Source of the DNA: Arthrobacter crystallopoietes
GTDB taxonomy: Bacteria > Actinomycetota > Actinomycetes > Actinomycetales > Micrococcaceae
NCBI RefSeq assembly: GCF_017603825.1
Contig: NZ_CP072014.1
Span: forward strand, 558,001-622,000
Reading direction: 5' to 3'
DNA: 64,000 bases
Below, in pieces: positions 1 to 64,000 of this stretch (positions are counted from its first letter, which is position 1; the number at the start of each line of letters is the position of its first letter). The notes under the pieces are model-generated. The model was not told the DNA's origin. It made no database searches and saw only the letters and a list, made by a program, of their open reading frames with translations. The position numbers and the translations under genes were made by a program.

Positions 1-1
1 G

Positions 2-1753
2 GGCGTAGTCCTGAGCTCCGGCATCATCCTCGGCGGCATCGCGGGTTTCGGCGGTGCAGTTCTGGGTCTCGGTTTGGCTTGGCTCACCACGACGGCATTC
101 CATGCCGCGGATGTACTGCCAATTCCCGGCTATCACGTTCCCTGGCCGGCGCTGGCCCTGATCGCACTGCTGGGCACTGTTGCAGCCCTCATCGCGGCTC
201 TGGTTCCCGCCCGGGCGGTCGCCCGCCAGGACGCGTTCGCGGCGCTACGCAGTTCCCAGGCCCCGCCCCAGCAGCCTGCACGGATCAGAACCGCCCTGGT
301 CTTGCTCACCACGGCACTGGTTTCGGGCAGCGCGGGCGGCCTGCTGGCAGCCGGTGGCTCGGCAACGAGCGGGTCGCTACGGTTCGTAGTCAGCCTCGTT
401 GCCCTCGGATCAGCGGCACTGTGCCTGTTGCTCGGGCTTGTCATGCTGACCGGGCGGGTCCTCGAAACGGTTGCCTCACTCGCCGGCCGGCTTCCCGTCC
501 CGCTGCGCATGGCCGCCCGTGATGCGACACGGAACCGGGCCCGCAGCGTGCCCTCCATCGCGGCAATTCTGGCAGCCACTGCCATGGCAACACTGGCCAT
601 GACCGGAACAGCCGCCTTCTATGAAAAGGCCAAGAACGACCATCACTGGACCCTGCAGGAAACAGACGCCGTCCTCGGACTGCAGCAACTAGAGGAACCA
701 GCATCGCCCGGACAGGCCGGAACACTTGAACAACTCGACCACCAACCTCTCCTCGACGCCGTCGAGGACGTCATGGGACCAGTGCACCAATCCATGATCA
801 TCAGTTCCGTCATGAGTGCCTGCACCGACTTATACAACTGCACCCAGTACCAGATGGCCATACCGGAAACGAACACCTGCCCTCAACCAGACGGCACCGC
901 CCCTGATCCCGCTGACTGGAGGTGCGCCGACGCGCCGACAGGAGCCTCCGGTTTCCCACAGCTGTTGGTCGGGGGCGAGTCCGAACTTGCAGCACTGCTC
1001 GGAAAGGAACCCGATGCTCAAACGCTGAGCGCACTGGAAACGGGAAGCGCCGTGCTGCTCAACCCGGTATATGAAGACAGCGGCAAGGCGACCATCGAGG
1101 TGATTGACCCCAGCGGCGGCGGAGCGATTGGTGAGAAGCTCGGCCCCTCTGTCGTCGAGTCCCATGAGCTGAACGCATTCCTGACAGAAGGCGTGCGCGA
1201 CATCGATGTCATGGGCATGATCTCTCCCCAGACCGCCGACGAACTCGGCATCCCCACATGGGACTACGGGCTGTGGGTAGACATGGAACGCACACCGACC
1301 ACGGACGAAGCAGATCGGGTCCAGCAGCAACTGGCATCCACCAACAGCACCAACACCCCCTTTGCCTATGAACCCGGACCACCGGCCGGCTCGCAAATAA
1401 TCGCGTGGTCTGTTGCGGCGTTCGCTGCCCTGGTTGCACTCACTGCAGCCGGCATCACCGCCGGGCTCGCCCTCGCCGACGGTCGGGCAGACCAGACGAC
1501 CCTTGCCGGCGTTGGGGCTGCACCACGGATGCGGAAAGCACTTGCAGCCGCCCAAAGTCTGCTGACCTCAGGGATAGGAGGAACGCTGGGCGTCGTGGCC
1601 GGGCTGCTGCCGGCCATCGCCATCCTGGCTCTCATCCGGGACTACAGCGTTATCGTCCCCTGGGCCCAAGTCATCGCCGTCCTCATCGTCGTCCCACTCC
1701 TCGGAGCCGTAGCCGCCTGGCTATCCACACGCTCCCTTCCACAGATGCGCTGA
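2..1753 (+). CDS. FtsX-family ABC transporter permease, 5'-truncated by the window edge
   Basis: Membrane subunit of a MacB/LolCE-like ABC system that moves lipids, peptides or drugs, or transmits force across the membrane. The frame is already open at base 2, so the gene begins outside the window; the first residues seen finish one FtsX module and end in the typical cytoplasmic VPARAVAR stretch. Two helices follow (around bases 290-470), then a helix near 550-620, a roughly 240-residue extracytoplasmic segment containing several cysteines, and three closely spaced C-terminal helices (about 1395-1740) forming a second FtsX module. This two-module layout is usual for actinobacterial permeases of 800 or more residues. 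The ATPase partner is not visible and is probably upstream. Substrate cannot be inferred. Confidence 0.85.
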   Translation, partial: GVVLSSGIILGGIAGFGGAVLGLGLAWLTTTAFHAADVLPIPGYHVPWPALALIALLGTVAALIAALVPARAVARQDAFAALRSSQAPPQQPARIRTALVLLTTALVSGSAGGLLAAGGSATSGSLRFVVSLVALGSAALCLLLGLVMLTGRVLETVASLAGRLPVPLRMAARDATRNRARSVPSIAAILAATAMATLAMTGTAAFYEKAKNDHHWTLQETDAVLGLQQLEEPASPGQAGTLEQLDHQPLLDAVEDVMGPVHQSMIISSVMSACTDLYNCTQYQMAIPETNTCPQPDGTAPDPADWRCADAPTGASGFPQLLVGGESELAALLGKEPDAQTLSALETGSAVLLNPVYEDSGKATIEVIDPSGGGAIGEKLGPSVVESHELNAFLTEGVRDIDVMGMISPQTADELGIPTWDYGLWVDMERTPTTDEADRVQQQLASTNSTNTPFAYEPGPPAGSQIIAWSVAAFAALVALTAAGITAGLALADGRADQTTLAGVGAAPRMRKALAAAQSLLTSGIGGTLGVVAGLLPAIAILALIRDYSVIVPWAQVIAVLIVVPLLGAVAAWLSTRSLPQMR

Positions 1754-2012
1754 TGCCCATGCCTGACCCTGCGCAGACGCGCGTACAAACAAGGTTCCGA
1801 AATTAGAATGGCCATCGGCGCCAGACCCGGCGCTGCCGTAGAGGAGAAGAAATCCGCTGTACTTGGCGTCGAGGAATAGGCTGCGCCATCTACCGCTGCG
1901 CTAGTGCGCCAGAATGTCCCGTAACCTGATCCTCCAGCGTGCCCTGCTTGTAACCCCAGTAGTCACACGAACATTGTGGGCTTACCCTGAATGCCGCCGC
2001 TATGGTGAGCCT

Positions 2013-2486
2013 ATGAAGCTATTCAGCAAGCGAGCCGCAGCAACAAATGTGGTTAGGACCGAGCTCGCTGACCTGGTTGCAGCACTAACCGAAGTGCTCC
2101 CGGTACATGTACCTATGAACCAGCGCCCCGACTCGATGTACCCCGAGGATGTCCTTCTCGAATGGAGGCCAGAGGCTGAGGGTGCCAGCATCCTTGACGT
2201 CGGCTGGGAAGCAAGCGGTATAGACATCCAAATCGGGTTCTCCACCGGATACTTCGATCTGCTTGGGCCTGTTCCTGATCAAGGTCGCGCAGATGCCCGA
2301 CTCGAAACCCTCGTCGAGCTCGCAGAGGCGATCGCTTTGGGACGCATGGTCGCCTTCACCGAAACGACCCGGAAAGCGCGCGTCGAGACAACTGTATTCG
2401 GCTGCCGGTCAGGTCCACGCCTGTATCGGTCTCATGAGCGAGCGAAGGGAGCCCCTGACACCTATAGGTTCTTTGCGCCCTGGTAG
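2013..2486 (+). CDS. hypothetical soluble protein, 157 aa
   Basis: I do not recognise the family. The ATG at 2013 is preferred over an in-frame upstream ATG at 1914 because residues before it look random and a GGTGAG lies just upstream. No signal peptide or membrane helix is seen. After a basic N-terminus the protein is acidic with alternating hydrophobic strands, which suggests a small alpha/beta domain, and it ends in an aromatic FFAPW tail. It is the first gene of the accessory stretch and has no operon partner. Size, acidity and setting resemble orphan immunity proteins of polymorphic toxins, but this is only an impression and no toxin gene is nearby. Confidence 0.55.
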   Translation: MKLFSKRAAATNVVRTELADLVAALTEVLPVHVPMNQRPDSMYPEDVLLEWRPEAEGASILDVGWEASGIDIQIGFSTGYFDLLGPVPDQGRADARLETLVELAEAIALGRMVAFTETTRKARVETTVFGCRSGPRLYRSHERAKGAPDTYRFFAPW

Positions 2487-2571
2487 GTGCCAGCCGATGT
2501 CCCGGTAGCCGATGCTCCACCGGACACTTGTTCAGGTGACTCCAATCGTCTTGTCACGGCGGTGATTGTCA

Positions 2572-2970
2572 CTAGGGAAATAGGACTTGCACGAGGGCGC
2601 TAACAGCGCAGACTACGGAAAAGATTGCTTGGAGTGCGCCGATCCCTCGGATGGTACCCCTGTCCACGAGCCAACCCGCCCCGGCGCTATCGAAACCTCG
2701 CCCCCTTACATTGTTCGCCCAAATATCAGCAGTGCCCTTGTAGTTGATCCACTTCAGCAGCCCCAGGCCGAAACAACAGGCCATAATTCCCACGAGGACA
2801 GCAGACAACAAGGCGTTCAACGCTGAGAGGGGAAAGCGAAAGATCAGGGCCGAAACTGCAAAACACAAAACTAGCACCACCAGCGTTGCAATAAGCCAAC
2901 GGAACATTCGCACTGGCTGAGGGAGCCGACGATGTTCCAGCCTCAGTCTCTGAACGATCCGCAAACTCAC
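2572..2970 (-). CDS. small integral membrane protein, 132 aa
   Basis: Unrecognised. A basic N-terminus of about 22 residues precedes a helix (residues ~24-45), a second helix (~50-72) containing a CC pair, and a final C-terminal helix (~108-130), giving about three membrane segments. The GTG start has a GAAAGGA ribosome-binding site five bases upstream. The segment between helices 2 and 3 is polar and Gly-rich, reminiscent of a short loop in small conserved membrane proteins. It is followed downstream on the same strand by nothing obvious and preceded by another small membrane gene at 3023-3283, so the two could be co-transcribed. Confidence 0.6.
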   Translation of the reverse strand: MSLRIVQRLRLEHRRLPQPVRMFRWLIATLVVLVLCFAVSALIFRFPLSALNALLSAVLVGIMACCFGLGLLKWINYKGTADIWANNVRGRGFDSAGAGWLVDRGTIRGIGALQAIFSVVCAVSALVQVLFP

Positions 2971-3022
2971 ACATCCTTTCGAGAGATGGAAATCATTCCG
3001 TTTGGATCTAACGCTGTCAGGT

Positions 3023-3283
3023 CTACGGCTCCCCGCGATGGCTACGTTCGCTGCTAAACAAGAACAAAGCTAATCCCACGACAGCAACGAGAGCTATTAG
3101 CAGCAGGCTCCAGTTCGATTGGGTTACACCAAAGTAGATGCCGATCGCGATCATCGGCACTAGCGGTAGGCCCCAAACGAAGCTCAGAAACCTTCCGCGT
3201 TCGCGGTATGTCCAGACTTGTCCTCGCTTCGGGAACATTGGTCTCCCATTCCTGCCTGAACTTTGACCCGCCGTGCCCTTCAT
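3023..3283 (-). CDS. small membrane protein with two helices
   Basis: Unrecognised protein of about 86 residues: a polar, basic N-terminus with aromatic residues (VWTYRERGRF), then two hydrophobic helices separated by a short polar turn, and a charged C-terminus ending RSHRGEP. Three in-frame starts are possible (3298, 3283, 3238). The one at 3283 has the best spaced purine-rich site (GGAGAG, seven bases ahead), but the ATG at 3238 immediately before the conserved-looking segment is also credible. It lies just upstream of the 2572-2970 gene on the same strand. Confidence 0.55.
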   Translation of the reverse strand: MKGTAGQSSGRNGRPMFPKRGQVWTYRERGRFLSFVWGLPLVPMIAIGIYFGVTQSNWSLLLIALVAVVGLALFLFSSERSHRGEP

Positions 3284-3485
3284 CAAGGGTCTCTCCACTC
3301 ACTTGACGAAACCCTAGAGTTGCTAGAGCCGTTTGCCGATCCGCTAACGAAGATTTTGCCGGGCAGGGGCTACCCCCGCATGACGAGCATCGGGATACTA
3401 TTCGCAGCAGTCGGTGATTGAGTGCGAGAGGGTTGAACCAGAACGCGTTATTTCGCTGGCTTTCCTCTTGCCGGCCACTCTCGAA

Positions 3486-3941
3486 TTAGCGAGTAGAGAC
3501 GGTCTGCACGTAGAAGGTTTCCTCGCGACGGCATTGTTCTGGTGCTTTCTCTAAGAGTTTTCCGAGCTGCCCTTGGGAAATCACACCTCCGCCCAGCGTG
3601 ACGGACAGGGGGATCCCGACCTCGATTGATCGTCCTTCCACTTCCACGGTTAGCGGGTTCCCACCTTGGAGACTTGTACCGGCGGGGAACACGAGTGCCA
3701 TGTCGCGCCCCTCGACCGTCCTGCCGATGACGCAGTTCTCGTCGCTCAGGAGCAAGGTCCCCTCGAACCCTGCTTCCATCTCAAAGTTCTCGACGCCGCT
3801 GTCCGGATTAATCAGAAGCATCTCATCCTTGGGACCGGTGACGACACCTGCGTGCTGTACAGCCTCGCCTGAGAAATCACCACAACCGGTCAAGACCACG
3901 GCAAGTGCTAGAAGTACCTCAAGTGGGGGAAATCTTTTCAT
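3486..3941 (-). CDS. small lipoprotein, 151 aa (paralogue of the frameshifted gene at 10.7 kb)
   Basis: A short basic N-terminus, a hydrophobic stretch and a VLTGC lipobox (Cys20) mark this as a lipoprotein exported and anchored to the outer face of the membrane. The start at 3941 is chosen over the longer frame to 4079 because it directly yields the signal peptide and has AGGAG six bases upstream. The mature part is beta-rich, with a conserved-looking core of an acidic residue, a Cys, then FPAGTSLQG, and a second Cys near the C-terminus, so a disulfide is possible. The same core and C-terminal cysteine occur in the lipoprotein at 10700-11157. Function unknown. Confidence 0.72.
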   Translation of the reverse strand: MKRFPPLEVLLALAVVLTGCGDFSGEAVQHAGVVTGPKDEMLLINPDSGVENFEMEAGFEGTLLLSDENCVIGRTVEGRDMALVFPAGTSLQGGNPLTVEVEGRSIEVGIPLSVTLGGGVISQGQLGKLLEKAPEQCRREETFYVQTVSTR

Positions 3942-4114
3942 AGCGAGCTCCTGTAGTCCTGGAACATATTCATGTGGCATCGCGGCTTCTGGCGCGATTG
4001 CTCCCGTCCCTCCCATTGAATCGAATTGTGCTTGGAAAGGGCTCGAACCAAAGATCTCCGGACCACAGCGCTCATTCAAGCGTCCTTTGAGGATCCTTCA
4101 ACGCACGTTGGGGT

Positions 4115-4588
4115 CTATTGGAAAAGAATCTCAGAGAAGAGGCTGGTCAGCACAACGCCGACAAAGATGACAGGTAGAACGAGGGCGAAGAGCTTCCATT
4201 CCGTCGGCCGTAAGGGACGCATTTTCCTACGGTAATTCTTGTGTTCAGAGGTGAACACCAGGGCAAATCGATACTCTGAGTACAGCCCGAGCAGGCGGGC
4301 TACCCTGTAAGGGCGTCCGCAAGAAGCCACCTCGGCTGCTGCCGGCCACAACACGCCCCAAGCAGCAAGGCCCGGGATGCCAGAGCCTACGAAATCTTGA
4401 CCCCCTAAGTAGGCGCAAAATCCGAAGAATAGAACAATAGGGTGGAAAACCAGCACCCAGGGCATGCCCTCCATAAAGTAAGGACGCTTCCCGCGTGAGA
4501 CTCCCGGACGCTCGGAGCGCGCGTGCAGCAGCAGCCCAATCGCTGAGACGAACGCGATGGCAAGGCCGAGGCAGGTATTTAACGGCAC
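4115..4588 (-). CDS. hypothetical membrane protein, 157 aa
   Basis: Unrecognised. It begins with a GTG preceded by AGGGAG at five bases. Four hydrophobic segments are visible: residues ~5-22, ~43-62, ~72-88 and ~133-152, with a polar arginine- and tyrosine-rich cytoplasmic-looking loop between the third and fourth. No catalytic motif is seen. The gene sits on the minus strand between the lipoprotein gene and another three-helix membrane gene, part of the run of orphan membrane genes here. Confidence 0.55.
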   Translation of the reverse strand: MPLNTCLGLAIAFVSAIGLLLHARSERPGVSRGKRPYFMEGMPWVLVFHPIVLFFGFCAYLGGQDFVGSGIPGLAAWGVLWPAAAEVASCGRPYRVARLLGLYSEYRFALVFTSEHKNYRRKMRPLRPTEWKLFALVLPVIFVGVVLTSLFSEILFQ

Positions 4589-4692
4589 GCTGACTCCCTG
4601 CGACCGGACAGCCTTGCGCCGTCAAGAGGTGGTCGCCCGTTAGCACACAGCTCACGCACCGGATCCGTCGGCCTTCGAGGAGCAGGGAACAT

Positions 4693-5019
4693 TTAGTAGC
4701 GCTCTGCTTCCGCTATGGACAGGGCGACGGACAGGCCTAGAAGAGCGAAAAAGGTTCCGAGCATGAACATACTCTTCGATAATCCAGAAGGGACGGAGGC
4801 ATCAGGAGAGTCATAATCTGCAGCTCCATACATGTACGACCTCCAAAGCCAGGTCGATGCACAAAAGTGAATCAGCGCGGCCGCGAATCCTATTGGTAGG
4901 ACGTACGGACGGAGACCAAGAGCCGAGAAGGCTACGATGAGTGCCACAACGATGGCCGCAGTAGATAGCCCCAAGGTCTTCCAGGACGTGAGAGACCGGA
5001 TTGATGTCTTCACCCACAC
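4693..5019 (-). CDS. hypothetical membrane protein, 108 aa
   Basis: Unrecognised. Three hydrophobic helices (residues ~17-37, ~39-57, ~84-102) follow a short basic N-terminus; a polar, Asp/Tyr-rich loop lies before the last helix. The GTG start at 5019 has a GGAAAGG purine tract nearby; a second in-frame GTG six bases later is possible. It lies immediately upstream of the 4115-4588 gene on the same strand with a gap of about 100 bases. Confidence 0.55.
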   Translation of the reverse strand: MWVKTSIRSLTSWKTLGLSTAAIVVALIVAFSALGLRPYVLPIGFAAALIHFCASTWLWRSYMYGAADYDSPDASVPSGLSKSMFMLGTFFALLGLSVALSIAEAERY

Positions 5020-5353
5020 GCCTTTCCTGCCATTGCCTTATTCCTTCTGCCACGTCGGTAGTCCAGCCGATAGGCCCAGACCGCGCGTGGAAATCCCGCC
5101 AGTCACCTTACGGCTGCTACCCGCTCGCGAACTCGTCGTGCGACCGAAGTTTATTCCCCATCAACGATAAGTGGCGATCGCCGGAACAGGTGGCTTAGTT
5201 TTTCAACCGTCTCAAGGGCACATTTTTCGACCGTCACCGGCGCCCGATACACGATGGTCCATCGGCGCCGGACGCGCCACTGACCCGGCGGTCCTGCAGC
5301 GTTGACCGAGGGGCATAGGACGTCGGTAAATCTGCGAACACGTGAATCGGTTT
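5020..5353. other. intergenic stretch without a supportable gene
   Basis: About 330 bases between two minus-strand genes. A 93-codon minus frame (5151-5432) exists but it overlaps the next gene, is Arg/Pro-rich and has no plausible start, so I do not call it. No hairpin terminator or repeat is obvious. Confidence 0.5.
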
Positions 5354-6241
5354 TTAGGGTACCCAGCCGTGGTCGAACACCCAGCGCTGGTCCCAGCCGT
5401 CGGGCCGGTGGAGCAGGGCTTCGTTGACCCATTTCATGACGTTGGGCCTACCTATGACGTAGATCTTGTCCGCTTGGATCAGCCAGGGGTTGATGGTGGA
5501 GCCCAGGCTGCGCACGTTGCTCAGCTCCAGTTCCCGTAGCGGGTGCTCGGTGGAGACGACATCGAGGCCGGAGACCTCGCCGATGCCGTCGAAGATGATC
5601 TTCTCGGCGGAGGCCAGTTGGTGGATGCGGCTGACATCCACCCGGCGGGTGGTGTCGATGCCGACAAACTCGGCCGGGTGCGGCCAGCCGGGTGAGCCAT
5701 CGGACAGCTTCAGCCGTTGGAGCACGAGGGCGGACAGCGGACCTTGGATCAGGTCCAAGGCCTCCTGCGTGGCTCCCCAGAGGCGTAGCGAGTCCAGGCG
5801 CGGTGCGGCGACAAAGGGTGCGGCCTCCGGCTGCCAGGGGCCGTCGTACCCGCGCAGTTCGGGCCATTCCCGCCGGGTCGGCGGGGTCTTGATCCTTTCC
5901 TGGATACTCAGTCCTTCCAGGTGCGGGATCTGGTCCAGCAGCGAGAAATCAGTCACCCCCAGACTGGTCTGGACACTGCGCACGACATCGAAAACGGGGG
6001 CTAAAATCTCCAGTCCTGTTTGGTCGTCCGGCGGGTAGTCGATGATCACCCGCCCGTCCTCGTTGGACAACAGGTGTTCGCGGGCATCCGGGGGCAGCAC
6101 CCCGTGCTCGACCCACAGCGGGTTAGGCTCGTCGTCCTCATCCTCGTAGCCCTCGGGGGCCACGAAGAATCCGAACTCCTCCAACATGGCCGCGAACTCG
6201 GGGTCATCTTCCAGACGTCCCCCGTCTTCTGGAATTTCCAT
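5354..6241 (-). CDS. leucine-rich-looking hypothetical protein, 295 aa
   Basis: A soluble protein with a strongly acidic first third (EDEDDEPN near residue 35) and then recurring short strands of the form LxxLxLWG / LxLSNV spaced roughly 20-25 residues apart (about residues 100-270), as in irregular leucine-rich-repeat proteins. No signal peptide or helix is present. The start ATG at 6241 begins a clean acidic N-terminus. It is the largest gene of the accessory stretch after the one at 9195. Leucine-rich orphans of this size in bacteria are often immunity or protein-binding proteins; no specific function can be assigned. Confidence 0.65.
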   Translation of the reverse strand: MEIPEDGGRLEDDPEFAAMLEEFGFFVAPEGYEDEDDEPNPLWVEHGVLPPDAREHLLSNEDGRVIIDYPPDDQTGLEILAPVFDVVRSVQTSLGVTDFSLLDQIPHLEGLSIQERIKTPPTRREWPELRGYDGPWQPEAAPFVAAPRLDSLRLWGATQEALDLIQGPLSALVLQRLKLSDGSPGWPHPAEFVGIDTTRRVDVSRIHQLASAEKIIFDGIGEVSGLDVVSTEHPLRELELSNVRSLGSTINPWLIQADKIYVIGRPNVMKWVNEALLHRPDGWDQRWVFDHGWVP

Positions 6242-6362
6242 GCCTCCAGTGTTGCAGGCATCGCCCCATTTGCTGATCGGCTGATGGGACGGCTCGCTTA
6301 AGGAAGCGAAGGCTCACAGCACTGCCTAGGAAAAGCACAGGTCGACGTTGCTAGCTTGAGCC

Positions 6363-6587
6363 ATGGACAGTTCCGATTCAGACACGAAACTGCGGCGGTC
6401 GCTTCTCGGGAGTTCCTTTGCCTTCGGCATGGCTCTTGTTGGTTCCGGCATGTTCTTGGCATCGCTGATGATGGGCGTTCCTCTCACCGGAACGGCTTTC
6501 CACCTGGCCTGGATACTGATGTCGGTGGGACTTTGCCTGAGTCTTTTCTGGTTCGTGGCCTACCGGCGTGTCATACGCAGAAGATAG
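6363..6587 (+). CDS. small membrane protein, 74 aa
   Basis: Unrecognised. After a short polar N-terminus (SSDSDTKLRRS) there are two hydrophobic helices of about 20 residues with a brief turn (residues ~15-37 and ~45-66), and a basic tail VIRRR, predicting both termini inside. No strong ribosome-binding site precedes the ATG. It is a lone plus-strand gene between the leucine-rich gene and another two-helix membrane gene. Confidence 0.5.
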   Translation: MDSSDSDTKLRRSLLGSSFAFGMALVGSGMFLASLMMGVPLTGTAFHLAWILMSVGLCLSLFWFVAYRRVIRRR

Positions 6588-6720
6588 GGCCCGCCCCGTT
6601 GGAGGATGCCTTCAGTGAATTTCCCTAGTCAGATCATCTGAGAACGTCGAATCCGAGGACACCAGCATCCTCAAGCAAAAACTCTAGTTAGCTGACGAAT
6701 CGAAGACGTGGAGTGGCAAA

Positions 6721-6912
6721 ATGACCGAGTTGCAGATCGCACTTATGGCGGTGGGACTAACCTGCGTGGTGATCTCCTTCTTCATTTCCTTATGCCTAAT
6801 CGCAAAGAGAAATTTAGTCCTAGAGAAGCAGCATCAGGTTCGGTACATATCCGCAATTCTTGGGCTCTTAATCCCCGGAGGCGTGCTTGTTATCGTCTCG
6901 GTGATTCTGTAA
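6721..6912 (+). CDS. small membrane protein, 63 aa
   Basis: Unrecognised two-helix protein: helix one (residues ~5-26) with a single Cys pair region, a basic connector (KRNLVLEKQHQ), and a second helix to the C-terminus. The ATG is preceded by GTGGAG at a good distance, which makes translation likely despite the small size. Confidence 0.5.
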   Translation: MTELQIALMAVGLTCVVISFFISLCLIAKRNLVLEKQHQVRYISAILGLLIPGGVLVIVSVIL

Positions 6913-7112
6913 CTGGACACCTCCCACGTTGCCCTTCTTGGGAGGGAGTGTCTATAGGAATACCGCCGACGAGGAGGCGGCCTGAATTCCGTACTGCAAG
7001 AGTGTCCCCTGAGGATCCTCCCAGCGAAACTACTTGAAGGTGTGACGATACTGAAGATGGCGACAGTGGGACAGGCAGGTAACCTTCGCCAGATGCTCGC
7101 AGAGGAGTCCGA

Positions 7113-7460
7113 ATGGCCGAACCGATCAATCAGCAATCGATTCTTGCCGCCGCCAGAGAAATCATGAAGTTACCGGTCGGCGGCGATCGCTTGCGAATTA
7201 TTTCCATCGACGTCGTCGGCCAAAATCTTGAGCTTGTTTATGCTTGGAACGATGTGCCGACGTCCCTCGGCTATCGAGTCGAACTACCCGACACCACTGA
7301 ACACGCTGCGTGGAAGAAGTGGGCGCCGAAGACCATCGAAGAATGGACCATGTATGCCGTCCGTGTCACCCTCATCGAGGACATGCAAACCGGCCTGTTG
7401 GTATGGGGCAAGAGGCATTTGGAGCGCGGTGTGCTGTGGCTGGAGCCTGGTCAGAACTGA
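7113..7460 (+). CDS. hypothetical soluble protein, 115 aa
   Basis: Unrecognised. The ATG follows GAGGAG with good spacing. The sequence has an amphipathic N-terminal helix, then alternating strands with several Trp residues (AWNDVP, AAWKKWAP, EEWTMYAV), and no membrane segment or signal peptide. It may be a small alpha/beta domain. Like the 2013 gene, its size and composition are compatible with an orphan immunity-type protein, but nothing confirms that. Confidence 0.55.
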   Translation: MAEPINQQSILAAAREIMKLPVGGDRLRIISIDVVGQNLELVYAWNDVPTSLGYRVELPDTTEHAAWKKWAPKTIEEWTMYAVRVTLIEDMQTGLLVWGKRHLERGVLWLEPGQN

Positions 7461-7516
7461 CCAGCGTATGAGCAGATAGGCGGCTTCCTGTCCCGACAGG
7501 TCCGCCCCCAGGGACT

Positions 7517-7541
7517 GTGTCCGTCGAGCGATCCTTTACTG
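7517..7541 (+). repeat. 25-bp intergenic repeat, copy 1
   Basis: Matches the segment at 8263-8287 in 23 of 25 positions by eye; the shared core includes GTGTCCGTCGAG and GATCCTTTA. Both copies lie 55-75 bases after a stop codon of a plus-strand gene. A 14-bp palindrome (CCTGTCCCGACAGG) sits about 20 bases before this copy. Confidence 0.6.
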
Positions 7542-7641
7542 ACGTCGATGCTGGGCAGAAATTCATAGCCCTTGAAAGCTCTGGAGACGATTCCTGAAGG
7601 AAGGGGTAAGGTAGCGCCAAAACTTAGAAAGGTCAGGCAGC

Positions 7642-8190
7642 GTGCCGGAGTCGGACTTGGAGCCTACGCCTCAAAGCTGGTTGGAGAGAGCCTACGACTG
7701 GAACCTCGCGATGCTGCCGGGACTATTCTTCTTCCTCGCGGCATTCGAGCCGCTGAGGGAAGAGCTAGGCTACTGGCTCGCGCTGGTGATTACCCTTGCC
7801 GCCGCCCTTGCTCTGACCTTGATCGTTTCCCTGCCGTCCATCCCCTTGAAAAAACGAAGAGTCGCGCGGGACGCTGAGCAGGGGATCTTCGAATGCGCCC
7901 ATAGAGAGCCAGGATCCTCGCTGAAAGACAAATGGGCCTTGGGGTATGCCAAGGCGGAACCTGGCCGGCTTCTTTTCCAAGCAAAAACTGGCACAATCGG
8001 CCCTTTAGTCGGCCGCGTCGAGACATATTCGGGACTAAGAGTTCTCAGCCCTCCAGCCAAATCCCCATGGTCAGTATTTCCGCGGGGAAGAGTTATAACC
8101 CTATCTACTGACAAAGGAACCGTGGAGTTGGCTGCAACTCCCTCCGGCCTGAGCTTGCTAACCAAACTCTCCTTGGACCATGGTTCCTAG
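7642..8190 (+). CDS. membrane protein with C-terminal beta-rich domain, 182 aa
   Basis: Starts with GTG. Two adjacent hydrophobic helices (residues ~24-40 and ~43-66) are followed by a basic linker (KKRRVARD) and a cytoplasmic-looking beta-rich domain of about 110 residues. The pattern of one or two helices, a basic linker and a segment with FECAHRE, WALGYA and LLFQAKT loosely resembles actinobacterial DUF2550 proteins, which also carry a small PH-like domain. I treat that as a lead, not an assignment. It is flanked by both copies of the 25-bp repeat. Confidence 0.55.
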   Translation: MPESDLEPTPQSWLERAYDWNLAMLPGLFFFLAAFEPLREELGYWLALVITLAAALALTLIVSLPSIPLKKRRVARDAEQGIFECAHREPGSSLKDKWALGYAKAEPGRLLFQAKTGTIGPLVGRVETYSGLRVLSPPAKSPWSVFPRGRVITLSTDKGTVELAATPSGLSLLTKLSLDHGS

Positions 8191-8262
8191 AACGCGCGTT
8201 CTCAACTAATTGCCAGAAGCTGATAGTGCAGGGCGGCTGTGTAAGACCATCCTGCAGGAAGG

Positions 8263-8287
8263 GTGTCCGTCGAGGGATCCTTTAGTG
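8263..8287 (+). repeat. 25-bp intergenic repeat, copy 2
   Basis: Second copy of the element at 7517-7541, same orientation, differing at positions 13 and 23 of the repeat (both C to G). It lies between the end of the 7642-8190 gene and the 3' end of the minus-strand gene at 8343. Confidence 0.6.
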
Positions 8288-8342
8288 CGACAGTCTCCAT
8301 CGGTTTCCACAAGCGCTTTACGCCGTGCTGACACGGCAGGTC

Positions 8343-8645
8343 CTAACCAGTGGCCTTGTCCTCGGGCTCACTCCTAGTCCGCCTGTTCCTGCGAAGGAGA
8401 ATTGGGACCATCACCGCTACCGTAAGAATGACGATTCCGGCCATGATGAGCAATGCGGTAGTAAATCCAAACATCCTGGAGAGCGCCTGCATCAGCATTG
8501 CACCTCCTGCCGGCACTGCAAAAGCCCCAATGATTGCAAGACAGCTGGGACGTTCTCCTCCGCCACCTTCAGGTTCCGGGACGATACCTTGTGGAGTGCC
8601 GTTCCCCCACACGTTGCCTCCTAGGGCCGTTGTGAATAACTGCAT
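8343..8645 (-). CDS. small membrane protein, 100 aa
   Basis: Unrecognised. A Gly/Pro-rich polar N-terminus of ~33 residues is followed by two hydrophobic helices (about 35-52 and 62-85) and a basic C-terminus (RRNRRTRSE). The ATG at 8645 has GGAAGAG directly upstream. The gene lies alone on the minus strand. Confidence 0.5.
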   Translation of the reverse strand: MQLFTTALGGNVWGNGTPQGIVPEPEGGGGERPSCLAIIGAFAVPAGGAMLMQALSRMFGFTTALLIMAGIVILTVAVMVPILLRRNRRTRSEPEDKATG

Positions 8646-8884
8646 TTACTCTTCCGGGAAGCTCAATCCGCCGTCCTCTTGAATTTTCCTTCAATCGCTT
8701 GGCGAAAGGCTAGAACCCTCAAATCAGGGCAGGTGAAGACCTTTCAACTCCCAGTCGAAGAAGTTGTACCCGGCGTCCTAAAGGCGATTAGCTAGCGGGA
8801 GCTGGAAGAGTTTCTGGTCAGTCCGTCTTGTCCAGGAGAACAAACACAGGCCATGATGAGGGACCGAAAGAAAGACAGGTTCTA

Positions 8885-9094
8885 GTGAATGCATCTGTTA
8901 ACAGGACGCTCGGCATCATTTGCATTGTCCTCGCGTTTCTTGCCCTAGTCGGACTGGCCTTGGTTTGGTGGGGAGGATCTTTTCAAGCGACGCTTGTCGG
9001 GATCCTAATTTTCATAGCCCTAGTCAGCACGGGGATTCTATTGCTTCGTAGAGGCTCGAGGTCGCCATCAGGTAAAGGCGACCTTTACCAGTAA
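8885..9094 (+). CDS. small membrane protein, about 69 aa
   Basis: Unrecognised two-helix protein (helices ~8-28 and ~33-52 from the chosen start) with a basic, glycine-containing tail. I place the start at the GTG at 8885, which immediately precedes the hydrophobic part; a TTG at 8828 would add a polar 19-residue extension without better signals. Similar in design to the protein at 10179-10418 but not obviously homologous. Confidence 0.45.
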   Translation: MNASVNRTLGIICIVLAFLALVGLALVWWGGSFQATLVGILIFIALVSTGILLLRRGSRSPSGKGDLYQ

Positions 9095-9194
9095 TTTTCC
9101 TGAGCGTCCCATAGACCGGTCGACTGATGGCGACCCCATGAATCGATCCCCTAGAACGACACCTTTTCAGCGTTAGAATCGCACGGCCGCAGGA

Positions 9195-10040
9195 CTAGGT
9201 TTCGAGTGGAGCTGGGGGCGTCAGGCCGGTGAAGGGTGCCAGCCGCTTCTTGAACTCTTCCCGGTTTTCCTCGCGCAGGAGGCCGTTCGCACCGTAGCTG
9301 AGGCTGAGAGTGTCGAGTTGCCAGCCCGATTCCTCGAGTGGTTCGAGCCGTTCCCTGAAGCTGCCGTTTGTGTCCTTGGAGAGGTCTTGGAATGTGAACA
9401 TGAGCCACTGGCCGGCGGGACCGTGGACTGACCCGGAGACGATCACTTGAGTTTCCGGGACTGTCCCGCCCAGATCACGGATGCGGTCTTCCTCTGTCCA
9501 TTCGTCAAGGCGTTCAAGCTCAGGCGCACTGTAGCCATATCGGCCGGTGACCTCGCCGATGATCTTGATCGCCCGCTCTTTATCGGCCCAGGACCGCGGC
9601 ACACTGGTGCTTTGCGAAGTTGGCGCATTGACGACGGTGAGAAGTGACTCTCCGCCGAAGTAGTTCTGGACCCGATCGATAAACGGCTCGGCGTCGTCGT
9701 GCGCATCCGGCGGAGGTGCCCACTCCAGTTTCAGTTCCCTGGTCAGCGCTGTCCGGATCTCCGCGACCATCGCCTGGCCTTGCTCATACCCCACTTCGGG
9801 AGTGGGGCCCTGCATGACCTCCTCGGGATCCAGGCCGGCGATTCCCGGATAGTCCCGCCAGTACACCGTGCGCTCCCTTCCGCCGGCGTCCTCAACCACT
9901 GTGATCCGGCCAACGGATTGGCCGATGATGAACTGCCCGATTATGACGGCAGGCACCGCAATCAGAACTCCAACGAGGATAGAAATCGCGCCAATCCACC
10001 ACCGTCTTCGACGCGGCTGACTGGCGCTTTTGCGGTTCAT
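9195..10040 (-). CDS. membrane-anchored hypothetical protein, 281 aa
   Basis: A highly basic N-terminus (PRRRRWW) and one hydrophobic helix (residues ~16-40) anchor a ~240-residue extracytoplasmic domain that is acidic and rich in Glu and Pro. No Cys is seen, and no catalytic motif is recognisable. The ATG start fits the positive-inside pattern. This is one of the longer orphan genes of the accessory stretch and is transcribed opposite to its left neighbour. Function unknown. Confidence 0.62.
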   Translation of the reverse strand: MNRKSASQPRRRRWWIGAISILVGVLIAVPAVIIGQFIIGQSVGRITVVEDAGGRERTVYWRDYPGIAGLDPEEVMQGPTPEVGYEQGQAMVAEIRTALTRELKLEWAPPPDAHDDAEPFIDRVQNYFGGESLLTVVNAPTSQSTSVPRSWADKERAIKIIGEVTGRYGYSAPELERLDEWTEEDRIRDLGGTVPETQVIVSGSVHGPAGQWLMFTFQDLSKDTNGSFRERLEPLEESGWQLDTLSLSYGANGLLREENREEFKKRLAPFTGLTPPAPLET

Positions 10041-10178
10041 GCGCCCAGCCTACGGGACACCAGACGGCACCAGAACCCAGATATCGCTGACGAGGTCTTC
10101 ACTGACTCAGGACCTGCTGCAACGGGCGCAGCCCGAATGGTGGTTTGCTTCAGGCTATGGCGCTACGTTAGCCGATCG

Positions 10179-10418
10179 CTAACGCGACTCCCGCTTCTGC
10201 ATCCCGGCCGAATAAGCAGGATCAGATCGAGTCCATATGATCACGCCAACGATCAGCAGAATGACGGCCAGGAGACTCATTGGCAGCGTCAGGTTCATAC
10301 CGAGCAGTCCCATTAGGACAGGCAAGGCAACGGCCACCAAAACGAGAGCGAAACAAGCCTTGGCTAGCCGCTTCATCTTGCGTTGCCGCATCAGGGACGA
10401 TTCGGGGAACTGGTCCAT
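10179..10418 (-). CDS. small membrane protein, 79 aa
   Basis: Unrecognised. A basic N-terminal segment (MRQRKMKRLAK) leads into two hydrophobic helices (about residues 19-40 and 44-63) and a polar tail (WTRSDPAYSAG). Internal ATGs at residues 10 and 15 are alternative starts. The gene is convergent with nothing nearby. Confidence 0.5.
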   Translation of the reverse strand: MDQFPESSLMRQRKMKRLAKACFALVLVAVALPVLMGLLGMNLTLPMSLLAVILLIVGVIIWTRSDPAYSAGMQKRESR

Positions 10419-10699
10419 AAGCTCAACTATCTCGCTCTTCCCTCGCCTAGAAAATACGTGTGCTGTTGGATCCCCGAGATCCCCGGAGTGGATCTCTCAC
10501 CGCCACAGTTTGGCAGCAAAACCCGAGGGTCCCTCAATGGACTATTCCGCGTGTCGTTCTACTGCGAGCTGGTGTTCAAGTATTCCGATTGGATATCAAA
10601 GTACCTGCAGGTGATAACTCGCCGTCAAGCCACTTAGACTCGCAGCAGGACAGTTGTAATCCCCGAGATTCTGCCGGTTCGAATAAAAGGGAGACTCCT

Positions 10700-11157
10700 A
10701 TGTCTACCAAGGTGACTCGGAGGACAGGACGCAGCCTTGTCCTTGCATGTATCCTCCTGACGGGTTGCACACCAGGGACTCAGAATCCCGAGGGGCCAGC
10801 TTCTCCTAGCTCCCCCATAAGTCCACTGACGGACGGCACGACGACTGCCCTCATTTATGAACCGGATGGTAGTTCTCTCGATATTCGGGCTACTTCCAAA
10901 TTGGTGATCCTCGAAGGAGACTGCTTAGGTGTCGAGCGCCCGAATGGCGTTCAATTCCTCGCGGCTTTCCCCTTGGAACGATGCTAGAGGGGAAGCAAGT
11001 AGAGGTTCAGGGAATGAAACCTGTGCAGGTCGGCGGCGAGATCACTTATACGGGCAGCTCGATACCGCTTGCGGATGCAGCCCAGCGTGGCATTTCCAGC
11101 CCCAACAAATGCGCGAAGGCGGCAGATGAAATTTGGCTTATCCTTCCCGCCGACTAG
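10700..11157 (+). pseudogene. frameshifted small lipoprotein gene
   Basis: The ATG at 10700 has an AAAGGGAG site and opens a lipoprotein signal peptide ending in LLTGC. The frame stops at 10985-10987, but continuing in another frame from about 10975 gives a coherent C-terminal half ending at the TAG at 11155-11157. Restoring one G in the TTGGAACG segment near 10974 would join the halves through an FPLGTMLEG motif and give 152 residues. The lipoprotein at 3486-3941 has 151 residues, the matching FPAGTSLQG motif, a Cys just before it and another near the end. So this is a paralogue broken by a one-base loss. A sequencing error cannot be excluded. Confidence 0.72.
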
Positions 11158-11425
11158 CGACGTCAAGACGCGGCACCGGCTCGATTGCCAGCCGTTGTCG
11201 AAAATGAGCGGCGAAGAAAAGCTATTCGCTGGATCGCCGGCTTTTGGGCCCGTTGCAGCGGCCATCGCAGTGCGAACCCTGTTCCTGGTAAACACTTTGG
11301 TCAAGCTGAAAATTGATCAGCTCCGCCTGACATCGTGCGTCGGGACGTGGATGACGAGGTAATGCACTAACGATCGTCATCGGTGACGAAATTATTGGGC
11401 GGAATTACCGGTGTTAGATTGAGCC

Positions 11426-11674
11426 ATGCTCAGAGACGAACGACAAGGAAAAACCCTCAAGTGGTTACTGATGATCCTTGGCGCCATTCTCATTGGCGTC
11501 ATATCCGGTCTGACCATGGGATGGCAGTACGCGCCAGGTCTGGTCCTGATTTACTTCGGAGTTGCCTGGGGGGCTGAGCTCGGCCAGAAAAAGAGGAGAG
11601 AAACAGAGGCCTACCGCGAGCAATGGCTACAAAAGCGGAAGAGCGAAGGGACCGGCCCCGAAGGGCAAGGTTAG
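11426..11674 (+). CDS. small membrane protein with charged tail, 82 aa
   Basis: Unrecognised. A polar, basic N-terminus (RDERQGKTLK) precedes two hydrophobic segments (residues ~13-30 and ~35-50), then a long, strongly charged helix-like tail rich in Lys, Arg and Glu. This resembles small membrane anchors with a cytoplasmic coiled extension. It is the last gene of the accessory stretch. Confidence 0.5.
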   Translation: MLRDERQGKTLKWLLMILGAILIGVISGLTMGWQYAPGLVLIYFGVAWGAELGQKKRRETEAYREQWLQKRKSEGTGPEGQG

Positions 11675-11776
11675 ATGCAATAGTCGCGGCCCTTGTTGAC
11701 GGTGTAGATAGAAGAATTTGCTGCCGGTTACGGAACTGGTTACCAGTCCCGTAACTCTGCCGTGTGTTGAATTAAA

Positions 11777-11823
11777 AACGTCCGGAAGAGGCCCGTCCGC
11801 ATAACGTCCCGAAAGAGGGTCCC
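11777..11823 (+). repeat. direct repeat resembling a site-specific recombination site
   Basis: Two related motifs in the same orientation, ACGTCCGGAAGAGG (11778-11791) and ACGTCCCGAAAGAGGG (11804-11819), lie 26 bases apart within a 310-base stretch without genes (11675-11985). The broken gene at 11986 begins next to it. Spacing and repetition recall binding sites of serine recombinases in Tn3-type elements, but no recombinase gene or inverted ends are visible. Confidence 0.35.
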
Positions 11824-11985
11824 AGTGCGGTCAACACGCCCTCTAACTTACGGCTTTGCAGCAGTTGCGAGAGCGGCGTCTCATACGACCGGTCCGTTGC
11901 TTGTCCGGTGGCGGGGCCCTAAACGGCACCTGTTCCGCTCGGCCTTCGCTCGATCAAGGCGGATAACTTTCCGCCGCCGACTTGC

Positions 11986-12462
11986 CTATAGGAACATCTC
12001 CCCGTAAGGATTATCGACGACGACGGCATCGGGATTACCGACGTCATCCGGATAAACATTACTTTTCGGCCACCAGGAACCGGCGTGCCCGGCGTTGGCG
12101 GTGTTGACGTAGAGCGCCACGTCGGGCTGGCCGGTGGCATCCGTGAGTGTCTCCTCTTCCGCCCAGGCCAACTGCTCGGCCAGACACGGGTTCGTGTTGT
12201 TGGCCAGGCCGCCGGTCACCCCGACGATGGCAAAGGCCGGGCTCTCCGGAAGCGCCTTGCCGCACTGCGGCCAGGACACATCGTTGCCGAGCAAAGTGGT
12301 GCTCCCACCGCTGCCGCCCTGGCCGCCGCCCTTGTTTGGGGCGGCATCTGCCTCCGGAGCAGAACCGATACCAACCGCCGCTGCCGTGAGCAGGCACAGC
12401 ATCAGCGCCGGCAGCCACCGTTTATACCGCCGGACACCGGACTTCGAATCTTCGTTGATCAT
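11986..12462 (-). pseudogene. 3'-truncated gene for a secreted GH25-like/DUF1906-type protein
   Basis: From the ATG at 12462 (GAAAGG site) the product has a basic n-region (RRYKRW), a hydrophobic core and an APEADAA cleavage region, so it is secreted. A Gly/Ser-rich linker precedes the start of a TIM-barrel-like domain: NDVSWPQCG, FAIVGVTGG, LYVNTANAGH, as in secreted actinobacterial glycoside-hydrolase-like proteins. Those proteins continue for another 100 or more residues; here the frame ends abruptly after VDNPYG followed by four unrelated residues. The lost 3' end coincides with the recombination-like repeat region. Likely non-functional. Confidence 0.65.
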
Positions 12463-12545
12463 GACGAGCCTTTCCCTGCGTAAGCGGAGGAGAATCCGCT
12501 GGCGAAAAGCTTCCCCCAGCCCGAAGGCGCCGTCAACATATTTCT

Positions 12546-12700
12546 TTAGAGCTCGCGGACCACCCGCCCGGGGTTGCCCACAGCGACAACGTTTGCAGGC
12601 AGGTCCTTCGTGACAACTGCCCCTGCCCCGATCACGGGGTTTCCACCGACCGTAACGCCCGGCAGGATGATCGCTCTGCCGCCGATCCACTGACATCCCG
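12546..12700 (-). pseudogene. C-terminal fragment of a maltose/galactoside O-acetyltransferase
   Basis: The last ~48 codons encode left-handed beta-helix hexapeptide repeats: [33 protein letters not shown] and the family-typical [12 protein letters not shown] ending. The full enzymes (LacA/Maa/NodL group, acetyl-CoA dependent) are about 180-200 residues. Here the upstream sequence runs directly into the exonuclease gene starting at 12724 on the other strand, so the catalytic N-terminal part is gone. An in-frame ATG exists at 12752 but the residues between are unrelated to the family. Confidence 0.75.
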
Positions 12701-12723
12701 GTGTATCCGTGTCAGGATCAGTT

Positions 12724-13659
12724 ATGCCCGATCGCCTGATGCTCCTTGACACTGCGTCGCTGTACTTCCGCGCCTTCTACGGCATGCCCGATACGATCCG
12801 CCGTGCGGACGGCACTCCGGTCAACGCCGTCCGCGGCTTGCTGGACATGATCGCGCGGCTCACCACTGACTACCACGCGACGCATCTGATCGCGTGCTGG
12901 GACGACGACTGGCGCCCCCAGTGGCGGGTTGACCTCCTCCCTACTTACAAGGCGCACCGCGTCGCAGAGGTAGTAGCGGGCGCTCCGGACGTGGAGATCG
13001 TGCCGGCCGGGCTCGAAGCGCAGATTCCGATGATCCGCCGGGTACTCGAACTGGCAGGGATTGCCGTCGTCGGGGCCACGGAACACGAGGCCGACGACGT
13101 CATCGGCACCTACGCGAGCCACGCCGACCTTCCGGTGGATGTGGTCACCGGCGACCGCGATCTCTTCCAGGTTGTCGACGACGCCCGTCAGGTCCGCGTG
13201 ATCTACACCGCGCGCGGCATGAAGAACCTCGAAGTCCTGACCGATGCGGTGCTTGTCGGCAAATACCGTGTGCTGCCCGAGCAGTATGCCGACTACGCGA
13301 TCCTCCGCGGCGATGCCTCCGATGGCCTTCCTGGTGTTGCGGGCATCGGTGAGAAGACGGCCGCATCGCTGCTCGGCGAGTACGGCTCCCTCGACGGGCT
13401 GCTCGCGGCTGCGGACGCGGGAAGCGGACTGTCCGCCGCCGTCCGCTCGAAGCTCAACAAGGCCGCGGACTACCTGAAGGTCGCACCCGCCGTCGTCAAG
13501 GTCGCGCGCGACCTCAAGCTTGCGACCCTTGAGGAGGCCGGCGCGCAACTCCACCCCGTCGACGGTGATTCACGCGCCGAACTTGAGCGGCTAGCCACGG
13601 ACTGGAACCTCGGCGGCTCCATGAAGCGGTTCCTCGCAGCGCTCGACCAACACCATTGA
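12724..13659 (+). CDS. 5'-3' exonuclease (PolI-type FEN domain), 311 aa
   Basis: Stand-alone 5' nuclease that removes flaps or RNA primers from DNA. The N-terminal PIN-like domain shows [38 protein letters not shown] and VTGDRDLFQ, which carry the acidic metal-binding residues. The following helix-three-turn-helix is visible as [21 protein letters not shown]. Length is normal for the stand-alone actinobacterial form. The ATG at 12724 is preferred over a GTG at 12709 because AGGA lies six bases upstream. It starts within bases of the broken acetyltransferase gene and is followed by a convergent MFS gene. Confidence 0.9.
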
Positions 13660-13691
13660 AAAGCGGCTCCGCCGAATGCCTTGCAACGCAC

Positions 13692-15137
13692 TCAGGCAGG
13701 GTCATCGGTATCAGTAACGCTGGAGGCACCCCGCTCGCTAGCCGCCAGCGGCGCGCTCTCCGGGGCAGTGGCATAGGCAACCGAGAGCCGGCGATACGAG
13801 CGCGTAAGCAAGGCCGCGAGCCCCAGCACGATCGACGCGATCCCGGACACCAGGAACACTAGCGCAATGCCGCGGGCGTCCCCCTCCCCGAGCAGCCACC
13901 CCCAAAACTGCCTCCCCGGCTGTGAGTTCATATAGGGAATGATCCAGAACTCGGCCAACGGCGCGATCATGAACGCGGTGATCGGAGCGGCCGCCGCCTC
14001 AAACGTCATCGCGAACCCGAAGACCCTCCCCTGGGTCGCATATGGAACCACTTTCTGGATCACGGTCTGCTCCGCGGCCTCGACTGCCGGGATGATCATC
14101 ATGAAGATCCAGATGCCCACCGCGTAGAGCCACCACCACTCGCGAATGGTGAACGTCGCACCGAGTACGCCGGTGCACGCCACCAGGATCAGCATGGTGC
14201 GGATCGGGTTCTTACCCAGCCCGAACTTGGCCACCATCCCGCCGCCGATCAGGAAACCGGTCGCCGTCACTCCCAGCACCACACCCCAGATCTCCACGGG
14301 GAAGATCGTCAGGCCGTACGGGTCCATGAGCGCCATGAACACCCCACCCGTCAGGTTATTGAAGGTGGTGAACAGGATCAGCGCGAACAAACCCTGGGTC
14401 GCGCGGACTGCCGCAATGCCGGCACGCAGCTCGGCGAAACTTTCGCGCTCCTGAGCACGAACTATCCGAGGCTCGGGAATCCTGAGGACAAGCAAGTGCA
14501 CCAGCACCGCACCACATGCCACCAGCGCAATGATGATCGTCCCGCCCATGCCCAGCATCCCGATGGCAAATCCGCTGAAGACGGAAGTGATCATGAACGC
14601 GAGCCCCTGCACGGTTCCGACCAGGCCGTTGGCATTAGCCCGGCGGTCCGTCGGCACCAATAGCGTCACGGTGGTGGACAGGGCGATGTTGCGCAGCTGT
14701 TCGATGACGGCGCCGATGAGCACCACGAGGGCAAAGAGCCAGAACCAGATCCCTGTCAGGCTCAGCAACGCGTCTTCCGGAACCAGCAGGAACATCAGTC
14801 CCGCCAGCCCAAAGCAGACCACGGTGAACAGCGTAGAGCCCACCATCACCACGTGTTTGCGGTAGCGGTCCACCAGCACGCCGAAGAACAGGCCGAACAA
14901 TGCAACGAGCAGCATGTAGGCGCCGCCGATGAGACCGGTGGCCAGCACGGAACGGGTTTCCAGGTACACCCAGAAGGTCAAGGCGAACCAGAGAAAGCTG
15001 GTGATCACGTTGGCAAGGGCCGTATTGACCAGCACATGCATGAACGTGCGGTGCCCAGCTTCCGGTGGCGTCGCATTGGTAACGGCTTGCCTGTCCGCCG
15101 TTTCAAGGTCCGCGGAGGAGGGATCTTCCTGCGGCAT
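13692..15137 (-). CDS. MFS transporter, DHA3-type exporter, 481 aa
   Basis: Twelve hydrophobic helices are apparent, with the loop between helices 2 and 3 reading GVLVDRYRKHVVM, the usual MFS motif A position. The overall layout, with a short C-terminal polar tail (SSVTDTDDPA), matches EntS/MefA-like drug or siderophore exporters driven by the proton gradient. A TTG at 15161 would extend the protein by eight residues, but the ATG at 15137 starting the polar N-terminus is more likely. It converges with the exonuclease gene and lies upstream on the same strand only of intergenic DNA. Substrate unknown. Confidence 0.85.
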   Translation of the reverse strand: MPQEDPSSADLETADRQAVTNATPPEAGHRTFMHVLVNTALANVITSFLWFALTFWVYLETRSVLATGLIGGAYMLLVALFGLFFGVLVDRYRKHVVMVGSTLFTVVCFGLAGLMFLLVPEDALLSLTGIWFWLFALVVLIGAVIEQLRNIALSTTVTLLVPTDRRANANGLVGTVQGLAFMITSVFSGFAIGMLGMGGTIIIALVACGAVLVHLLVLRIPEPRIVRAQERESFAELRAGIAAVRATQGLFALILFTTFNNLTGGVFMALMDPYGLTIFPVEIWGVVLGVTATGFLIGGGMVAKFGLGKNPIRTMLILVACTGVLGATFTIREWWWLYAVGIWIFMMIIPAVEAAEQTVIQKVVPYATQGRVFGFAMTFEAAAAPITAFMIAPLAEFWIIPYMNSQPGRQFWGWLLGEGDARGIALVFLVSGIASIVLGLAALLTRSYRRLSVAYATAPESAPLAASERGASSVTDTDDPA

Positions 15138-15239
15138 GCTCCAAGCGTAGAACCGATGCAAAGCCGTTGAAAGAGCGACGGCGGATATCCATGGAACCTT
15201 GAGCCGCCGCTCTATTCGTTTGTCCCACTGACAACTTGC

Positions 15240-15812
15240 TTATCGAAGGTCGAGCCGCATGAGGACACGGGGGAACCCGTTCAGCACCGAGTCGGTGTCG
15301 GCTGCCTTGATGAACCCAGCCCGCTCGAAGAGCTTGCGCGTTCCTACGTATGCCATGGTGAGGTCCACCTTCTGACCTTGGTTGTCGACCGGATATCCCT
15401 CGATCGCAGGAGCGCCTTGCCCGCGCGCAAATTCGACGGCACCGGTAAGCAGATGGTGCGAGATGCCCTTGCCACGGTGCCCCGGCCGCACTCGGATGCA
15501 CCACACCGACCAAACGTCGACGTCGTCGACATACGGAATCTTCCGGTTGCGTGCAAAGCTCGTGTCCGCGCGAGGATGCACGGCTGCCCAGCCGACCGCC
15601 TCATCCCCTTCATAAGCGAGCACACCAGGCGCCGGCTCCTGCCGGCACAGGTGTTCCATAAGCTGGCCGCGTTCCTGCCCTCGCAGCACCATGTTGTCCT
15701 TGGATGAAATTCGATAGCTCAGACAGCAGCACACATTGGCCTCCGGCCGCTTGGGTCCGAGCATCGTCTTCACGTCGTTAAACTCCGTAGCCGCACGTAC
15801 CTCGATCACCAT
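15240..15812 (-). CDS. GNAT-family N-acetyltransferase, 190 aa
   Basis: The acetyl-CoA binding motif appears as RVRPGHRGKGISHHLL near residue 110, preceded by a typical beta-bulge strand (VWCIRV) and followed by FARGQGAPAIEGYPVD, a pattern common in the actinobacterial branch of GNATs with a CCC near the N-terminus (NVCCCLSY). The final helix and strand (LFERAGFIKAA) complete the fold. The acceptor substrate is not inferable. The gene is separated by about 100 bases from the MFS gene and may share a transcript with it. Confidence 0.85.
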   Translation of the reverse strand: MVIEVRAATEFNDVKTMLGPKRPEANVCCCLSYRISSKDNMVLRGQERGQLMEHLCRQEPAPGVLAYEGDEAVGWAAVHPRADTSFARNRKIPYVDDVDVWSVWCIRVRPGHRGKGISHHLLTGAVEFARGQGAPAIEGYPVDNQGQKVDLTMAYVGTRKLFERAGFIKAADTDSVLNGFPRVLMRLDLR

Positions 15813-15988
15813 GCATTCACACTGACATCAACGCCTCGTGCTGACAATGGCCGCTGAATTCGGCCGTGGGGCTGGGTCCCCCCTGTGGCTGCCCTGCTGA
15901 CCGAGTCTCCCGGCGGACCGACGGTCACGTGCTGTTTATCAGCGGTGCCTAGTAGGCAATCGCAGCAGTGTGACAGCGGCGCCAGCCA

Positions 15989-16123
15989 CTAGAGGGCGGC
16001 GCCGATCACCATTCCCGCCGCTGATATCAGGAACGGACCGGCCTGGGCGGGGATCCCGACCCAGCCAGCCAGCATTGCTCCGGGACCAACCATGTTGGGT
16101 CCGGCTACTGCCCCTACTGTTAT
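15989..16123 (-). pseudogene. fragment of an MFS transporter gene
   Basis: A minus-strand frame of about 45 codons, ending at a TAG (15989-15991), reads WAITVGAVAGPNMVGPG followed by PAQAGPFLISAAGMVIGAAL. This is the usual helix-loop-helix around TM5-TM6 in one class of MFS exporters. Nothing before or after it continues the protein. It abuts the 5' end of the CGNR gene at about 16130, indicating a deletion or recombination joint. The rest of the 15813-16129 interval shows no gene. Confidence 0.6.
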
Positions 16124-16129
16124 CGCCCA

Positions 16130-16573
16130 GTGACCAGATATCTGTTCCGGCAGCCCGAGTTGGACATTGCAGCCGTACGGGAACTGCTGGAGTGGGTGCC
16201 CCTGCTGCGCTCAGTTTACGACGCGCCAGACGAGGAGGCGCGCTGCAGAGCGGTCAACACCCTATTGGACCAGGGGGTTCGGCGGGTCTTTCTGACCACC
16301 CACGACGGTATGCTCCCGCACATGCATTTCGCCGATACCGGTGACAGTGTGGTTGAACGCCTGCGCGCGATGACTGTCGGAGGGCTGGCCATTTTCATAA
16401 CGGAGGCAGGAGGCGCCCGTCTCGGCGGCTGCGCGAGGAAAGAATGCCGGCAGGTTTTCGCGGACACCACCCGAGGTGGCCGCCGCGCCTACTGCTCGGC
16501 GCGGTGCGGCAAAAAAGACGCCGTAGAGCGCTACCGCGGCCGGCAAGGCGCCCTGCAACACCGCTCCCGCTAA
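16130..16573 (+). CDS. CGNR zinc-finger protein, probably N-terminally shortened, 147 aa
   Basis: The C-terminal zinc finger is clear: C-x4-C (GCARKECRQVF), then DTTRGGRRAYCSARCGKKDAV, the CGNR family hallmark in which the finger is thought to bind nucleic acid in putative regulators. The N-terminal ABATE-like part is short: family members usually have 170-200 residues. The GTG at 16130 is the only reasonable start, and it lies exactly where a foreign MFS fragment ends, so the natural 5' end may have been lost. Whether the shortened gene is expressed is uncertain. Confidence 0.7.
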   Translation: MTRYLFRQPELDIAAVRELLEWVPLLRSVYDAPDEEARCRAVNTLLDQGVRRVFLTTHDGMLPHMHFADTGDSVVERLRAMTVGGLAIFITEAGGARLGGCARKECRQVFADTTRGGRRAYCSARCGKKDAVERYRGRQGALQHRSR

Positions 16574-16617
16574 TTGATCAGGTTACCAGGGACGAACACC
16601 GCTAACGGCGCAAACTG

Positions 16618-17820
16618 TCAGGCCGTGAATTCTCTGCCGGAAGACCGCGGCTTCCGGAGCAGGGCGGTGAGACCACCCGCGGCGCAGAGGCTGGCGGCCA
16701 GTGCCGATAGGAATACCGGGCTCAGGACATCCTGGCCCAGCCCAAACCCGGCAGATCCTAGCGCTTGGCCTGTGGCCAAAGCGATGAAGAGCACGGACGT
16801 GCCCGCCCCGGCGTTGCTGGGCCAGACGTGGCGCGCCCAGAGGATAAGCACCCCTGACAGGCCCATGTAGCCAGCACCGAAAAGAGCCATGCTGGTGTAG
16901 GCCGTCCACGCACTTCCTGCTGCCACGGTCACCGCTACTCCAGCGGCTGCCAGGGACAGGACTCCCGCGCAGAAGCACCATCCGCCCGGCGTACCCGTGT
17001 GTTGGACCAGCGTTCCTGTGAGGGTGCCCAGGATTCCGCCCAGTCCCAAGGCGATCCACAGCCATCCGACCCGCTCGGAAGTCACGGAACCGGCGTCGGT
17101 GATCAGTAACGGCCCGAACGTCCAGATCAAGGATGAACCGGCACCTGCGATCACCGCCGCGATGCCCGGGACGACGAGAAACCGCCACGGACCCCAAGCT
17201 GGTTCAGACGATGGCCCAGGGGTCCGGCGGCGGGAGGCGGCGAGACCGGCGCGTGCCCGGACGGGGTACCGGGCCGCCACCGCCGTCCCTGCACACAACA
17301 GCGCCATGAATACCCACGCCAATCCGATCGAAGCGGCCGTCGAGGCCACTATGCCGGCTCCGATCACGCCCACAGCCGTTCCGGAGTTCACTACCGACTG
17401 CGCGGTCGCGGTGGCGTGAGGGGAAATGACCGCGTCTATGACCGGCACCAGTGCAGGAGAGGCGAAGCCGCCTCCCATGCCGCCGATGAAAACCGCGACG
17501 ACGAACGCCCCCGGAGTCGAGGCAACGGCCACGCCCATGCATCCCACGGCCGCAGTGGCACCGGCGAGCACCAGACCGGCACGGGGGCGCCGATCAACAA
17601 ACCGGGCGGCCAGCACGGCGGCCAGCGAATAGGAGGTGAACTGTGCAGCCGCTGCCCAGCCGAGGACCCCCGCGAGGTCTGGCCGTTGCGTGGTCAGGTG
17701 CGGGGCAAAGAGGCCGACCCCGAACCGGGCCATCCCATATGTGGAAGCGATCAGCAGCATTCCCGCCACCGCCGCCCATAGGCCGGCCCTGGTTCGGCGG
17801 TCCACGCGATTTCCTAACAT
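16618..17820 (-). CDS. MFS transporter, YbfB/YjiJ-like, 400 aa
   Basis: Twelve helices are apparent, starting with GMARFGVGLFAPHL, which recalls the YbfB/YjiJ branch of MFS transporters. Between helices 2 and 3 there is a short RFVDRRPRAG loop. The ATG has GGGAGG seven bases upstream. It is divergent from the TetR gene at 17878, and the 57-base gap holds two operator-like palindromes, so the transporter is almost certainly controlled by that regulator. Likely an efflux pump for a small organic compound that is the regulator's ligand. Confidence 0.87.
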   Translation of the reverse strand: MLGNRVDRRTRAGLWAAVAGMLLIASTYGMARFGVGLFAPHLTTQRPDLAGVLGWAAAAQFTSYSLAAVLAARFVDRRPRAGLVLAGATAAVGCMGVAVASTPGAFVVAVFIGGMGGGFASPALVPVIDAVISPHATATAQSVVNSGTAVGVIGAGIVASTAASIGLAWVFMALLCAGTAVAARYPVRARAGLAASRRRTPGPSSEPAWGPWRFLVVPGIAAVIAGAGSSLIWTFGPLLITDAGSVTSERVGWLWIALGLGGILGTLTGTLVQHTGTPGGWCFCAGVLSLAAAGVAVTVAAGSAWTAYTSMALFGAGYMGLSGVLILWARHVWPSNAGAGTSVLFIALATGQALGSAGFGLGQDVLSPVFLSALAASLCAAGGLTALLRKPRSSGREFTA

Positions 17821-17835
17821 TGCCGCACCTCCCCT

Positions 17836-17870
17836 GCATAACGATCGTTATGCCATAACCAACGTTATGC
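17836..17870. promoter_or_regulatory. tandem TetR operators between MFS and TetR genes
   Basis: A perfect 18-bp palindrome GCATAACGATCGTTATGC (17836-17853) directly abuts an imperfect copy at 17853-17870 with CATAAC and GTTATG arms. They fill the divergent promoter region, the second copy ending seven bases before the TetR ATG. This arrangement suits autorepression by TetR and joint repression of the MFS gene. Confidence 0.85.
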
Positions 17871-17877
17871 TAAAGGT

Positions 17878-18474
17878 ATGGCCGAGGATACCCGCACCCG
17901 CATCATTGATGCTGCCGAGACGTTGTTCTTCCAGGAAGGCATCGCAGTTACGGGCGTGGACCGGGTCGCCGCAACAGCCGGCGTGGCGATCGTGACGCTC
18001 TATAAGCATTTCGGTTCCAAGGACAATCTCCTCCGCGAGGTTCTCTCCCGCCGGCTGGAGAACTGGACTAGGCACTGGGATGAGGCGATAGCTGCCGCCA
18101 CGTCCCCGGAAGGGCGCTTGCTGGCGGTCTTCGACGCCACCAATTCCTTCCGCGCTTCAGCCGCGCCGACCCAGTGGTGCTGCTTCCTGGCCACAGCCTC
18201 CGAAAGGCCTGCCCCGGAGAAGGGGCAGACCGATCCGGTGTTTGAACTGATTCGCCAGGACACACAGATGATCAACGAGCGGCTGTCGCGATTGGCCCGC
18301 GAGGCCCAGTGCCAGGATCCGGGCGCCACGGCCGCGGTGCTGTTGCTCCTCTACAACGGGGTTTTCAGCAGTCTTCTGCGAGGCGCACCTTCCGAGCCAA
18401 TCGCGCATGCCCGCAACGCTGCGCGATCGATCATCGCGTCTCATGCCGGGCAGCTTCCACCCGCCCAGTTATAA
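17878..18474 (+). CDS. TetR-family transcriptional repressor, 198 aa
   Basis: N-terminal helix-turn-helix: RIIDAAETLFFQEG, VDRVAATAGVAIVTLYKHFGSKDNLL, the standard TetR DNA-binding region. The C-terminal ligand domain is of the TetR_C type seen next to small-molecule efflux genes, with QWCCFLATASERPAP. It is divergently transcribed from the MFS gene and bracketed by two palindromic operators, so it likely represses both genes until a ligand binds. Length is normal. Confidence 0.92.
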   Translation: MAEDTRTRIIDAAETLFFQEGIAVTGVDRVAATAGVAIVTLYKHFGSKDNLLREVLSRRLENWTRHWDEAIAAATSPEGRLLAVFDATNSFRASAAPTQWCCFLATASERPAPEKGQTDPVFELIRQDTQMINERLSRLAREAQCQDPGATAAVLLLLYNGVFSSLLRGAPSEPIAHARNAARSIIASHAGQLPPAQL

Positions 18475-18486
18475 GAAGCTGCCGCC

Positions 18487-18957
18487 ACTTCCTGACCGGT
18501 GTGCGGGCCTGGACTGTCCAGCGGTCATGTGACCAAGCTCCGTGGATAAGGCGCCGGCGATGATGATGGAATCAGCCCCGGCAATGAGCGCCTCGGTCAC
18601 CTTTGCACGCATCTCGTGCAAGCCGCCAGTTTCCTAAACACCCACGAAGACGGTGCTCGTGCAGTAGACCATGGCCCAAGAATCCGCAGTAGGAGTCTCT
18701 CGTCAACGGGTCCGCAGCCCACACCCATAACTCCTTCGCGAAGGGAGGCGCCTGCCACGGCAACCGCCAATAACGGTGCATATGATGGCCGCCATAGCAC
18801 GTGGAAATGCTCGGTCAGATTGCGAGGCATTTCCTGCCCGGCCATATCGTTAGATCCCGAGCCCCCCTTCTGCAGCGCGGCATCAAAGAACGGGCGGTCG
18901 ATGGCATGGTCCTGCATGCCGATCCCACATAGTTGAACATGTCAGTGCTGGGGGCCG
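18487..18957 (-). pseudogene. degenerate gene of unrecognised family
   Basis: This ~530-base gap holds minus-strand protein-like text split over two frames. One frame gives MQDHAIDRPFFDAAL, a Gly/Ser stretch, then LAVAVAGASLREGVMGVGCGP; after a frame change around 18700 the other gives TADSWAMVYCTSTVFVGV, a TAG stop, and then GGLHEMRAKVTEALIAGADS continuing to IIIAGALSTELGH. The pieces read as one alpha/beta enzyme with a frameshift and a nonsense codon. I cannot name the family. It lies between the TetR gene and a LysR gene. Confidence 0.4.
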
Positions 18958-19003
18958 TTTGACAGTGCCGACGGATACTCCGCCCGCTTGGGCTTGGCCG
19001 CCC

Positions 19004-19981
19004 TTACCGGTTTCGCGGTGCGGCTGTAACCAGACGCGCCAGGTCCGTGCCGGGAGCGGTGAGCCGATCCACGGTGTCGAAGACGACCTGTTGCATGGCC
19101 GCGGCCGCGGCTGAGGGTTCGACGTCGCTGCGTCGGGCCAGGTTGACGGTTCGGGTCAGTTGCGGGCTTACCAGGCGGGTGCTGTCCAACGTGGGTCGGC
19201 CGATGACTACCATCGCCGGGACCACGGCCACTCCCAGTCCTCGCTCAGCGAATCGGAGCACCGCGTCCATCTCGGCGCCCTCGACGGCGATCGTCGGGGT
19301 GAGTCCGCTGGCGGAAAATGCGGCGTCTGTGGCCACGCGCAGGTCGTAGCTGCGGTTGAACGCAACCTGGGGGATCTGCGCCAGTTCCGCCAAGGTGAGC
19401 TCGGTCGGGGCCGGGTCTTGGCACCGTTGCTCCTTCGCCTGTCTTGGCAGCGGGGAGCCTGCGGCCGAGATCACTACCAGTTCTTCGGAAAGCAGGGGAA
19501 TCAGTTCGGTGCCGGCTACGGATGGTTCCGTCCCGCGGGTGACCATGAGGGCCAGATCCAGCGCGTTCTCATTCAGCGCGTCCACCAGGGTGCGTGAGCC
19601 GGCCTCCGTGATGTGCAGGTCCACCCCGGGGTGCGCGGCCCGGAAAGCCGCGAGGACGTCGGCGACTAGTGAGACGCACAGGGTCGGCGGAGCACCGAGC
19701 CGGACGTGGCCGCGGCGCAGCCCGGCCAGTTCGTCCATCTGCTCGCGGGCCGCGCGCGCGTCAGCGAGCATCCGTCGGGCGATGGGCAACAAAATTTCGC
19801 CTGCGTCGGTCAGCGTCACTCCGGCCGGCCCGCGGCGGAATAGTTTTGCACCCAGGTTGGCTTCCAGCGCGGCGATCTGCCGGCTCAGGGACGGTTGGGC
19901 GAGGAAGAGTTCTTCGGCAGCGCGGGTGAAGTGGCCCATCCGGGCCACGGCCTCGAAGGAAGATAACTGGTCGAGTTTCAT
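19004..19981 (-). CDS. LysR-family transcriptional regulator, 325 aa
   Basis: N-terminal winged HTH: LSSFEAVARMGHFTRAAEEL then AQPSLSRQIAALEANLGAKLF, followed by a linker helix and a periplasmic-binding-like effector domain (HVRLGAPPTLCVSLVADVL through GLGVAVVPAMVVIG). Of two adjacent ATGs, the one at 19981 is better spaced from AAAAGG. The gene is divergent from the flavoprotein gene at 20047 with a 65-base gap, the usual layout for a LysR activator and its target. Confidence 0.9.
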   Translation of the reverse strand: MKLDQLSSFEAVARMGHFTRAAEELFLAQPSLSRQIAALEANLGAKLFRRGPAGVTLTDAGEILLPIARRMLADARAAREQMDELAGLRRGHVRLGAPPTLCVSLVADVLAAFRAAHPGVDLHITEAGSRTLVDALNENALDLALMVTRGTEPSVAGTELIPLLSEELVVISAAGSPLPRQAKEQRCQDPAPTELTLAELAQIPQVAFNRSYDLRVATDAAFSASGLTPTIAVEGAEMDAVLRFAERGLGVAVVPAMVVIGRPTLDSTRLVSPQLTRTVNLARRSDVEPSAAAAAMQQVVFDTVDRLTAPGTDLARLVTAAPRNR

Positions 19982-20046
19982 CATAGCCTTTTCGCATGGG
20001 TACAAGGTGAATAATGCATTGGACTCATGATAAAGGCCTTCCTAGC

Positions 20047-21801
20047 ATGGTGGATATGAGCACATACGCTTCCGAACGCCTGATGTCCACTTCCGTCCTC
20101 GTCATCGGTACCGGTGGTGCTGGGCTACGCGCCTCGATCGAACTGGCCCAGCGCGGCGTCCAGGTGTTGGCGGTGGGCAAGCGGCGCAAGCACGACGCGC
20201 ACACCACCCTTGCCGCCGGCGGCATCAACGCCGCGCTGGGCACCATGGATGCCGAGGACAGCTGGCAGCAGCACGCCGCCGACACCCTGCGCGAGTCCTA
20301 TTTCCTTGCCGACCCGGCCATCGTCGAGACGGTGGCGCGCAACGCGGCCGGCGGTATCGAGGACCTGGAGAAGTGGGGCATGCCTTTCGCACGGGAAAAG
20401 GACGGCCGGATTTCCCAGCGCTACTTCGGTGCCCATAAGTACCGCCGTACCGCCTATGCCGGTGACTACACGGGACTGGAAATCCAGCGCACTCTGATGC
20501 GCCGCGCGGCCGAACTGGACGTGCAGATCATCGACAGCATCTACATCACCCGCCTCTTGGTGGCCGACCATACCGTCTTCGGTGCCTACGGATTCGACAT
20601 CGTGGACGGCACGCCCGTGCAGATCCATGCCGATGCGGTGATCCTGGCCGCTGGCGGACACACCCGCATCTGGCGGCACACCTCCTCCCGGCGGGATGAG
20701 AACACCGGGGACTCCTTCCGCCTTGCCGCTCTGGCCGGCGCCCGGATCCGGGACGCCGAGCTGGTCCAGTTCCACCCCTCAGGACTGCTGGAACCGGACG
20801 ACGCCGCCGGCACCCTCGTCTCCGAGGCAGCGCGTGGCGAAGGCGGCATCCTCACCAATGCGCTCGGTGAGCGCTACATGGAACGCTACGATCCGGAGCG
20901 CATGGAGCTCTCCACCCGCGACCGGGTTGCCCTGGCCGGGTACACCGAGATCGCCGCGGGCCGGGGAACCGAGAAGGGCGGCGTCTACCTGGACGTATCC
21001 CACCTGCCCCGGGAAGTCATCCTGCAGAAACTGCCGCGCGTCTACCGCACCCTGATCGACCTGCAGATGCTGGACATCACCACAACGAAGATGGAGATCT
21101 CTCCGACCGCCCACTACTCCATGGGCGGAGTCTGGGTAGCCCCGGAAGACCACGGCACGGGCGTGGACGGGCTGTACGCGATCGGTGAAGCTTCCTCCGG
21201 GCTGCACGGCGCCAACCGCCTGGGCGGGAACTCGCTAATAGAGCTGCTCGTCTACGGACGCATCACCGGCGAGCACGCCGCCGAATACGTCACCTCCCGC
21301 ACCGCTGTCCGCCGCGATCCGGCCGCGGTCGGGCTGGCCCGCGCCGAAATGCAGTCCCTGCTCAGTGAGCACGGAACCGAATCAGCCCGGCGACTGCAGC
21401 GTGAAGTGCGCGACCTCATGACCGAGCACGCCGGCGTCGTACGCACTGGACAGGGACTGCAGGAAGGCCTGCACAAACTGGCCGCCCTCGAAGAGCGCGC
21501 CCGGCACGTCACCGCGCATCCGGACATCGCCGGGTTCGACGACCTTGCCCACGCCTACGACCTCCTGGGCTCACTCCTCGCGGCCCGCGCCACCCTCGAA
21601 TGTGCCCTCCAGCGGCGTGAAACGCGGGGCTGCCACAACCGTGCGGACTTCCCCCAAACGGATCCGGCGCTGCAGGGCAACTTCGTCTGGTCACCGGCTG
21701 AAGGGGTCAGCTTCGAGGCCCTGACCCCGGCCCCGGACTCCTTCCGGGACCTGGCCGAAGCAGTCGCTGACGATTCGGTAGCCGGCAAGCTCGTCGAGTG
21801 A
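20047..21801 (+). CDS. FAD-dependent fumarate reductase/L-aspartate-oxidase-type flavoprotein, 584 aa
   Basis: The N-terminal FAD-binding site is VLVIGTGGAGLRASIELA. The family's substrate-domain signatures follow: TTLAAGGINAALGTMDAEDSW, a DENTGD region, LVQFHPSG, ARGEGGILTN, RVALAGYTEI, and GLYAIGEASSGLHGANRLGGNS. The C-terminal helical domain has AGVVRTGQGLQ and RRETRGCHNRADFP. Members oxidise succinate or aspartate, or reduce fumarate. No iron-sulfur or membrane-anchor subunit gene is adjacent, so it is either a soluble oxidase-type enzyme or pairs with distant subunits. The start may instead be the ATG at 20056. The divergent LysR gene is its likely regulator. Confidence 0.85.
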   Translation: MVDMSTYASERLMSTSVLVIGTGGAGLRASIELAQRGVQVLAVGKRRKHDAHTTLAAGGINAALGTMDAEDSWQQHAADTLRESYFLADPAIVETVARNAAGGIEDLEKWGMPFAREKDGRISQRYFGAHKYRRTAYAGDYTGLEIQRTLMRRAAELDVQIIDSIYITRLLVADHTVFGAYGFDIVDGTPVQIHADAVILAAGGHTRIWRHTSSRRDENTGDSFRLAALAGARIRDAELVQFHPSGLLEPDDAAGTLVSEAARGEGGILTNALGERYMERYDPERMELSTRDRVALAGYTEIAAGRGTEKGGVYLDVSHLPREVILQKLPRVYRTLIDLQMLDITTTKMEISPTAHYSMGGVWVAPEDHGTGVDGLYAIGEASSGLHGANRLGGNSLIELLVYGRITGEHAAEYVTSRTAVRRDPAAVGLARAEMQSLLSEHGTESARRLQREVRDLMTEHAGVVRTGQGLQEGLHKLAALEERARHVTAHPDIAGFDDLAHAYDLLGSLLAARATLECALQRRETRGCHNRADFPQTDPALQGNFVWSPAEGVSFEALTPAPDSFRDLAEAVADDSVAGKLVE

Positions 21802-21971
21802 CCCTTACAACCACACGTCAATCCACACGCTGAAAGCCAAGGCGTACTGGCGGGTTCGGTGAATTCTTCAGCCCGAGCCCGGTGGGCGATGAACTTAGAG
21901 GAAGGCCGCGAGCGTCACGGCCGCGTTTAGAGGAGTTGCAGTCTTTTGGAGTCTTAGTTTATGAATACTGA

Positions 21972-22904
21972 ATGGATATAGATCCGCGCCGGCTCCGCGT
22001 GCTTCTGGCGATTGCGCGTACGGGCGGTGTGCTGGCCGCCGCTGATGAACTGCGGATTACGCCTTCGGCCGTCTCCCAGCAGCTCAACAAGTTGGAAGAC
22101 GAGACGAAACACGCCTTGGTCGTGCGGACACCAAAGGGCTCGGTGCTGACGCCTGCCGGGCTGGCGATAGCGGAGGCTGCCGAGGAGATCGAGCGTGCTC
22201 TCAACGTCGCACGCGCCCGGATGGAAGGCGGGGCAGAGCTCGCAGGAATCGTGCGCGTGGGCGGATTTACCAGCTTCCTCCGGACAATAGTGATCCCTCA
22301 CCTGCCCGAATGGCGTGTCCAATACCCCCAACTGCAGATCAGGATCTTTGAGGACGACCTCCCGGCGTTAATCCGAATGCTCCGTCAGCGCGAGCTCGAT
22401 GCCGTGGTGGTCGAGTTGGACTCAGCGACGGCGGCGCAACGCTCGCTACCCGCCGGAATGTCCGAGGAGCCGATGCTGGACGAGCCGTGGAAGCTAGTCG
22501 TTCCCTCCGAGGCCCTTATCGACACCGAGAACGTCGACCTTGCCCGGCTGCCGCTTCCGTGGATCGGCGTCGAACATTCAGCCGCCAACGCTTCAGTCAT
22601 CGGCCGGCTCCACAGGTCAACAGGAGGCCAGGCAAAGACAGTCCATCAGTACCAGGAGACGCTGACCGCCCTCGCGCTGGTAGCCGCGGGAGAAGGAGTT
22701 GCCGTCGTCCCGGCCCTGGCGTTGAGCGGTGTCGTCCAGGACGGTGTCGACGTCCTGGATGTCCCCGGTCTCGGTACCCGACGCATCGTTCTGCGGCGGT
22801 TCGACCGGCGAAAGTCCGTCAACGGGCCAGTGGACACAGTCGCCCGCCTTCTTCGGGAATCGGTTGCTGCGTTCGACGCGCACGCGGTGGTCCAGAGGCC
22901 CTGA
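21972..22904 (+). CDS. LysR-family transcriptional regulator, 310 aa
   Basis: HTH region: RLRVLLAIARTGGVLAAADELR then TPSAVSQQLNKLEDE, with the Streptomyces-type first residues MDIDPRRLR. The effector domain runs from about residue 95 to 300 (VRVGGFTSFLRTIVIPHL, ALVAAGEGVAVVPALAL). Such regulators usually control a neighbouring exporter; the nearest candidate is the small membrane gene convergent at 23015. The ligand is unknown. Confidence 0.9.
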   Translation: MDIDPRRLRVLLAIARTGGVLAAADELRITPSAVSQQLNKLEDETKHALVVRTPKGSVLTPAGLAIAEAAEEIERALNVARARMEGGAELAGIVRVGGFTSFLRTIVIPHLPEWRVQYPQLQIRIFEDDLPALIRMLRQRELDAVVVELDSATAAQRSLPAGMSEEPMLDEPWKLVVPSEALIDTENVDLARLPLPWIGVEHSAANASVIGRLHRSTGGQAKTVHQYQETLTALALVAAGEGVAVVPALALSGVVQDGVDVLDVPGLGTRRIVLRRFDRRKSVNGPVDTVARLLRESVAAFDAHAVVQRP

Positions 22905-23014
22905 ACTCCCGGCCGCGCCGACTGTCGATTGCCGTCCTGATCGTCCGTCCCGAAGAGCGCCGGGCTACCGGCTTGGTGCTGCCAAGGCGGCTACTGGCGC
23001 TCCAGGTCGGGAAG

Positions 23015-23434
23015 TTATGTCAGCACAGTCGCGGATCCGTGCGCCCGGGCTGGCAATGAGGCATGGCAAGAGCCAGTGACGGGCGCGGCGGCAGCAAGTG
23101 GATTGTTGACGGCGACCACGTCCAGGACGGCGGTGACCGGTGTGTGTCGATATGGCGCCTGTGTCGGACCGGGAGTCTCGGACACCATGAGGCCGGGGCG
23201 GCGGCGGAGGTATGCGGCAATACTGGCATAGAGGGCCAGGGCAGCCCAGGCGAAGTTGGACGCCGCACTCGGCCACGCCCCGTAGAGCACGCAAGCGCTC
23301 CCGCCCATCAAGCCGCCGGCCACGTTGAGAGCCGCATACCGACGTGACTCTGAGGTGACAGAACCCTTCCACAGCATGGCGTACGCCATGAAGGTTCCGA
23401 CTGTCCCCAACCAGCCCAGAGCTGCCACCAACAT
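23015..23434 (-). CDS. small membrane protein of the CBU_0592-like type, 139 aa
   Basis: About three hydrophobic helices occupy residues 1-75 (LGWLGTVGTFMAYAML, ALNVAGGLMGGSACVLYGA, SNFAWAALALYASIAAYL), which is the pattern of the short CBU_0592-like membrane domain. The remaining ~60 residues are low-complexity Ala/Pro/Thr-rich and may be an out-of-frame read-through of a shorter original, as family members are about 80-100 residues. The ATG has GGAGAGGG upstream. Confidence 0.6.
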   Translation of the reverse strand: MLVAALGWLGTVGTFMAYAMLWKGSVTSESRRYAALNVAGGLMGGSACVLYGAWPSAASNFAWAALALYASIAAYLRRRPGLMVSETPGPTQAPYRHTPVTAVLDVVAVNNPLAAAAPVTGSCHASLPARAHGSATVLT

Positions 23435-24458
23435 TGCTTTTCCCTCTCCAACAAAAGTGTCTTTACGAGACCATAATCTCCACCCTTCCCCTTTAGAGCA
23501 ATTGCATTATTCTGCAGGTAGGGTTTAGCAAAGCTAAACATGGAAGGCCGACTCGCGCCGACTTCAAAAAGACAGACTCAGGAAACCCTCCCAAGCACCC
23601 GGCACCATCGCATCCTCGCGCCATGCAGAAAGGCTTTTCACGCGCGATATCAACGTCGGGCTCCCGTCCTGATCAGTTGCGGCGCCCGCGGGCAACCGCT
23701 GCCGATAACGGCGCATTTCCCCTGCGCTTACATGGAGCCAAACGGGATGATCAGCGCCTTCCGGAAAGACGGAGGCCAAGTAGACCCAACCCCGAAATAC
23801 AAACAACCTGACCCCTTTGCGGAGCCGCAATCTGCGGTATTTCTTGTCCCGCGGGATCGGCCTCGGAAACTCGGGCCGGAACGGGCAATTCGCCTGGCGT
23901 GCGCGTTTCCAAGGGCGATTCAAACGCCGGTAACGGCGCCCAGGTGAAGGTCTCTCCATTCCGTTGCCGACGCTATGGGCCGTGGGAAGCGCCTTGAGGC
24001 CTTCCTAGGAAGACAGGCATGTCATACAGGTCCCGGATGTGCGAAATGGCTCGGAGTCAGGCCGCCCCTAGCCAACTCACTTCGAGCCATTTCGTTGCCG
24101 CAGTTCCCAGGTGTCGCCACTCGGGCCGGGTTCCCGGCCGCCTTAACGAAGACGCTGCTGTCGGACCCGGATACCGTTCCGATCCGCGTCCAACGCACTA
24201 AGCATGGCTCATCCTTTGAGCGTTTGACGACGCAGGACGCACCCCAGATCCCTGTTACCGGGGAGCACCGGCAGCGGCTGGGACGAGCCCGTGGTGCTGT
24301 GCTGCCGTTAGCGGGCCTCGCCCATCCTTACGCTCCAACCCACCGCCCGAGCCGACATGGGTGACGGGTCAACATTTTTCCAAGAACGGCATGACACAAC
24401 GGGTGAGCATGCTTTCGGTTGTGAAGTTCGTGCGTGCTTGAGAGAAAGGGCCGTGGCC
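23435..24458. other. 1-kb intergenic stretch without a supportable gene
   Basis: No frame here shows convincing coding character. The longest candidates are a 131-codon minus frame (23564-23959) and a 129-codon plus frame (23975-24364). Both are rich in Arg, Pro and Gly, lack good start signals and match no family I know. The composition suggests eroded coding sequence. A 12-bp inverted repeat lies at 24042-24094. Confidence 0.5.
24042..24094. repeat. 12-bp perfect inverted repeat in a gene-free stretch
   Basis: CGAAATGGCTCG at 24042-24053 is repeated inverted as CGAGCCATTTCG at 24083-24094, separated by 29 bases. With no T-run it is not a classical terminator; it could be a remnant of an element end or an RNA stem. 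Confidence 0.45.
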
Positions 24459-25829
24459 ATGGGGGAGACGGGACTGTTGAATTTTCTGCGTGTTGGTGGG
24501 CGTAAAGCGTCTGCCGCTTCCGCTGCCCGTACTGCGGCGCCGGGCGCGGCGGTGATGGATCTTTACATCAACGAAGGCCTCAGGGCGATGGTGGACGGAT
24601 CCCTGGTCTACCACCGCGGGTTCGGCGACCGCCCCACGGCAGTCAACGACCCGGATCCCAGCCTCATGGCCGCACCCCGGGTCTTCACCGCGGCTGGCCG
24701 CCTGGTCCGGAGCCGCACCTATCCATTGAACCGGCCGCTGCCGCGCTCCGGCCGGCCCGCGCCGCAGCGTACCGATCCCCAGGCAGACGGCTATTACCTG
24801 CCCCGCCGGGCCCACTGGGCGAGCTATTTTCCGGACCGGACCATCATCGCCGAGACCGGCAGCACCGTCCGGCTGCGGATCCATAACCGGCTGTCCCAGG
24901 TTCATGAGCTGGTCATCCACGGTGCCGGACCGAACCGGACCGACGTGGCCAGCGGCCCGATCAGGCCCGGGGCTACCGGATCCCTGGTCCTGAAGAACCC
25001 CGTCCCGGGCACTTACCTGTACACCGATCCGACGAACGCGCCGGTGGAACGGGCCCTGGGGCTGTTCGGCGCACTGGTCGTCATCGACCCGGCCCATGCC
25101 TGGCGGCTGGCCCCCGGAGGCGCCGAATTCGAGCGGCAATGGCTGTGGATCTGCCACGACGTCGTGCCCGAATGGGCTGCGGCCGCTTCCCGCGGCGGCA
25201 CGGTCACCGGCACGGGTACCGATATCGCGCCGCGCTACTTCACCCTGAACGATCTCTCCGGCTACCAGTCCCTGGCCATCAGCGAAGACCCCGAACTCAA
25301 CGAAAAGCGCGAAGAAGACACCCTGCCCTCAGGCTTCCCAAGGCTGACCGACGTTCGCAACTTCAGCCAGTCCCCCGCAGCGGGGACGGTGCGCACCGGA
25401 CAGTTGATCCGGATGCTCAACGCCGGCACCGTCGATCACCAGCTGCACTACCACGGCAACCATGTCTGGGTCGTCCGCGCGAACGGGCGGGACTTTCCCC
25501 GCATCAACGGCTCCGTCATGGCCGACGGCCACGTCAGCCTGCAGCACTGGGAAGACACGGTCTCACTCTTCCCCCTGGGACGCAAGGAAGCCATCCTGCC
25601 GATGGTCCGGCCGCCGGACGTCGTGGACGCGGTCTGGGACGCACGCGAGGAAGACTGGAAATACCCCATGCACTGCCACGCCGAGCCCTCCCAAACAGCT
25701 GCCGGCGGGCTCTACCCCGGCGGGCTCCTCGCGGACTGGGCCGGGCTGAAAAGTTCACCGAAAAGGGACTGGCATGCGGTGGCCTGCAGCGCGGAAATCA
25801 TGCGGCGCTTTACCGAGGTTGCCGTGTAG
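24459..25829 (+). pseudogene. truncated multicopper oxidase fused to an unrelated tail
   Basis: From the ATG at 24459 (GAAAGGG site) the first ~427 residues are closely similar to the N-terminal half of the intact multicopper oxidase on the other strand at 32695-35091, including HELVIHGAG, HQLHYHGNHVW and MHCHAEP. The similarity ends exactly after GGLLADW (about base 25739). The following 29 residues come from an endonuclease/exonuclease/phosphatase-type gene, and the frame ends in TAG at 25827. The half with HWHG and the HCH copper motifs is missing, so a complete trinuclear copper site cannot form. It might still yield a stable cupredoxin pair, but oxidase activity is not expected. Confidence 0.85.
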
Positions 25830-25971
25830 GAAATTCGGCGCAGCGCCAAAGCGCTGCGGTTCCTGCTCCAGCGCCTCGGACCGAACTCGCGGGTCATTGC
25901 CTCCGACGTCACCGAAGGCTCCACGGGCAACGGTGAGCGGTTCGCGTTCCTCTATGACTCTGACCGGCTAG
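25740..25971 (+). pseudogene. fragment of an endonuclease/exonuclease/phosphatase-family gene with an in-frame TAG
   Basis: Reading the same frame straight through the TAG at 25827-25829 gives DWHAVACSAEIMRRFTEVAV, stop, EIRRSAKALRFLLQRLG, then VIASDVTEGSTGNGERFAFL. This matches the usual pattern of this superfamily (xxVVALQExRR ... DVTEG..GN.ER.AFxYD), where the stop replaces the expected Gln, a CAG to TAG change. The 5' part is replaced by the oxidase and the 3' part breaks off near LEW. It is an internal fragment of a nuclease-like gene. Confidence 0.7.
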
Positions 25972-26335
25972 AGTGGTGCGGCCATTCCCTCGCCGCTCCC
26001 TTCGTGGCTGCAGCAGGCGATGAAGTGTTGGACGAAGGGCTCCTGGCCTCCTGAGCGGACCACCACGAGAGCTCCACGAGGTCGACGCGGCGGCGCAATT
26101 CCCGCCAGACGAGACCGTGCGGCTGTTGCCTGACCGAGGACTCGGGGGCGAGTGTTACACCGAGCCCGCACCTGACCATGGCGAGCTGGGAGTGGATGGA
26201 GTTGGCGTAGTGCTGGGCCTCGGGGCTGAAGCCTGCCAGACGGCATGCTGCGACGAGTTCGTCGTGATAATCCGGGGAGATGTGCCGCGGCAGCCAGACC
26301 CAGGGCCCGTCGTGGAACTCCGCCAGACTGACCGA
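25952..26335 (-). pseudogene. C-terminal fragment of a LysR regulator gene
   Basis: An open minus-strand frame without a suitable start reads LAEFHDGPWVWLPRHISPDY, then SPEAQHYANSIHSQLAMVR followed by CGLGVTLAPESSVRQQPHG and LVWRELRRRVDLVELSWW, i.e. the second half of a LysR effector-binding domain. The DNA-binding domain is absent and a TAG precedes the fragment. Its 3' end overlaps the nuclease fragment on the opposite strand, so two broken genes meet here. Confidence 0.75.
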
Positions 26336-26370
26336 CTAGTGCAGCCATGACAAAACTGCGGAAGAGGGAC

Positions 26371-27183
26371 TTAGTAAAAGAAGATCGGGAGCCAGTCGCG
26401 GTTGTGTGCGTGGACCAGTGCGAGGAACAGGACGAAGTCGAAGATCAAGTGCACGGACACGACATACGTTAACGACTTCGTGAGCTTGAACGTGTAGCCC
26501 TGCAGCAGCGCGAACGGGAATGTCAGTAACGGGCCCCAAGCCTGGTAGCCGATCTCCCACAGGAAGGACGAGAAGATCACGGCCTGCAGGATATTGGCGA
26601 GCCAATCCGGGAAGTGCCGCCGCAGCAGGGTGAAGGTGGTGCAGATAAAGAACAGCTCGTCCCAGATACCAACAGCGTTCACTCCGAGAAAGAGCCGCCA
26701 GAAGATAGTGGGGTCGGATGCGTCCGGCCAGTTCTGGTAGACGCCGGTGCTGATCAAGTACCCCGGGAGAATAAAGTAGCCGAGCGCAATAACACCGATA
26801 AGGTACAGCTTCGCGGCCAGCGGCCATTTACGGCCCGTGTTCACGGGAAATTTGATGATCCTCTCGCGGTAAACAAACCGCGACACCAGCCACGGAACGA
26901 GCACGGCCAAGGCGAGCGCACCGCCCATCAGTGCCATGTGCCCGATGCTCAAATCAGCGTTCAGCGGGACCAGGCTGATAATAACCATGCCCGCTGCGAC
27001 GAGTGCGAGATGCATCAGGAATTCACGGTCGATCAACGCGGCCGCCACCAAGCTGATGCCGAGCAGGCTGTAACCAGCGGGGTCATTCTCTAGGCCGAAA
27101 AGCAGCACCCCGGATGCCGAGAGCAGGACCGCCGGCAGGAGCTTCCAACTGAGCGCGGTACGTGCCGCTTCGGTCGAGATCAT
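26371..27183 (-). CDS. CPBP/CAAX-protease-like membrane protein, about 270 aa
   Basis: Eight or so hydrophobic helices. The region GIWDELFFICTTFTLLRRHFPD followed by SSFLWEIGYQAWG and VSVHLIFDFVLFLALVH has the layout of the three motifs of CPBP intramembrane metalloproteases. However, the first motif shows DE where active members have EE, and the second has Trp where a His or Asn is expected, so catalytic activity is doubtful. The start at ATG 27183 follows GGGGTGG closely; GTG at 27189 is the alternative. It is divergent from the stress membrane gene at 27305. Confidence 0.68.
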   Translation of the reverse strand: MISTEAARTALSWKLLPAVLLSASGVLLFGLENDPAGYSLLGISLVAAALIDREFLMHLALVAAGMVIISLVPLNADLSIGHMALMGGALALAVLVPWLVSRFVYRERIIKFPVNTGRKWPLAAKLYLIGVIALGYFILPGYLISTGVYQNWPDASDPTIFWRLFLGVNAVGIWDELFFICTTFTLLRRHFPDWLANILQAVIFSSFLWEIGYQAWGPLLTFPFALLQGYTFKLTKSLTYVVSVHLIFDFVLFLALVHAHNRDWLPIFFY

Positions 27184-27241
27184 TGCCACCCCACAAGCAT
27201 GTCAGCGTCGCGCGTTACAGCGAAACCGTTTCGCACGGCCT

Positions 27242-27300
27242 CTTGGTATTTTGCCAAGCTGTACTAAGTATGCTTATTGTTTAGCGAACCTATAAGGAGG
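27242..27300 (+). promoter_or_regulatory. promoter/operator region and strong RBS of the GlsB/YeaQ-type gene
   Basis: Two inverted repeats precede the gene: CTTGG-N7-CCAAG (27242-27258) and the near-palindrome ACTAAGTATGCTTATT (27263-27278). The ribosome-binding site AAGGAGG (27294-27300) is near-ideal. The AT-rich palindrome may be an operator or stress-promoter element; which factor binds is unknown. Confidence 0.5.
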
Positions 27301-27304
27301 CAAC

Positions 27305-27565
27305 ATGATTGGTTTTATCATCGCTGGGCTCGTCATCGGAGTACTTGCACGTCTGATCAAGCCTGGGAAACAGCATCTGGGCATGCTCGCCACGCTGCTG
27401 CTGGGCCTGGCGGGTTCAGTCATTGGTGGCGTGATCGCGAACCTGCTTGGCACCGGCGACATCTTCGAGCTGAACATTCTTGGATTTGTCGTTGCCGTAA
27501 TCGCAGCAGTGCTCCTGATCGGCGTAGCTGAAGGCATGGCCGGCCGCCGGAGCGTCCGCCGCTAG
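27305..27565 (+). CDS. GlsB/YeaQ/YmgE-family stress-response membrane protein, 86 aa
   Basis: Typical sequence of this family: MIGFIIAGLVIGVLARLIKPG, then LGMLATLLLGLAGSVIGGVI and a third helix LNILGFVVAVIAAVLLIGV, giving three Gly-rich transmembrane segments and a basic C-terminus. Members are induced by envelope, acid or heat stress; molecular function is unclear. It is monocistronic: a strong RBS in front and a strong hairpin behind. Confidence 0.93.
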   Translation: MIGFIIAGLVIGVLARLIKPGKQHLGMLATLLLGLAGSVIGGVIANLLGTGDIFELNILGFVVAVIAAVLLIGVAEGMAGRRSVRR

Positions 27566-27589
27566 AGCACTTCGGATTAGAGATTGATG

Positions 27590-27627
27590 GCCGGTGGCCG
27601 GGTGCGATAGAGCACCCGGCCACCGGC
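27590..27627. terminator. strong hairpin terminator, probably bidirectional
   Basis: A perfect 16-bp stem (27590-27605 with 27612-27627; arms GCCGGTGGCCGGGTGC and its complement) with a six-base loop lies between the convergent stress-protein gene and the ABC exporter gene. No long T-run follows, as is common in high-GC actinobacteria. Confidence 0.85.
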
Positions 27628-27676
27628 ATTGTCCGCCGGAGACGCCGGTTGACGGGTCTTTCGACGTCGTCGTCAA

Positions 27677-29713
27677 CTACACTGTGTCTGCCGCCGCGGC
27701 GAACTGGGACATGTACAGCCGGTAGTACGCGCCCTGGGCTTCAAGCAGTGCTGCATGGTTTCCTTGTTCCACGATCTGCCCGTCCTCCATCACCAGGATG
27801 ATGTCGGCGTCGCGGATCGTGGAGAGCCGGTGAGCGATCACGAAGCTGGTCCGGTCAGTGCGCAGGGCCGCCATGGCGTGCTGGACCAACAGCTCGGTCC
27901 GGGTGTCCACGGAGCTGGTGGCCTCGTCCAGAATCAGCAGCGACGGGTTGGCCAGGAAGGCGCGGGCGATCGTGATCAGCTGTTTCTCGCCGGCGCTGAC
28001 ATTGTTGCCATCTTCGTCGATTACGGTGTCGTAGCCGTCCGGCAACGCCCGCACAAAGCGGTCCACGTAGGTGGCCTTCGCCGCTTCGAGCACCTGCTCC
28101 TCCGTGGCGTCGAGGTTGCCGTAGCAGATGTTCTCCGCGATGGTGCCGCCGAACAGCCAGGCGTCCTGCAGCACCATGCCCACCTTGGAGCGCAGTTCGG
28201 CCCGGCTGAGCTGGGTGATGTCCACGTTGTCCAGAGTGATCCGGCCGGAGTTCAGCTCGTAGAAGCGCATCACCAGGTTCACCAACGTGGTCTTTCCGGC
28301 ACCGGTAGGCCCCACGATCGCTACGGTTTCGCCGGGCTTCGCGGCGAAGGACAGGTCCTCGATCAGCGGTTTGTCCGGCGTGTAGCTGAAGCTGACGTGC
28401 TCGAATTCCACATGGCCGTCGGTCTTGGGCGGCAGCGATTTGGTGGCAGTGTCCGGGTCCTGCTCCTCGGCGTCGAGCAGTTCGAACACCCTCTCGGCGG
28501 AGGCCACGCCGGACTGCAGCATGTTGGCCATGCCGGCCATCTGGCTCAGCGGCTGGTTGAACTCACGGGAGTACTGGATGAACGCCGTCGCATCGCCCAG
28601 GGTCATGGAGCCGGACGCCACGCGCAGCCCGCCTACCACTGCGATCCCCACATAGGACAGGTACGAGATGAACTGCATGACGGGCATGATCATGCCCGAG
28701 ACAAACTGCGCGCCGAAGGAGGCTTTGTAGAGTTCCTCGTTCTTCTCGTCGAACTGAGCCAGCGACTCTTTCTCCCGGCCGAAAACGCGCACCAGGTCAT
28801 GCCCGCTGAAGGACTCCTCGATATGACCGTTCAGCTGCCCGGTGTTCTTCCACTGGGCGGCGAAGAGCTTCTGGCTTCGTGCACCGATCAGGCCGGCGCC
28901 CAGCGCGGAGAGCGGCAGCGCGATCAGGGCGATCACGGCCAACTGCCAGGAGACGATGAACATCATGACCGTGATGCCGATCAGGCTCAGCGCAGACATG
29001 ACCAGCTGCGCGAAGGCCTGTTGCAGCGCCTGCTGGACGTTGTCGACGTCGTTAGTTACCCGGGAGAGCAGATCGCCGCGCTGGCGGGTATCGAAGTAGT
29101 TCAGCGGCAGCCGGTTCAGCTTGTCTTCCACGTCGCGGCGCAGGTTGTAGACCACGCGCATGACCACCTTGTTCAGCACGTAGCCCTGCAGCCACATAAA
29201 GAGCGAGGACACCACGTACATGCCCAGCACAATCGCAATCAGCCGGCCCAGCAGCTCGAAATCGATGCCGGCACCCGGCGTGATTTCCATGCCGGACAGC
29301 AGGTCCGCGAACTGGTCCTGCCCCTGCGCACGGAGCCCCGATATCACCTGTTCCTGGCTGGCGCCGGCCGGCAGGTTGCTACCGATGGCGCCGTTGAAAA
29401 TCACGTCCATTGCGTTGCCGAGGACCCTCGGGGCAATGACATTAAGTACGACGGCGATGATCACCATCGCGAGCACCCCGGCAATAGCTGCCTTTTCCGG
29501 CTTCAGCAACCCGAAGAGCCGCTTGGCGGACGGCCAGAAATGCTTGGCCTTCTTCGCCGGCGTGCCGCCGAACATGTCGCCGTCGGCCTCGGTGGGCTGG
29601 AATTCCTCCTCGAGGACCTGAGCCTCGGCGTCCGCGGCCGCGCCGGGAGTGGGTGCCGCCACCGGATCGACGGCTGGCCCGTCGTCCTGCCGGATGTCCT
29701 TGTCCGTGCTCAT
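27677..29713 (-). CDS. ABC exporter half-transporter, consensus Walker B subunit, 678 aa
   Basis: An acidic ~60-residue N-terminal extension precedes six transmembrane helices and a nucleotide-binding domain with Walker A GPTGAGKTT, signature NVSAGEKQ and Walker B LLILDEATSSVD containing the catalytic Glu. The signature deviates from LSGGQ. Its start overlaps the stop of the upstream gene (ATGA), so it forms a heterodimer with that product. In such heterodimers one ATP site is degenerate: here this subunit's altered signature would pair with the partner's altered Walker B. Likely a multidrug or lipid exporter. Confidence 0.92.
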   Translation of the reverse strand: MSTDKDIRQDDGPAVDPVAAPTPGAAADAEAQVLEEEFQPTEADGDMFGGTPAKKAKHFWPSAKRLFGLLKPEKAAIAGVLAMVIIAVVLNVIAPRVLGNAMDVIFNGAIGSNLPAGASQEQVISGLRAQGQDQFADLLSGMEITPGAGIDFELLGRLIAIVLGMYVVSSLFMWLQGYVLNKVVMRVVYNLRRDVEDKLNRLPLNYFDTRQRGDLLSRVTNDVDNVQQALQQAFAQLVMSALSLIGITVMMFIVSWQLAVIALIALPLSALGAGLIGARSQKLFAAQWKNTGQLNGHIEESFSGHDLVRVFGREKESLAQFDEKNEELYKASFGAQFVSGMIMPVMQFISYLSYVGIAVVGGLRVASGSMTLGDATAFIQYSREFNQPLSQMAGMANMLQSGVASAERVFELLDAEEQDPDTATKSLPPKTDGHVEFEHVSFSYTPDKPLIEDLSFAAKPGETVAIVGPTGAGKTTLVNLVMRFYELNSGRITLDNVDITQLSRAELRSKVGMVLQDAWLFGGTIAENICYGNLDATEEQVLEAAKATYVDRFVRALPDGYDTVIDEDGNNVSAGEKQLITIARAFLANPSLLILDEATSSVDTRTELLVQHAMAALRTDRTSFVIAHRLSTIRDADIILVMEDGQIVEQGNHAALLEAQGAYYRLYMSQFAAAADTV

Positions 29714-31443
29714 GCCACCTCCTCCGCCTGGGTCTGCGAATCAACAATTTCCTGGTAGGTGGGCGAGGTTTCCAGCAGTTCCCCGTGGGTGCCGCGGGCG
29801 ACGATCTGCCCGTGATCCATCACCAGGATCTGGTCCGCGTCAGTGATGGTGGTGACTCGCTGGGCCACGATGATCACTGTGGCGTCCTTGGTCTTGGCCT
29901 TCAGCGCCGCCCGCAGCCGCGCATCAGTGGCCACGTCCAGCGCCGAGAACGAGTCGTCGAACAGGTACACCTTGGGCTTGGCCACCAACGCCCGTGCGAT
30001 GCAGAGCCGCTGGCGCTGTCCACCGGAAACGTTGGTGCCTCCCTGCGATACCGGCGAGTTCAACCCGTGCTCCTTGGCCAGCACGAAATCCGCGCCCTGG
30101 GCTACGGTGAGGGCTTCCCAGAGGTCGTCGTCGTGCGCTTGGGGGTTGCCGAACCGCAGATTGTGCGCGATGGTGCCGGAGAACAGGTACGGCCGCTGCG
30201 GCACCAGCGCCACGCGGTCCGTGATGTCCGGGCGCGCCATGCCGGTGATCGGCACACCGTCGAGCAGGACCTCCCCGCTGCCGACGTCGAAAAGCCGGGG
30301 CAGCATGGAAATCAGCGTGCTTTTGCCGGACCCGGTGCTGCCCACAATGGCGGTGGTCTGCCCTGGCCGGGCGGTGAAACTGACGTCGTTGAGCACGGGA
30401 GCTTCGGCGCCCGGATAGGCGAAGGATACGTTCCGGAACTCCACCACGCCGGCCTTGTCCACCGGCTGCAGCGGCTGCTCCGGCTCGTGGATGGAAGGCT
30501 TGACGCCGAGCACCTCGCCGATGCGCTCGGCACAGACCGAGGCGCGCGGAATCATCATCGCCATGAACGTACCCATCATGACCGCCACCAGGATCTGCAG
30601 CAGGTACTGAAGGAACGCGGTCAGTGCGCCCACCTGCATCTCCCCCGCGTCCACCCGCAGCCCGCCGAACCACAGCACGGCCGCCGTGGCCAGATGCAGG
30701 ATCATCCCGATCGCCGGGAACATCAGCACAAACAGCGAGCCCACGGCCAGGGACACGTCCGTCAGTTCCCGGTTGGCCTTGCCGAAGCGTTTAGCCTCGA
30801 ACGGCTCGCGGACAAAGGCGCGCACCACTCGGATGCCGGTGATCTGCTCGCGCAGCACCCCGTTAATGTTGTCAATCTTGGTCTGCATGGACCGGAACAG
30901 CGGCATCAGGCGCCAGACAAGGAAACCAACGACCACGAACAGTGCCGGCACGGATACCCACACCAGCCAGGAGAGCGCAAGGTCCTCGCGCAGCGCCATG
31001 ATGATGCCACCGATGCACATGATGGGAGCCGCCACCATGAAGTTCAGGCCCATCAGCACCAGCATCTGGACCTGCTGCACATCGTTGGTGCCGCGGGTGA
31101 TCAGGCTGGGCGCACCGAATCCGTTGACTTCCTGGGCCGAGAAGCCAGATACCTTGTGGAAGACGCCCTTGCGCACATCCCGGCCGACGGCCATGGCCGC
31201 TTTGGACCCGAACCAGACCGCGGCGATCGCCGTCGTTACTTGGACCAGGCTGACTCCAAGCATGACCATGCCGGTGTTCCAGATGTATTCGGTATCGCCG
31301 CGGGCCACGCCCTGGTCAATGATCTGGGCGTTCAGGCTAGGCAAGTAGAGGGCCGCGATGGTCGCCGCGAGCTGCAGGATGACCACCGCCAGGACCAGTG
31401 ACAGGTAGGGCCGTATGTAGTGACGGACCAGTTTGATCAGCAT
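29710..31443 (-). CDS. ABC exporter half-transporter, degenerate-site subunit, 577 aa
   Basis: Six transmembrane helices (VRHYIRPYLSLVLAVVILQ onward) are followed by an ATPase domain with Walker A GSTGSGKST, canonical signature NVSGGQRQR and Walker B VYLFDDSFSALD, where Ser stands in place of the catalytic Glu. This is the pattern of the non-hydrolysing site in heterodimeric exporters such as TM287/288 or BmrCD. It is the first gene of a two-gene operon with four-base overlap. The cytoplasmic helix loops contain normal coupling-helix features (ITRGTNDVQQVQ). Substrate unknown. Confidence 0.92.
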   Translation of the reverse strand: MLIKLVRHYIRPYLSLVLAVVILQLAATIAALYLPSLNAQIIDQGVARGDTEYIWNTGMVMLGVSLVQVTTAIAAVWFGSKAAMAVGRDVRKGVFHKVSGFSAQEVNGFGAPSLITRGTNDVQQVQMLVLMGLNFMVAAPIMCIGGIIMALREDLALSWLVWVSVPALFVVVGFLVWRLMPLFRSMQTKIDNINGVLREQITGIRVVRAFVREPFEAKRFGKANRELTDVSLAVGSLFVLMFPAIGMILHLATAAVLWFGGLRVDAGEMQVGALTAFLQYLLQILVAVMMGTFMAMMIPRASVCAERIGEVLGVKPSIHEPEQPLQPVDKAGVVEFRNVSFAYPGAEAPVLNDVSFTARPGQTTAIVGSTGSGKSTLISMLPRLFDVGSGEVLLDGVPITGMARPDITDRVALVPQRPYLFSGTIAHNLRFGNPQAHDDDLWEALTVAQGADFVLAKEHGLNSPVSQGGTNVSGGQRQRLCIARALVAKPKVYLFDDSFSALDVATDARLRAALKAKTKDATVIIVAQRVTTITDADQILVMDHGQIVARGTHGELLETSPTYQEIVDSQTQAEEVA

Positions 31444-31616
31444 GAAGCCTGTTCCTCGGGATCGTGAGTGATAAAGCCAGGATGCGGGAGTGCCGCGCAG
31501 GGACCGCAGTTGCCGTCCGGCGCCGCCAGAAAGGCCGCACCCTAGCGTATGCCCGCGATCGGGCAGTGTCTATCAGTCGAAAGGAGGATCTTCGGCGGGC
31601 AGGGACGCTCGGTCAG

Positions 31617-32597
31617 CTAGACGGATTCGGTCATCTCCTCCGGGACGGCAATGACATCCACCAGCGCACCGGAGCGCATGACTGTGACCGGGAAGGGCAC
31701 ACCGATGGCGTCTGAAAAGAGCAGCTTCTGCAGGCTTTCGGCGCTTGCCACCGGACGGCGGCCGGCGCTGACTACCAGATCGCCCTGCTTCAGGCCGGCT
31801 TTGGCGGCCGGCGAACCGGGAATGACCTCGACGACGCGCAGGGCGTGGCGCTGCCCGTTGCGCAGCTTGATGGTGGCCGGCAGTTGCAACGGGGTGCTGA
31901 CCAGGCCAAGGTAGGCACGCCGGACGCGACCGTCGGTCAGCAGGGCGGAGATGATGCGGCGCGTAGTGGCGTTGATGGGGATGGCAAGGCCCAGACCAGC
32001 GCCGGCCACGGCCGTGCTGATGCCGACGACGTAGCCGCGGCTGTCGGCGAGCGCGCCGCCGGAGCTGCCCGGGTTGAGGGCCGCGTCCGTCTGGATGACG
32101 TCTTCGATCACCCGCCTGCTCCCGCCGGACCAGGCAGGCATCGAGCGGCCGAGTCCGCTCACCACCCCTGCGGACACGGAACCGCTCAGGCCCAGCGGGT
32201 TGCCGACCGCGATGACCAGCTGTCCCACCCGCAGCGCTTCGGCGTCGCCGAGCCGGGCAGGGGCCGGCGTGGCCGACAGGCCGCGGAGCACGGCCAGATC
32301 GGATAGCGGGTCGGCACCAATGATGTCGATGTCCGCGGCGCTTCCGTCCGCAAATACTGCCCGCCCTTCATTCGCGCGGGCGACCACATGCGCGTTGGTC
32401 AGCAGGTAACCGTCTTCGGTGAACACCACAGCCGAACCGGCACCCACCCGGACCGGACCGTTGCGGCCATGGCGCGCCATCTCGATGGCAGCCACATGCG
32501 GCGTAACGGATTCCGCCACACGGATGACGGTCCGCGAGTAGGCATCAAGCGGGTCTTCGGCGCCGGGGGCTGGACCGACGCCGGGTGTTGCGTTCAC
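31617..32597 (-). CDS. HtrA/DegP-like trypsin-fold serine protease with PDZ domain, 326 aa
   Basis: Protease domain residues ~25-225 with the catalytic triad visible: His70 in LLTNAHVV, Asp100 in PLSDLAVL and Ser179 in NPGSSGGAL. A single C-terminal PDZ domain (~235-315) has VIPGSPAAKAGLKQGDLVV. Unusually there is no signal peptide or membrane helix, so this S1C member is predicted to be cytoplasmic or non-classically exported. The GTG start has GAGGAAG upstream. Members degrade or refold damaged proteins. It stands alone between the ABC operon and the oxidase gene. Confidence 0.9.
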   Translation of the reverse strand: MNATPGVGPAPGAEDPLDAYSRTVIRVAESVTPHVAAIEMARHGRNGPVRVGAGSAVVFTEDGYLLTNAHVVARANEGRAVFADGSAADIDIIGADPLSDLAVLRGLSATPAPARLGDAEALRVGQLVIAVGNPLGLSGSVSAGVVSGLGRSMPAWSGGSRRVIEDVIQTDAALNPGSSGGALADSRGYVVGISTAVAGAGLGLAIPINATTRRIISALLTDGRVRRAYLGLVSTPLQLPATIKLRNGQRHALRVVEVIPGSPAAKAGLKQGDLVVSAGRRPVASAESLQKLLFSDAIGVPFPVTVMRSGALVDVIAVPEEMTESV

Positions 32598-32694
32598 AGC
32601 GCACTTCCTCGAACTGTTGGTGATCTATTAAAACCACCTTGGGTCCGTGGTTGATCCAGCAGACGCTACGCCTTCGGTGAACTCTTCCGAAATC

Positions 32695-35091
32695 CTATTC
32701 GGCGTTAATGGTTATCGTCTTGGTCGCCCGGACCTGCCCGGGCACCCAGGACAGGAACCTGATGTGCATGAGGTACTTGCCGCGTGCTGGCGGGCGCAGC
32801 AGGAAGTCGTACTTTTCCGCCGCTCCTGAAGCTATCTTGCTGGTGCGGAGCGGATATTTGCTGGACCAGACCGGCGTGGACGGACCGTGGGGATCGGCGG
32901 TATTGCGGAAGGGACGCCCGTCATGCGCAATTAGATCGGCCATCGCGACGGGATTGCCCTTCATATCGGTAAATTCCGTCAAGGTGGGGAAATAGTCCAC
33001 GTTGACCATGCGGACCAGGGTGGGCGCGCGTCCGTTGCCCTCCAGATTCGCTTTCATGCTGGAGAAGGCCCAGACGCGGCGTCCACCCGGTCTCTTGGGG
33101 ATGACGCCGCCCAGGGTATAGAAATGCTTTGCCTTGAACCGGTTCAGGCCGGCGTCCTCGCCGGAGAGGCCTGCGGCGTGGTTCTTCTCGTGCCAGCTCG
33201 GATCCAGGGAATAGGGCAGCAGCACTGTTTCGGTGGCGATGTCGTACTCCGGGCCGTCGACGAACGCGCGTCTTGTACCCGGGGTAGGAGGGTTCGTCCG
33301 GTCTATCGCCGGGTCGACGATGACCACACCGAACATGCCCATCTCGACATGCAGCGGCGTGTTGACGTGGCAATGGTAGAAATACGTACCGGACCCACCG
33401 CGGTTCGGATTGCCGGCTACCCCGATGTCCGGCCTCAGTTGGTAGGTGTAGTGGCCTGTGACTTCATAGGAGGTGTGGCCCACCCCGTCGTTGCGTGGAT
33501 CGGGTTCAAGGCCGTGCCAGTGGATGGTGTGTACGCGTTTGCTCGGCTCGATGGTTCCGTGGAAGATGTCGCCTTCCGTGAACCGCGCCAGCGGACCGGG
33601 CAGGCCGCGGTCCTTGCTGTTGGTCGCAAAGCTCCACACCTCGTGCTCGGAGCCGTCCGGAAATTCGAGCTCACGGCTGAAGAAGTCGAATGTCATCGAG
33701 ACGTCCGGCTGCTGTCGGAACAGGGTTTCCGGACTGCCCTCATGCGGCTGGTCGGAAGCAAAGTCCACCTGGCTCTCGTATGTATGGTGTGCCTCGGCCT
33801 CCTGTTCACCAGCCAGCACCCAGTCCGCCACCAGGCCGCCCGGGTACAGACCGCCCGCAGCAGTTTGCGACGGTTCCGCATGACAGTGCATGGGGTAGCG
33901 CCAGTCTTCCTCGCGAGCTTCCCAAACGGCGTCGACACAGTCCGGTGGGCGCACCATCGGCAGAATCGCTTCTTTGCGTTCAAGCGGTGAAAGCGCAACG
34001 GTGTCTTCCCATTGCTGGAGGCTTACGTGGCCGTCCGCCATCACCGTGCCCTTCTCCCGCGGGTAGTCCCGCCCGTTCTCCCGTACGACCCAGACATGAT
34101 TACCGTGGTAGTGCAGTTGGTGTCCCACAATGCCGGCGTTGACCATCCGGATCAGCTGTCCGGTCCGGACGGTTCCCGCGGCCGGCGACTGGCTGAAGTT
34201 CCGCACATCCGTCAAGCGGGGGAAACCTGAGGGAAGGCTGTCTTCCTCCCTTTCTTCGTTCAATTCAGGGTCGTCGGAGACGCCCAGGGAGCGGAAGCCT
34301 GCCTCGTCATTCAGGTTGAAGTAGCGCGGTGCTACGTCCGTTCCGATGCTGTCGAGCTTGCCGCCCCGGGAGGCAACGCTGGCCCACTCCGGCACCACGT
34401 TGTGGCACATCCACAGCCACTGGCGCTCGAACTCCGGCCCGTTCGGGCCGAGATGCCAAGCCCGGGCAGGGTCGATAACTACCAGTGCCCCGTAGAGGCC
34501 CAGTGTTCGTTCAACAGCACCGTTGGTGGGATCTGCATAGAGGTACGTTCCCGGAGCGGGGGCCTCCAGGTTCAGAGTCGCCGTCGCGCCGGCGGGAATG
34601 GGTCCGCTGGTCTTGTCGCCCCTGTCCGGTCCTGCGCCGTGGATCATCAGTTCGTGGGGCTGCGAAAGACGGTTGTGGATGCGCAGCCTGATAGTGCTTC
34701 CCACCTCCGCGATAATGGTCCGCTCCGGAAAGTAGCTGGCCCAGTACCGGCGTTTCGGCAGGTAGTAGTACTCTTCCTGCGGATCCGGACGCTCCGGCGC
34801 GGGCCTGCCATGAGGCGGCAGCGGCCGCCCCAGCGGATAGGTACGGCTCTCGACGACCTTGCCCGATTGGGTAAAGATCCGCGGAGCTATCCTCAAGCTC
34901 GGGTTCGGATCCGAAGGGGCCGTCTGGCGGTCTCCAAAACCACGGTGGTACACCAACGCGCCGTCGACCATGGGCACAAAGCCCTCATTGATGTAGAGAT
35001 CCAGCACGCCAGCCGACCCGGTAGAACCGGTCCTGACGTTGGTGGCGGGCGCCGTTCCGCGCCGCAAAAAATTGATTAGACCGTTCCCCAT
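32695..35091 (-). CDS. large multicopper oxidase, 798 aa
   Basis: Oxidises a substrate by single electrons and reduces oxygen to water. Four cupredoxin-like domains seem present. The first (~130-215) has lost copper ligands (HELMIHGAG, GTYLYADPT). The second carries HQLHYHG (324-330) and MHCH (401-404); the third carries HTIHWHG (521-527) and YHCHVNTPLHVEMGM (572-586), supplying HxH pairs for a trinuclear site plus Cys, His and Met for a type-1 copper. The last ~200 residues lack ligands. No signal peptide is evident. ATG 35091 is preceded by GAGAGG; a TTG at 35112 is less likely. A truncated paralogue lies at 24459-25829. The biological substrate is unknown. Confidence 0.85.
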   Translation of the reverse strand: MGNGLINFLRRGTAPATNVRTGSTGSAGVLDLYINEGFVPMVDGALVYHRGFGDRQTAPSDPNPSLRIAPRIFTQSGKVVESRTYPLGRPLPPHGRPAPERPDPQEEYYYLPKRRYWASYFPERTIIAEVGSTIRLRIHNRLSQPHELMIHGAGPDRGDKTSGPIPAGATATLNLEAPAPGTYLYADPTNGAVERTLGLYGALVVIDPARAWHLGPNGPEFERQWLWMCHNVVPEWASVASRGGKLDSIGTDVAPRYFNLNDEAGFRSLGVSDDPELNEEREEDSLPSGFPRLTDVRNFSQSPAAGTVRTGQLIRMVNAGIVGHQLHYHGNHVWVVRENGRDYPREKGTVMADGHVSLQQWEDTVALSPLERKEAILPMVRPPDCVDAVWEAREEDWRYPMHCHAEPSQTAAGGLYPGGLVADWVLAGEQEAEAHHTYESQVDFASDQPHEGSPETLFRQQPDVSMTFDFFSRELEFPDGSEHEVWSFATNSKDRGLPGPLARFTEGDIFHGTIEPSKRVHTIHWHGLEPDPRNDGVGHTSYEVTGHYTYQLRPDIGVAGNPNRGGSGTYFYHCHVNTPLHVEMGMFGVVIVDPAIDRTNPPTPGTRRAFVDGPEYDIATETVLLPYSLDPSWHEKNHAAGLSGEDAGLNRFKAKHFYTLGGVIPKRPGGRRVWAFSSMKANLEGNGRAPTLVRMVNVDYFPTLTEFTDMKGNPVAMADLIAHDGRPFRNTADPHGPSTPVWSSKYPLRTSKIASGAAEKYDFLLRPPARGKYLMHIRFLSWVPGQVRATKTITINAE

Positions 35092-35182
35092 GACTGCAGC
35101 CTCTCGATGCAAGCACTAATCCCCACAAGAAGTACTGCACCTAGTACGTCACCCCCATCTTGGAAAACCCTTGGTCCAGCGG

Positions 35183-36397
35183 CTACTTCGCCTCGTAACC
35201 ACGCAAGGCGAGCACCGCCGTCGTACCTGCGAGCAGTGCCAGGACGGCGGCGAAGATGGCGACGCCGGACCAGCCGAACTGCACGAAAAAGAGGCCGCCC
35301 GCCCAGCCGAGAAGGCTCGATCCGGCGTAGTAGAACAGGTTGTAGAGGCCCGAGGCTTGGGACTGGCCCACGGTGGCCAGGCGCGGTGTCCAGCCCGACG
35401 CGACCGAGTGCGCGCCGAAGAACCCGGCAGTGAAGACCACCAGGCCCACCAGGATGACCGGCAGCGAATCGGCCAGCGTGATCGCCAAGCCCGCGATGAT
35501 CACCGGGATGCTGGCGAGCAGCACGCGCAGCCGCCCAAAGCGCACGGTCAGCCCGCCCGCCAGCCGCGAGGACACCGTACCGGCCAGGTACGCGAGGAAG
35601 AGCAGGCTGGCCAGCGACGTCGGCAGGTTGAACGGCGGCGCTTCGAGCCGGAAGCCGAGGTAGTTGTAGACAGCAACGAAGCCGCCCATCAGCAGGAAAC
35701 CCTGCGTGTAGAGGGCCAGCAGCCGCGGCGAGCGCAGGTTGATGAGGATACGCTCGGCCAGCTTGGGCCCCTGCCCGCGGACCACCGGCCGGAAACCGCG
35801 CGGCGCCGGCGCCAGCCGGACGAAGAGGACGGCGGCAACCCCGGAAAGCATGCTCACCGCGAGCACGCCCGCGCGCCACTCGGTAAACTCCGCCACAGGG
35901 CCGGCCACGAGCCGTCCGGCAAGGCCGCCGATGGTTGTCCCGGCAACGTACGTCCCCGCGGCCACCGCAGCGTGCAGCCGCTGGACCTCCTCGTTCAGGT
36001 AGACCAGGGCGACGGCGGGGATCCCGCCCAGTGCCGCACCCTCCAGAAAGCGCAGCGCCAGCATCGAGGGGAAGGTCGGGGCGAGCGGCAGCAGCAAACC
36101 AAGTACGACGGCGGCACTGATCGCCCAGGTCATCGTGCGTTTTCGTCCGGCCCGGTCGGCGATGGCGGACCACGGGATGACCGCGAGCGCCAGGCCGATG
36201 GTGGCGGCCGAAACGCTCAGGGCCGCGTCGGCCGCCGAAACTTGGAAGTCCCGGGCGATGCCGGGCAGCACGGCCTGCACCGAGTAGAGCTGGGCGAAGG
36301 TGGCCAGTCCGCCGAAGAGCAGCGCGATCAGCATATGCCGGTAGGCCCTGCTGCCTTTCGGATGCCCCGGCCAGGGCTGCTGGTCCGCCGTCGTCAC
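35183..36397 (-). CDS. MFS transporter, YnfM-like, 404 aa
   Basis: Twelve helices. The N-terminal part (LLFGGLATFAQLYSVQAVLP and IADRAGRKRTM in the helix 2-3 loop, motif A) and the start of the second half (LYTQGFLLMGGFVAVYNYLG) are those of YnfM-type drug or arabinose-efflux transporters. It begins with GTG. The protein ends GYEAK just before the oxidase promoter region. No regulator is adjacent, so the substrate remains open. Confidence 0.87.
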   Translation of the reverse strand: MTTADQQPWPGHPKGSRAYRHMLIALLFGGLATFAQLYSVQAVLPGIARDFQVSAADAALSVSAATIGLALAVIPWSAIADRAGRKRTMTWAISAAVVLGLLLPLAPTFPSMLALRFLEGAALGGIPAVALVYLNEEVQRLHAAVAAGTYVAGTTIGGLAGRLVAGPVAEFTEWRAGVLAVSMLSGVAAVLFVRLAPAPRGFRPVVRGQGPKLAERILINLRSPRLLALYTQGFLLMGGFVAVYNYLGFRLEAPPFNLPTSLASLLFLAYLAGTVSSRLAGGLTVRFGRLRVLLASIPVIIAGLAITLADSLPVILVGLVVFTAGFFGAHSVASGWTPRLATVGQSQASGLYNLFYYAGSSLLGWAGGLFFVQFGWSGVAIFAAVLALLAGTTAVLALRGYEAK

Positions 36398-36683
36398 GCT
36401 TTAGATGCTAGGCCGATCCGGTGCGCCGTCGTTAAACGGGGCAGGCGCGTGAAGCCGATAGTCTGGTCCGGGCCGAATGGGCGGTTGCAGCGACAACTCA
36501 CCGGAGCCGGGGCCAACGCCGACGGCGACTCCCACCTGCCCGGCAGTAGCGTCTCTCCTGTTGGTCGAGCGTACTGTGCGTTTCATCCCTGCGCGACTCG
36601 GGGCAGGTGCAGTTTATCCTGCGGTACTGCGACGCTTCCGCTTAGGCTGAATCCGGCAGGTACTTAAACAGAAGGAGGACCGG

Positions 36684-37514
36684 ATGCGGTTCGCGGTGAT
36701 GCAGGCTGCCGGCGAGGTGCTGGATGTCGCGGGGAATCTTGCTCTGGTTGCTCGCGCCGCCGCCGAGGCGAAGGCAGCAGGAGCCGACATCTTGGTCACT
36801 CCTGAACTGTTCATCTGCGGCTACGCACCTTTGGCCATACAGTCCTTCCTGGATCCGGACTTGTCCCGCGCCATCGACGACGGCGCCGCCCGGATCGCGC
36901 GAGAACACCGGATCGGGCTGGTCTACAGCGCACCGGCAGCAGCCGACGGCGGTGGCTGGCACATTACCGCTGCGTTGCTGGACCGGGCAGGAAATGAGCT
37001 CCTCCGGTATGCCAAGGTGCACTTGTTCGATCGCGAAGAACAGCAGGTTTTCGTACCGGGGGAAGCCGCGCCGTCGGCCGTGGATTTTGAGGGTATCCGG
37101 GTGGGCCTGCTCATCTGTTACGACGTTGAATTCCCTGAGCCCGTCCGGGCCTTGGCCGATGCCGGCGCTGACGTCGCGCTGGTTCCGACAGCGCTCGGTT
37201 CGGGCTTTCAAGATGTGCCTGGAATCCTGCTGCGTGCCCGCGCCCTGGAAAGCCAGCTGGCCATCGCCTATGCCAACCACACCGGGGCTTTGCCTGCAGA
37301 TGCCGGCCAGGAGTTGCTGCTGGGCGGCCTCAGCGTGATCGTTGGCCCCGATGGCGCCCTGCTCGCCCAGGCAGGAACCGACACGGAATTCGAAGTCCTG
37401 TGGGCAGACGTCACGGCCGACGCCGTCGCCGCAGCCCGCCGCCACGTGCCCTACCTCCGTGACCGCCGCCCCGCGCTGTACCGCGCCTGGCAGCAGCCGC
37501 AGCACGACCACTAG
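36684..37514 (+). CDS. nitrilase-superfamily carbon-nitrogen hydrolase, 276 aa
   Basis: The Glu-Lys-Cys triad is visible at Glu41 (ILVTPELFICGY), Lys111 (LLRYAKVHLFD) and Cys145 (VGLLICYDVEFPE). Length and the order of motifs fit the aliphatic amidase/omega-amidase/beta-ureidopropionase branches, which hydrolyse amides or carbamoyl groups. AGGAGG precedes the ATG. The gene stands alone between an MFS gene and the phosphatase trio. A role in amide, polyamine or pyrimidine breakdown is possible; the branch cannot be fixed by eye. Confidence 0.88.
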   Translation: MRFAVMQAAGEVLDVAGNLALVARAAAEAKAAGADILVTPELFICGYAPLAIQSFLDPDLSRAIDDGAARIAREHRIGLVYSAPAAADGGGWHITAALLDRAGNELLRYAKVHLFDREEQQVFVPGEAAPSAVDFEGIRVGLLICYDVEFPEPVRALADAGADVALVPTALGSGFQDVPGILLRARALESQLAIAYANHTGALPADAGQELLLGGLSVIVGPDGALLAQAGTDTEFEVLWADVTADAVAAARRHVPYLRDRRPALYRAWQQPQHDH

Positions 37515-37623
37515 CATTGACCGGCATTTCATCCTCCGAGTACTACTAGGCGCCGGTCGCATGCCGCGGCATCAAACCCGGTACGGTTTACCCGGCCATC
37601 GGGCCGGTGGTTAGGCTGGGTGG

Positions 37624-38316
37624 ATGGCGACAGTGATTCTCGTGCGGCACGGCCGCACCACAGCCAATGCCACCGGGCTGTTGGCCGGTCGGGCCGTCGG
37701 CGTCGGCCTGGACCAGACCGGGCGCGACCAGGCGGCTCTGACCGGAGCCCGGCTCGCGGCCGTGCCCGTGGTCGGGGTGGTGTCGAGCCCTCTTGAGCGT
37801 TGTCAGCAGACCGCCCGGCTCATCCTCGATCGCCAGGCCGGCACCCCTTACGCGCCGGTCGATCCCGATCTCACCGAGTGCGATTACGGCCAGTGGCAAG
37901 GCCGCACGCTCAATGATCTCGCGACGGAGGATTTGTGGCCGGTTGTGCAGTCGCAACCGTCCGCCGTCATCTTTCCCGGCGGCGAGTCCATGGCCGCGAT
38001 GCAGGCCAGGTCGGTGGCAGCGATTCGACGCCACGATGCAGCCTTCGAAGCCGAGTACGGGCCAGGAGCCGTGTGGGTGGCGGTGAGTCACGGTGACATC
38101 ATCAAGTCAGTCCTCGCCGACGCGCTCGGCATGCACCTTGACCTGTTCCAGCGTATTAACGTGGGTCCTGCCTCCGTATCGATCGTGCACTACGGCGCTA
38201 TTCGGCCGAGCGTCTATGCGACCAACACCGACGCGGGGGACCTGTCGTGGCTCTCGAACGGCATCCACTCCGGCGACGCGCCGGTGGGCGGCGGTACAGG
38301 GCAAAGGGCGCCATGA
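37624..38316 (+). CDS. histidine phosphatase family protein (MSMEG_4193-type), 230 aa
   Basis: The phosphate-binding motif LVRHGRTTAN (Arg8, His9) and the second histidine in VSHGDIIKS identify the phosphoglycerate-mutase-like histidine phosphatase fold; DLTECDYGQWQG supplies the acidic general acid. In actinobacteria this subtype is regularly found with DUF3090 and SCO1664-like genes, as here, in a conserved trio whose joint function is unknown. The next gene starts 24 bases downstream. Confidence 0.9.
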   Translation: MATVILVRHGRTTANATGLLAGRAVGVGLDQTGRDQAALTGARLAAVPVVGVVSSPLERCQQTARLILDRQAGTPYAPVDPDLTECDYGQWQGRTLNDLATEDLWPVVQSQPSAVIFPGGESMAAMQARSVAAIRRHDAAFEAEYGPGAVWVAVSHGDIIKSVLADALGMHLDLFQRINVGPASVSIVHYGAIRPSVYATNTDAGDLSWLSNGIHSGDAPVGGGTGQRAP

Positions 38317-38340
38317 ACCTCATGTGCCTAAAATACTGAC

Positions 38341-38901
38341 ATGCCTACACGTGTTCACGAGTTTGCCTGGCCCGACCGGGTCATCGTTGGCACCATTGGC
38401 GTACCCGGGGCGCGCACGTTCTACCTGCAGGTGCGCGCAGGGACGCAGATCGTGAGTATTGCCCTGGAGAAGCAGCAGTCGGCTCTGCTCGCCGAGAAGA
38501 TCGACGAAATTCTCGACCAGCTCATCACCATCGAGGGCAACCCCTTCAGCGTTCCCGCGAGTACGCCCCTTGAACTTGTCGACAATGACCAGCTCGAGGC
38601 CGTTCAGGAGCAGTTTCGAACCGGCGCCATGAGCTTAGGCTGGGACCCAACGACGGCGCAGGTCGTCATCGAGGCCTACCCCATTACCGATGCCGATGCC
38701 GACGGCGACGGCGACGGCGAATCCCTTGATGAGGACGGCGCTAACGAGCCCGAAATGCTGCTGGTGCGGATGCCGGTCGGCACCGCCCGCGCCTTCGCCA
38801 AGCGGACCCGTGAGGTCGTCGGCGCCGGGCGTCCGATGTGCCCGCTCTGCGGTTACCCCATAGACGCCGACGGGCACATCTGCACCCTTCCCGAGGTCTG
38901 A
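38341..38901 (+). CDS. DUF3090 family protein, 186 aa
   Basis: Start VHEFAWPDRVIVGTIGVPG and RTFYLQVRAG are characteristic of DUF3090. The middle is acidic with a DADADGDGDGE tract, and the C-terminus carries a two-Cys-pair zinc-ribbon-like end, CPLCGYPIDADGHIC. Function unknown. It is the second gene of the phosphatase-DUF3090-SCO1664 trio, and its TGA overlaps the next ATG by one base, so translation is coupled. Confidence 0.92.
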   Translation: MPTRVHEFAWPDRVIVGTIGVPGARTFYLQVRAGTQIVSIALEKQQSALLAEKIDEILDQLITIEGNPFSVPASTPLELVDNDQLEAVQEQFRTGAMSLGWDPTTAQVVIEAYPITDADADGDGDGESLDEDGANEPEMLLVRMPVGTARAFAKRTREVVGAGRPMCPLCGYPIDADGHICTLPEV

Positions 38902-39668
38902 TGCCAGCGCCGGACCTAGCGACCGCCGAACTGACACTCACCGGCCGCATCACGACGGCTTCAAACGCTACCTTCCTGGGCAGCATCGGTGACGTGGTGG
39001 TCGTCTATAAGCCGATAGCAGGCGAAAGTCCGCTGTGGGATTTTCCCCACGGCACCCTGGCCCATCGGGAGGTGGCCGCCTACCTGGTCTCGCAGGCCTT
39101 CGGCTGGGACGTCGTACCGCACACCTGGCTGCGCGATGGTCCGATGGGCGAAGGAATGGTGCAGCTCTGGCAGGAACAAGACCCCGCCCAAAGCGCCGTG
39201 ACCCTGGTCGCGACGGACCACGTACCGGAGACGGGCTGGAAACAGGTCCTCAAGGGACGGGATGAGAACGGACGGATGCTCGCCCTCGTTCACGAAGACT
39301 CGCCAGCGCTCAGACGCATGGCGGTATTCGACGTGGTCGTCAACAACGCCGACCGCAAAGGCGACCACATTCTGGCCATCCCGGACGGACACCGGCACGG
39401 CGTGGACCATGGGCTCACCTTTCACCCTGACCACAAGCTGCGCACAGTGCTGTGGGGATGGCTGGGAGATGCTCTGACCACCGAGGAACGCGACGGCATC
39501 GATCGTGTCAGCGAAGGACTGCACGGCGAGCTCGGCCGGAACCTGGCAGACTTGCTCAGCGCCGAAGAAATCGCTTCTCTCGCCGCGCGCTGCGCCCGGT
39601 TGCGCCTGGCAGGGCGGTTTCCGTCTCCGAGCGGTGAGATGCCGGCGGTACCCTGGCCCCTGTTCTAA
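38901..39668 (+). CDS. SCO1664-family protein (kinase-like fold), 255 aa
   Basis: Matches the actinobacterial SCO1664-type family, related to the PI3/4-kinase-like and HipA folds: VVVYKPIAGESPLWDFPHG, HREVAAYLVSQAFGWDVVP, FDVVVNNADRKGDHIL and HGVDHGLTFHPDHKLR. These contain a Lys for ATP, a catalytic Asp and a metal-binding Asp, so kinase or nucleotidyl-transfer activity is plausible but unproven. The start overlaps the DUF3090 stop (TGATG). In many actinobacteria mshC follows; here the next gene is a convergent pucR-type regulator. Confidence 0.9.
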   Translation: MPAPDLATAELTLTGRITTASNATFLGSIGDVVVVYKPIAGESPLWDFPHGTLAHREVAAYLVSQAFGWDVVPHTWLRDGPMGEGMVQLWQEQDPAQSAVTLVATDHVPETGWKQVLKGRDENGRMLALVHEDSPALRRMAVFDVVVNNADRKGDHILAIPDGHRHGVDHGLTFHPDHKLRTVLWGWLGDALTTEERDGIDRVSEGLHGELGRNLADLLSAEEIASLAARCARLRLAGRFPSPSGEMPAVPWPLF

Positions 39669-39909
39669 GGAATTACGGCTACCGGCTTCGCAGGCTATGT
39701 CACGTTGGACGGCATGAATCTTAAGAGCCGGAGCGTCTCAACGATCAGAGCCCGAACGCATCCCGCGCCTGGGGATCGCCGCTACCGCCCCTGCTCCTCT
39801 TGCTGCCAAGTCCTCATGAAGGACGGAGGAAAGCAGGAGTTTGCTGTTCCTCTCCCATACATTGAAGCCGCCCCTTATTGGTGTCCACCAACATCCCTCT
39901 GGTTTGTAG

Positions 39910-41625
39910 CTATTTCGGACCAGTCAGCAGAATTGGCGGGCTGTAGTTCAGAGCGATCAGGAGTTCGGCCCGCGTCTGTGCGTCAGCCAAGTCCCGCCCC
40001 AACAGCTCCCCCAACTGGCCGATCTGCCGCCGCACACTGTTGCGGTGCAGGCCCAGCGCCTTGGCCGAGCCATCCCAGCTGCCGTTCGCCTCCAGCCACG
40101 CCCGCAGCACTGCCAGCAGGGCCGAGGCGCGCTCCGGTTCCAGCTGCCGCAGCGGACTGAAGCTCCGGTTGAACAGCATCGCCCCGGCCTCCGGGCCCAG
40201 CAGGCCGGTGACCGAGAACTCGACCTGGTCCGCCCTGACACTGCGACCGGCAGCCTGTGCCCGCTGCCGCAGCGACGTGACCCGACGGTAAGCCTCGGGA
40301 AGCTCCGGAAGCTCGGCCGTATCGGAGATGACAACATGCCAGCCGAGCTTCTCCACCTCCGCCACCACAGCATCGTCCACCCGCAGCCTGGTTATGGCAG
40401 CGAACCCGTAGTCGGTGCTTTCCACTAGCTTCGTATCGAAGATCCGGCGCCATTGCAGCAGTCCGCGGACCGGATCTTCGCCTGCCGTACCGTGCGATGC
40501 ACCCGCCTTTTCCGCTGGTTCCAGAGCCGGCCCGCCCGCCCGGAAGCCCTGCACCACCCGGAGTTCAGCATGGCGTGGCGCGGACACACTCTGCGCCACC
40601 AGCCGGCCGACCGCCTGCGAGCGCCGGGACCCCGCCGTCGTTGTTTCAGGGTGCAGCAGCAGTGTTGTTGCCAGCTGGCTGGGTGCCAGCGAGCCAACCG
40701 TACGTTGTCGCAGCAGGGCTTCCAGCAGCCCGACGGCGGTCTCGACAATGTTCTTCTCCACCGGTTCCAATGGGTTGGCCGCACCGACGACGAGGGCACC
40801 CAGGTTTGCGTCCCGGGTGCTGCGGAGCGGATACCCCACCACCCGCCGAGCCTCGGATGCGTCAAAACTTTCCAGTTCGACCCGCGGACCGCTGCCGGCG
40901 AAGAGCCTCGCCAACATCGGATCCAGTTCCGCCACCTCCGGCAGGCCGCCTTGCAGCTGGGCCGGGATGGCGCGGGAGCGGACGCGCCGGTTGGCGCCGA
41001 CCAGCACTGCCCACACCGGCACGTTCCGCACCAGCGCCTCAAGCAGTTCAGCTTCGGGACGCGGGGTCAGCACGGCGCGCATCAGCTGCCTGTTCGCCTC
41101 CGAGAGCAGGCGCAGCACCCTGAGGTTCTCCGCCTCCAGCAGCCGGGCGAATTCGAGCCCCAGCGCGGCAAAGGGCACTTCTTCCGGAATGGCCACCAGG
41201 GTCAGGGAGTGCTTGCGGCAGGCCTCGGCCAGAGCCTGGGGGACGTCACTGAAATAGGGGCTGATGCCGAAACCAAGAGCGCAGACTTTTGCCTGCACCA
41301 GCCGTTCGATGTACCGGTCCACCGCCTCGGGGGTCCCGCCTTCGTCGAGGAACGGGAGTCCGGCGGTCAGGACGAATTCGCCCTCCAGCAGGTACGGGGC
41401 GGGATCCTCCAGCTCGCTCGGTTCCACCCACCGGACGAGGGCGGGCTCCGCGGTGGCCGGCCGGCCGTCGTGGACGACCGTCAGGGTGTCCGGCAGCCGG
41501 TCCAGGAAGCGTTCCAGCGAGACCGCCGCGAAGGCTCCGGCCGTGCTGCCGCTAAACTGGTCGGCGCCCGCCCGCACAGGCCGGGCGTCCTCCCCGCCAC
41601 CGGCGGATGGTGCAGAATGTCTCAT
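39910..41625 (-). CDS. PucR-family transcriptional regulator, 571 aa
   Basis: N-terminal PucR (purine catabolism) sensor-like domain, residues ~30-160 (LTVVHDG, EFVLTAGLPF, ALAEACRKHSLTLVAIPEEVPF), then a GGDEF-like/CdaR middle, and the C-terminal HTH_30 in SWDGSAKALGLHRNSVRRQI. ATG at 41625 fits the usual start; the frame remains open much further upstream only because of the GC-rich permease gene opposite. It is divergent from the amino-acid permease gene with a 93-base gap, so it likely activates the permease-oxidase pair rather than, or as well as, the purine genes farther right. Confidence 0.9.
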   Translation of the reverse strand: MRHSAPSAGGGEDARPVRAGADQFSGSTAGAFAAVSLERFLDRLPDTLTVVHDGRPATAEPALVRWVEPSELEDPAPYLLEGEFVLTAGLPFLDEGGTPEAVDRYIERLVQAKVCALGFGISPYFSDVPQALAEACRKHSLTLVAIPEEVPFAALGLEFARLLEAENLRVLRLLSEANRQLMRAVLTPRPEAELLEALVRNVPVWAVLVGANRRVRSRAIPAQLQGGLPEVAELDPMLARLFAGSGPRVELESFDASEARRVVGYPLRSTRDANLGALVVGAANPLEPVEKNIVETAVGLLEALLRQRTVGSLAPSQLATTLLLHPETTTAGSRRSQAVGRLVAQSVSAPRHAELRVVQGFRAGGPALEPAEKAGASHGTAGEDPVRGLLQWRRIFDTKLVESTDYGFAAITRLRVDDAVVAEVEKLGWHVVISDTAELPELPEAYRRVTSLRQRAQAAGRSVRADQVEFSVTGLLGPEAGAMLFNRSFSPLRQLEPERASALLAVLRAWLEANGSWDGSAKALGLHRNSVRRQIGQLGELLGRDLADAQTRAELLIALNYSPPILLTGPK

Positions 41626-41718
41626 GCGAGAAGAGTGTAGGTCATTTTGCCCCATCTTGTTAGCTGTCTCACATGGCACGCTGGTGGAACGGAAGAAGCC
41701 TCCAGATTGGAACCGAGA

Positions 41719-43248
41719 ATGATCGACACCCCTCCCGCAACGAAGCGCCGGGGCCTGCCCCTGGGCAACCAGTTGCTGCGACGCAAGCCGCTCGGCCAGA
41801 TGCTCAACGAGGCCGGTACCGGCGCTGACGGCAGTTCCGGCGGCCCCCGGCTGCGGCGGAGCCTCGGCGTCTGGCAGTTGACCATGATCAGCGTCGGCGC
41901 CACTCTGGGCACCGGCATCTTCGTGGTCCTCGGCGCCTCGGTTCCGCTGGCCGGCCCCGCCATCTGGATCTCGTTCCTGGTGGCAGGCTTCGCAGCACTG
42001 CTCTCCGCGATTTCCTACGCGGAAATGGCCGGCGCGGTTCCTGTCTCGGGCTCCAGCTACTCCTACACGTACGCCACCATGGGTGAAGGAATCGCCTGGA
42101 TCTGCGGCTGGTGCTTGGTCCTCGAATACGCGGTCTCCGTGGCCGCAGTCGCGGTCGGCTCCGCCGAGTACGTTAACGAGATGCTGAAGACGTTTGGCCT
42201 GGCGCTGCCGGCCGCCATTGCCGCCCCGCCCGGCGCCGAAGGCGGGGTGCTGAACCTTCCCGCCGTCGCCGTCGTTGTCCTGGCGATGGTCCTGCTGGTG
42301 CGAGGTGCCAAGGAAAGCGCCTGGGTGAACACCGTCATGGTGGTCATCAAGATCGCCGTGCTGCTCATGTTCATCGCCATCGCGTTCACGGCCTTCCGGG
42401 CCAGCCACTTCGAAACCCTGATGCCGATGGGCGTGGCCGGCATGTCAGCGGCAGCGTCACGCCTCTTCTTCTCCTACATCGGTTTCGACGCCGCCTCCAC
42501 CGCCGGCGAGGAAGCCAAGAACCCGCAGCGCGATCTGCCCCGCGCCATCATCGCATCCATGGTGATCATCACCGGCATCTACATCCTTGTCGCCGTGGCC
42601 GCCGTCGGCGCCCGCGAGTGGACCTGGTTCGACGGCACCGAAGCCGCCCTGGTGCAGATCCTGCAGGAGCTGACCGGCAACCCCTGGATGGCGCTGGTCT
42701 TTGCCGCCGGCGCCGTGGTGGCGATCGCCAGCATTGTGCTCACAGTGCTGTACGGGCAGACGCGGATCCTGATGTCCATGTCCCGGGACGGCCTGGTACC
42801 CAAGGTCTTCGGCCGCGTCTCCCCGCAGACCGGAACCCCCGTGGCCGGCACGCTGATCGTCGGCAGCGCCGTTGCGCTCACTGCCGGACTGGTCCCGCTC
42901 GGCGAGCTGGCGGATGCCACCAGCATCGGCACGCTCTTCGCCTTCGCGCTGGTCAACCTCTCCGTGATCTACCTCCGCCGCTCCCGGCCGAACCTGCCGC
43001 GGACATTCCGGGTACCGTTCTATCCGCTGACCCCGATTCTGGGTACCGTCATGTGTATCTACCTCATGGCGAACCTCGGCTCCAGCACCTGGTGGGTCTT
43101 CGCCGTGTGGATGCTGGTAGGTGCCGCCGCGTACTTCGGTTACGGCCGCCGCAACTCCAAAGTGGCGCAGCTGAGCCGCAGCGATTACGACTACCTCTCT
43201 GCCCAGGATCCCGCCGCCGAACCCGCACCGTCCGCACCCGGCCGCTGA
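41719..43248 (+). CDS. APC-superfamily amino acid permease, 509 aa
   Basis: Twelve or so helices, starting with TMISVGATLGTGIFVVLGAS, the APC substrate-binding motif in TM1, and SRLFFSYIGFDAASTAGEEAKNPQRDLP in TM6-loop, typical of the cationic amino-acid/polyamine branch. ATG at 41719 begins a basic N-terminus. The gene is divergent from the PucR gene and 47 bases upstream of the flavin amine oxidase gene, so it most likely imports the oxidase's amino acid or amine. Confidence 0.9.
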   Translation: MIDTPPATKRRGLPLGNQLLRRKPLGQMLNEAGTGADGSSGGPRLRRSLGVWQLTMISVGATLGTGIFVVLGASVPLAGPAIWISFLVAGFAALLSAISYAEMAGAVPVSGSSYSYTYATMGEGIAWICGWCLVLEYAVSVAAVAVGSAEYVNEMLKTFGLALPAAIAAPPGAEGGVLNLPAVAVVVLAMVLLVRGAKESAWVNTVMVVIKIAVLLMFIAIAFTAFRASHFETLMPMGVAGMSAAASRLFFSYIGFDAASTAGEEAKNPQRDLPRAIIASMVIITGIYILVAVAAVGAREWTWFDGTEAALVQILQELTGNPWMALVFAAGAVVAIASIVLTVLYGQTRILMSMSRDGLVPKVFGRVSPQTGTPVAGTLIVGSAVALTAGLVPLGELADATSIGTLFAFALVNLSVIYLRRSRPNLPRTFRVPFYPLTPILGTVMCIYLMANLGSSTWWVFAVWMLVGAAAYFGYGRRNSKVAQLSRSDYDYLSAQDPAAEPAPSAPGR

Positions 43249-43295
43249 TCCCCCGGCACCGCCCTAACCACCCGAGCAAACGAAAGCTAAGCACC

Positions 43296-45002
43296 ATGAC
43301 ACTGGCCACCGAACTCCACGCCCCGGCCGCCGCGGACGAGAATCCGATCACCATGCTGAACCCGGATTTCCCGTTCAGCTACGACCACTACCTCGCCAAC
43401 CCCGCCGGCCTGGGCTCGGTTCCGGAGCACCTGCACGGCACGGAAGTGGCCGTGGTCGGCGCCGGGCTGTCCGGGCTGGTGACGGCGTACGAATTGATGA
43501 AGCTGGGGCTGAAGCCGGTCGTCTACGAGGCCGGCGCGATCGGCGGCAGGCTGAAGACCGCCGCCTTCCCCGGGGCACCCGACGTCGTTGCGGACTTGGG
43601 CGGCATGCGCTTCCCGGTCTCCGGAAGGGCCTTCTACCACTATGTGGACAAGCTCGGGCTGGAAACCACCGAGTTCCCCAATCCGTTGTCCGGGCCTACT
43701 TCCAGCACCGTCATTGAGCTGGGCGGGCAGAAACACTACGCCGAGCAGCCCGAGGACCTGCCGGAGTTCTTCCGCGAGGTGGCCGATGCGTGGAAGGCGG
43801 CGCTGCGCGAGCACGCATCCTTTGACGAGATGCAGCAGGCCATCCGGAAACGCGACACGGCCCGCATCAAGGAACTATGGAACGCAACGCTGCCGGAGCT
43901 CGACGAGCAGACCTTCTACGGATTCATCGCTGCCAGCCGCGCCTTCAAGGCCGCCGGATTCGAGCACCGCGAGGCGTTCGGCCAGGTCGGTTTCGGCACC
44001 GGCGGCTGGGACACGGACTTCCCCAACTCCATCCTGGAAATCCTGCGCGTGGTCTACACCGACGCCGACGACCTGCATCGGGGCATCGTCGGCGGTGCCC
44101 AGCGGCTGCCGGAAGCGCTCTGGAACCACGCACCCGAGGATTGCGTCTTCTGGCCGGCCGGGACCTCACTGGCCAGCCTCCACCGCGGCAGCGCCCGCGG
44201 CGCCGTCGCACGCATTACCCGCGGCGCCCCCACGGACGAAAATCCCGACGGCGACATCGTCATCGCGGACAAATGGGGCCACAGTGCCCGCTACCGCTCG
44301 GCGGTGGTGACCTGTCAGACGTGGCTGCTCTCCACGCGCATCCATACCGAGGAAGCGCTCTTCGGGCCCGGCGTATGGACCGCCATCGAGCGCAACCATT
44401 ACATGCAGTCATCCAAGACCTTTGTCATGGTGGACCGGCCGTTCTGGAAGGACCGCGACCCGTCGACCGGCCGCGAGGTGCTCAGCATGACGCTCACGGA
44501 CCGGCTCCCCCGCGCCACCTACCTGCTGGACAACGGGCCGGATAAGCCGGCGGTCATCCTGCTCTCCTATACCTGGAACGACGACGCCCTGAAGTGGCTT
44601 TCGCTTGATGCCGACGAGCGGGTCCGGCTGATGCTGCACTCGCTGGCCCAGATCTATCCCGGCGTGGACATCGCCTCGCACATTGTCGGCGAGCCAATCA
44701 CCGTCTCCTGGGAGGCCGACCCGAACTTCATGGGCGCCTTCAAGGCAAACCTGCCCGGCCACTACCGCTACCAGCAGCGGTTGTTCACGCACTTCAAGCA
44801 GGACCAACTGCCTGCCAGGCAGCGCGGCATCTTCCTCGCCGGGGACGACGTTTCCTTCACTGCGGGCTGGGCAGAGGGTGCTGTGACAACGGGGTTGAAT
44901 GCGGTCTGGGGCGTGGTCAACCACCTCGGCGGCAAGTGCGCGGAAGACAACCCGGGACCCGGCGAGTTGCTGGCGCAACTCGGCCCGGTCGCTCTGGACT
45001 AA
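43296..45002 (+). CDS. flavin amine oxidase, L-tryptophan-2-monooxygenase-like, 568 aa
   Basis: FAD-binding GxGxxG motif: VAVVGAGLSGLVTAYELM, followed by VYEAGAIGGRLKT and DLGGMRFPVSG; the C-terminal FAD site is GIFLAGDDVSFTAGWAEGAV. Length and the N-terminal extension fit the IaaM/L-amino-acid monooxygenase branch, which turns an L-amino acid into its amide and CO2, or an imino acid with peroxide. It follows the APC permease and is opposite a PucR regulator, implying amino-acid catabolism. Whether tryptophan is the substrate, which would give indole-3-acetamide, is not decidable. The nitrilase-family amidase at 36.7 kb could in principle act next. Confidence 0.85.
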   Translation: MTLATELHAPAAADENPITMLNPDFPFSYDHYLANPAGLGSVPEHLHGTEVAVVGAGLSGLVTAYELMKLGLKPVVYEAGAIGGRLKTAAFPGAPDVVADLGGMRFPVSGRAFYHYVDKLGLETTEFPNPLSGPTSSTVIELGGQKHYAEQPEDLPEFFREVADAWKAALREHASFDEMQQAIRKRDTARIKELWNATLPELDEQTFYGFIAASRAFKAAGFEHREAFGQVGFGTGGWDTDFPNSILEILRVVYTDADDLHRGIVGGAQRLPEALWNHAPEDCVFWPAGTSLASLHRGSARGAVARITRGAPTDENPDGDIVIADKWGHSARYRSAVVTCQTWLLSTRIHTEEALFGPGVWTAIERNHYMQSSKTFVMVDRPFWKDRDPSTGREVLSMTLTDRLPRATYLLDNGPDKPAVILLSYTWNDDALKWLSLDADERVRLMLHSLAQIYPGVDIASHIVGEPITVSWEADPNFMGAFKANLPGHYRYQQRLFTHFKQDQLPARQRGIFLAGDDVSFTAGWAEGAVTTGLNAVWGVVNHLGGKCAEDNPGPGELLAQLGPVALD

Positions 45003-45028
45003 GGTGGGCCGTAGAGAATAGACTGAAA

Positions 45029-45069
45029 GAAGTTCTCGCAATGCAATAAAGAACTTCCGTAATACGAAA
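45029..45069. promoter_or_regulatory. inverted repeat and operator-like palindrome before the peroxiredoxin gene
   Basis: GAAGTTCT (45029-45036) recurs inverted as AGAACTTC (45050-45057) around a 13-base loop, just after the amine oxidase stop. Overlapping its end is TTCCGTAATACGAAA (45055-45069), one base pair short of a perfect palindrome and similar to the IclR-type sites at 51.9 and 58.0 kb. It lies 12 bases before the peroxiredoxin ATG. Confidence 0.5.
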
Positions 45070-45080
45070 GGGACTGCTCC

Positions 45081-45548
45081 ATGACGCAACTCCAGCCCGG
45101 AATCCCCGCCCCGTCCTTCACGCTGCCCGATGCCTCCGGCAGCAAGGTCTCGCTTGCCGACTACGCCGGCCGCAATGTTGTGGTGTACTTCTACCCGAAG
45201 GCCGCGACCCCGGGCTGCACCACGGAAGCCTGCGATTTCCGCGACAACCTGAACTCGCTCCAGGCCGCCGGTTTCGACGTCGTCGGCATTTCTCCGGATG
45301 AGCCCGAAGCGCTGCAGGACTTCGCCGAGGCCGAGTCGCTGACCTTCCCGCTCCTCTCGGACATCGACAACGAGGTGGCCAAGGCCTACGGTTCGTTTGG
45401 CGAGAAGGAGTTCAACGGCAAGACGTTCACCGGCACGCTGCGCAGCACCGTCGTCGTCGATCCTGAGGGCAACGTCCGCCTGGCCGAGTACAACGTGGAC
45501 GCCAAGGGCCACGTGGCGCGGCTGCGCGAATCACTCGGCGTGAACTGA
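45081..45548 (+). CDS. bcp: thioredoxin-dependent peroxiredoxin, BCP type, 155 aa
   Basis: Reduces hydroperoxides using thioredoxin. The peroxidatic Cys46 sits in YPKAATPGCTTEACDFRD and the resolving Cys51 is five residues later, the BCP atypical 2-Cys arrangement. The rest follows the thioredoxin fold (VVGISPDEPE, FPLLSDIDNEVAKAYG, TGTLRSTVVVDPEGNV). It follows the hydrogen-peroxide-producing oxidase gene closely, which makes functional sense, and is closed by a strong terminator. Confidence 0.94.
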   Translation: MTQLQPGIPAPSFTLPDASGSKVSLADYAGRNVVVYFYPKAATPGCTTEACDFRDNLNSLQAAGFDVVGISPDEPEALQDFAEAESLTFPLLSDIDNEVAKAYGSFGEKEFNGKTFTGTLRSTVVVDPEGNVRLAEYNVDAKGHVARLRESLGVN

Positions 45549-45559
45549 CACCCCCTGCT

Positions 45560-45602
45560 AAAACGATGGGGGCCTTCCCCGCGGGAAGGCCTCCATCGTT
45601 TT
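45560..45602. terminator. rho-independent terminator after bcp
   Basis: An 18-19 bp nearly perfect stem (ACGATGG and CCTTCCC arms with GGGAAGG and CCATCGT) around a CGC loop is bordered by A-runs on the left and T's on the right, so it can work from both directions. Confidence 0.9.
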
Positions 45603-45728
45603 GCCTGCGTTCAATCATGGGCGCTGGCCGTACAGTTGGTCGGCAGACCGGGACCGTAGCCGCGGCCTGCCGGGATTAAGGGGACAACGTCGGAGGGACG
45701 CCGCCGAAGGAAAGACCGGCCTGCAACG

Positions 45729-47084
45729 TCAGGCGGTGCCTCGCCGGATCAAGCGGCCGGTTGGCGTCTCGCCGCCGATCTCCGCGCCGCGGAGGAACGT
45801 CCGCCGCACGACGCCGGCCAGCGGCTTGCCGTCGTAGGGCGTGATCGGGTTCTTGTGCTTGAGCTTCTTCGCGTCCACCACGAAGCTTTCATCCGCGGCG
45901 AAGACGGAGAAGTCGGCGTCGTAACCCAGCGCCAGCTGGCCCTTCCGCGTCATCCGGGCGAGCTCGGCCGGCCGGCGGGACATCCAGTCCACTACCTGCT
46001 CCAGCGGGATCCCCCGCTGCCGGGCCTCGGTCCAGATCAGCGAGATCCCCAGTTGCAGCGAGGCAACGCCGCCCCAGGCCACGCCGAAGTCGCCGTTCTC
46101 CAGGTCCTTCAGGTCCAAGGTGCTGGGCGAATGGTCCGAGACGATGCAGTCGATGATGCCGTCCTCGAGGCCCTTCCACAGCAGTTCCCGGTTGGATGCC
46201 TCGCGGATGGGCGGGCAGCATTTGAACGCCGTCGCGCCGTTGGGGATTTCCTCTGCCAGCAGCGTGAGGTAGTGCGGGCAGGTCTCCACGGTGAGCTTCA
46301 CGCCGTCGCGCTTGGCACTGGCGATCATCGGCAGGGCATCGGAGGAAGACAGGTGCAGGATATGGGCGCGGGCGCCGGTCCAGCGGGCCCGCTCGATCAC
46401 CTCGGCGATGGCCACGTTTTCGGCCCCGCGCGGGCGGGAGGCGAGGAAGCGCTGGTACTGGTCGCCCTCGGCGTGCGGTGCACGCTCAATGGCCCGCGAA
46501 TCTTCGGCATGGACAATCATCAGCGAGTCGAAGGTCTTCAGCTCCGCCATGTCCTTTTCCATCTCGTCCGCATCCAGCGGCGGGAACTCGTCCACGCCTG
46601 AGTGCAGCAGGAAGCACTTGAAGCCGAAGACGCCCTCATCGTGCAGCGGCCGCAGGTCCCCGGTGTTGCCGGGCACCGCCCCGCCCCAAAAGCCCACGTC
46701 CACAAAGGCCTGGTCCCGAGCGGCGTTGCGCTTTTCCTCCAACGCGGCGGCGTTGATGGTGGGCGGGATGCTGTTCAACGGCATGTCAATGATGGTGGTC
46801 ACCCCGCCGGCGGCCGCGGCCCGGGTGGCGGAGGCGAAGCCCTCCCACTCGGTGCGGCCGGGCTCGTTGACGTGCACGTGCGTGTCCACCAGCCCGGGGA
46901 TCAGCGTTTCGTCCGCGGCGAGCTCAAGGACTTCGCGGCCGCGCAGTCCGTTGCCCAGCGGTTCGATGGCGACAATCGAGCCGTCCCGCACACCGACCTC
47001 GCGCGCGGCAACCCCCGCCGTCGTCAGGATCCGCTCGCCCCGAATGACCAGGTCGTATTCCGGTGAAGTTCCTTCGACGCCCAC
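45729..47084 (-). CDS. allB: allantoinase, 451 aa
   Basis: Hydrolyses allantoin to allantoate in purine degradation. It is a cyclic amidohydrolase with the metal site visible: His69 and His71 in VDTHVHVNEPG, the carboxylated Lys156 in FGFKCFLL, His192 in IVHAED, His244 in HILHLSS and Asp317 in VSDHSPS. Length fits. A GTG start follows the glycerate kinase stop with no gap, so it is the last gene of the hyi-tsr-gcl-glxK-allB operon. Confidence 0.95.
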   Translation of the reverse strand: MGVEGTSPEYDLVIRGERILTTAGVAAREVGVRDGSIVAIEPLGNGLRGREVLELAADETLIPGLVDTHVHVNEPGRTEWEGFASATRAAAAGGVTTIIDMPLNSIPPTINAAALEEKRNAARDQAFVDVGFWGGAVPGNTGDLRPLHDEGVFGFKCFLLHSGVDEFPPLDADEMEKDMAELKTFDSLMIVHAEDSRAIERAPHAEGDQYQRFLASRPRGAENVAIAEVIERARWTGARAHILHLSSSDALPMIASAKRDGVKLTVETCPHYLTLLAEEIPNGATAFKCCPPIREASNRELLWKGLEDGIIDCIVSDHSPSTLDLKDLENGDFGVAWGGVASLQLGISLIWTEARQRGIPLEQVVDWMSRRPAELARMTRKGQLALGYDADFSVFAADESFVVDAKKLKHKNPITPYDGKPLAGVVRRTFLRGAEIGGETPTGRLIRRGTA

Positions 47085-48257
47085 TTATGCTCCCCTCTGA
47101 GCTTCCAGTTCCCTGCCGCCGGCGATATCACCCGCCAGCAGCCGCAGTCCGATCTCCGCGCCGACGCGTTCGAGCAGCCCGCCCGCCTCAGCCATGCAGA
47201 CGGAGACGTCACTTTCAAGATCCGTCAAGGCGTATGTTTGCGCAAGCCCTGCCGATTCCAGCTGAGTGTCCGACAAAAGTGTACGGCCGCAGACCGCGAA
47301 AACGGGCACGCCGGCGGCCGCGGCTTCGGTGGCCACGCCGATGGGCGTCTTGCCTTCCAGGCTCTGGGCATCCAGGCTGCCCTCGCCCGTGATGACCAGC
47401 TCGGCCCCGGCGAGTTTGTCCCGCAGGCCGGTCAACTCAATAACGACGTCGATTCCGCGCCTGCGCTGCGCCTCCAGCACTGCCAGTGCCGCGAAACCCA
47501 CTCCGCCGGCGGCACCGGAGCCGGGCAGGTGTGCCATCGCGGCCGTGCCTGCTCCCAGTTCAGGACCGAGGACCCGCACAAACTGGGCCAGGGCGGCGTC
47601 CAGCGTTGCCACATCCTCCGCCGAGGCACCTTTCTGCGGACCGAACACCGCGGCGGCACCGTTCTCCCCCAGCAGCGGGTTGTCCACGTCGGAAGCCAGC
47701 ACGAAGGAAACGCCGGCCAGCCGCGGATCCAGGCCGGACAGGTCCACCTCGGCGAGCCGGGCCAAAGCCGCTCCGCCGCGCGGAAGGAACCGTCCGCCGT
47801 CGTCCTTCAGGATGGCCCCCAGGCCCTGGAGCAGCCCCGCGCCGCCGTCGGTGCAGGCGCTGCCGCCCACCCCGAGGATGATGCTGGTGCAGCCCAGATC
47901 CAGGGCCGCGCTGATCAGTTCCCCGGTACCCCGGCTGGTGGCGGTAAGCGCCTGCAGCTGGCCGCCGGGCAGCACGTCCAGCCCGGAGGCCGCGGCCATC
48001 TCGATCACGGCCTGTTGGCCCTTGACCGCGATGGCCGCCTCCAGCGGCATGCCGGTAGGTCCGGCAACGGTGGCGAGATGCCGCGTGTACCCCGCGCCGA
48101 CGGCGGCCTGAAGGGTGCCTTCTCCGCCGTCGGCCACGGGAACGTTGGTGACCTGGATGTCCGGGGCGACCGCCCGCAGGCCCCGCTCAACCGCCGCGGC
48201 CACTTCCGGGGCGGTGAGCGAGCCCTTGAACTTATCCGGTGCAATCACCACTTTCAT
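47085..48257 (-). CDS. glxK: glycerate kinase (GarK/GlxK type), 390 aa
   Basis: Phosphorylates D-glycerate with ATP to give phosphoglycerate for glycolysis; completes the glycerate branch of glyoxylate use. Family signs are VVIAPDKFKGSLTA at the start, VPVADGGEGTLQAAV, GVGGSACTDGGAG and LVITGEGSLDAQSLEGKTP. Length is normal. It starts just seven bases after the glyoxylate carboligase stop and runs into allB. Confidence 0.95.
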   Translation of the reverse strand: MKVVIAPDKFKGSLTAPEVAAAVERGLRAVAPDIQVTNVPVADGGEGTLQAAVGAGYTRHLATVAGPTGMPLEAAIAVKGQQAVIEMAAASGLDVLPGGQLQALTATSRGTGELISAALDLGCTSIILGVGGSACTDGGAGLLQGLGAILKDDGGRFLPRGGAALARLAEVDLSGLDPRLAGVSFVLASDVDNPLLGENGAAAVFGPQKGASAEDVATLDAALAQFVRVLGPELGAGTAAMAHLPGSGAAGGVGFAALAVLEAQRRRGIDVVIELTGLRDKLAGAELVITGEGSLDAQSLEGKTPIGVATEAAAAGVPVFAVCGRTLLSDTQLESAGLAQTYALTDLESDVSVCMAEAGGLLERVGAEIGLRLLAGDIAGGRELEAQRGA

Positions 48258-48264
48258 GGCAGGT

Positions 48265-50043
<1,779 letters not shown>

Positions 50044-50147
50044 GGGAATCTCCTTGAAAGCCTGGTGGAGCCCTCGGGCGGGCTGTTTTTGGGTGTGTTC
50101 GGTGGAGCCGGGTTTGGGTGCGGATCCGGCCTGCCGCCGGGGTGCTT

Positions 50148-51026
50148 TTACTTCCGGCCGGAGAGCTGCAGGACCTGCTTGAAGAGGCCCGAGTGGTCCA
50201 GTCCGCCGTCGCCCTGGTTGACGGTGGCGGCGACCAGCTGCGCAACGGCGGCGCCAAGCGGGATGGCCACGTTGGCTTCGCGGGCGGCGGAGGTCACGAT
50301 GCCGAGGTCCTTGTGGTGCAGGGCGAGGCGGAAGCCCGGGTCGAAGTTGCGGTCCAGCATCTTCTGGCCCTTCTGCTCCAGCACCTTCGAGCCGGCCAGG
50401 CCGCCGCCGAGCACCTTGAGTGCGGCGTCGGTGTCCACGCCGTAGGCCTCGAGGAAGGCGATGGCCTCGCCGAGGACTTCTATGTTCACGGCGACAATCA
50501 GCTGGTTGGCAGCCTTGACCGTCTGGCCGGAACCCGAGGGACCCACGTGCACAATGGTCTTGCCCACGGCGTCGAAAACATCCTGCGCGGCTTCGAAGTC
50601 GGCCGCCTCGCCGCCGACCATGATGGAGAGCACGCCGTCGATGGCGCCCTGCTCGCCGCCGGAGACCGGGGCGTCCAGCGGGCGGATGCCGGCGGCGCGG
50701 GCCTCTTCGGCGAGGCGGACGGCGACGTCGGGCCGGATGCTGCTGGCATCGATCCACAGTCCGCCCTGCTTGGCGTTGGCGAAGACGCCTTCCTCGCCGG
50801 TGACCACGGCTTCAACGTCCGGCGAGTCAGGCACCATGGTGATAACGACGTCGGCGTCCTTCACGGCGTCGGCGATGCTGTTGGCGCCCGTGCCGCCTTC
50901 GGCCGCCAGCTTGTCGATCTTGTCCTGGCTGCGGTTGAAGCCGGTAACACTGTGGCCGGCCTTGACGAGGTTGATGGCCATGGGCAGGCCCATGATGCCG
51001 AGTCCGATGACTGCAACGTTGGTCAT
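50148..51026 (-). CDS. glxR: 2-hydroxy-3-oxopropionate (tartronate semialdehyde) reductase, 292 aa
   Basis: Reduces tartronate semialdehyde to D-glycerate with NAD(P)H. A beta-hydroxyacid dehydrogenase with N-terminal Rossmann motif [17 protein letters not shown], substrate motif [12 protein letters not shown] and catalytic Lys171 in [11 protein letters not shown]. The close fit to GarR/GlxR and its place between hyi and gcl settle the assignment within the family. Confidence 0.94.
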
Positions 51027-51089
51027 GAGATAAGTCCTTTGCTTCGTGCTGGTCAGTAAGAGTCTGTGCTGAGACGGTGGGGCGGGCGG

Positions 51090-51872
51090 TTAGCGGATGA
51101 GCCAGCCGAAAGCCTGCTCGGCTGGCGCCTTGTACTCGAGTCCGATGGGGCCCTGGTAGCCAAGTTGGCGGCTGCGGGAGATCCATTCGCCGAGCGGCAG
51201 TTCGCCGGTTCCGGGGGCGCCGCGGCCGGGGTTGTCCGCGATTTGGATGTGGCCGAAGTCCTTGGCGTGGTTCTCGATGACTGCCGCCACGTCGTCGCCA
51301 TTGACGGCCAGATGGTAGAAATCGGCGAGGAGCTTGATGTTCTGCGGCCCCTCGGCGTGGACCTTGCCGATCACGTCGAGTGCGTCCTGCGCCGTCTTGA
51401 GCGGGTAACGGTCGGCACCGGAAACAGGCTCGAGCAGGACGGTACCGCCGATCGCGGCGACGCCTTCGGCCGCGGCGACAAGGTTGGCCAGAGCCACTTC
51501 GTCCTGCGCCTCCGGGGTGTGCTCGTCCAGGCGGTTGCCGTAGAGCGCGTTGAAGGCCTTGCAGCCAAGGCGTTCGCCGATGCCGGCGACGACGGCGATG
51601 TTGTCCCGGAATTCGGCGTCGCGTCCCTTCCAGGAGACTAGGCCGCGATCCCCGCCCGGCATGTCACCGGCGTTGAAATTGAGCCCGGTGAGCTGGACGC
51701 CGGCGTCGTTGATCGCGCGCTCGAACGCAGTGACGTCGGCGTCACCGGGAACGGATTCGGCGAACGGCCACCAGAACTCCACGCTGTCGAAGCCGGCGGC
51801 GACGGCGGCCGCGGGGCGCTCCAGGAAAGGCAGTTCGGTGAAGAGGATGGAGCAGTTCACTGTGTAAGACAT
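51090..51872 (-). CDS. hyi: hydroxypyruvate isomerase, 260 aa
   Basis: Interconverts hydroxypyruvate and tartronate semialdehyde. TIM-barrel protein of the xylose-isomerase-like family, with the N-terminal YTVNCSILFTELPFLERP and FDSVEFWWPF, LNFNAGDMPGGDRGL, the metal ligand Glu in LLEPVSG, DFYHLAVNGDD and GHIQIADNPGRGAPGTGEL, all Hyi-typical. First gene of the operon; GAGGAAT precedes the ATG and two operator palindromes lie upstream. Confidence 0.94.
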   Translation of the reverse strand: MSYTVNCSILFTELPFLERPAAAVAAGFDSVEFWWPFAESVPGDADVTAFERAINDAGVQLTGLNFNAGDMPGGDRGLVSWKGRDAEFRDNIAVVAGIGERLGCKAFNALYGNRLDEHTPEAQDEVALANLVAAAEGVAAIGGTVLLEPVSGADRYPLKTAQDALDVIGKVHAEGPQNIKLLADFYHLAVNGDDVAAVIENHAKDFGHIQIADNPGRGAPGTGELPLGEWISRSRQLGYQGPIGLEYKAPAEQAFGWLIR

Positions 51873-51895
51873 CGGTATTCCTCGGGATTCGCGTA

Positions 51896-51983
51896 TTCCA
51901 TATTGTGGAAATGTACTTTTGCTCTACGAAAAGCGTACCGAGTGACCGTGAGCACTGTCAAGCTTCTTTTCCATAAAACGGAA
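51896..51983. promoter_or_regulatory. two 15-bp palindromic operators upstream of hyi
   Basis: TTCCATATTGTGGAA (51896-51910) and TTCCATAAAACGGAA (51969-51983), both of the form TTCC-N7-GGAA, lie 23 and 96 bases before the hyi start. A half-like TTTCCATA follows at about 51989. They match sites before malic enzyme and the IclR gene. The region also holds the promoter of the divergent DUF2975 gene. Confidence 0.75.
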
Positions 51984-52069
51984 ACTCTTTTCCATAGCCT
52001 AGTTGGCGGTTGCTTCAACTACTGTTTATCGATAGATTTACCTTGTTATTCGACAAGAAGGAGACTCCA

Positions 52070-52561
52070 TTGGGAAAGTTGACGGTTCTGGCGTTGCGCA
52101 CTGTGCTCGCGCTGCTGCTCGCCGGCTCGCTGTTCATCCAGGTGTGGATGGTCCCGCTGATCTCCACTGATCTGGAAGAGGCCGGCGCGGACACCGCCCT
52201 GCGCATCCTGTTCCTCATAATCGTGGTGCTGGGGATCGTCACGGTGCAAGTCACCATGGTCTGCGTGTGGCGGCTGTTGACGATGGTCCGCCGGGGAACG
52301 GTCTTCTCCGACGGCGCTTTCCGGTACGTGGACGTCATCTTCGGCGCGGTGGCGGCGGCGTCGGTCCTCATGTTCGGGCTTGCCGTCCTGTTGGCCCCGG
52401 GCGGTATTGCTCCCGGCATCGTCCTGTTGATCTGCGGAGCGTCCCTGCTGATCGCAGGGATGGCGCTGATCGTCCTGGTGCTGCGGAAGCTCCTGGCGCA
52501 GGCTGTCGCCCGCGACGTTGAAGCCAAGCATCTGCGGACCGAGCTGGACGAGGTGATTTGA
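52070..52561 (+). CDS. DUF2975 membrane protein, 163 aa
   Basis: Four helices: residues ~5-28, ~45-68, ~85-110 and ~117-140, followed by a charged helix (ARDVEAKHLRTELDEV). This is the usual DUF2975 pattern, found in Gram-positive bacteria directly before a small HTH gene. TTG is taken as the start because AAGGAGA lies six bases ahead and the protein then begins GKLTVLALR, as in relatives. Its stop overlaps the ATG of the HTH gene. Function unknown; possibly a membrane sensor that sequesters the regulator. Confidence 0.88.
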   Translation: MGKLTVLALRTVLALLLAGSLFIQVWMVPLISTDLEEAGADTALRILFLIIVVLGIVTVQVTMVCVWRLLTMVRRGTVFSDGAFRYVDVIFGAVAAASVLMFGLAVLLAPGGIAPGIVLLICGASLLIAGMALIVLVLRKLLAQAVARDVEAKHLRTELDEVI

Positions 52562-52788
52562 TGGCCATCATCGTCGACATCGACGTGATGCTGGCCAAGC
52601 GCAAGATGCCCGTGGGCGTGCTCGCGGAACGCGTCGGCATTACCCCCGCAAACCTCGCAGTGCTCAAAAACGGCCGTGCCAAGGCTGTTCGCTTCACCAC
52701 CCTCGCCGCCTTGTGCGAGGTACTCGATTGCCAGCCCGGAGATCTGCTGCGCTGGGAGCCCGGCGAGCCCGAGGAATCCCCGAATTAA
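52561..52788 (+). CDS. XRE-family helix-turn-helix regulator, 75 aa
   Basis: A single small HTH domain of the YozG/HTH_26 type: VDIDVMLAKRKMPVGVLAERVGI then TPANLAVLKNGRAKAVRF and LCEVLDCQPGDLLRWEP. Such partners of DUF2975 proteins are short DNA-binding proteins without an effector domain. Translation is coupled to the membrane gene (TGATG). A strong terminator follows. Confidence 0.9.
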   Translation: MAIIVDIDVMLAKRKMPVGVLAERVGITPANLAVLKNGRAKAVRFTTLAALCEVLDCQPGDLLRWEPGEPEESPN

Positions 52789-52797
52789 AGCAAAATA

Positions 52798-52831
52798 GCT
52801 CCGCCCCCGGACTCTCAGACGGGGGCGGAGC
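52798..52831. terminator. hairpin terminator between convergent HTH and allE genes
   Basis: Twelve-base arms, GCTCCGCCCCCG at 52798-52809 and the complementary CGGGGGCGGAGC at 52820-52831, with a ten-base loop. A-rich and T-containing flanks suggest it works for both convergent genes. Confidence 0.88.
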
Positions 52832-52867
52832 AGTCTTGTCCGGCCGCAGCGCGGCCGGTGGTGTTCG

Positions 52868-53686
52868 TCAGAGAACGATCTGGCGGTTCACGTCCTTGTA
52901 CAGCAGGTAGCGGAAGTTGGACGGGCCGCCGGCGTAGCAGGCCTGCGGGCAGAACGCGCGCAGCGACATGTAGTCGCCCTCCTGCACCTCGACCCAGTCC
53001 CCGTTCAGCCGGTACACCGCCTTGCCTTCGAGCACGTACAGGCCGTGCTCCATGACATGCGTTTCGGCGAACGGAATGGACGCGCCCGGCTCGAACGCGA
53101 CGATGTTGATGTGCATGTCGTACGCCAGGTCGTCGACCGGCAGCATCCGGGTGGTGCGCCACTTATTGTCCGTGCCCGGCATCGGGTTCGGCTCAAGATC
53201 CTGCTCGTTGCCGAACACCGGCTTCGCGGTGTAGCCCTCCAGTGCCTGGTACGCCTTGCGGATCCAGTGGAACTTGGCGGCGGCACCGCCGTCGTTCTTC
53301 ACCTGCCATTGGGAACCGGCCGGCGCGTAGGCGAAGCCGCCCGGGGCCAGAACGCGGTTTTCGCCTTCGATGGTGACGCTGAGTTCGCCGTCGACCACGA
53401 AGAGGAAGCCCTCCACCGTGCTCTGGGCCTCGGGCTTGGCCGAGCCGCCGCCCGGTGCAACCTCCATCAGGTACTGGGCGAAGGTGGTGGCGCCGCCGGC
53501 GACCGGGCGGTTAAGGATCCAGACGCGGGTGTCGTCCCATTCGGGCAGCACGCTGGTGACGATATCGCGCATGACGCCGCGCGGAATCACCGTGTAGGCC
53601 TCGGTGACGATGGCGCGGTCAGTCAGCAGGTCCGTCTGCGGCGGGTGGCCGGCCGGATTGGCGAAGTAGTTCGGCTGGTTAGTCAT
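52868..53686 (-). CDS. allE: (S)-ureidoglycine aminohydrolase, 272 aa
   Basis: Converts (S)-ureidoglycine to (S)-ureidoglycolate and ammonia in the ureide pathway. It is a bicupin: the C-terminal cupin shows the metal-binding pattern in PFAETHVMEHGLYVLEGKA and the N-terminal one is degenerate (EGFLFVVDGELSV). The start ATG at 53686 gives the usual N-terminus and overlaps the upstream gene's end by eight bases, so it is the last gene of the malic enzyme-aceB-CitE-like-allE operon. Confidence 0.93.
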   Translation of the reverse strand: MTNQPNYFANPAGHPPQTDLLTDRAIVTEAYTVIPRGVMRDIVTSVLPEWDDTRVWILNRPVAGGATTFAQYLMEVAPGGGSAKPEAQSTVEGFLFVVDGELSVTIEGENRVLAPGGFAYAPAGSQWQVKNDGGAAAKFHWIRKAYQALEGYTAKPVFGNEQDLEPNPMPGTDNKWRTTRMLPVDDLAYDMHINIVAFEPGASIPFAETHVMEHGLYVLEGKAVYRLNGDWVEVQEGDYMSLRAFCPQACYAGGPSNFRYLLYKDVNRQIVL

Positions 53687-54968
53687 GGGTTTCCTCGCTG
53701 GTGGAAGCGGATTGGGGATGGGCGATGGCCTCGAGCTGGGCAACGGACACCTCGGCCAGCCGCTCGAACTCCTTACTTTCGACGGCGCCGCAGACCAGTC
53801 CGCGGTGGAGGAAGCGGGCCAGGGCGCGGGCCGTTGCCGGTTCATCCATGATGGCGCTGTCGATGCCGTGGACATAGTTCTTCAACCGCACGGCGGCAGC
53901 CTCGAAGCCGTCCCGGTAGAAGGCGTAGGTGGCCAGGAAGCGGGTGGGCAGCTGGGCCGAATGCAGGTCCCAGCCCTGGTAGATGCCGCGTTCCAGGTGC
54001 CGGCGGACCAGACGTGCGTGCAAGGCCCACGCCTTGGCTACATTCTCCGCATCGCCGAGCGGCAGGATGTTGGTTGACCCGTCCGAGAGGTGGACGCCGG
54101 TGCCGGCCACGGCCACCTGCATGACGGCCTTGGCGTAGTCCGCGGCGGGGTGCTCCATGGACTGGTAGGCGGCCGCGATGCCCAGCGAGGCGCTGTAGTC
54201 ATAGGTGCCGTAGTGCAGCGAGCTGACCCGGCCTGCGCCGGCGTGGATCAGCTGCGCCACCGGTACCGTACCGTCCGCGGCGAGGATCAGTTGCGGCGTC
54301 TCCATCTGCACCTCGAAGCGCAGCCGTCCCGCGGGCAGGCCGTGCGCCTGCTCCAGCTGCTCGCAGGCAAAGACCATCGCCTGCACTTGGGCTATCGTGC
54401 TGACCTTGGGCAGCGTCAGCACCAGGCCCTGCGGCAGGCCGCGCTCTCCGGACTCCGCCACGAGTGCACCGATGAACCGGTCCAGCGTGCGCAGACCGCG
54501 GGCGCGGGTAGGCTCTTCGAAGCACTTGAACCGGATGCCGATGAACGGCGGAGCAGTGCCGGCGGCGACGGCCTGAGCCACAAGGGCGCCGGCCTTCAGC
54601 GCGTCGGCGTCCTCTTCCTCGTCCGCCCGGTTGCCGTAGCCGTCCTCGAAGTCCAGCCGCAGGTCCTCGATCGGCTCGCTTTCGAGCTTGCGGCGGACCA
54701 GTTCGGCCAGCTGGGCACTCTCCCCCAGGCCGAGGGAGGTGGCCAGTTGCTCCAGGCCGCCGTGTTCCTTCACCGCAGCGAGGGCGTCCCCGCCCCAGCG
54801 CGCGGCCAGGTCCAGGGTAAACGAGTCGGCCGGGACGTAGACCGTGTGGACCGGCTGGCGGCCGCTGCCCTCGCCCGGGTAGGCGGCGGACAGCAGCTCG
54901 TCGGTGGCGGCCAGGTCCGCGTCGATCCTGGCGGCAACAGCACCGGAGAGGGCAAGCTTGGGCGCCAT
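53679..54968 (-). CDS. CitE-superfamily protein (DUF6986-type), 429 aa, substrate unknown
   Basis: An HpcH/HpaI/CitE-like TIM barrel. Visible features are LRLDFEDGYGNRADEEEDADA (acidic metal/substrate loop), GIRFKCFEEPTRARGLRTLD, LTLPKVSTIAQV and FEVQMETPQ, where Glu would be a Mg2+ ligand. Malyl-CoA/citramalyl-CoA lyases and related thioesterases share this fold, but they are about 280-330 residues; this protein is longer. It is translated between malate synthase (TGATG overlap) and allE (eight-base overlap), which strongly suggests a step in ureide or glyoxylate metabolism, but the reaction is not known to me. Confidence 0.82.
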   Translation of the reverse strand: MAPKLALSGAVAARIDADLAATDELLSAAYPGEGSGRQPVHTVYVPADSFTLDLAARWGGDALAAVKEHGGLEQLATSLGLGESAQLAELVRRKLESEPIEDLRLDFEDGYGNRADEEEDADALKAGALVAQAVAAGTAPPFIGIRFKCFEEPTRARGLRTLDRFIGALVAESGERGLPQGLVLTLPKVSTIAQVQAMVFACEQLEQAHGLPAGRLRFEVQMETPQLILAADGTVPVAQLIHAGAGRVSSLHYGTYDYSASLGIAAAYQSMEHPAADYAKAVMQVAVAGTGVHLSDGSTNILPLGDAENVAKAWALHARLVRRHLERGIYQGWDLHSAQLPTRFLATYAFYRDGFEAAAVRLKNYVHGIDSAIMDEPATARALARFLHRGLVCGAVESKEFERLAEVSVAQLEAIAHPQSASTSEETHD

Positions 54969-56572
54969 CAGGAAACCAGCTCGTAGGCTGGAAGCGTCAG
55001 GAACTCCACGAAGCCCCCCTCGCCGATAGTCAGGTCCGCGATCAGCTTGCTGGCCGGCTCGTAGTACTTCGCGAACTTGTCGGCGTCGTTAATTTCACCG
55101 CGCAGTTTCTCGGTCTCCTCGGTGAGGATCCGCTCCACCAGCTCACGCGTCACCGTGTTGCCGGTGTCGGCCAGCGTGACCGTGTTGTGCAGCTGCTGCC
55201 AGACCTGGGTGCGGGAAATCTCCGCGGTGGCGGCGTCCTCCATCAGGTTGTGGATGGCCACGGCGCCGTTGCCGGAGATCCAGACAGCGGTGTAGGCAAC
55301 GGCAACGTACAGGTTCAGGCGCAGGCCCGCCTCGGTGACCTCGCCCTGGGCGGAGGATACGTCCAGCAACTGGGCCGCGGTGACCTCGACCTCGTCGCGG
55401 AGGCGGTCGACCTGGTTCGGCTTGTCGCCCAGCACCGCGTCGAAGATCTCGCGGCAGACCGGGACCAGGTCCGGGTGGGCCACCCAGGAACCGTCGAATC
55501 CGTCGTTCGCTTCGCGGGTCTTGTCCGCCCGGACCTTGGCGAAGGCCTGTTCGGTCACTTCGGGTTCCTTGCGGTTCGGGATGACCGCGGCCATGCCGCC
55601 CATGGCGAAGGCACCGCGGCGGTGGCAGGTCTTGACCAGCAGCTCGGTGTAGGCACGCATGAAGGGCGCCGTCATCGCCACGGAGGCCCGGTCCGGCATG
55701 ACGAAGCTTTCGCCGGCCTCGCGGAAGTACTTGATGATGCTGAACAGATAGTCCCAGCGACCGGCGTTCAGACCCGAGGCGTGGTCGCGCAGCTCGAACA
55801 GGATCTCGTCCATCTGGAACGCGGCCGGAATGGTTTCGATCAGCACCGTGGCGCGGACCGAACCCTGCGGCAGGCCCAGCTCGGCCTCGGCGAAGGAGAA
55901 GATGTCGTTCCACAGCCGGGCCTCGAGGTAGCTCTCGGTCTTCGGCAGGTAGTAGAAGGGTCCGTCGCCGCGCTCCAAGAGGTACTTCGCGTTGTGGAAG
56001 AAGTGCAGACCGAAATCCACCAGCGCGCCGACGGCCGGCTGGCCGTCGACCTGGATGTTCTTTTCCGGCAGGTGCCAGCCGCGGGGGCGCATGACCACAG
56101 TGGCCAGCGGCGCGTCGGTGCGCAGCCGGTACTCCTTGCCTTCGGGTGATGTGAACGAGAGCTCACCGCGTGCTGCGGCGGTCAGATTCGCCAGCGCGTC
56201 GATGACGTTTGGCCAGGTGGGGGTGGAAGCATCTTCCAGGTCGGCCAGCCATACCTTGGCACCGGAGTTCAGCGCGTTGATGGCCATCTTCGCCGGCGAT
56301 GCCGGTCCCGTCATTTCGACCCGGCGGTCCTGCAGCTTCTCCGGCGCCGGTGCGACCTTCCAGTCGCCCTCGCGGACATGCTTGGTTTCGGGCAGGAAGT
56401 CCAGCCCACCGGAGGCGACGGCCTTCTGCCGGTTGGTCACGCGGTCCGCCAGCAGGCCGTCGCGCGTGGCGGCGAACTTCTGGTGCAGCTTTTCCACGAA
56501 CCCCAGGGCTTCGGCCGTCAGGATCCTTTCGGCTCCGGCTACTGGTGCATTGTTGGTCACGGTGAGAGTCAT
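54968..56572 (-). CDS. aceB: malate synthase A, 534 aa
   Basis: Condenses glyoxylate with acetyl-CoA to malate. Type-A length and motifs: MRPRGWHLPEKNI with the active-site Arg, DFGLHFFHNAK, VRATVLIETIPAAFQMDEIL, LNAGRWDYLFSIIK and FAMGGMAAVIPNR, then GNGAVAIHNLMEDAATAEIS with the catalytic acidic residue nearby. No isocitrate lyase is adjacent, so glyoxylate is supplied by ureide breakdown here. It is preceded by malic enzyme in the same operon. Confidence 0.96.
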   Translation of the reverse strand: MTLTVTNNAPVAGAERILTAEALGFVEKLHQKFAATRDGLLADRVTNRQKAVASGGLDFLPETKHVREGDWKVAPAPEKLQDRRVEMTGPASPAKMAINALNSGAKVWLADLEDASTPTWPNVIDALANLTAAARGELSFTSPEGKEYRLRTDAPLATVVMRPRGWHLPEKNIQVDGQPAVGALVDFGLHFFHNAKYLLERGDGPFYYLPKTESYLEARLWNDIFSFAEAELGLPQGSVRATVLIETIPAAFQMDEILFELRDHASGLNAGRWDYLFSIIKYFREAGESFVMPDRASVAMTAPFMRAYTELLVKTCHRRGAFAMGGMAAVIPNRKEPEVTEQAFAKVRADKTREANDGFDGSWVAHPDLVPVCREIFDAVLGDKPNQVDRLRDEVEVTAAQLLDVSSAQGEVTEAGLRLNLYVAVAYTAVWISGNGAVAIHNLMEDAATAEISRTQVWQQLHNTVTLADTGNTVTRELVERILTEETEKLRGEINDADKFAKYYEPASKLIADLTIGEGGFVEFLTLPAYELVS

Positions 56573-56586
56573 GATGTTGCCTTCCT

Positions 56587-57972
56587 TTACTTGGCCGCTG
56601 CGGCCGACGCTACAGCTGCGGCGACGTCGGATGCCACGTGGGGGTCGAAAACACTGGGAATGATGAAGCTGGCGTTGAGCTCTTCGGCGGACACGCGGTC
56701 CGCAATGGCGTGGGCCGCGGCGACCAGCATCTCGGGCGTAATCTCCGAGACGCCGGCATCGAGCAACCCGCGGAAGAAACCGGGGAAGGCGAGCACGTTG
56801 TTGATCTGGTTGGGGAAATCGCTGCGTCCGGTAGCGACGACGGCGGCGTACTTCGCGGCGATCGCCGGGTCCACTTCGGGATCGGGATTGGCCATGGCGA
56901 AAATGATGGCGTCCTCGGCCATCGTGGCGACCTGCTCCTCGCCCAGCACGTTCGGTCCGCTGACGCCGATGAAGACATCGGCGCCGGCCACGGCATCGTG
57001 CAAGGTTCCGGTGAAGTTGTCCGGGTTCGTGTTCTCGGCCAGCCAGGTGCGGTGCGCATCGGTGTAGGTCTCGGTGCGGCTGATGGCGCCGTTGCGGCCG
57101 CAGGCAATGATGTTCAGGGCGCCCTGCGCCTTCAGCAGCTGGATGATCGCGTTGCCCGCGGCGCCGACGCCGGCCACCACAATCTTCACGTCCTCGATCT
57201 TCTTGTGGACTACCTTCAGCGCGTTCTGCAGCGCGGCCAGCGTGACGATCGCGGTACCGTGCTGGTCGTCGTGGAAGACCGGAATGTCGAGTTCATCGCG
57301 CAGCCGCTGCTCGATCTCGAAACAGCGCGGAGCGGCGATGTCTTCCAGGTTCACGCCGCCGTAGACCGGAGCCAGGGCCTTCACGATCTTGATGATCTCC
57401 TCGGTGTCCTGAGTATCCAGGCAGACCGGCCAGGCATCGACGTCCGCGAACTGCTTAAACAGTGCGGCCTTGCCCTCCATCACCGGCAGCGCGGCGGCAG
57501 GCCCGATGTTGCCCAGGCCCAGTACGGCGGAGCCGTCCGTCACCACGGCGATCGTGTTGCGCTTCACCGTGAGGCGGCGCGCATCGTCCGGGTTCTCGGC
57601 GATGGCCATGCAGACACGTGCGACGCCGGGCGTATAGGCGCGGGACAGATCGTCACGGTTGCGCAGGGGAACCTTGGGGACGACTTCCAGCTTGCCGCCG
57701 AGGTGCATGAGGAAGGTGCGGTCGCTGACCTTACGGACCTGCACGCCGTCGAGCTCGTCCAGCGCAGCGCTGACCCGCTCGCCGTGGGCGGCGTCAACAG
57801 TGTTGCAGCTGATGTCCACAACCATGCTGTCGTGGTGGCTCTCGGTCACGTCAAGTGCCGTGATGGCTGCACCGGCGGCAGCAACAGCGGCTGCGAGCTC
57901 GCTGGTAGCGGTAAAGCTTGCAGGGGTTTCCACACGCAGGGTTATCGAGTACCCGGGGCTGGGAGTCGCCAT
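56587..57972 (-). CDS. NAD(P)-dependent malic enzyme with N-terminal ACT domain, 461 aa
   Basis: Oxidatively decarboxylates malate to pyruvate. Residues ~1-85 form an ACT-like regulatory domain ([25 protein letters not shown]); then the malic enzyme core with [47 protein letters not shown] (metal-binding Asp pair) and the Rossmann motif [12 protein letters not shown]. First gene of the operon; an operator-like palindrome lies about 40 bases upstream. With malate synthase and pyruvate dehydrogenase it would form a cycle that oxidises glyoxylate to CO2. Confidence 0.94.
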
Positions 57973-58013
57973 TGATTCTCCTCTGTTTCTGGGGCCGGAC
58001 CGGCCTAAGTAGT

Positions 58014-58140
58014 TTCCGTATTATGGATATTATTATCTAAGAGGTGGAAATACAACCACCTCGGCCAGATTTTCTTTCGACAGGCGGAAAATTGCGCCGC
58101 AATTGCGGTATGTTTGAGAGAGCAGTTCCACGAAGTGGAT
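58014..58140. promoter_or_regulatory. operator palindromes in the malic enzyme-IclR divergent promoter region
   Basis: TTCCGTATTATGGAT (58014-58028) lies just upstream of malic enzyme and TTCCACGAAGTGGAT (58126-58140) 42 bases before the IclR ATG. Both follow the TTCC-N7-GGAA form of the hyi sites with one end mismatch. Between them is another palindrome, ATTGCGCCGCAAT (58091-58103). This suits autoregulation and control of the malic enzyme operon by the IclR protein. Confidence 0.7.
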
Positions 58141-58182
58141 ATTTTCAAGAAACGCGTTCAAGCAATGTGAGAGTGAGTTCCC

Positions 58183-58947
58183 ATGGCAGAGAAAGCCAGC
58201 GGAGGCGTCCAGTCAGTAGAGAGGGCTTTCGAGCTGCTCGAGCTCATCACCAATGCGGGCGGAGAGGTCACCCTCAGTGAGCTGTCGTCGTTCACATCGC
58301 TGCCCCTGCCCACCATCCACCGGCTGCTGCGGACCCTGGTTTCGCTGGGCTACGTCCGGCAGCTCGCCAACCGGCGGTACTCGCTGGGCCCGCGCCTGAT
58401 CCGCCTGGGCGAAGTCGCCAACAAGCAGCTCGGCTCCCTGGCCCGGCCGCACCTGAAGAACCTGGTTGAGACTCTGGGTGAATCTGCGAACATGGCTGTA
58501 CTGGACTCCGAGATGGTGGTCTACATCGCCCAGGTTCCGTCACCGCATTCCATGCGCATGTTCACCGAAGTCGGCCGCCGCGCCCACACCCACGACACCG
58601 GCGTCGGCAAGGCGATCCTCGCCCAGCTGGAAGACGACGCCGTCCGCGACATCGTGACGCGCGCCGGCATGCCGACACCGACGGAGATGAGCATTGGCAA
58701 CATCTCCGACCTCATGCTGGAGTTGAAGAACATCCGCGAGCGCGGCTACTCCATCGATGAGCAGGAGCAGGAAATCGGCGTGCGCTGCTTCGCGATGGCC
58801 GTACCGGACGCTCCCACTCCCATGGCCATCTCCGTCTCGGGACCCGTTTCGCGCGTGGATGACGCGTTTGCCAAGCGGGCAGTGCCGCTCCTGCAGAGCG
58901 CCGCGGAGCAGATCTCGGCGCAGCTGAACGCGGCCGCAGCGAGCTAG
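58183..58947 (+). CDS. IclR-family regulator of the purine/glyoxylate genes, 254 aa
   Basis: N-terminal winged HTH (VQSVERAFELLELITNAGG, LSSFTSLPLPTIHRLLRTL) and C-terminal GAF-like effector domain (YIAQVPSPHSMRMFTEVGRR, HTHDTGVGKAILAQL, GYSIDEQEQEIGVRCFA). The family includes AllR, which senses glyoxylate or allantoin and represses ureide genes; the neighbours suggest the same role here. It is divergent from malic enzyme and has a palindrome in its own promoter. Confidence 0.92.
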   Translation: MAEKASGGVQSVERAFELLELITNAGGEVTLSELSSFTSLPLPTIHRLLRTLVSLGYVRQLANRRYSLGPRLIRLGEVANKQLGSLARPHLKNLVETLGESANMAVLDSEMVVYIAQVPSPHSMRMFTEVGRRAHTHDTGVGKAILAQLEDDAVRDIVTRAGMPTPTEMSIGNISDLMLELKNIRERGYSIDEQEQEIGVRCFAMAVPDAPTPMAISVSGPVSRVDDAFAKRAVPLLQSAAEQISAQLNAAAAS

Positions 58948-58980
58948 CTTCCAGCACTTTTTCACATCCCAAAAAAGAAA

Positions 58981-58997
58981 TTCCACAAAAAGTGTGG
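58981..58997. promoter_or_regulatory. further operator-like palindrome upstream of the guanine deaminase operon
   Basis: TTCCACAAAAAGTGTGG contains CCACA-N5-TGTGG and starts with the same TTCCA as the other sites. It lies about 170 bases before the deaminase start. Match to the common motif is only partial. Confidence 0.4.
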
Positions 58998-59169
58998 CCT
59001 CAGTCACTCTGAACTGTTAGAGTTTTTCTTGCCAAAGGCGGGTTCCCATCTACGGGAGCTATCTACCGGGCGCTACTAACCTAAACAGCAATCGTCGAAG
59101 CTGAGGTCGCCGCCCGCGCCGTCTGGTGCCATGCCGTGGCCTGCTTCCCGATCACAGGGAGTCGCCACC

Positions 59170-59664
59170 ATGAATACCACCACCATCGCCACCAGCCAAT
59201 ATCTGGCCAAGGCCGTCGAAATCGCCTCCAACAATGTCCGCAATGCCGGCGGGCCCTTTGGCGCCATCGTGGTTGCCGCGGACGGGCAGATTTTCGAGGG
59301 CGTCAACCGCGTCACCGCGAACAACGATCCCACCGCGCACGCCGAAGTCACCGCCATCCGCACCGCCTGCCAGGGCCTGGGCACGTTCGACCTGAGCGGA
59401 GCCGTGCTCTACTCCAGCTGCGAACCCTGCCCGATGTGCCTGGCCTCCTCGCTCTGGGCACGGATCGACCGCGTAGTGTTTGCGGCGGACCGTCACGATG
59501 CCGCCCGCGCGGGGTTTGATGACGCCGTCTTCTACGACTACTTCGACACCCCCGTGGAGCGGCGTCTGATGCCCGTGGTCCGCGAGACCGGCGAACCAGA
59601 GGACACGGGGCATCTCGAACCCTTCAATATATGGAACAGCCTGGCGACCCGGATCGATTACTGA
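59170..59664 (+). CDS. guaD: nucleoside/guanine deaminase of the CDA fold, 164 aa
   Basis: Most likely deaminates guanine to xanthine. The zinc site is His57 and catalytic Glu59 in PTAHAEVTAI plus Cys87 and Cys90 in CEPCPMCLA. N-terminal GGPFGAIVVAADG and the C-terminal FDDAVFYDYFDTP and LEPFNIW resemble Bacillus GuaD. The ATG at 59170 is preceded by GGGAG; it begins an operon with the purine permease (12-base gap) and xanthine dehydrogenase genes. Ammeline or cytosine deaminase activity is less likely. Confidence 0.88.
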   Translation: MNTTTIATSQYLAKAVEIASNNVRNAGGPFGAIVVAADGQIFEGVNRVTANNDPTAHAEVTAIRTACQGLGTFDLSGAVLYSSCEPCPMCLASSLWARIDRVVFAADRHDAARAGFDDAVFYDYFDTPVERRLMPVVRETGEPEDTGHLEPFNIWNSLATRIDY

Positions 59665-59676
59665 GGCGGTGCCGTC

Positions 59677-61200
59677 ATGGCCATAATCCAGCCCCGTACG
59701 CGAACCCGTACCGACCACGTCCAGCAGGGCGCTCCGCGGACACCGGGCACTCCCCCGGCCGGCTTGCAACCCCGCGGACTCGTCGACCGCTACTTCCAGA
59801 TCACTGCCCGCGGCTCCAGCCTGGGACGCGAACTCCGCGGCGGACTGGTCACCTTCTTCACGATGGCCTACATCGTGATCCTCAACCCCCTGATCCTGGG
59901 AGGTTTCGGCGCCGATTCCGCTCCGGTGGACGTAGCAGGGAACTGGCTGTCGGCTGCCCAGGTCGGCGCCGTCACCGGGCTGACCGCCGGAGTGATGACC
60001 ATCCTCTTCGGTTTGATCGCCAATCTGCCCTTCGGCCTCGCAGCCGGGCTCGGCATCAACTCCTTCCTCGCCGTTGCCGTCATCCAGGACGTGACCTGGC
60101 CCGAAGCGATGGGCCTGGTGGTGATCAACGGCGTCCTCATTGTCATCTTCGGCATGACCGGAGCCCGGACCGCGATCTTCCGTGCCATCCCGAAGGATCT
60201 GAAGGCCGCCATCACCGTGGGCATCGGCCTGTTCATCACCTTCATCGGCTTTGTGGATTCCGGCTTTGTCCGCGCCACCGAGGGCGGCCCGCCCGTCCAG
60301 CTGGGCAACAACGGCTCCATCACCTCGGTGCCGACGCTGGTCTTCGTGGCCGGGCTGCTGATCATCGGCATCCTGGTGGCGCGCAAAATCCAGGGCGGCA
60401 TCCTGATCGGCATCGTCGCCACCACGGTGCTGGCCGCCGTCCTCGAAGCCACCCTGCAACTGGGGCCGGCTTCCGACACCAATCCGGGCGGCTGGCATCT
60501 GAACACCCCGGTGCTCGCCGGCCAGATCTTCGCGGTACCGGACCTGGCCCTGGTGGGCGAGTTCGATATCTTCGGCTCTTTCGCCCGGATCGGCGGTCTG
60601 GCGGCCACCATGCTGGTCTTCACGCTGGTTTTCACCAACTTCTTCGATGCGATGGGCACCATGACCGGACTGGCCAAAAGTGCCGGGCTGGCGCACAGGG
60701 ACGGCACCTTCCCACGGCTGAAGTCGGCGTTCATCGTTGAGGGCATCGGCGCGGTGGCCGGCGGTGCTACCTCCGGTTCCTCCAACACCGTCTATGTGGA
60801 TTCCGCCGCAGGCATCGGCGAGGGCGCCCGCACAGGGCTGGCCTCGGTGGTCACCGGCGTGCTCTTCCTCGGCGCGATGTTCCTGACGCCGCTCACCAGC
60901 GTGGTGCCGATCGAAGTGGCAGCCTCTGCCCTCGTCGTCGTCGGTACGTTGATGAGCGCGCAGATCCGCGAGATCAACTTCAAGAAATTCTCCGTGGGCA
61001 TGCCTGCCTTCCTGACCATGATCACCATGCCGCTGACCTACTCAATTGCGAACGGCATTGGCGTGGGCTTCATCGTCTGGGTCCTGGTGAACTCGGCCAG
61101 CGGGCGCGCGAAGAAGATCCATCCGCTGATGTGGCTGGTGGCGGCGGGGTTCCTGGTGTACTTCGCCCGCGGCCCGATCAGCGAGCTGCTCGGCGGATAA
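59677..61200 (+). CDS. NCS2 purine permease, AzgA/PbuG-like, 507 aa
   Basis: Proton-coupled importer of purine bases. About 13-14 helices after an Arg/Pro-rich N-terminus. Family motifs: FFTMAYIVILNP, GLGINSFLAV and FTNFFDAMGTMTGLAKSAG, which places it in the AzgA (hypoxanthine/guanine/adenine) branch rather than the xanthine/uracil branch. The deaminase upstream and xanthine dehydrogenase downstream fit import of guanine or hypoxanthine. Confidence 0.9.
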   Translation: MAIIQPRTRTRTDHVQQGAPRTPGTPPAGLQPRGLVDRYFQITARGSSLGRELRGGLVTFFTMAYIVILNPLILGGFGADSAPVDVAGNWLSAAQVGAVTGLTAGVMTILFGLIANLPFGLAAGLGINSFLAVAVIQDVTWPEAMGLVVINGVLIVIFGMTGARTAIFRAIPKDLKAAITVGIGLFITFIGFVDSGFVRATEGGPPVQLGNNGSITSVPTLVFVAGLLIIGILVARKIQGGILIGIVATTVLAAVLEATLQLGPASDTNPGGWHLNTPVLAGQIFAVPDLALVGEFDIFGSFARIGGLAATMLVFTLVFTNFFDAMGTMTGLAKSAGLAHRDGTFPRLKSAFIVEGIGAVAGGATSGSSNTVYVDSAAGIGEGARTGLASVVTGVLFLGAMFLTPLTSVVPIEVAASALVVVGTLMSAQIREINFKKFSVGMPAFLTMITMPLTYSIANGIGVGFIVWVLVNSASGRAKKIHPLMWLVAAGFLVYFARGPISELLGG

Positions 61201-61205
61201 CCCCT

Positions 61206-61239
61206 GCGGCCGGTGCCGGCAAGTTCCGGCACCGGCCGC
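61206..61239. terminator. strong hairpin between the permease and xdhC genes
   Basis: A perfect 14-bp stem (GCGGCCGGTGCCGG and its complement) with loop CAAGTT sits five bases after the permease stop and 20 bases before xdhC. Without a T-run it may cause partial termination or protect the mRNA end, lowering expression of the xdh genes relative to the permease. Confidence 0.6.
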
Positions 61240-61259
61240 GGATCGAAAGGACAAAACCA

Positions 61260-62537
61260 ATGCTGAATCTCGGTGCGGAACTCGGCGCCTGGCTGGAGGC
61301 AGCCGGGGACAACTACGCCGTGGCCACCGTCATTGCCGCCAGCGGTTCCGTTCCCTGCCCGGTCGGCACCTCCATGCTGGTCTCCGGCAGCGGCAGCGTG
61401 CTCGGCTCGCTCTCCGGCGGATGCGTGGAGGGCGCCGTTGTCGCCGCCGCGCTGGACGTCATCGCGGACCAGCGGCCGCGGACGGAGCATTTCGGCTACA
61501 GCCCCGAGGACGCTTTCGCCGTCGGCTTGACCTGCGGCGGCGAGCTGGACGTCCACCTCCAGCCGGCAAAAGCACCAACTAGCGACGACGGCGGGGCGCG
61601 GCTGGGTGACTTGCTCCCCCGGTTGGCGGCGTACGGGCCCCAGGAACCGCTGGCCGTGGTGCGGCGGATCGATGCGGGCGGCAGCGGTGCGGTGCTCGTG
61701 ACCAGCCCGCAGCATTTCCTGCCCGGGAACTTCGCCGGCGAGCTGGAGTTCCTGACCGGATCCGCCGCCGCGGCCCGGTCCGCGGGGGTGCAGCTCGCGG
61801 GTTTGCTCCGGCAGGGGGTCAGCGGGCTGCTGCGGTTGTCGCCGTCGGAAGCGGATTGCGGAGATGAACCGCCGGCGTTGCTGGTGGAGACCCGGCTGCC
61901 GCCGCCGCGGCTGCTGGTCTTCGGCGCCAACAATTTCAGTGAGGCCCTGCTGCCGGCCGCCAAGCTGCTCGGCTACCGGGTGACGCTGTGCGACGCCCGG
62001 CCCGCCTTCACCCAGCAGCGGCGCTTCCGGACGGCAGACGAGGTGGTCTGCGACTGGCCGCACCGGTATCTTGCCGGCGAAGCCGCGGCCGGCCGTATCG
62101 ACGGCAGGACCGTGGTCTGTGTACTCACCCACGAGCCCAAGTTCGATATCCCGCTGCTGCGCAACGCGCTGGAGCTGGACTTGGCCTATCTCGGCGCGAT
62201 GGGTTCGCAGCGCAGCCATACCCAGCGGGTACGGGATCTGCTGGCCGAAGGAGTGGCGCCGCAGGCACTGGCCCGGCTGCATTCGCCGATCGGCCTGGAT
62301 CTGCAGGCCGTCACCCCCGCCGAGGTGGCAGTGTCCATTACCGCCCATATCATCGCCTCACGCAACCCGGCAGCCACGGGACTCCCCCTGTCCCGGCGCA
62401 ACGGGCCGATCCACAGCGACGTACCCGTCCATAGCGCTGCCCTCATCCACACCCTCGGAACGGCGCATACACGCGTTCCGGAAACCACCGGTCATGCCGC
62501 ACGCAGCGCCTCCCTGGTCCTCAGCGGCAGACCCTAA
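61260..62537 (+). CDS. xdhC: XdhC-family xanthine dehydrogenase maturation factor, 425 aa
   Basis: Binds and sulfurates molybdenum cofactor and inserts it in xanthine dehydrogenase. N-terminal XdhC/CoxI domain: VIAASGSVPCPVGTSMLV, LSGGCVEGAVV and GLTCGGELDV; C-terminal Rossmann-like domain LLVFGANNFSEALLPAAKLLGY, VCVLTHEPKFDIPLLRNAL and YLGAMGSQRSH, then LHSPIGLDLQAVTPAEVAVSI. The last ~60 residues are a polar tail unlike the family. It precedes the structural genes by 24 bases. Confidence 0.92.
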   Translation: MLNLGAELGAWLEAAGDNYAVATVIAASGSVPCPVGTSMLVSGSGSVLGSLSGGCVEGAVVAAALDVIADQRPRTEHFGYSPEDAFAVGLTCGGELDVHLQPAKAPTSDDGGARLGDLLPRLAAYGPQEPLAVVRRIDAGGSGAVLVTSPQHFLPGNFAGELEFLTGSAAAARSAGVQLAGLLRQGVSGLLRLSPSEADCGDEPPALLVETRLPPPRLLVFGANNFSEALLPAAKLLGYRVTLCDARPAFTQQRRFRTADEVVCDWPHRYLAGEAAAGRIDGRTVVCVLTHEPKFDIPLLRNALELDLAYLGAMGSQRSHTQRVRDLLAEGVAPQALARLHSPIGLDLQAVTPAEVAVSITAHIIASRNPAATGLPLSRRNGPIHSDVPVHSAALIHTLGTAHTRVPETTGHAARSASLVLSGRP

Positions 62538-62561
62538 CGTTACGTATCTAGGAGTCCCTCC

Positions 62562-63434
62562 ATGGACATGAACACAATCGAGGCCGTGGTCCCCACCACG
62601 GATCCCGGTGACTGGCGTGAAGGAGATGCCTGGCTCGCCGGCGGAACGGTGCTGTTTTCCTACGGCAGCTCCACGTTGCGCCGCCTGCTGGATCTCGGTT
62701 CGGCCGGCTGGGAGCCGATCACTGTCAACAACAACGGAATCGAACTGGCTGCCACCTGCCTCATCGCCACCCTCTACGAACTTCCGGACACGCCGGTTCA
62801 GGCCGGCACAATCGAAACCGACGGCGCGGCCAGGCTGGTGGACAACTGGCCGGCGCTGGAACTCGTGCGGCCCTGCTGCGATTCCTTCGTGGCGTCCTTC
62901 AAGATCTGGAACATGTCCACGGTAGGCGGCAACATTTGCACGTCGCTGCCGGCCGGACCGATGACCTCGCTGTGCGCAGGACTGGACGGGACCGCCACCA
63001 TCCTCGGTCCGCACGGCACCCACCGCCAACTGCCGGTCGCCGAACTCGTCACGGGCGATGCGTCCAACGCGCTGCTACCCGGCGAACTGCTGCGCAGCAT
63101 CCAGCTGCCGGCGAGCGCACTGTCCGCGAGAACCGCCTTCCGCCGGCTCTCGCTGAGCAATCTGGGCCGCTCCGGCGTCCTGCTGATCGGCCGGCTGGAT
63201 CCCGACGAAACCCTGGTGCTGACCGTCACCGCGTCCACCAAACGGCCGGTGCAACTGCGCTTCGACGCCGCCAGCCACCCGGATCCGGAGGAACTCGAAG
63301 CCGCGCTGAATGCGGCCATCTCCCCGGAGCTTTACCACGACGACATCCACGGCCTGCCGCAATGGCGCCGGGACATGACCTACCGGCTGGCCGAAGAGAT
63401 CCGTGCCGAGCTGCTCATGGGAAGGATCGCCTGA
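62562..63434 (+). CDS. xdhB: xanthine dehydrogenase FAD-binding subunit, 290 aa
   Basis: The medium subunit of the molybdenum hydroxylase, passing electrons from the iron-sulfur centres to FAD and NAD+. CoxM/XdhB-type FAD domain: [16 protein letters not shown], the FAD-pyrophosphate loop SVGGN equivalent in [18 protein letters not shown], and a C-terminal CO-dehydrogenase-flavoprotein-like domain. The next gene starts two bases after its stop. Confidence 0.9.
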
Positions 63435-63435
63435 C

Positions 63436-64000
63436 ATGGCAATGGACATCAATGGGGAAACGCACGCCAACAGCCCGCGGCCGGGCCAATGCCTGCGTAC
63501 CTTCCTGCGCGAAGAAGGCCTGCAGGGCGTGAAAAAGGGGTGCGACGGCGGCGATTGCGGCGCCTGCACCGTGCACGTCGACGGCGTCCCGGTGCACAGC
63601 TGCATCTACCCGGCGGTGCGTGCGGAGGGCCGCTCGATCACCACCATCGAAGGGCTGCCTGACGTGGCCGGGGCAGACCTGCATCCGATGCAGGAGCAGT
63701 TCGTCAAGGCGCAGGGCTTCCAGTGCGGCTTCTGCACCGCCGGCATGGTCATGACCGCGGCAACGTTCAGCGACGAACAGAAGCAGAACCTGCCGCGAAA
63801 TCTGAAGGGCAACCTCTGCCGCTGCACCGGCTACCGCGCCATCGAAGACGCCGTGCTGGGCAACGACGGCGGCGGTTGCTCCCATCCGCCGTCGGAAAGC
63901 TGCGCCTTGGACGCCCCAGCGGCTTCCCCGCCCGCGGGTACCTCGGCCGCACAGACCGGCACCGCTTCCGCACCCGCCCGCACGTCGGCCGCACCTGCAC
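63436..64000 (+). CDS. xdhA: xanthine dehydrogenase 2Fe-2S subunit, probably fused to the molybdenum subunit; 3'-truncated by the window edge
   Basis: The ATG at 63436 opens [21 protein letters not shown]. The plant-type [2Fe-2S] cysteines are in [20 protein letters not shown] and HSC; the second cluster is in QCGFCTAGM and [15 protein letters not shown]. Normal stand-alone subunits end about there. Here the frame continues with an Ala/Pro/Ser/Thr linker containing repeated PA(G/R)TSAA-like units and is still open at the window end. That suggests a covalent link to a following domain, most likely the molybdopterin-binding large subunit. Confidence 0.9.

Follow-up and report, generated by a model that had tools for sequence, protein, structure and literature searches.

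DUF6986, a Protein Family with the Malyl-CoA Lyase Fold, as a Probable Ureidoglycolate Lyase in Purine-Degrading Actinomycetota

Introduction

The described ureidoglycolate lyases belong to the AllA/DAL3 family (PF04115) and catalyze the release of urea from ureidoglycolate (EC 4.3.2.3). AllA is nickel-dependent (PMC3793230). The same compound is likewise consumed by UAH, an M20 enzyme, and by AllD, an Ldh_2 enzyme (PMC3793230); these are of other families and form other products. Ureidoglycolate is called unstable (PMC3793230), and it may partly decay without an enzyme. For Arthrobacter sp. Rue61a, allantoin was reported to support growth, also as the nitrogen source, although candidate genes "were not obvious" for the route that leads from allantoate to glyoxylate (PMC3534580).

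A second group of enzymes is relevant here because of its fold. The malyl-CoA lyases of R. sphaeroides (4L9Y) and C. aurantiacus (4L80) consist of a TIM barrel and a C-terminal lid. The residues presented in the structural account as conserved throughout the superfamily are Asp42, Glu44, Asp45, Arg76, Glu141, Asp168, and Asp299 of the lid (R. sphaeroides numbering), with exceptions at two of these positions in some subgroups (PMC3832036). In malyl-CoA lyase, Mg2+ and the acid are bound by these residues, which also accept the proton of the hydroxyl group and donate one back to the enolate as it leaves (PMC3832036).

In this report, we describe a gene from Arthrobacter crystallopoietes that lies in an analyzed stretch of 64,000 nucleotides (the window) and encodes a protein of DUF6986 (PF22484), a Pfam family without a named function. 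From co-occurrence, gene context, and fold, DUF6986 is very likely a ureidoglycolate lyase of a non-AllA family with the CitE/malyl-CoA lyase fold. The reaction itself is known already; DUF6986 as a family for it would be new. Among the open-licence papers searched, none names DUF6986, and no CitE-type ureidoglycolate enzyme was found among the matches listed.

Results

The gene of interest is part of a run on the minus strand of the window. The genes of this run, in order from its head, and the divergent regulator are as follows.

56587..57972, minus strand, malic enzyme, the first gene of the run (over the Pfam cut-off; NCBIfam models below theirs)
54968..56572, minus strand, aceB, malate synthase A (722 bits, cut-off 594.5)
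53679..54968, minus strand, DUF6986 (PF22484) protein of 429 aa, proposed (S)-ureidoglycolate lyase (from Pfam, the structural model, and co-occurrence)
52868..53686, minus strand, allE, (S)-ureidoglycine aminohydrolase, which makes ureidoglycolate (469 bits, cut-off 338)
51090..51872, minus strand, hyi, hydroxypyruvate isomerase-like (best model below its cut-off)
50148..51026, minus strand, glxR, tartronate semialdehyde reductase (over cut-off)
48265..50043, minus strand, gcl, glyoxylate carboligase (over cut-off)
47085..48257, minus strand, presumably a glycerate kinase-like gene (named from the sequence)
45729..47084, minus strand, allB, allantoinase AllB (over cut-off)
58183..58947, plus strand, IclR-family regulator, divergent from the head of the run (best model BhcR, below cut-off)

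The DUF6986 gene is an open frame of 429 codons that begins with ATG and ends with TAA. The overlaps with both neighbors that were noted in the original prediction were confirmed in the sequence. The stop codon of aceB and the start codon of DUF6986 share the letters TGATG, and the final eight bases of DUF6986 (53679-53686) double as the opening eight bases of allE. The prediction also had a genuine malate synthase next door, and the score of aceB bears this out; a second copy of malate synthase A is found elsewhere in the genome (G000:C1:1179903-1181432). Two small frames on the plus strand (52010-52788) break the run between hyi and allE, and the first of these is membrane-like by eye.

The window protein was found to match PF22484 from residue 19 to residue 419 with an E-value of 2.6e-171 and a score of 570.4 bits against a gathering score of 27. 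Profile positions 1-407 of 408 are covered, which makes this a full-length DUF6986 match. The match to HpcH_HpaI is weak (22.5 bits, under the cut-off of 25), the haloarchaeal malyl-CoA lyase model of NCBIfam gave 21.2 bits where 500 is required, and a Pfam scan of the protein gave no match to PF04115. The earlier statement that the protein exceeds the malyl-CoA lyases by about 100 residues agrees with the respective lengths, 429 residues against 318 and 348 (PMC3832036).

It had further been claimed that the window holds no gene for a ureidoglycolate lyase, dehydrogenase, or amidohydrolase. No match to PF04115 was obtained anywhere in the 4.38-Mb, single-contig genome to which the window belongs (G000), and no protein scored over the AllD cut-off. 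The sole Ldh_2 protein (PF02615) of this genome was rejected as AllD at 188.6 bits against 496.2; L-sulfolactate dehydrogenase is the better fit with 251 bits, although this score too falls short of its cut-off (500). Amidohydrolases were searched for with the AllC model, by which seven AllC-like M20 stretches were found in the genome; the best reached 205 bits, far from the cut-off of 597.75, and none is inside the window. A genome-wide search for allantoicase in G000 also gave no match. Two further genomes, G002 and G187, encode AllE and DUF6986 and gave no match to AllA, allantoicase, Ldh_2 (the AllD family), or an AllC-like protein. PF02615 was over its cut-off in 13 of the 47 genomes searched for it (43 of the 67 DUF6986 genomes described below and four exceptions).

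AllC itself was over its cut-off in none of the 14 class genomes with AllE, and three of the 14 had no AllC-like match at all. The AllE genomes flagged for this question are the window genome, G002, G187, and G129.

The distribution of DUF6986 was determined in 197 actinomycete genomes (the class survey), where matches were counted at E < 1e-90. Strong matches were found in 67 genomes, and a match of any kind at E <= 0.001 was found in 135. The 68 genomes left out of the count comprise one with a fragment (G153, 2e-25) and 67 with weak matches (about 6e-4 to 9e-14), which we take for CitE paralogues; the 18 that were fetched look so from their sequences. A few of the matches in the count are split or contain an internal stop (G068, G085, G151, and G172). 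Allantoicase was found in 56 of the 197 genomes and AllE, over its cut-off, in 14, after 30 genomes with weak cupin matches had been dropped. Allantoicase and AllE were never found in the same genome (0/197), and the common factor between them is the product, ureidoglycolate.

Allantoicase or AllE is encoded in 66 of the 67 DUF6986 genomes of this survey, and DUF6986 is found in 66 of the 70 genomes with allantoicase or AllE, including 52 of the 56 with allantoicase. The phi coefficient for this association is 0.945, with a Fisher p of ~1e-46 that ignores shared descent (n = 197). Among 109 close relatives of the window genome, which partly overlap the class set, the two sets were identical (45 = 45, phi 1.0). 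The 45 positive relatives have AllE over its cut-off in 42 cases and allantoicase in three; two weak AllE matches were dropped, and DUF6986 of G238 is in two pieces. A survey of the phylum (296 genomes) covered allantoicase and DUF6986. Outside the class, DUF6986 was found in 13 genomes, all 13 with allantoicase, and in 13 of the 14 genomes with allantoicase. Twelve genera, counted by eye, contain both positive and negative genomes in which the genes are present or absent together (g7, g28, g35, g43, g46, g48, g49, g52, g66, g96, g114, and g120), which argues that the link is not only one of inheritance. Three genera have discordant genomes: g13 (G003, G049, and G159), g27 (G017), and g70 (G152).

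AllA is too rare for an anti-correlation of allA with DUF6986 to be seen: it is matched in three of the 197 class genomes, two of which also have DUF6986 (G100 and G129, both weak AllA matches). The AllA-family match in G129 adjoins an amidase-like frame (named by eye), is distant from the purine genes, and was set aside.

Four class genomes have allantoicase and no DUF6986. Three of these (G003, G049, and G159; completeness 100) are of genus g13 and are also without malate synthase A and AllA. In the fourth, G017, the contig ends about 1.9 kb past allantoicase, and a DUF222/HNH frame is found where a sister genome has DUF6986. A DUF6986 gene hidden at this contig edge was considered and rejected because the frame there is DUF222/HNH, and G017 therefore remains an exception. 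Outside the class, G376 has allantoicase and no DUF6986, and its contig ends at allantoicase. In the opposite direction, G152, an assembly of 850 contigs, has DUF6986 and neither allantoicase nor AllE. The g28 genome G153, with no allantoicase match, retains only a truncated remnant of DUF6986 (G153:C1:235264-235554), as if the two genes had been lost together. Two of the g13 genomes without DUF6986 carry, immediately behind one allantoicase gene, a gene for a protein of 188-191 aa (L088:7430-7996 and L091:9693-10268). Neither Pfam nor NCBIfam gave a match for the L088 copy, and the protein may be another ureidoglycolate enzyme.

Gene order was compared in two sets of loci. The class loci (L021-L086) are the stretches round DUF6986 in the class genomes with a strong match, 66 once G000 is set aside, and the named loci are the best 80 of 578 relatives, mostly from Arthrobacter, Microbacterium, Mycolicibacterium, Brevibacterium, and kin. 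An allE (71) or allantoicase (1) gene lies within 10 kb of DUF6986 in 72 of the 80 named loci. The fetched stretch contains allantoicase or allE in 38 of the 66 class loci and some ureide gene in 41; allantoicase or allE is not within it in 28 class loci and eight named loci. DUF6986 is often part of operons that span uricase to allantoicase. Two orders are typical, namely xdh-allB-alc-DUF6986-OHCU decarboxylase-uricase (in L036) and xdh-xdhC-DUF6986-uricase-OHCU decarboxylase-allB-allE (in L028-L033). The 1.5-Mb genome G193 has five genes head to tail, namely malic enzyme, aceB, allB, alc, and DUF6986. This row is a path from allantoin to pyruvate in which only the ureidoglycolate step is unnamed.

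These data bear on the proposal that DUF6986 uses glyoxylate rather than ureidoglycolate, as a malyl-CoA lyase/synthase or another glyoxylate aldolase that clears the glyoxylate derived from purines. DUF6986 shares its predicted fold and its catalytic residues with the malyl-CoA lyases, aceB is near DUF6986 in 45 of the 80 named loci, and malate synthase A is encoded in 61 of the 67 DUF6986 genomes. As a control, malate synthase A was found in 103 of the 197 class genomes, but 42 of these 103 are without DUF6986, and the phi coefficient between the two is 0.557 against 0.945 for allantoicase/AllE. Within the genomes with malate synthase A, the phi coefficient of DUF6986 with allantoicase/AllE is 0.96, and within those without it is 0.80. 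DUF6986 thus belongs with the enzymes that make ureidoglycolate and not with this user of glyoxylate. In the class loci, aceB or gcl is found in eight of 66, against 38 of 66 for allantoicase or allE, and a glyoxylate user would leave the ureidoglycolate step unfilled. We consider this proposal very unlikely, and the side reaction with malyl-CoA that the original prediction had allowed for fits less well than a step at ureidoglycolate.

A search of solved structures with the single sequence of the window protein gave nothing up to E = 1; the same search with a 26-row profile found malyl-CoA lyases. An AlphaFold model was obtained from the window protein together with 47 sequences of the named loci, picked for spread, with a pLDDT of 89.3 and a pTM of 0.86. 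The modeled protein has the TIM barrel and the C-terminal lid, like that of malyl-CoA lyase, which mark the CitE-like superfamily. Its nearest structure is the malyl-CoA lyase of R. sphaeroides (4l9y), with a Z of 25.9, an rmsd of 3.1 over 292 residues, and 16% identity. It is closely followed by further malyl-CoA lyases, CLYBL, malate synthases, and CitE, of which several are within 1 Z and therefore tied. Malate synthase A (3cv2, Z 22.8), the product of the neighboring gene, has a related fold and uses glyoxylate-metal chemistry, but it is of a separate family.

Residues D106, E108, D109, R146, E223, and D257 are invariant in 26 of 26 sequences of one alignment (the window protein and 25 class loci) and in 48 of 48 of another (the window protein and 47 named loci). 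The positions of R146, E223, and D257 were aligned to 4l9y, with an inferred tag offset of 21, and those of D106, E108, and D109 to CitE paralogues. D375 is also invariant in the 26 and the 48 sequences and is part of a DEPAT motif that resembles the DEAS of the CitE paralogues. It was tentatively assigned to the lid aspartate (Asp299) by motif and position, the profile alignment ending at residue 340. Six catalytic positions are aligned and the seventh is tentatively placed by motif. R104, H252, Q331, W333, and D334 are invariant as well and lie outside the set named above (PMC3832036). The DUF6986 proteins differ from the malyl-CoA lyases in being about 80-110 residues longer, in forming a Pfam family of their own, and in being tied to ureide genes.

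In the Streptomyces-like genus g28, DUF6986 is found in 14 genomes and is not near allantoicase. A word search of the DUF6986 promoters of this genus, with gene starts predicted by an in-house gene caller, gave an IclR-type palindrome, TTCNGN5CNGAA. In 9 of 14 genomes, the 150 bases upstream of DUF6986 contain an exact copy, and in 12 of 14 a copy with up to one mismatch, against 1 and 13, respectively, of 216 other genes of the same loci; since the palindrome was picked from these promoters, the g28 counts do not test it independently. The start of allB has an exact copy nearby in 6 of 14 genomes and, if one mismatch is allowed, in 11 of 14; for the start of aceB, the corresponding numbers are 0 of 10 and 1 of 10 Streptomyces-like loci. 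Of 78 named loci (from the best 80 of 578 relatives), 12 have the exact palindrome close to the head of the operon, compared with 59 of 4000 random stretches, and it is therefore enriched there but far from universal. In the window, two copies were located in the divergent promoter region (57973-58182).

58075..58089, no strand assigned, candidate IclR-type operator with one mismatch to TTCNGN5CNGAA
58014-58028, no strand assigned, copy of the palindrome with two mismatches

Sites with no more than one mismatch number 37 in the window, and the one at 58075..58089 therefore proves nothing by itself. Regulators that resemble the IclR-family protein of the window are present in some of the DUF6986 or allantoicase loci. 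The shared operator-like palindrome suggests, at the level of sequence, that DUF6986 may be under the control of the allantoin repressor.

Discussion

The original prediction of a previously undescribed step from ureidoglycolate to glyoxylate is supported by the phi coefficients of 0.945 (197 genomes) and 1.0 (109 genomes), by the occurrence of AllA in only 3 of the 197, and by the invariance of the lyase residues. Ureidoglycolate can be regarded as a glyoxylate unit in which urea replaces acetyl-CoA, and the machinery of malyl-CoA lyase could therefore release urea. The substrate, products, stereochemistry, metal, and residue roles that we infer for DUF6986 are as follows. The enzyme would convert (S)-ureidoglycolate to glyoxylate and urea, a reaction known from the different family of AllA and DAL3 (EC 4.3.2.3). 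E223 and D257 would hold a divalent metal, accompanied by two waters on E108 and D109, and this metal would bind the carboxylate and the hydroxyl group of ureidoglycolate. R146, positioned by D106, would take the proton of the hydroxyl group, and the C-N bond of this small, CoA-free substrate would then break in the manner of the C-C bond of malyl-CoA. The leaving nitrogen of urea would be protonated by D375, a residue of the C-terminal lid, and the glyoxylate would pass to the neighboring malate synthase or glyoxylate carboligase. We know of no C-N lyase in the CitE-like superfamily.

Co-occurrence by itself cannot separate a lyase from another reaction of ureidoglycolate. An amidohydrolase that forms ammonia and CO2, or an enzyme that changes the stereochemistry of ureidoglycolate, would have an identical distribution. 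To our knowledge, the ureidoglycolate amidohydrolases that have been described are M20 enzymes, which counts against the former, and a racemase would not account for the cleavage. The superfamily residues, as they are presented in the structural account, serve bond cleavage beside a metal-bound 2-oxo or 2-hydroxy acid (PMC3832036), and we judge another reaction of this kind to be quite improbable. It is more improbable still that DUF6986 catalyzes an earlier ureide step, such as the cleavage of allantoate, or is an accessory protein: the lack of AllC over its cut-off in the AllE genomes would allow for such a role ahead of AllE, but DUF6986 is equally tied to allantoicase (52/56), which already makes ureidoglycolate from allantoate, and AllE of the window is itself above the cut-off of the NCBIfam model for a bifunctional allantoicase/(S)-ureidoglycine aminohydrolase (NF040771; 453 bits, cut-off 350). 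As this model implies, the actinobacterial AllE may by itself turn allantoate into ureidoglycolate.

With the lyase reading of DUF6986, a wider proposal can be made. DUF6986 is likely a CoA-independent C-N lyase, drawn from the malyl-CoA lyase/CitE superfamily, that replaces AllA in most purine-degrading Actinomycetota, catalyzes the final step in the catabolism of the purine ring, and serves both the allantoicase and the AllE routes. If this is correct, a function would be available for a Pfam family present in 67 of the 197 sampled actinomycete genomes, and the last step in the use of uric acid and allantoin would be filled in most of the ureidoglycolate-making genomes considered here. The nitrogen would be released as urea and not as ammonia, and the cells would consequently need urease or urea carboxylase.

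A DUF6986 protein with 63% identity to the window protein was also found in a gammaproteobacterial record (L153; NZ_PGGC01000077.1, Aeromonas cavernicola, GC 53%), in the order aceB-DUF6986-allE-glxR-gcl, either through contamination or through horizontal transfer. In the genus of the window, second copies were observed for DUF6986 in G201 (C92 and C37) and for AllE in G197 (C51 and C98).
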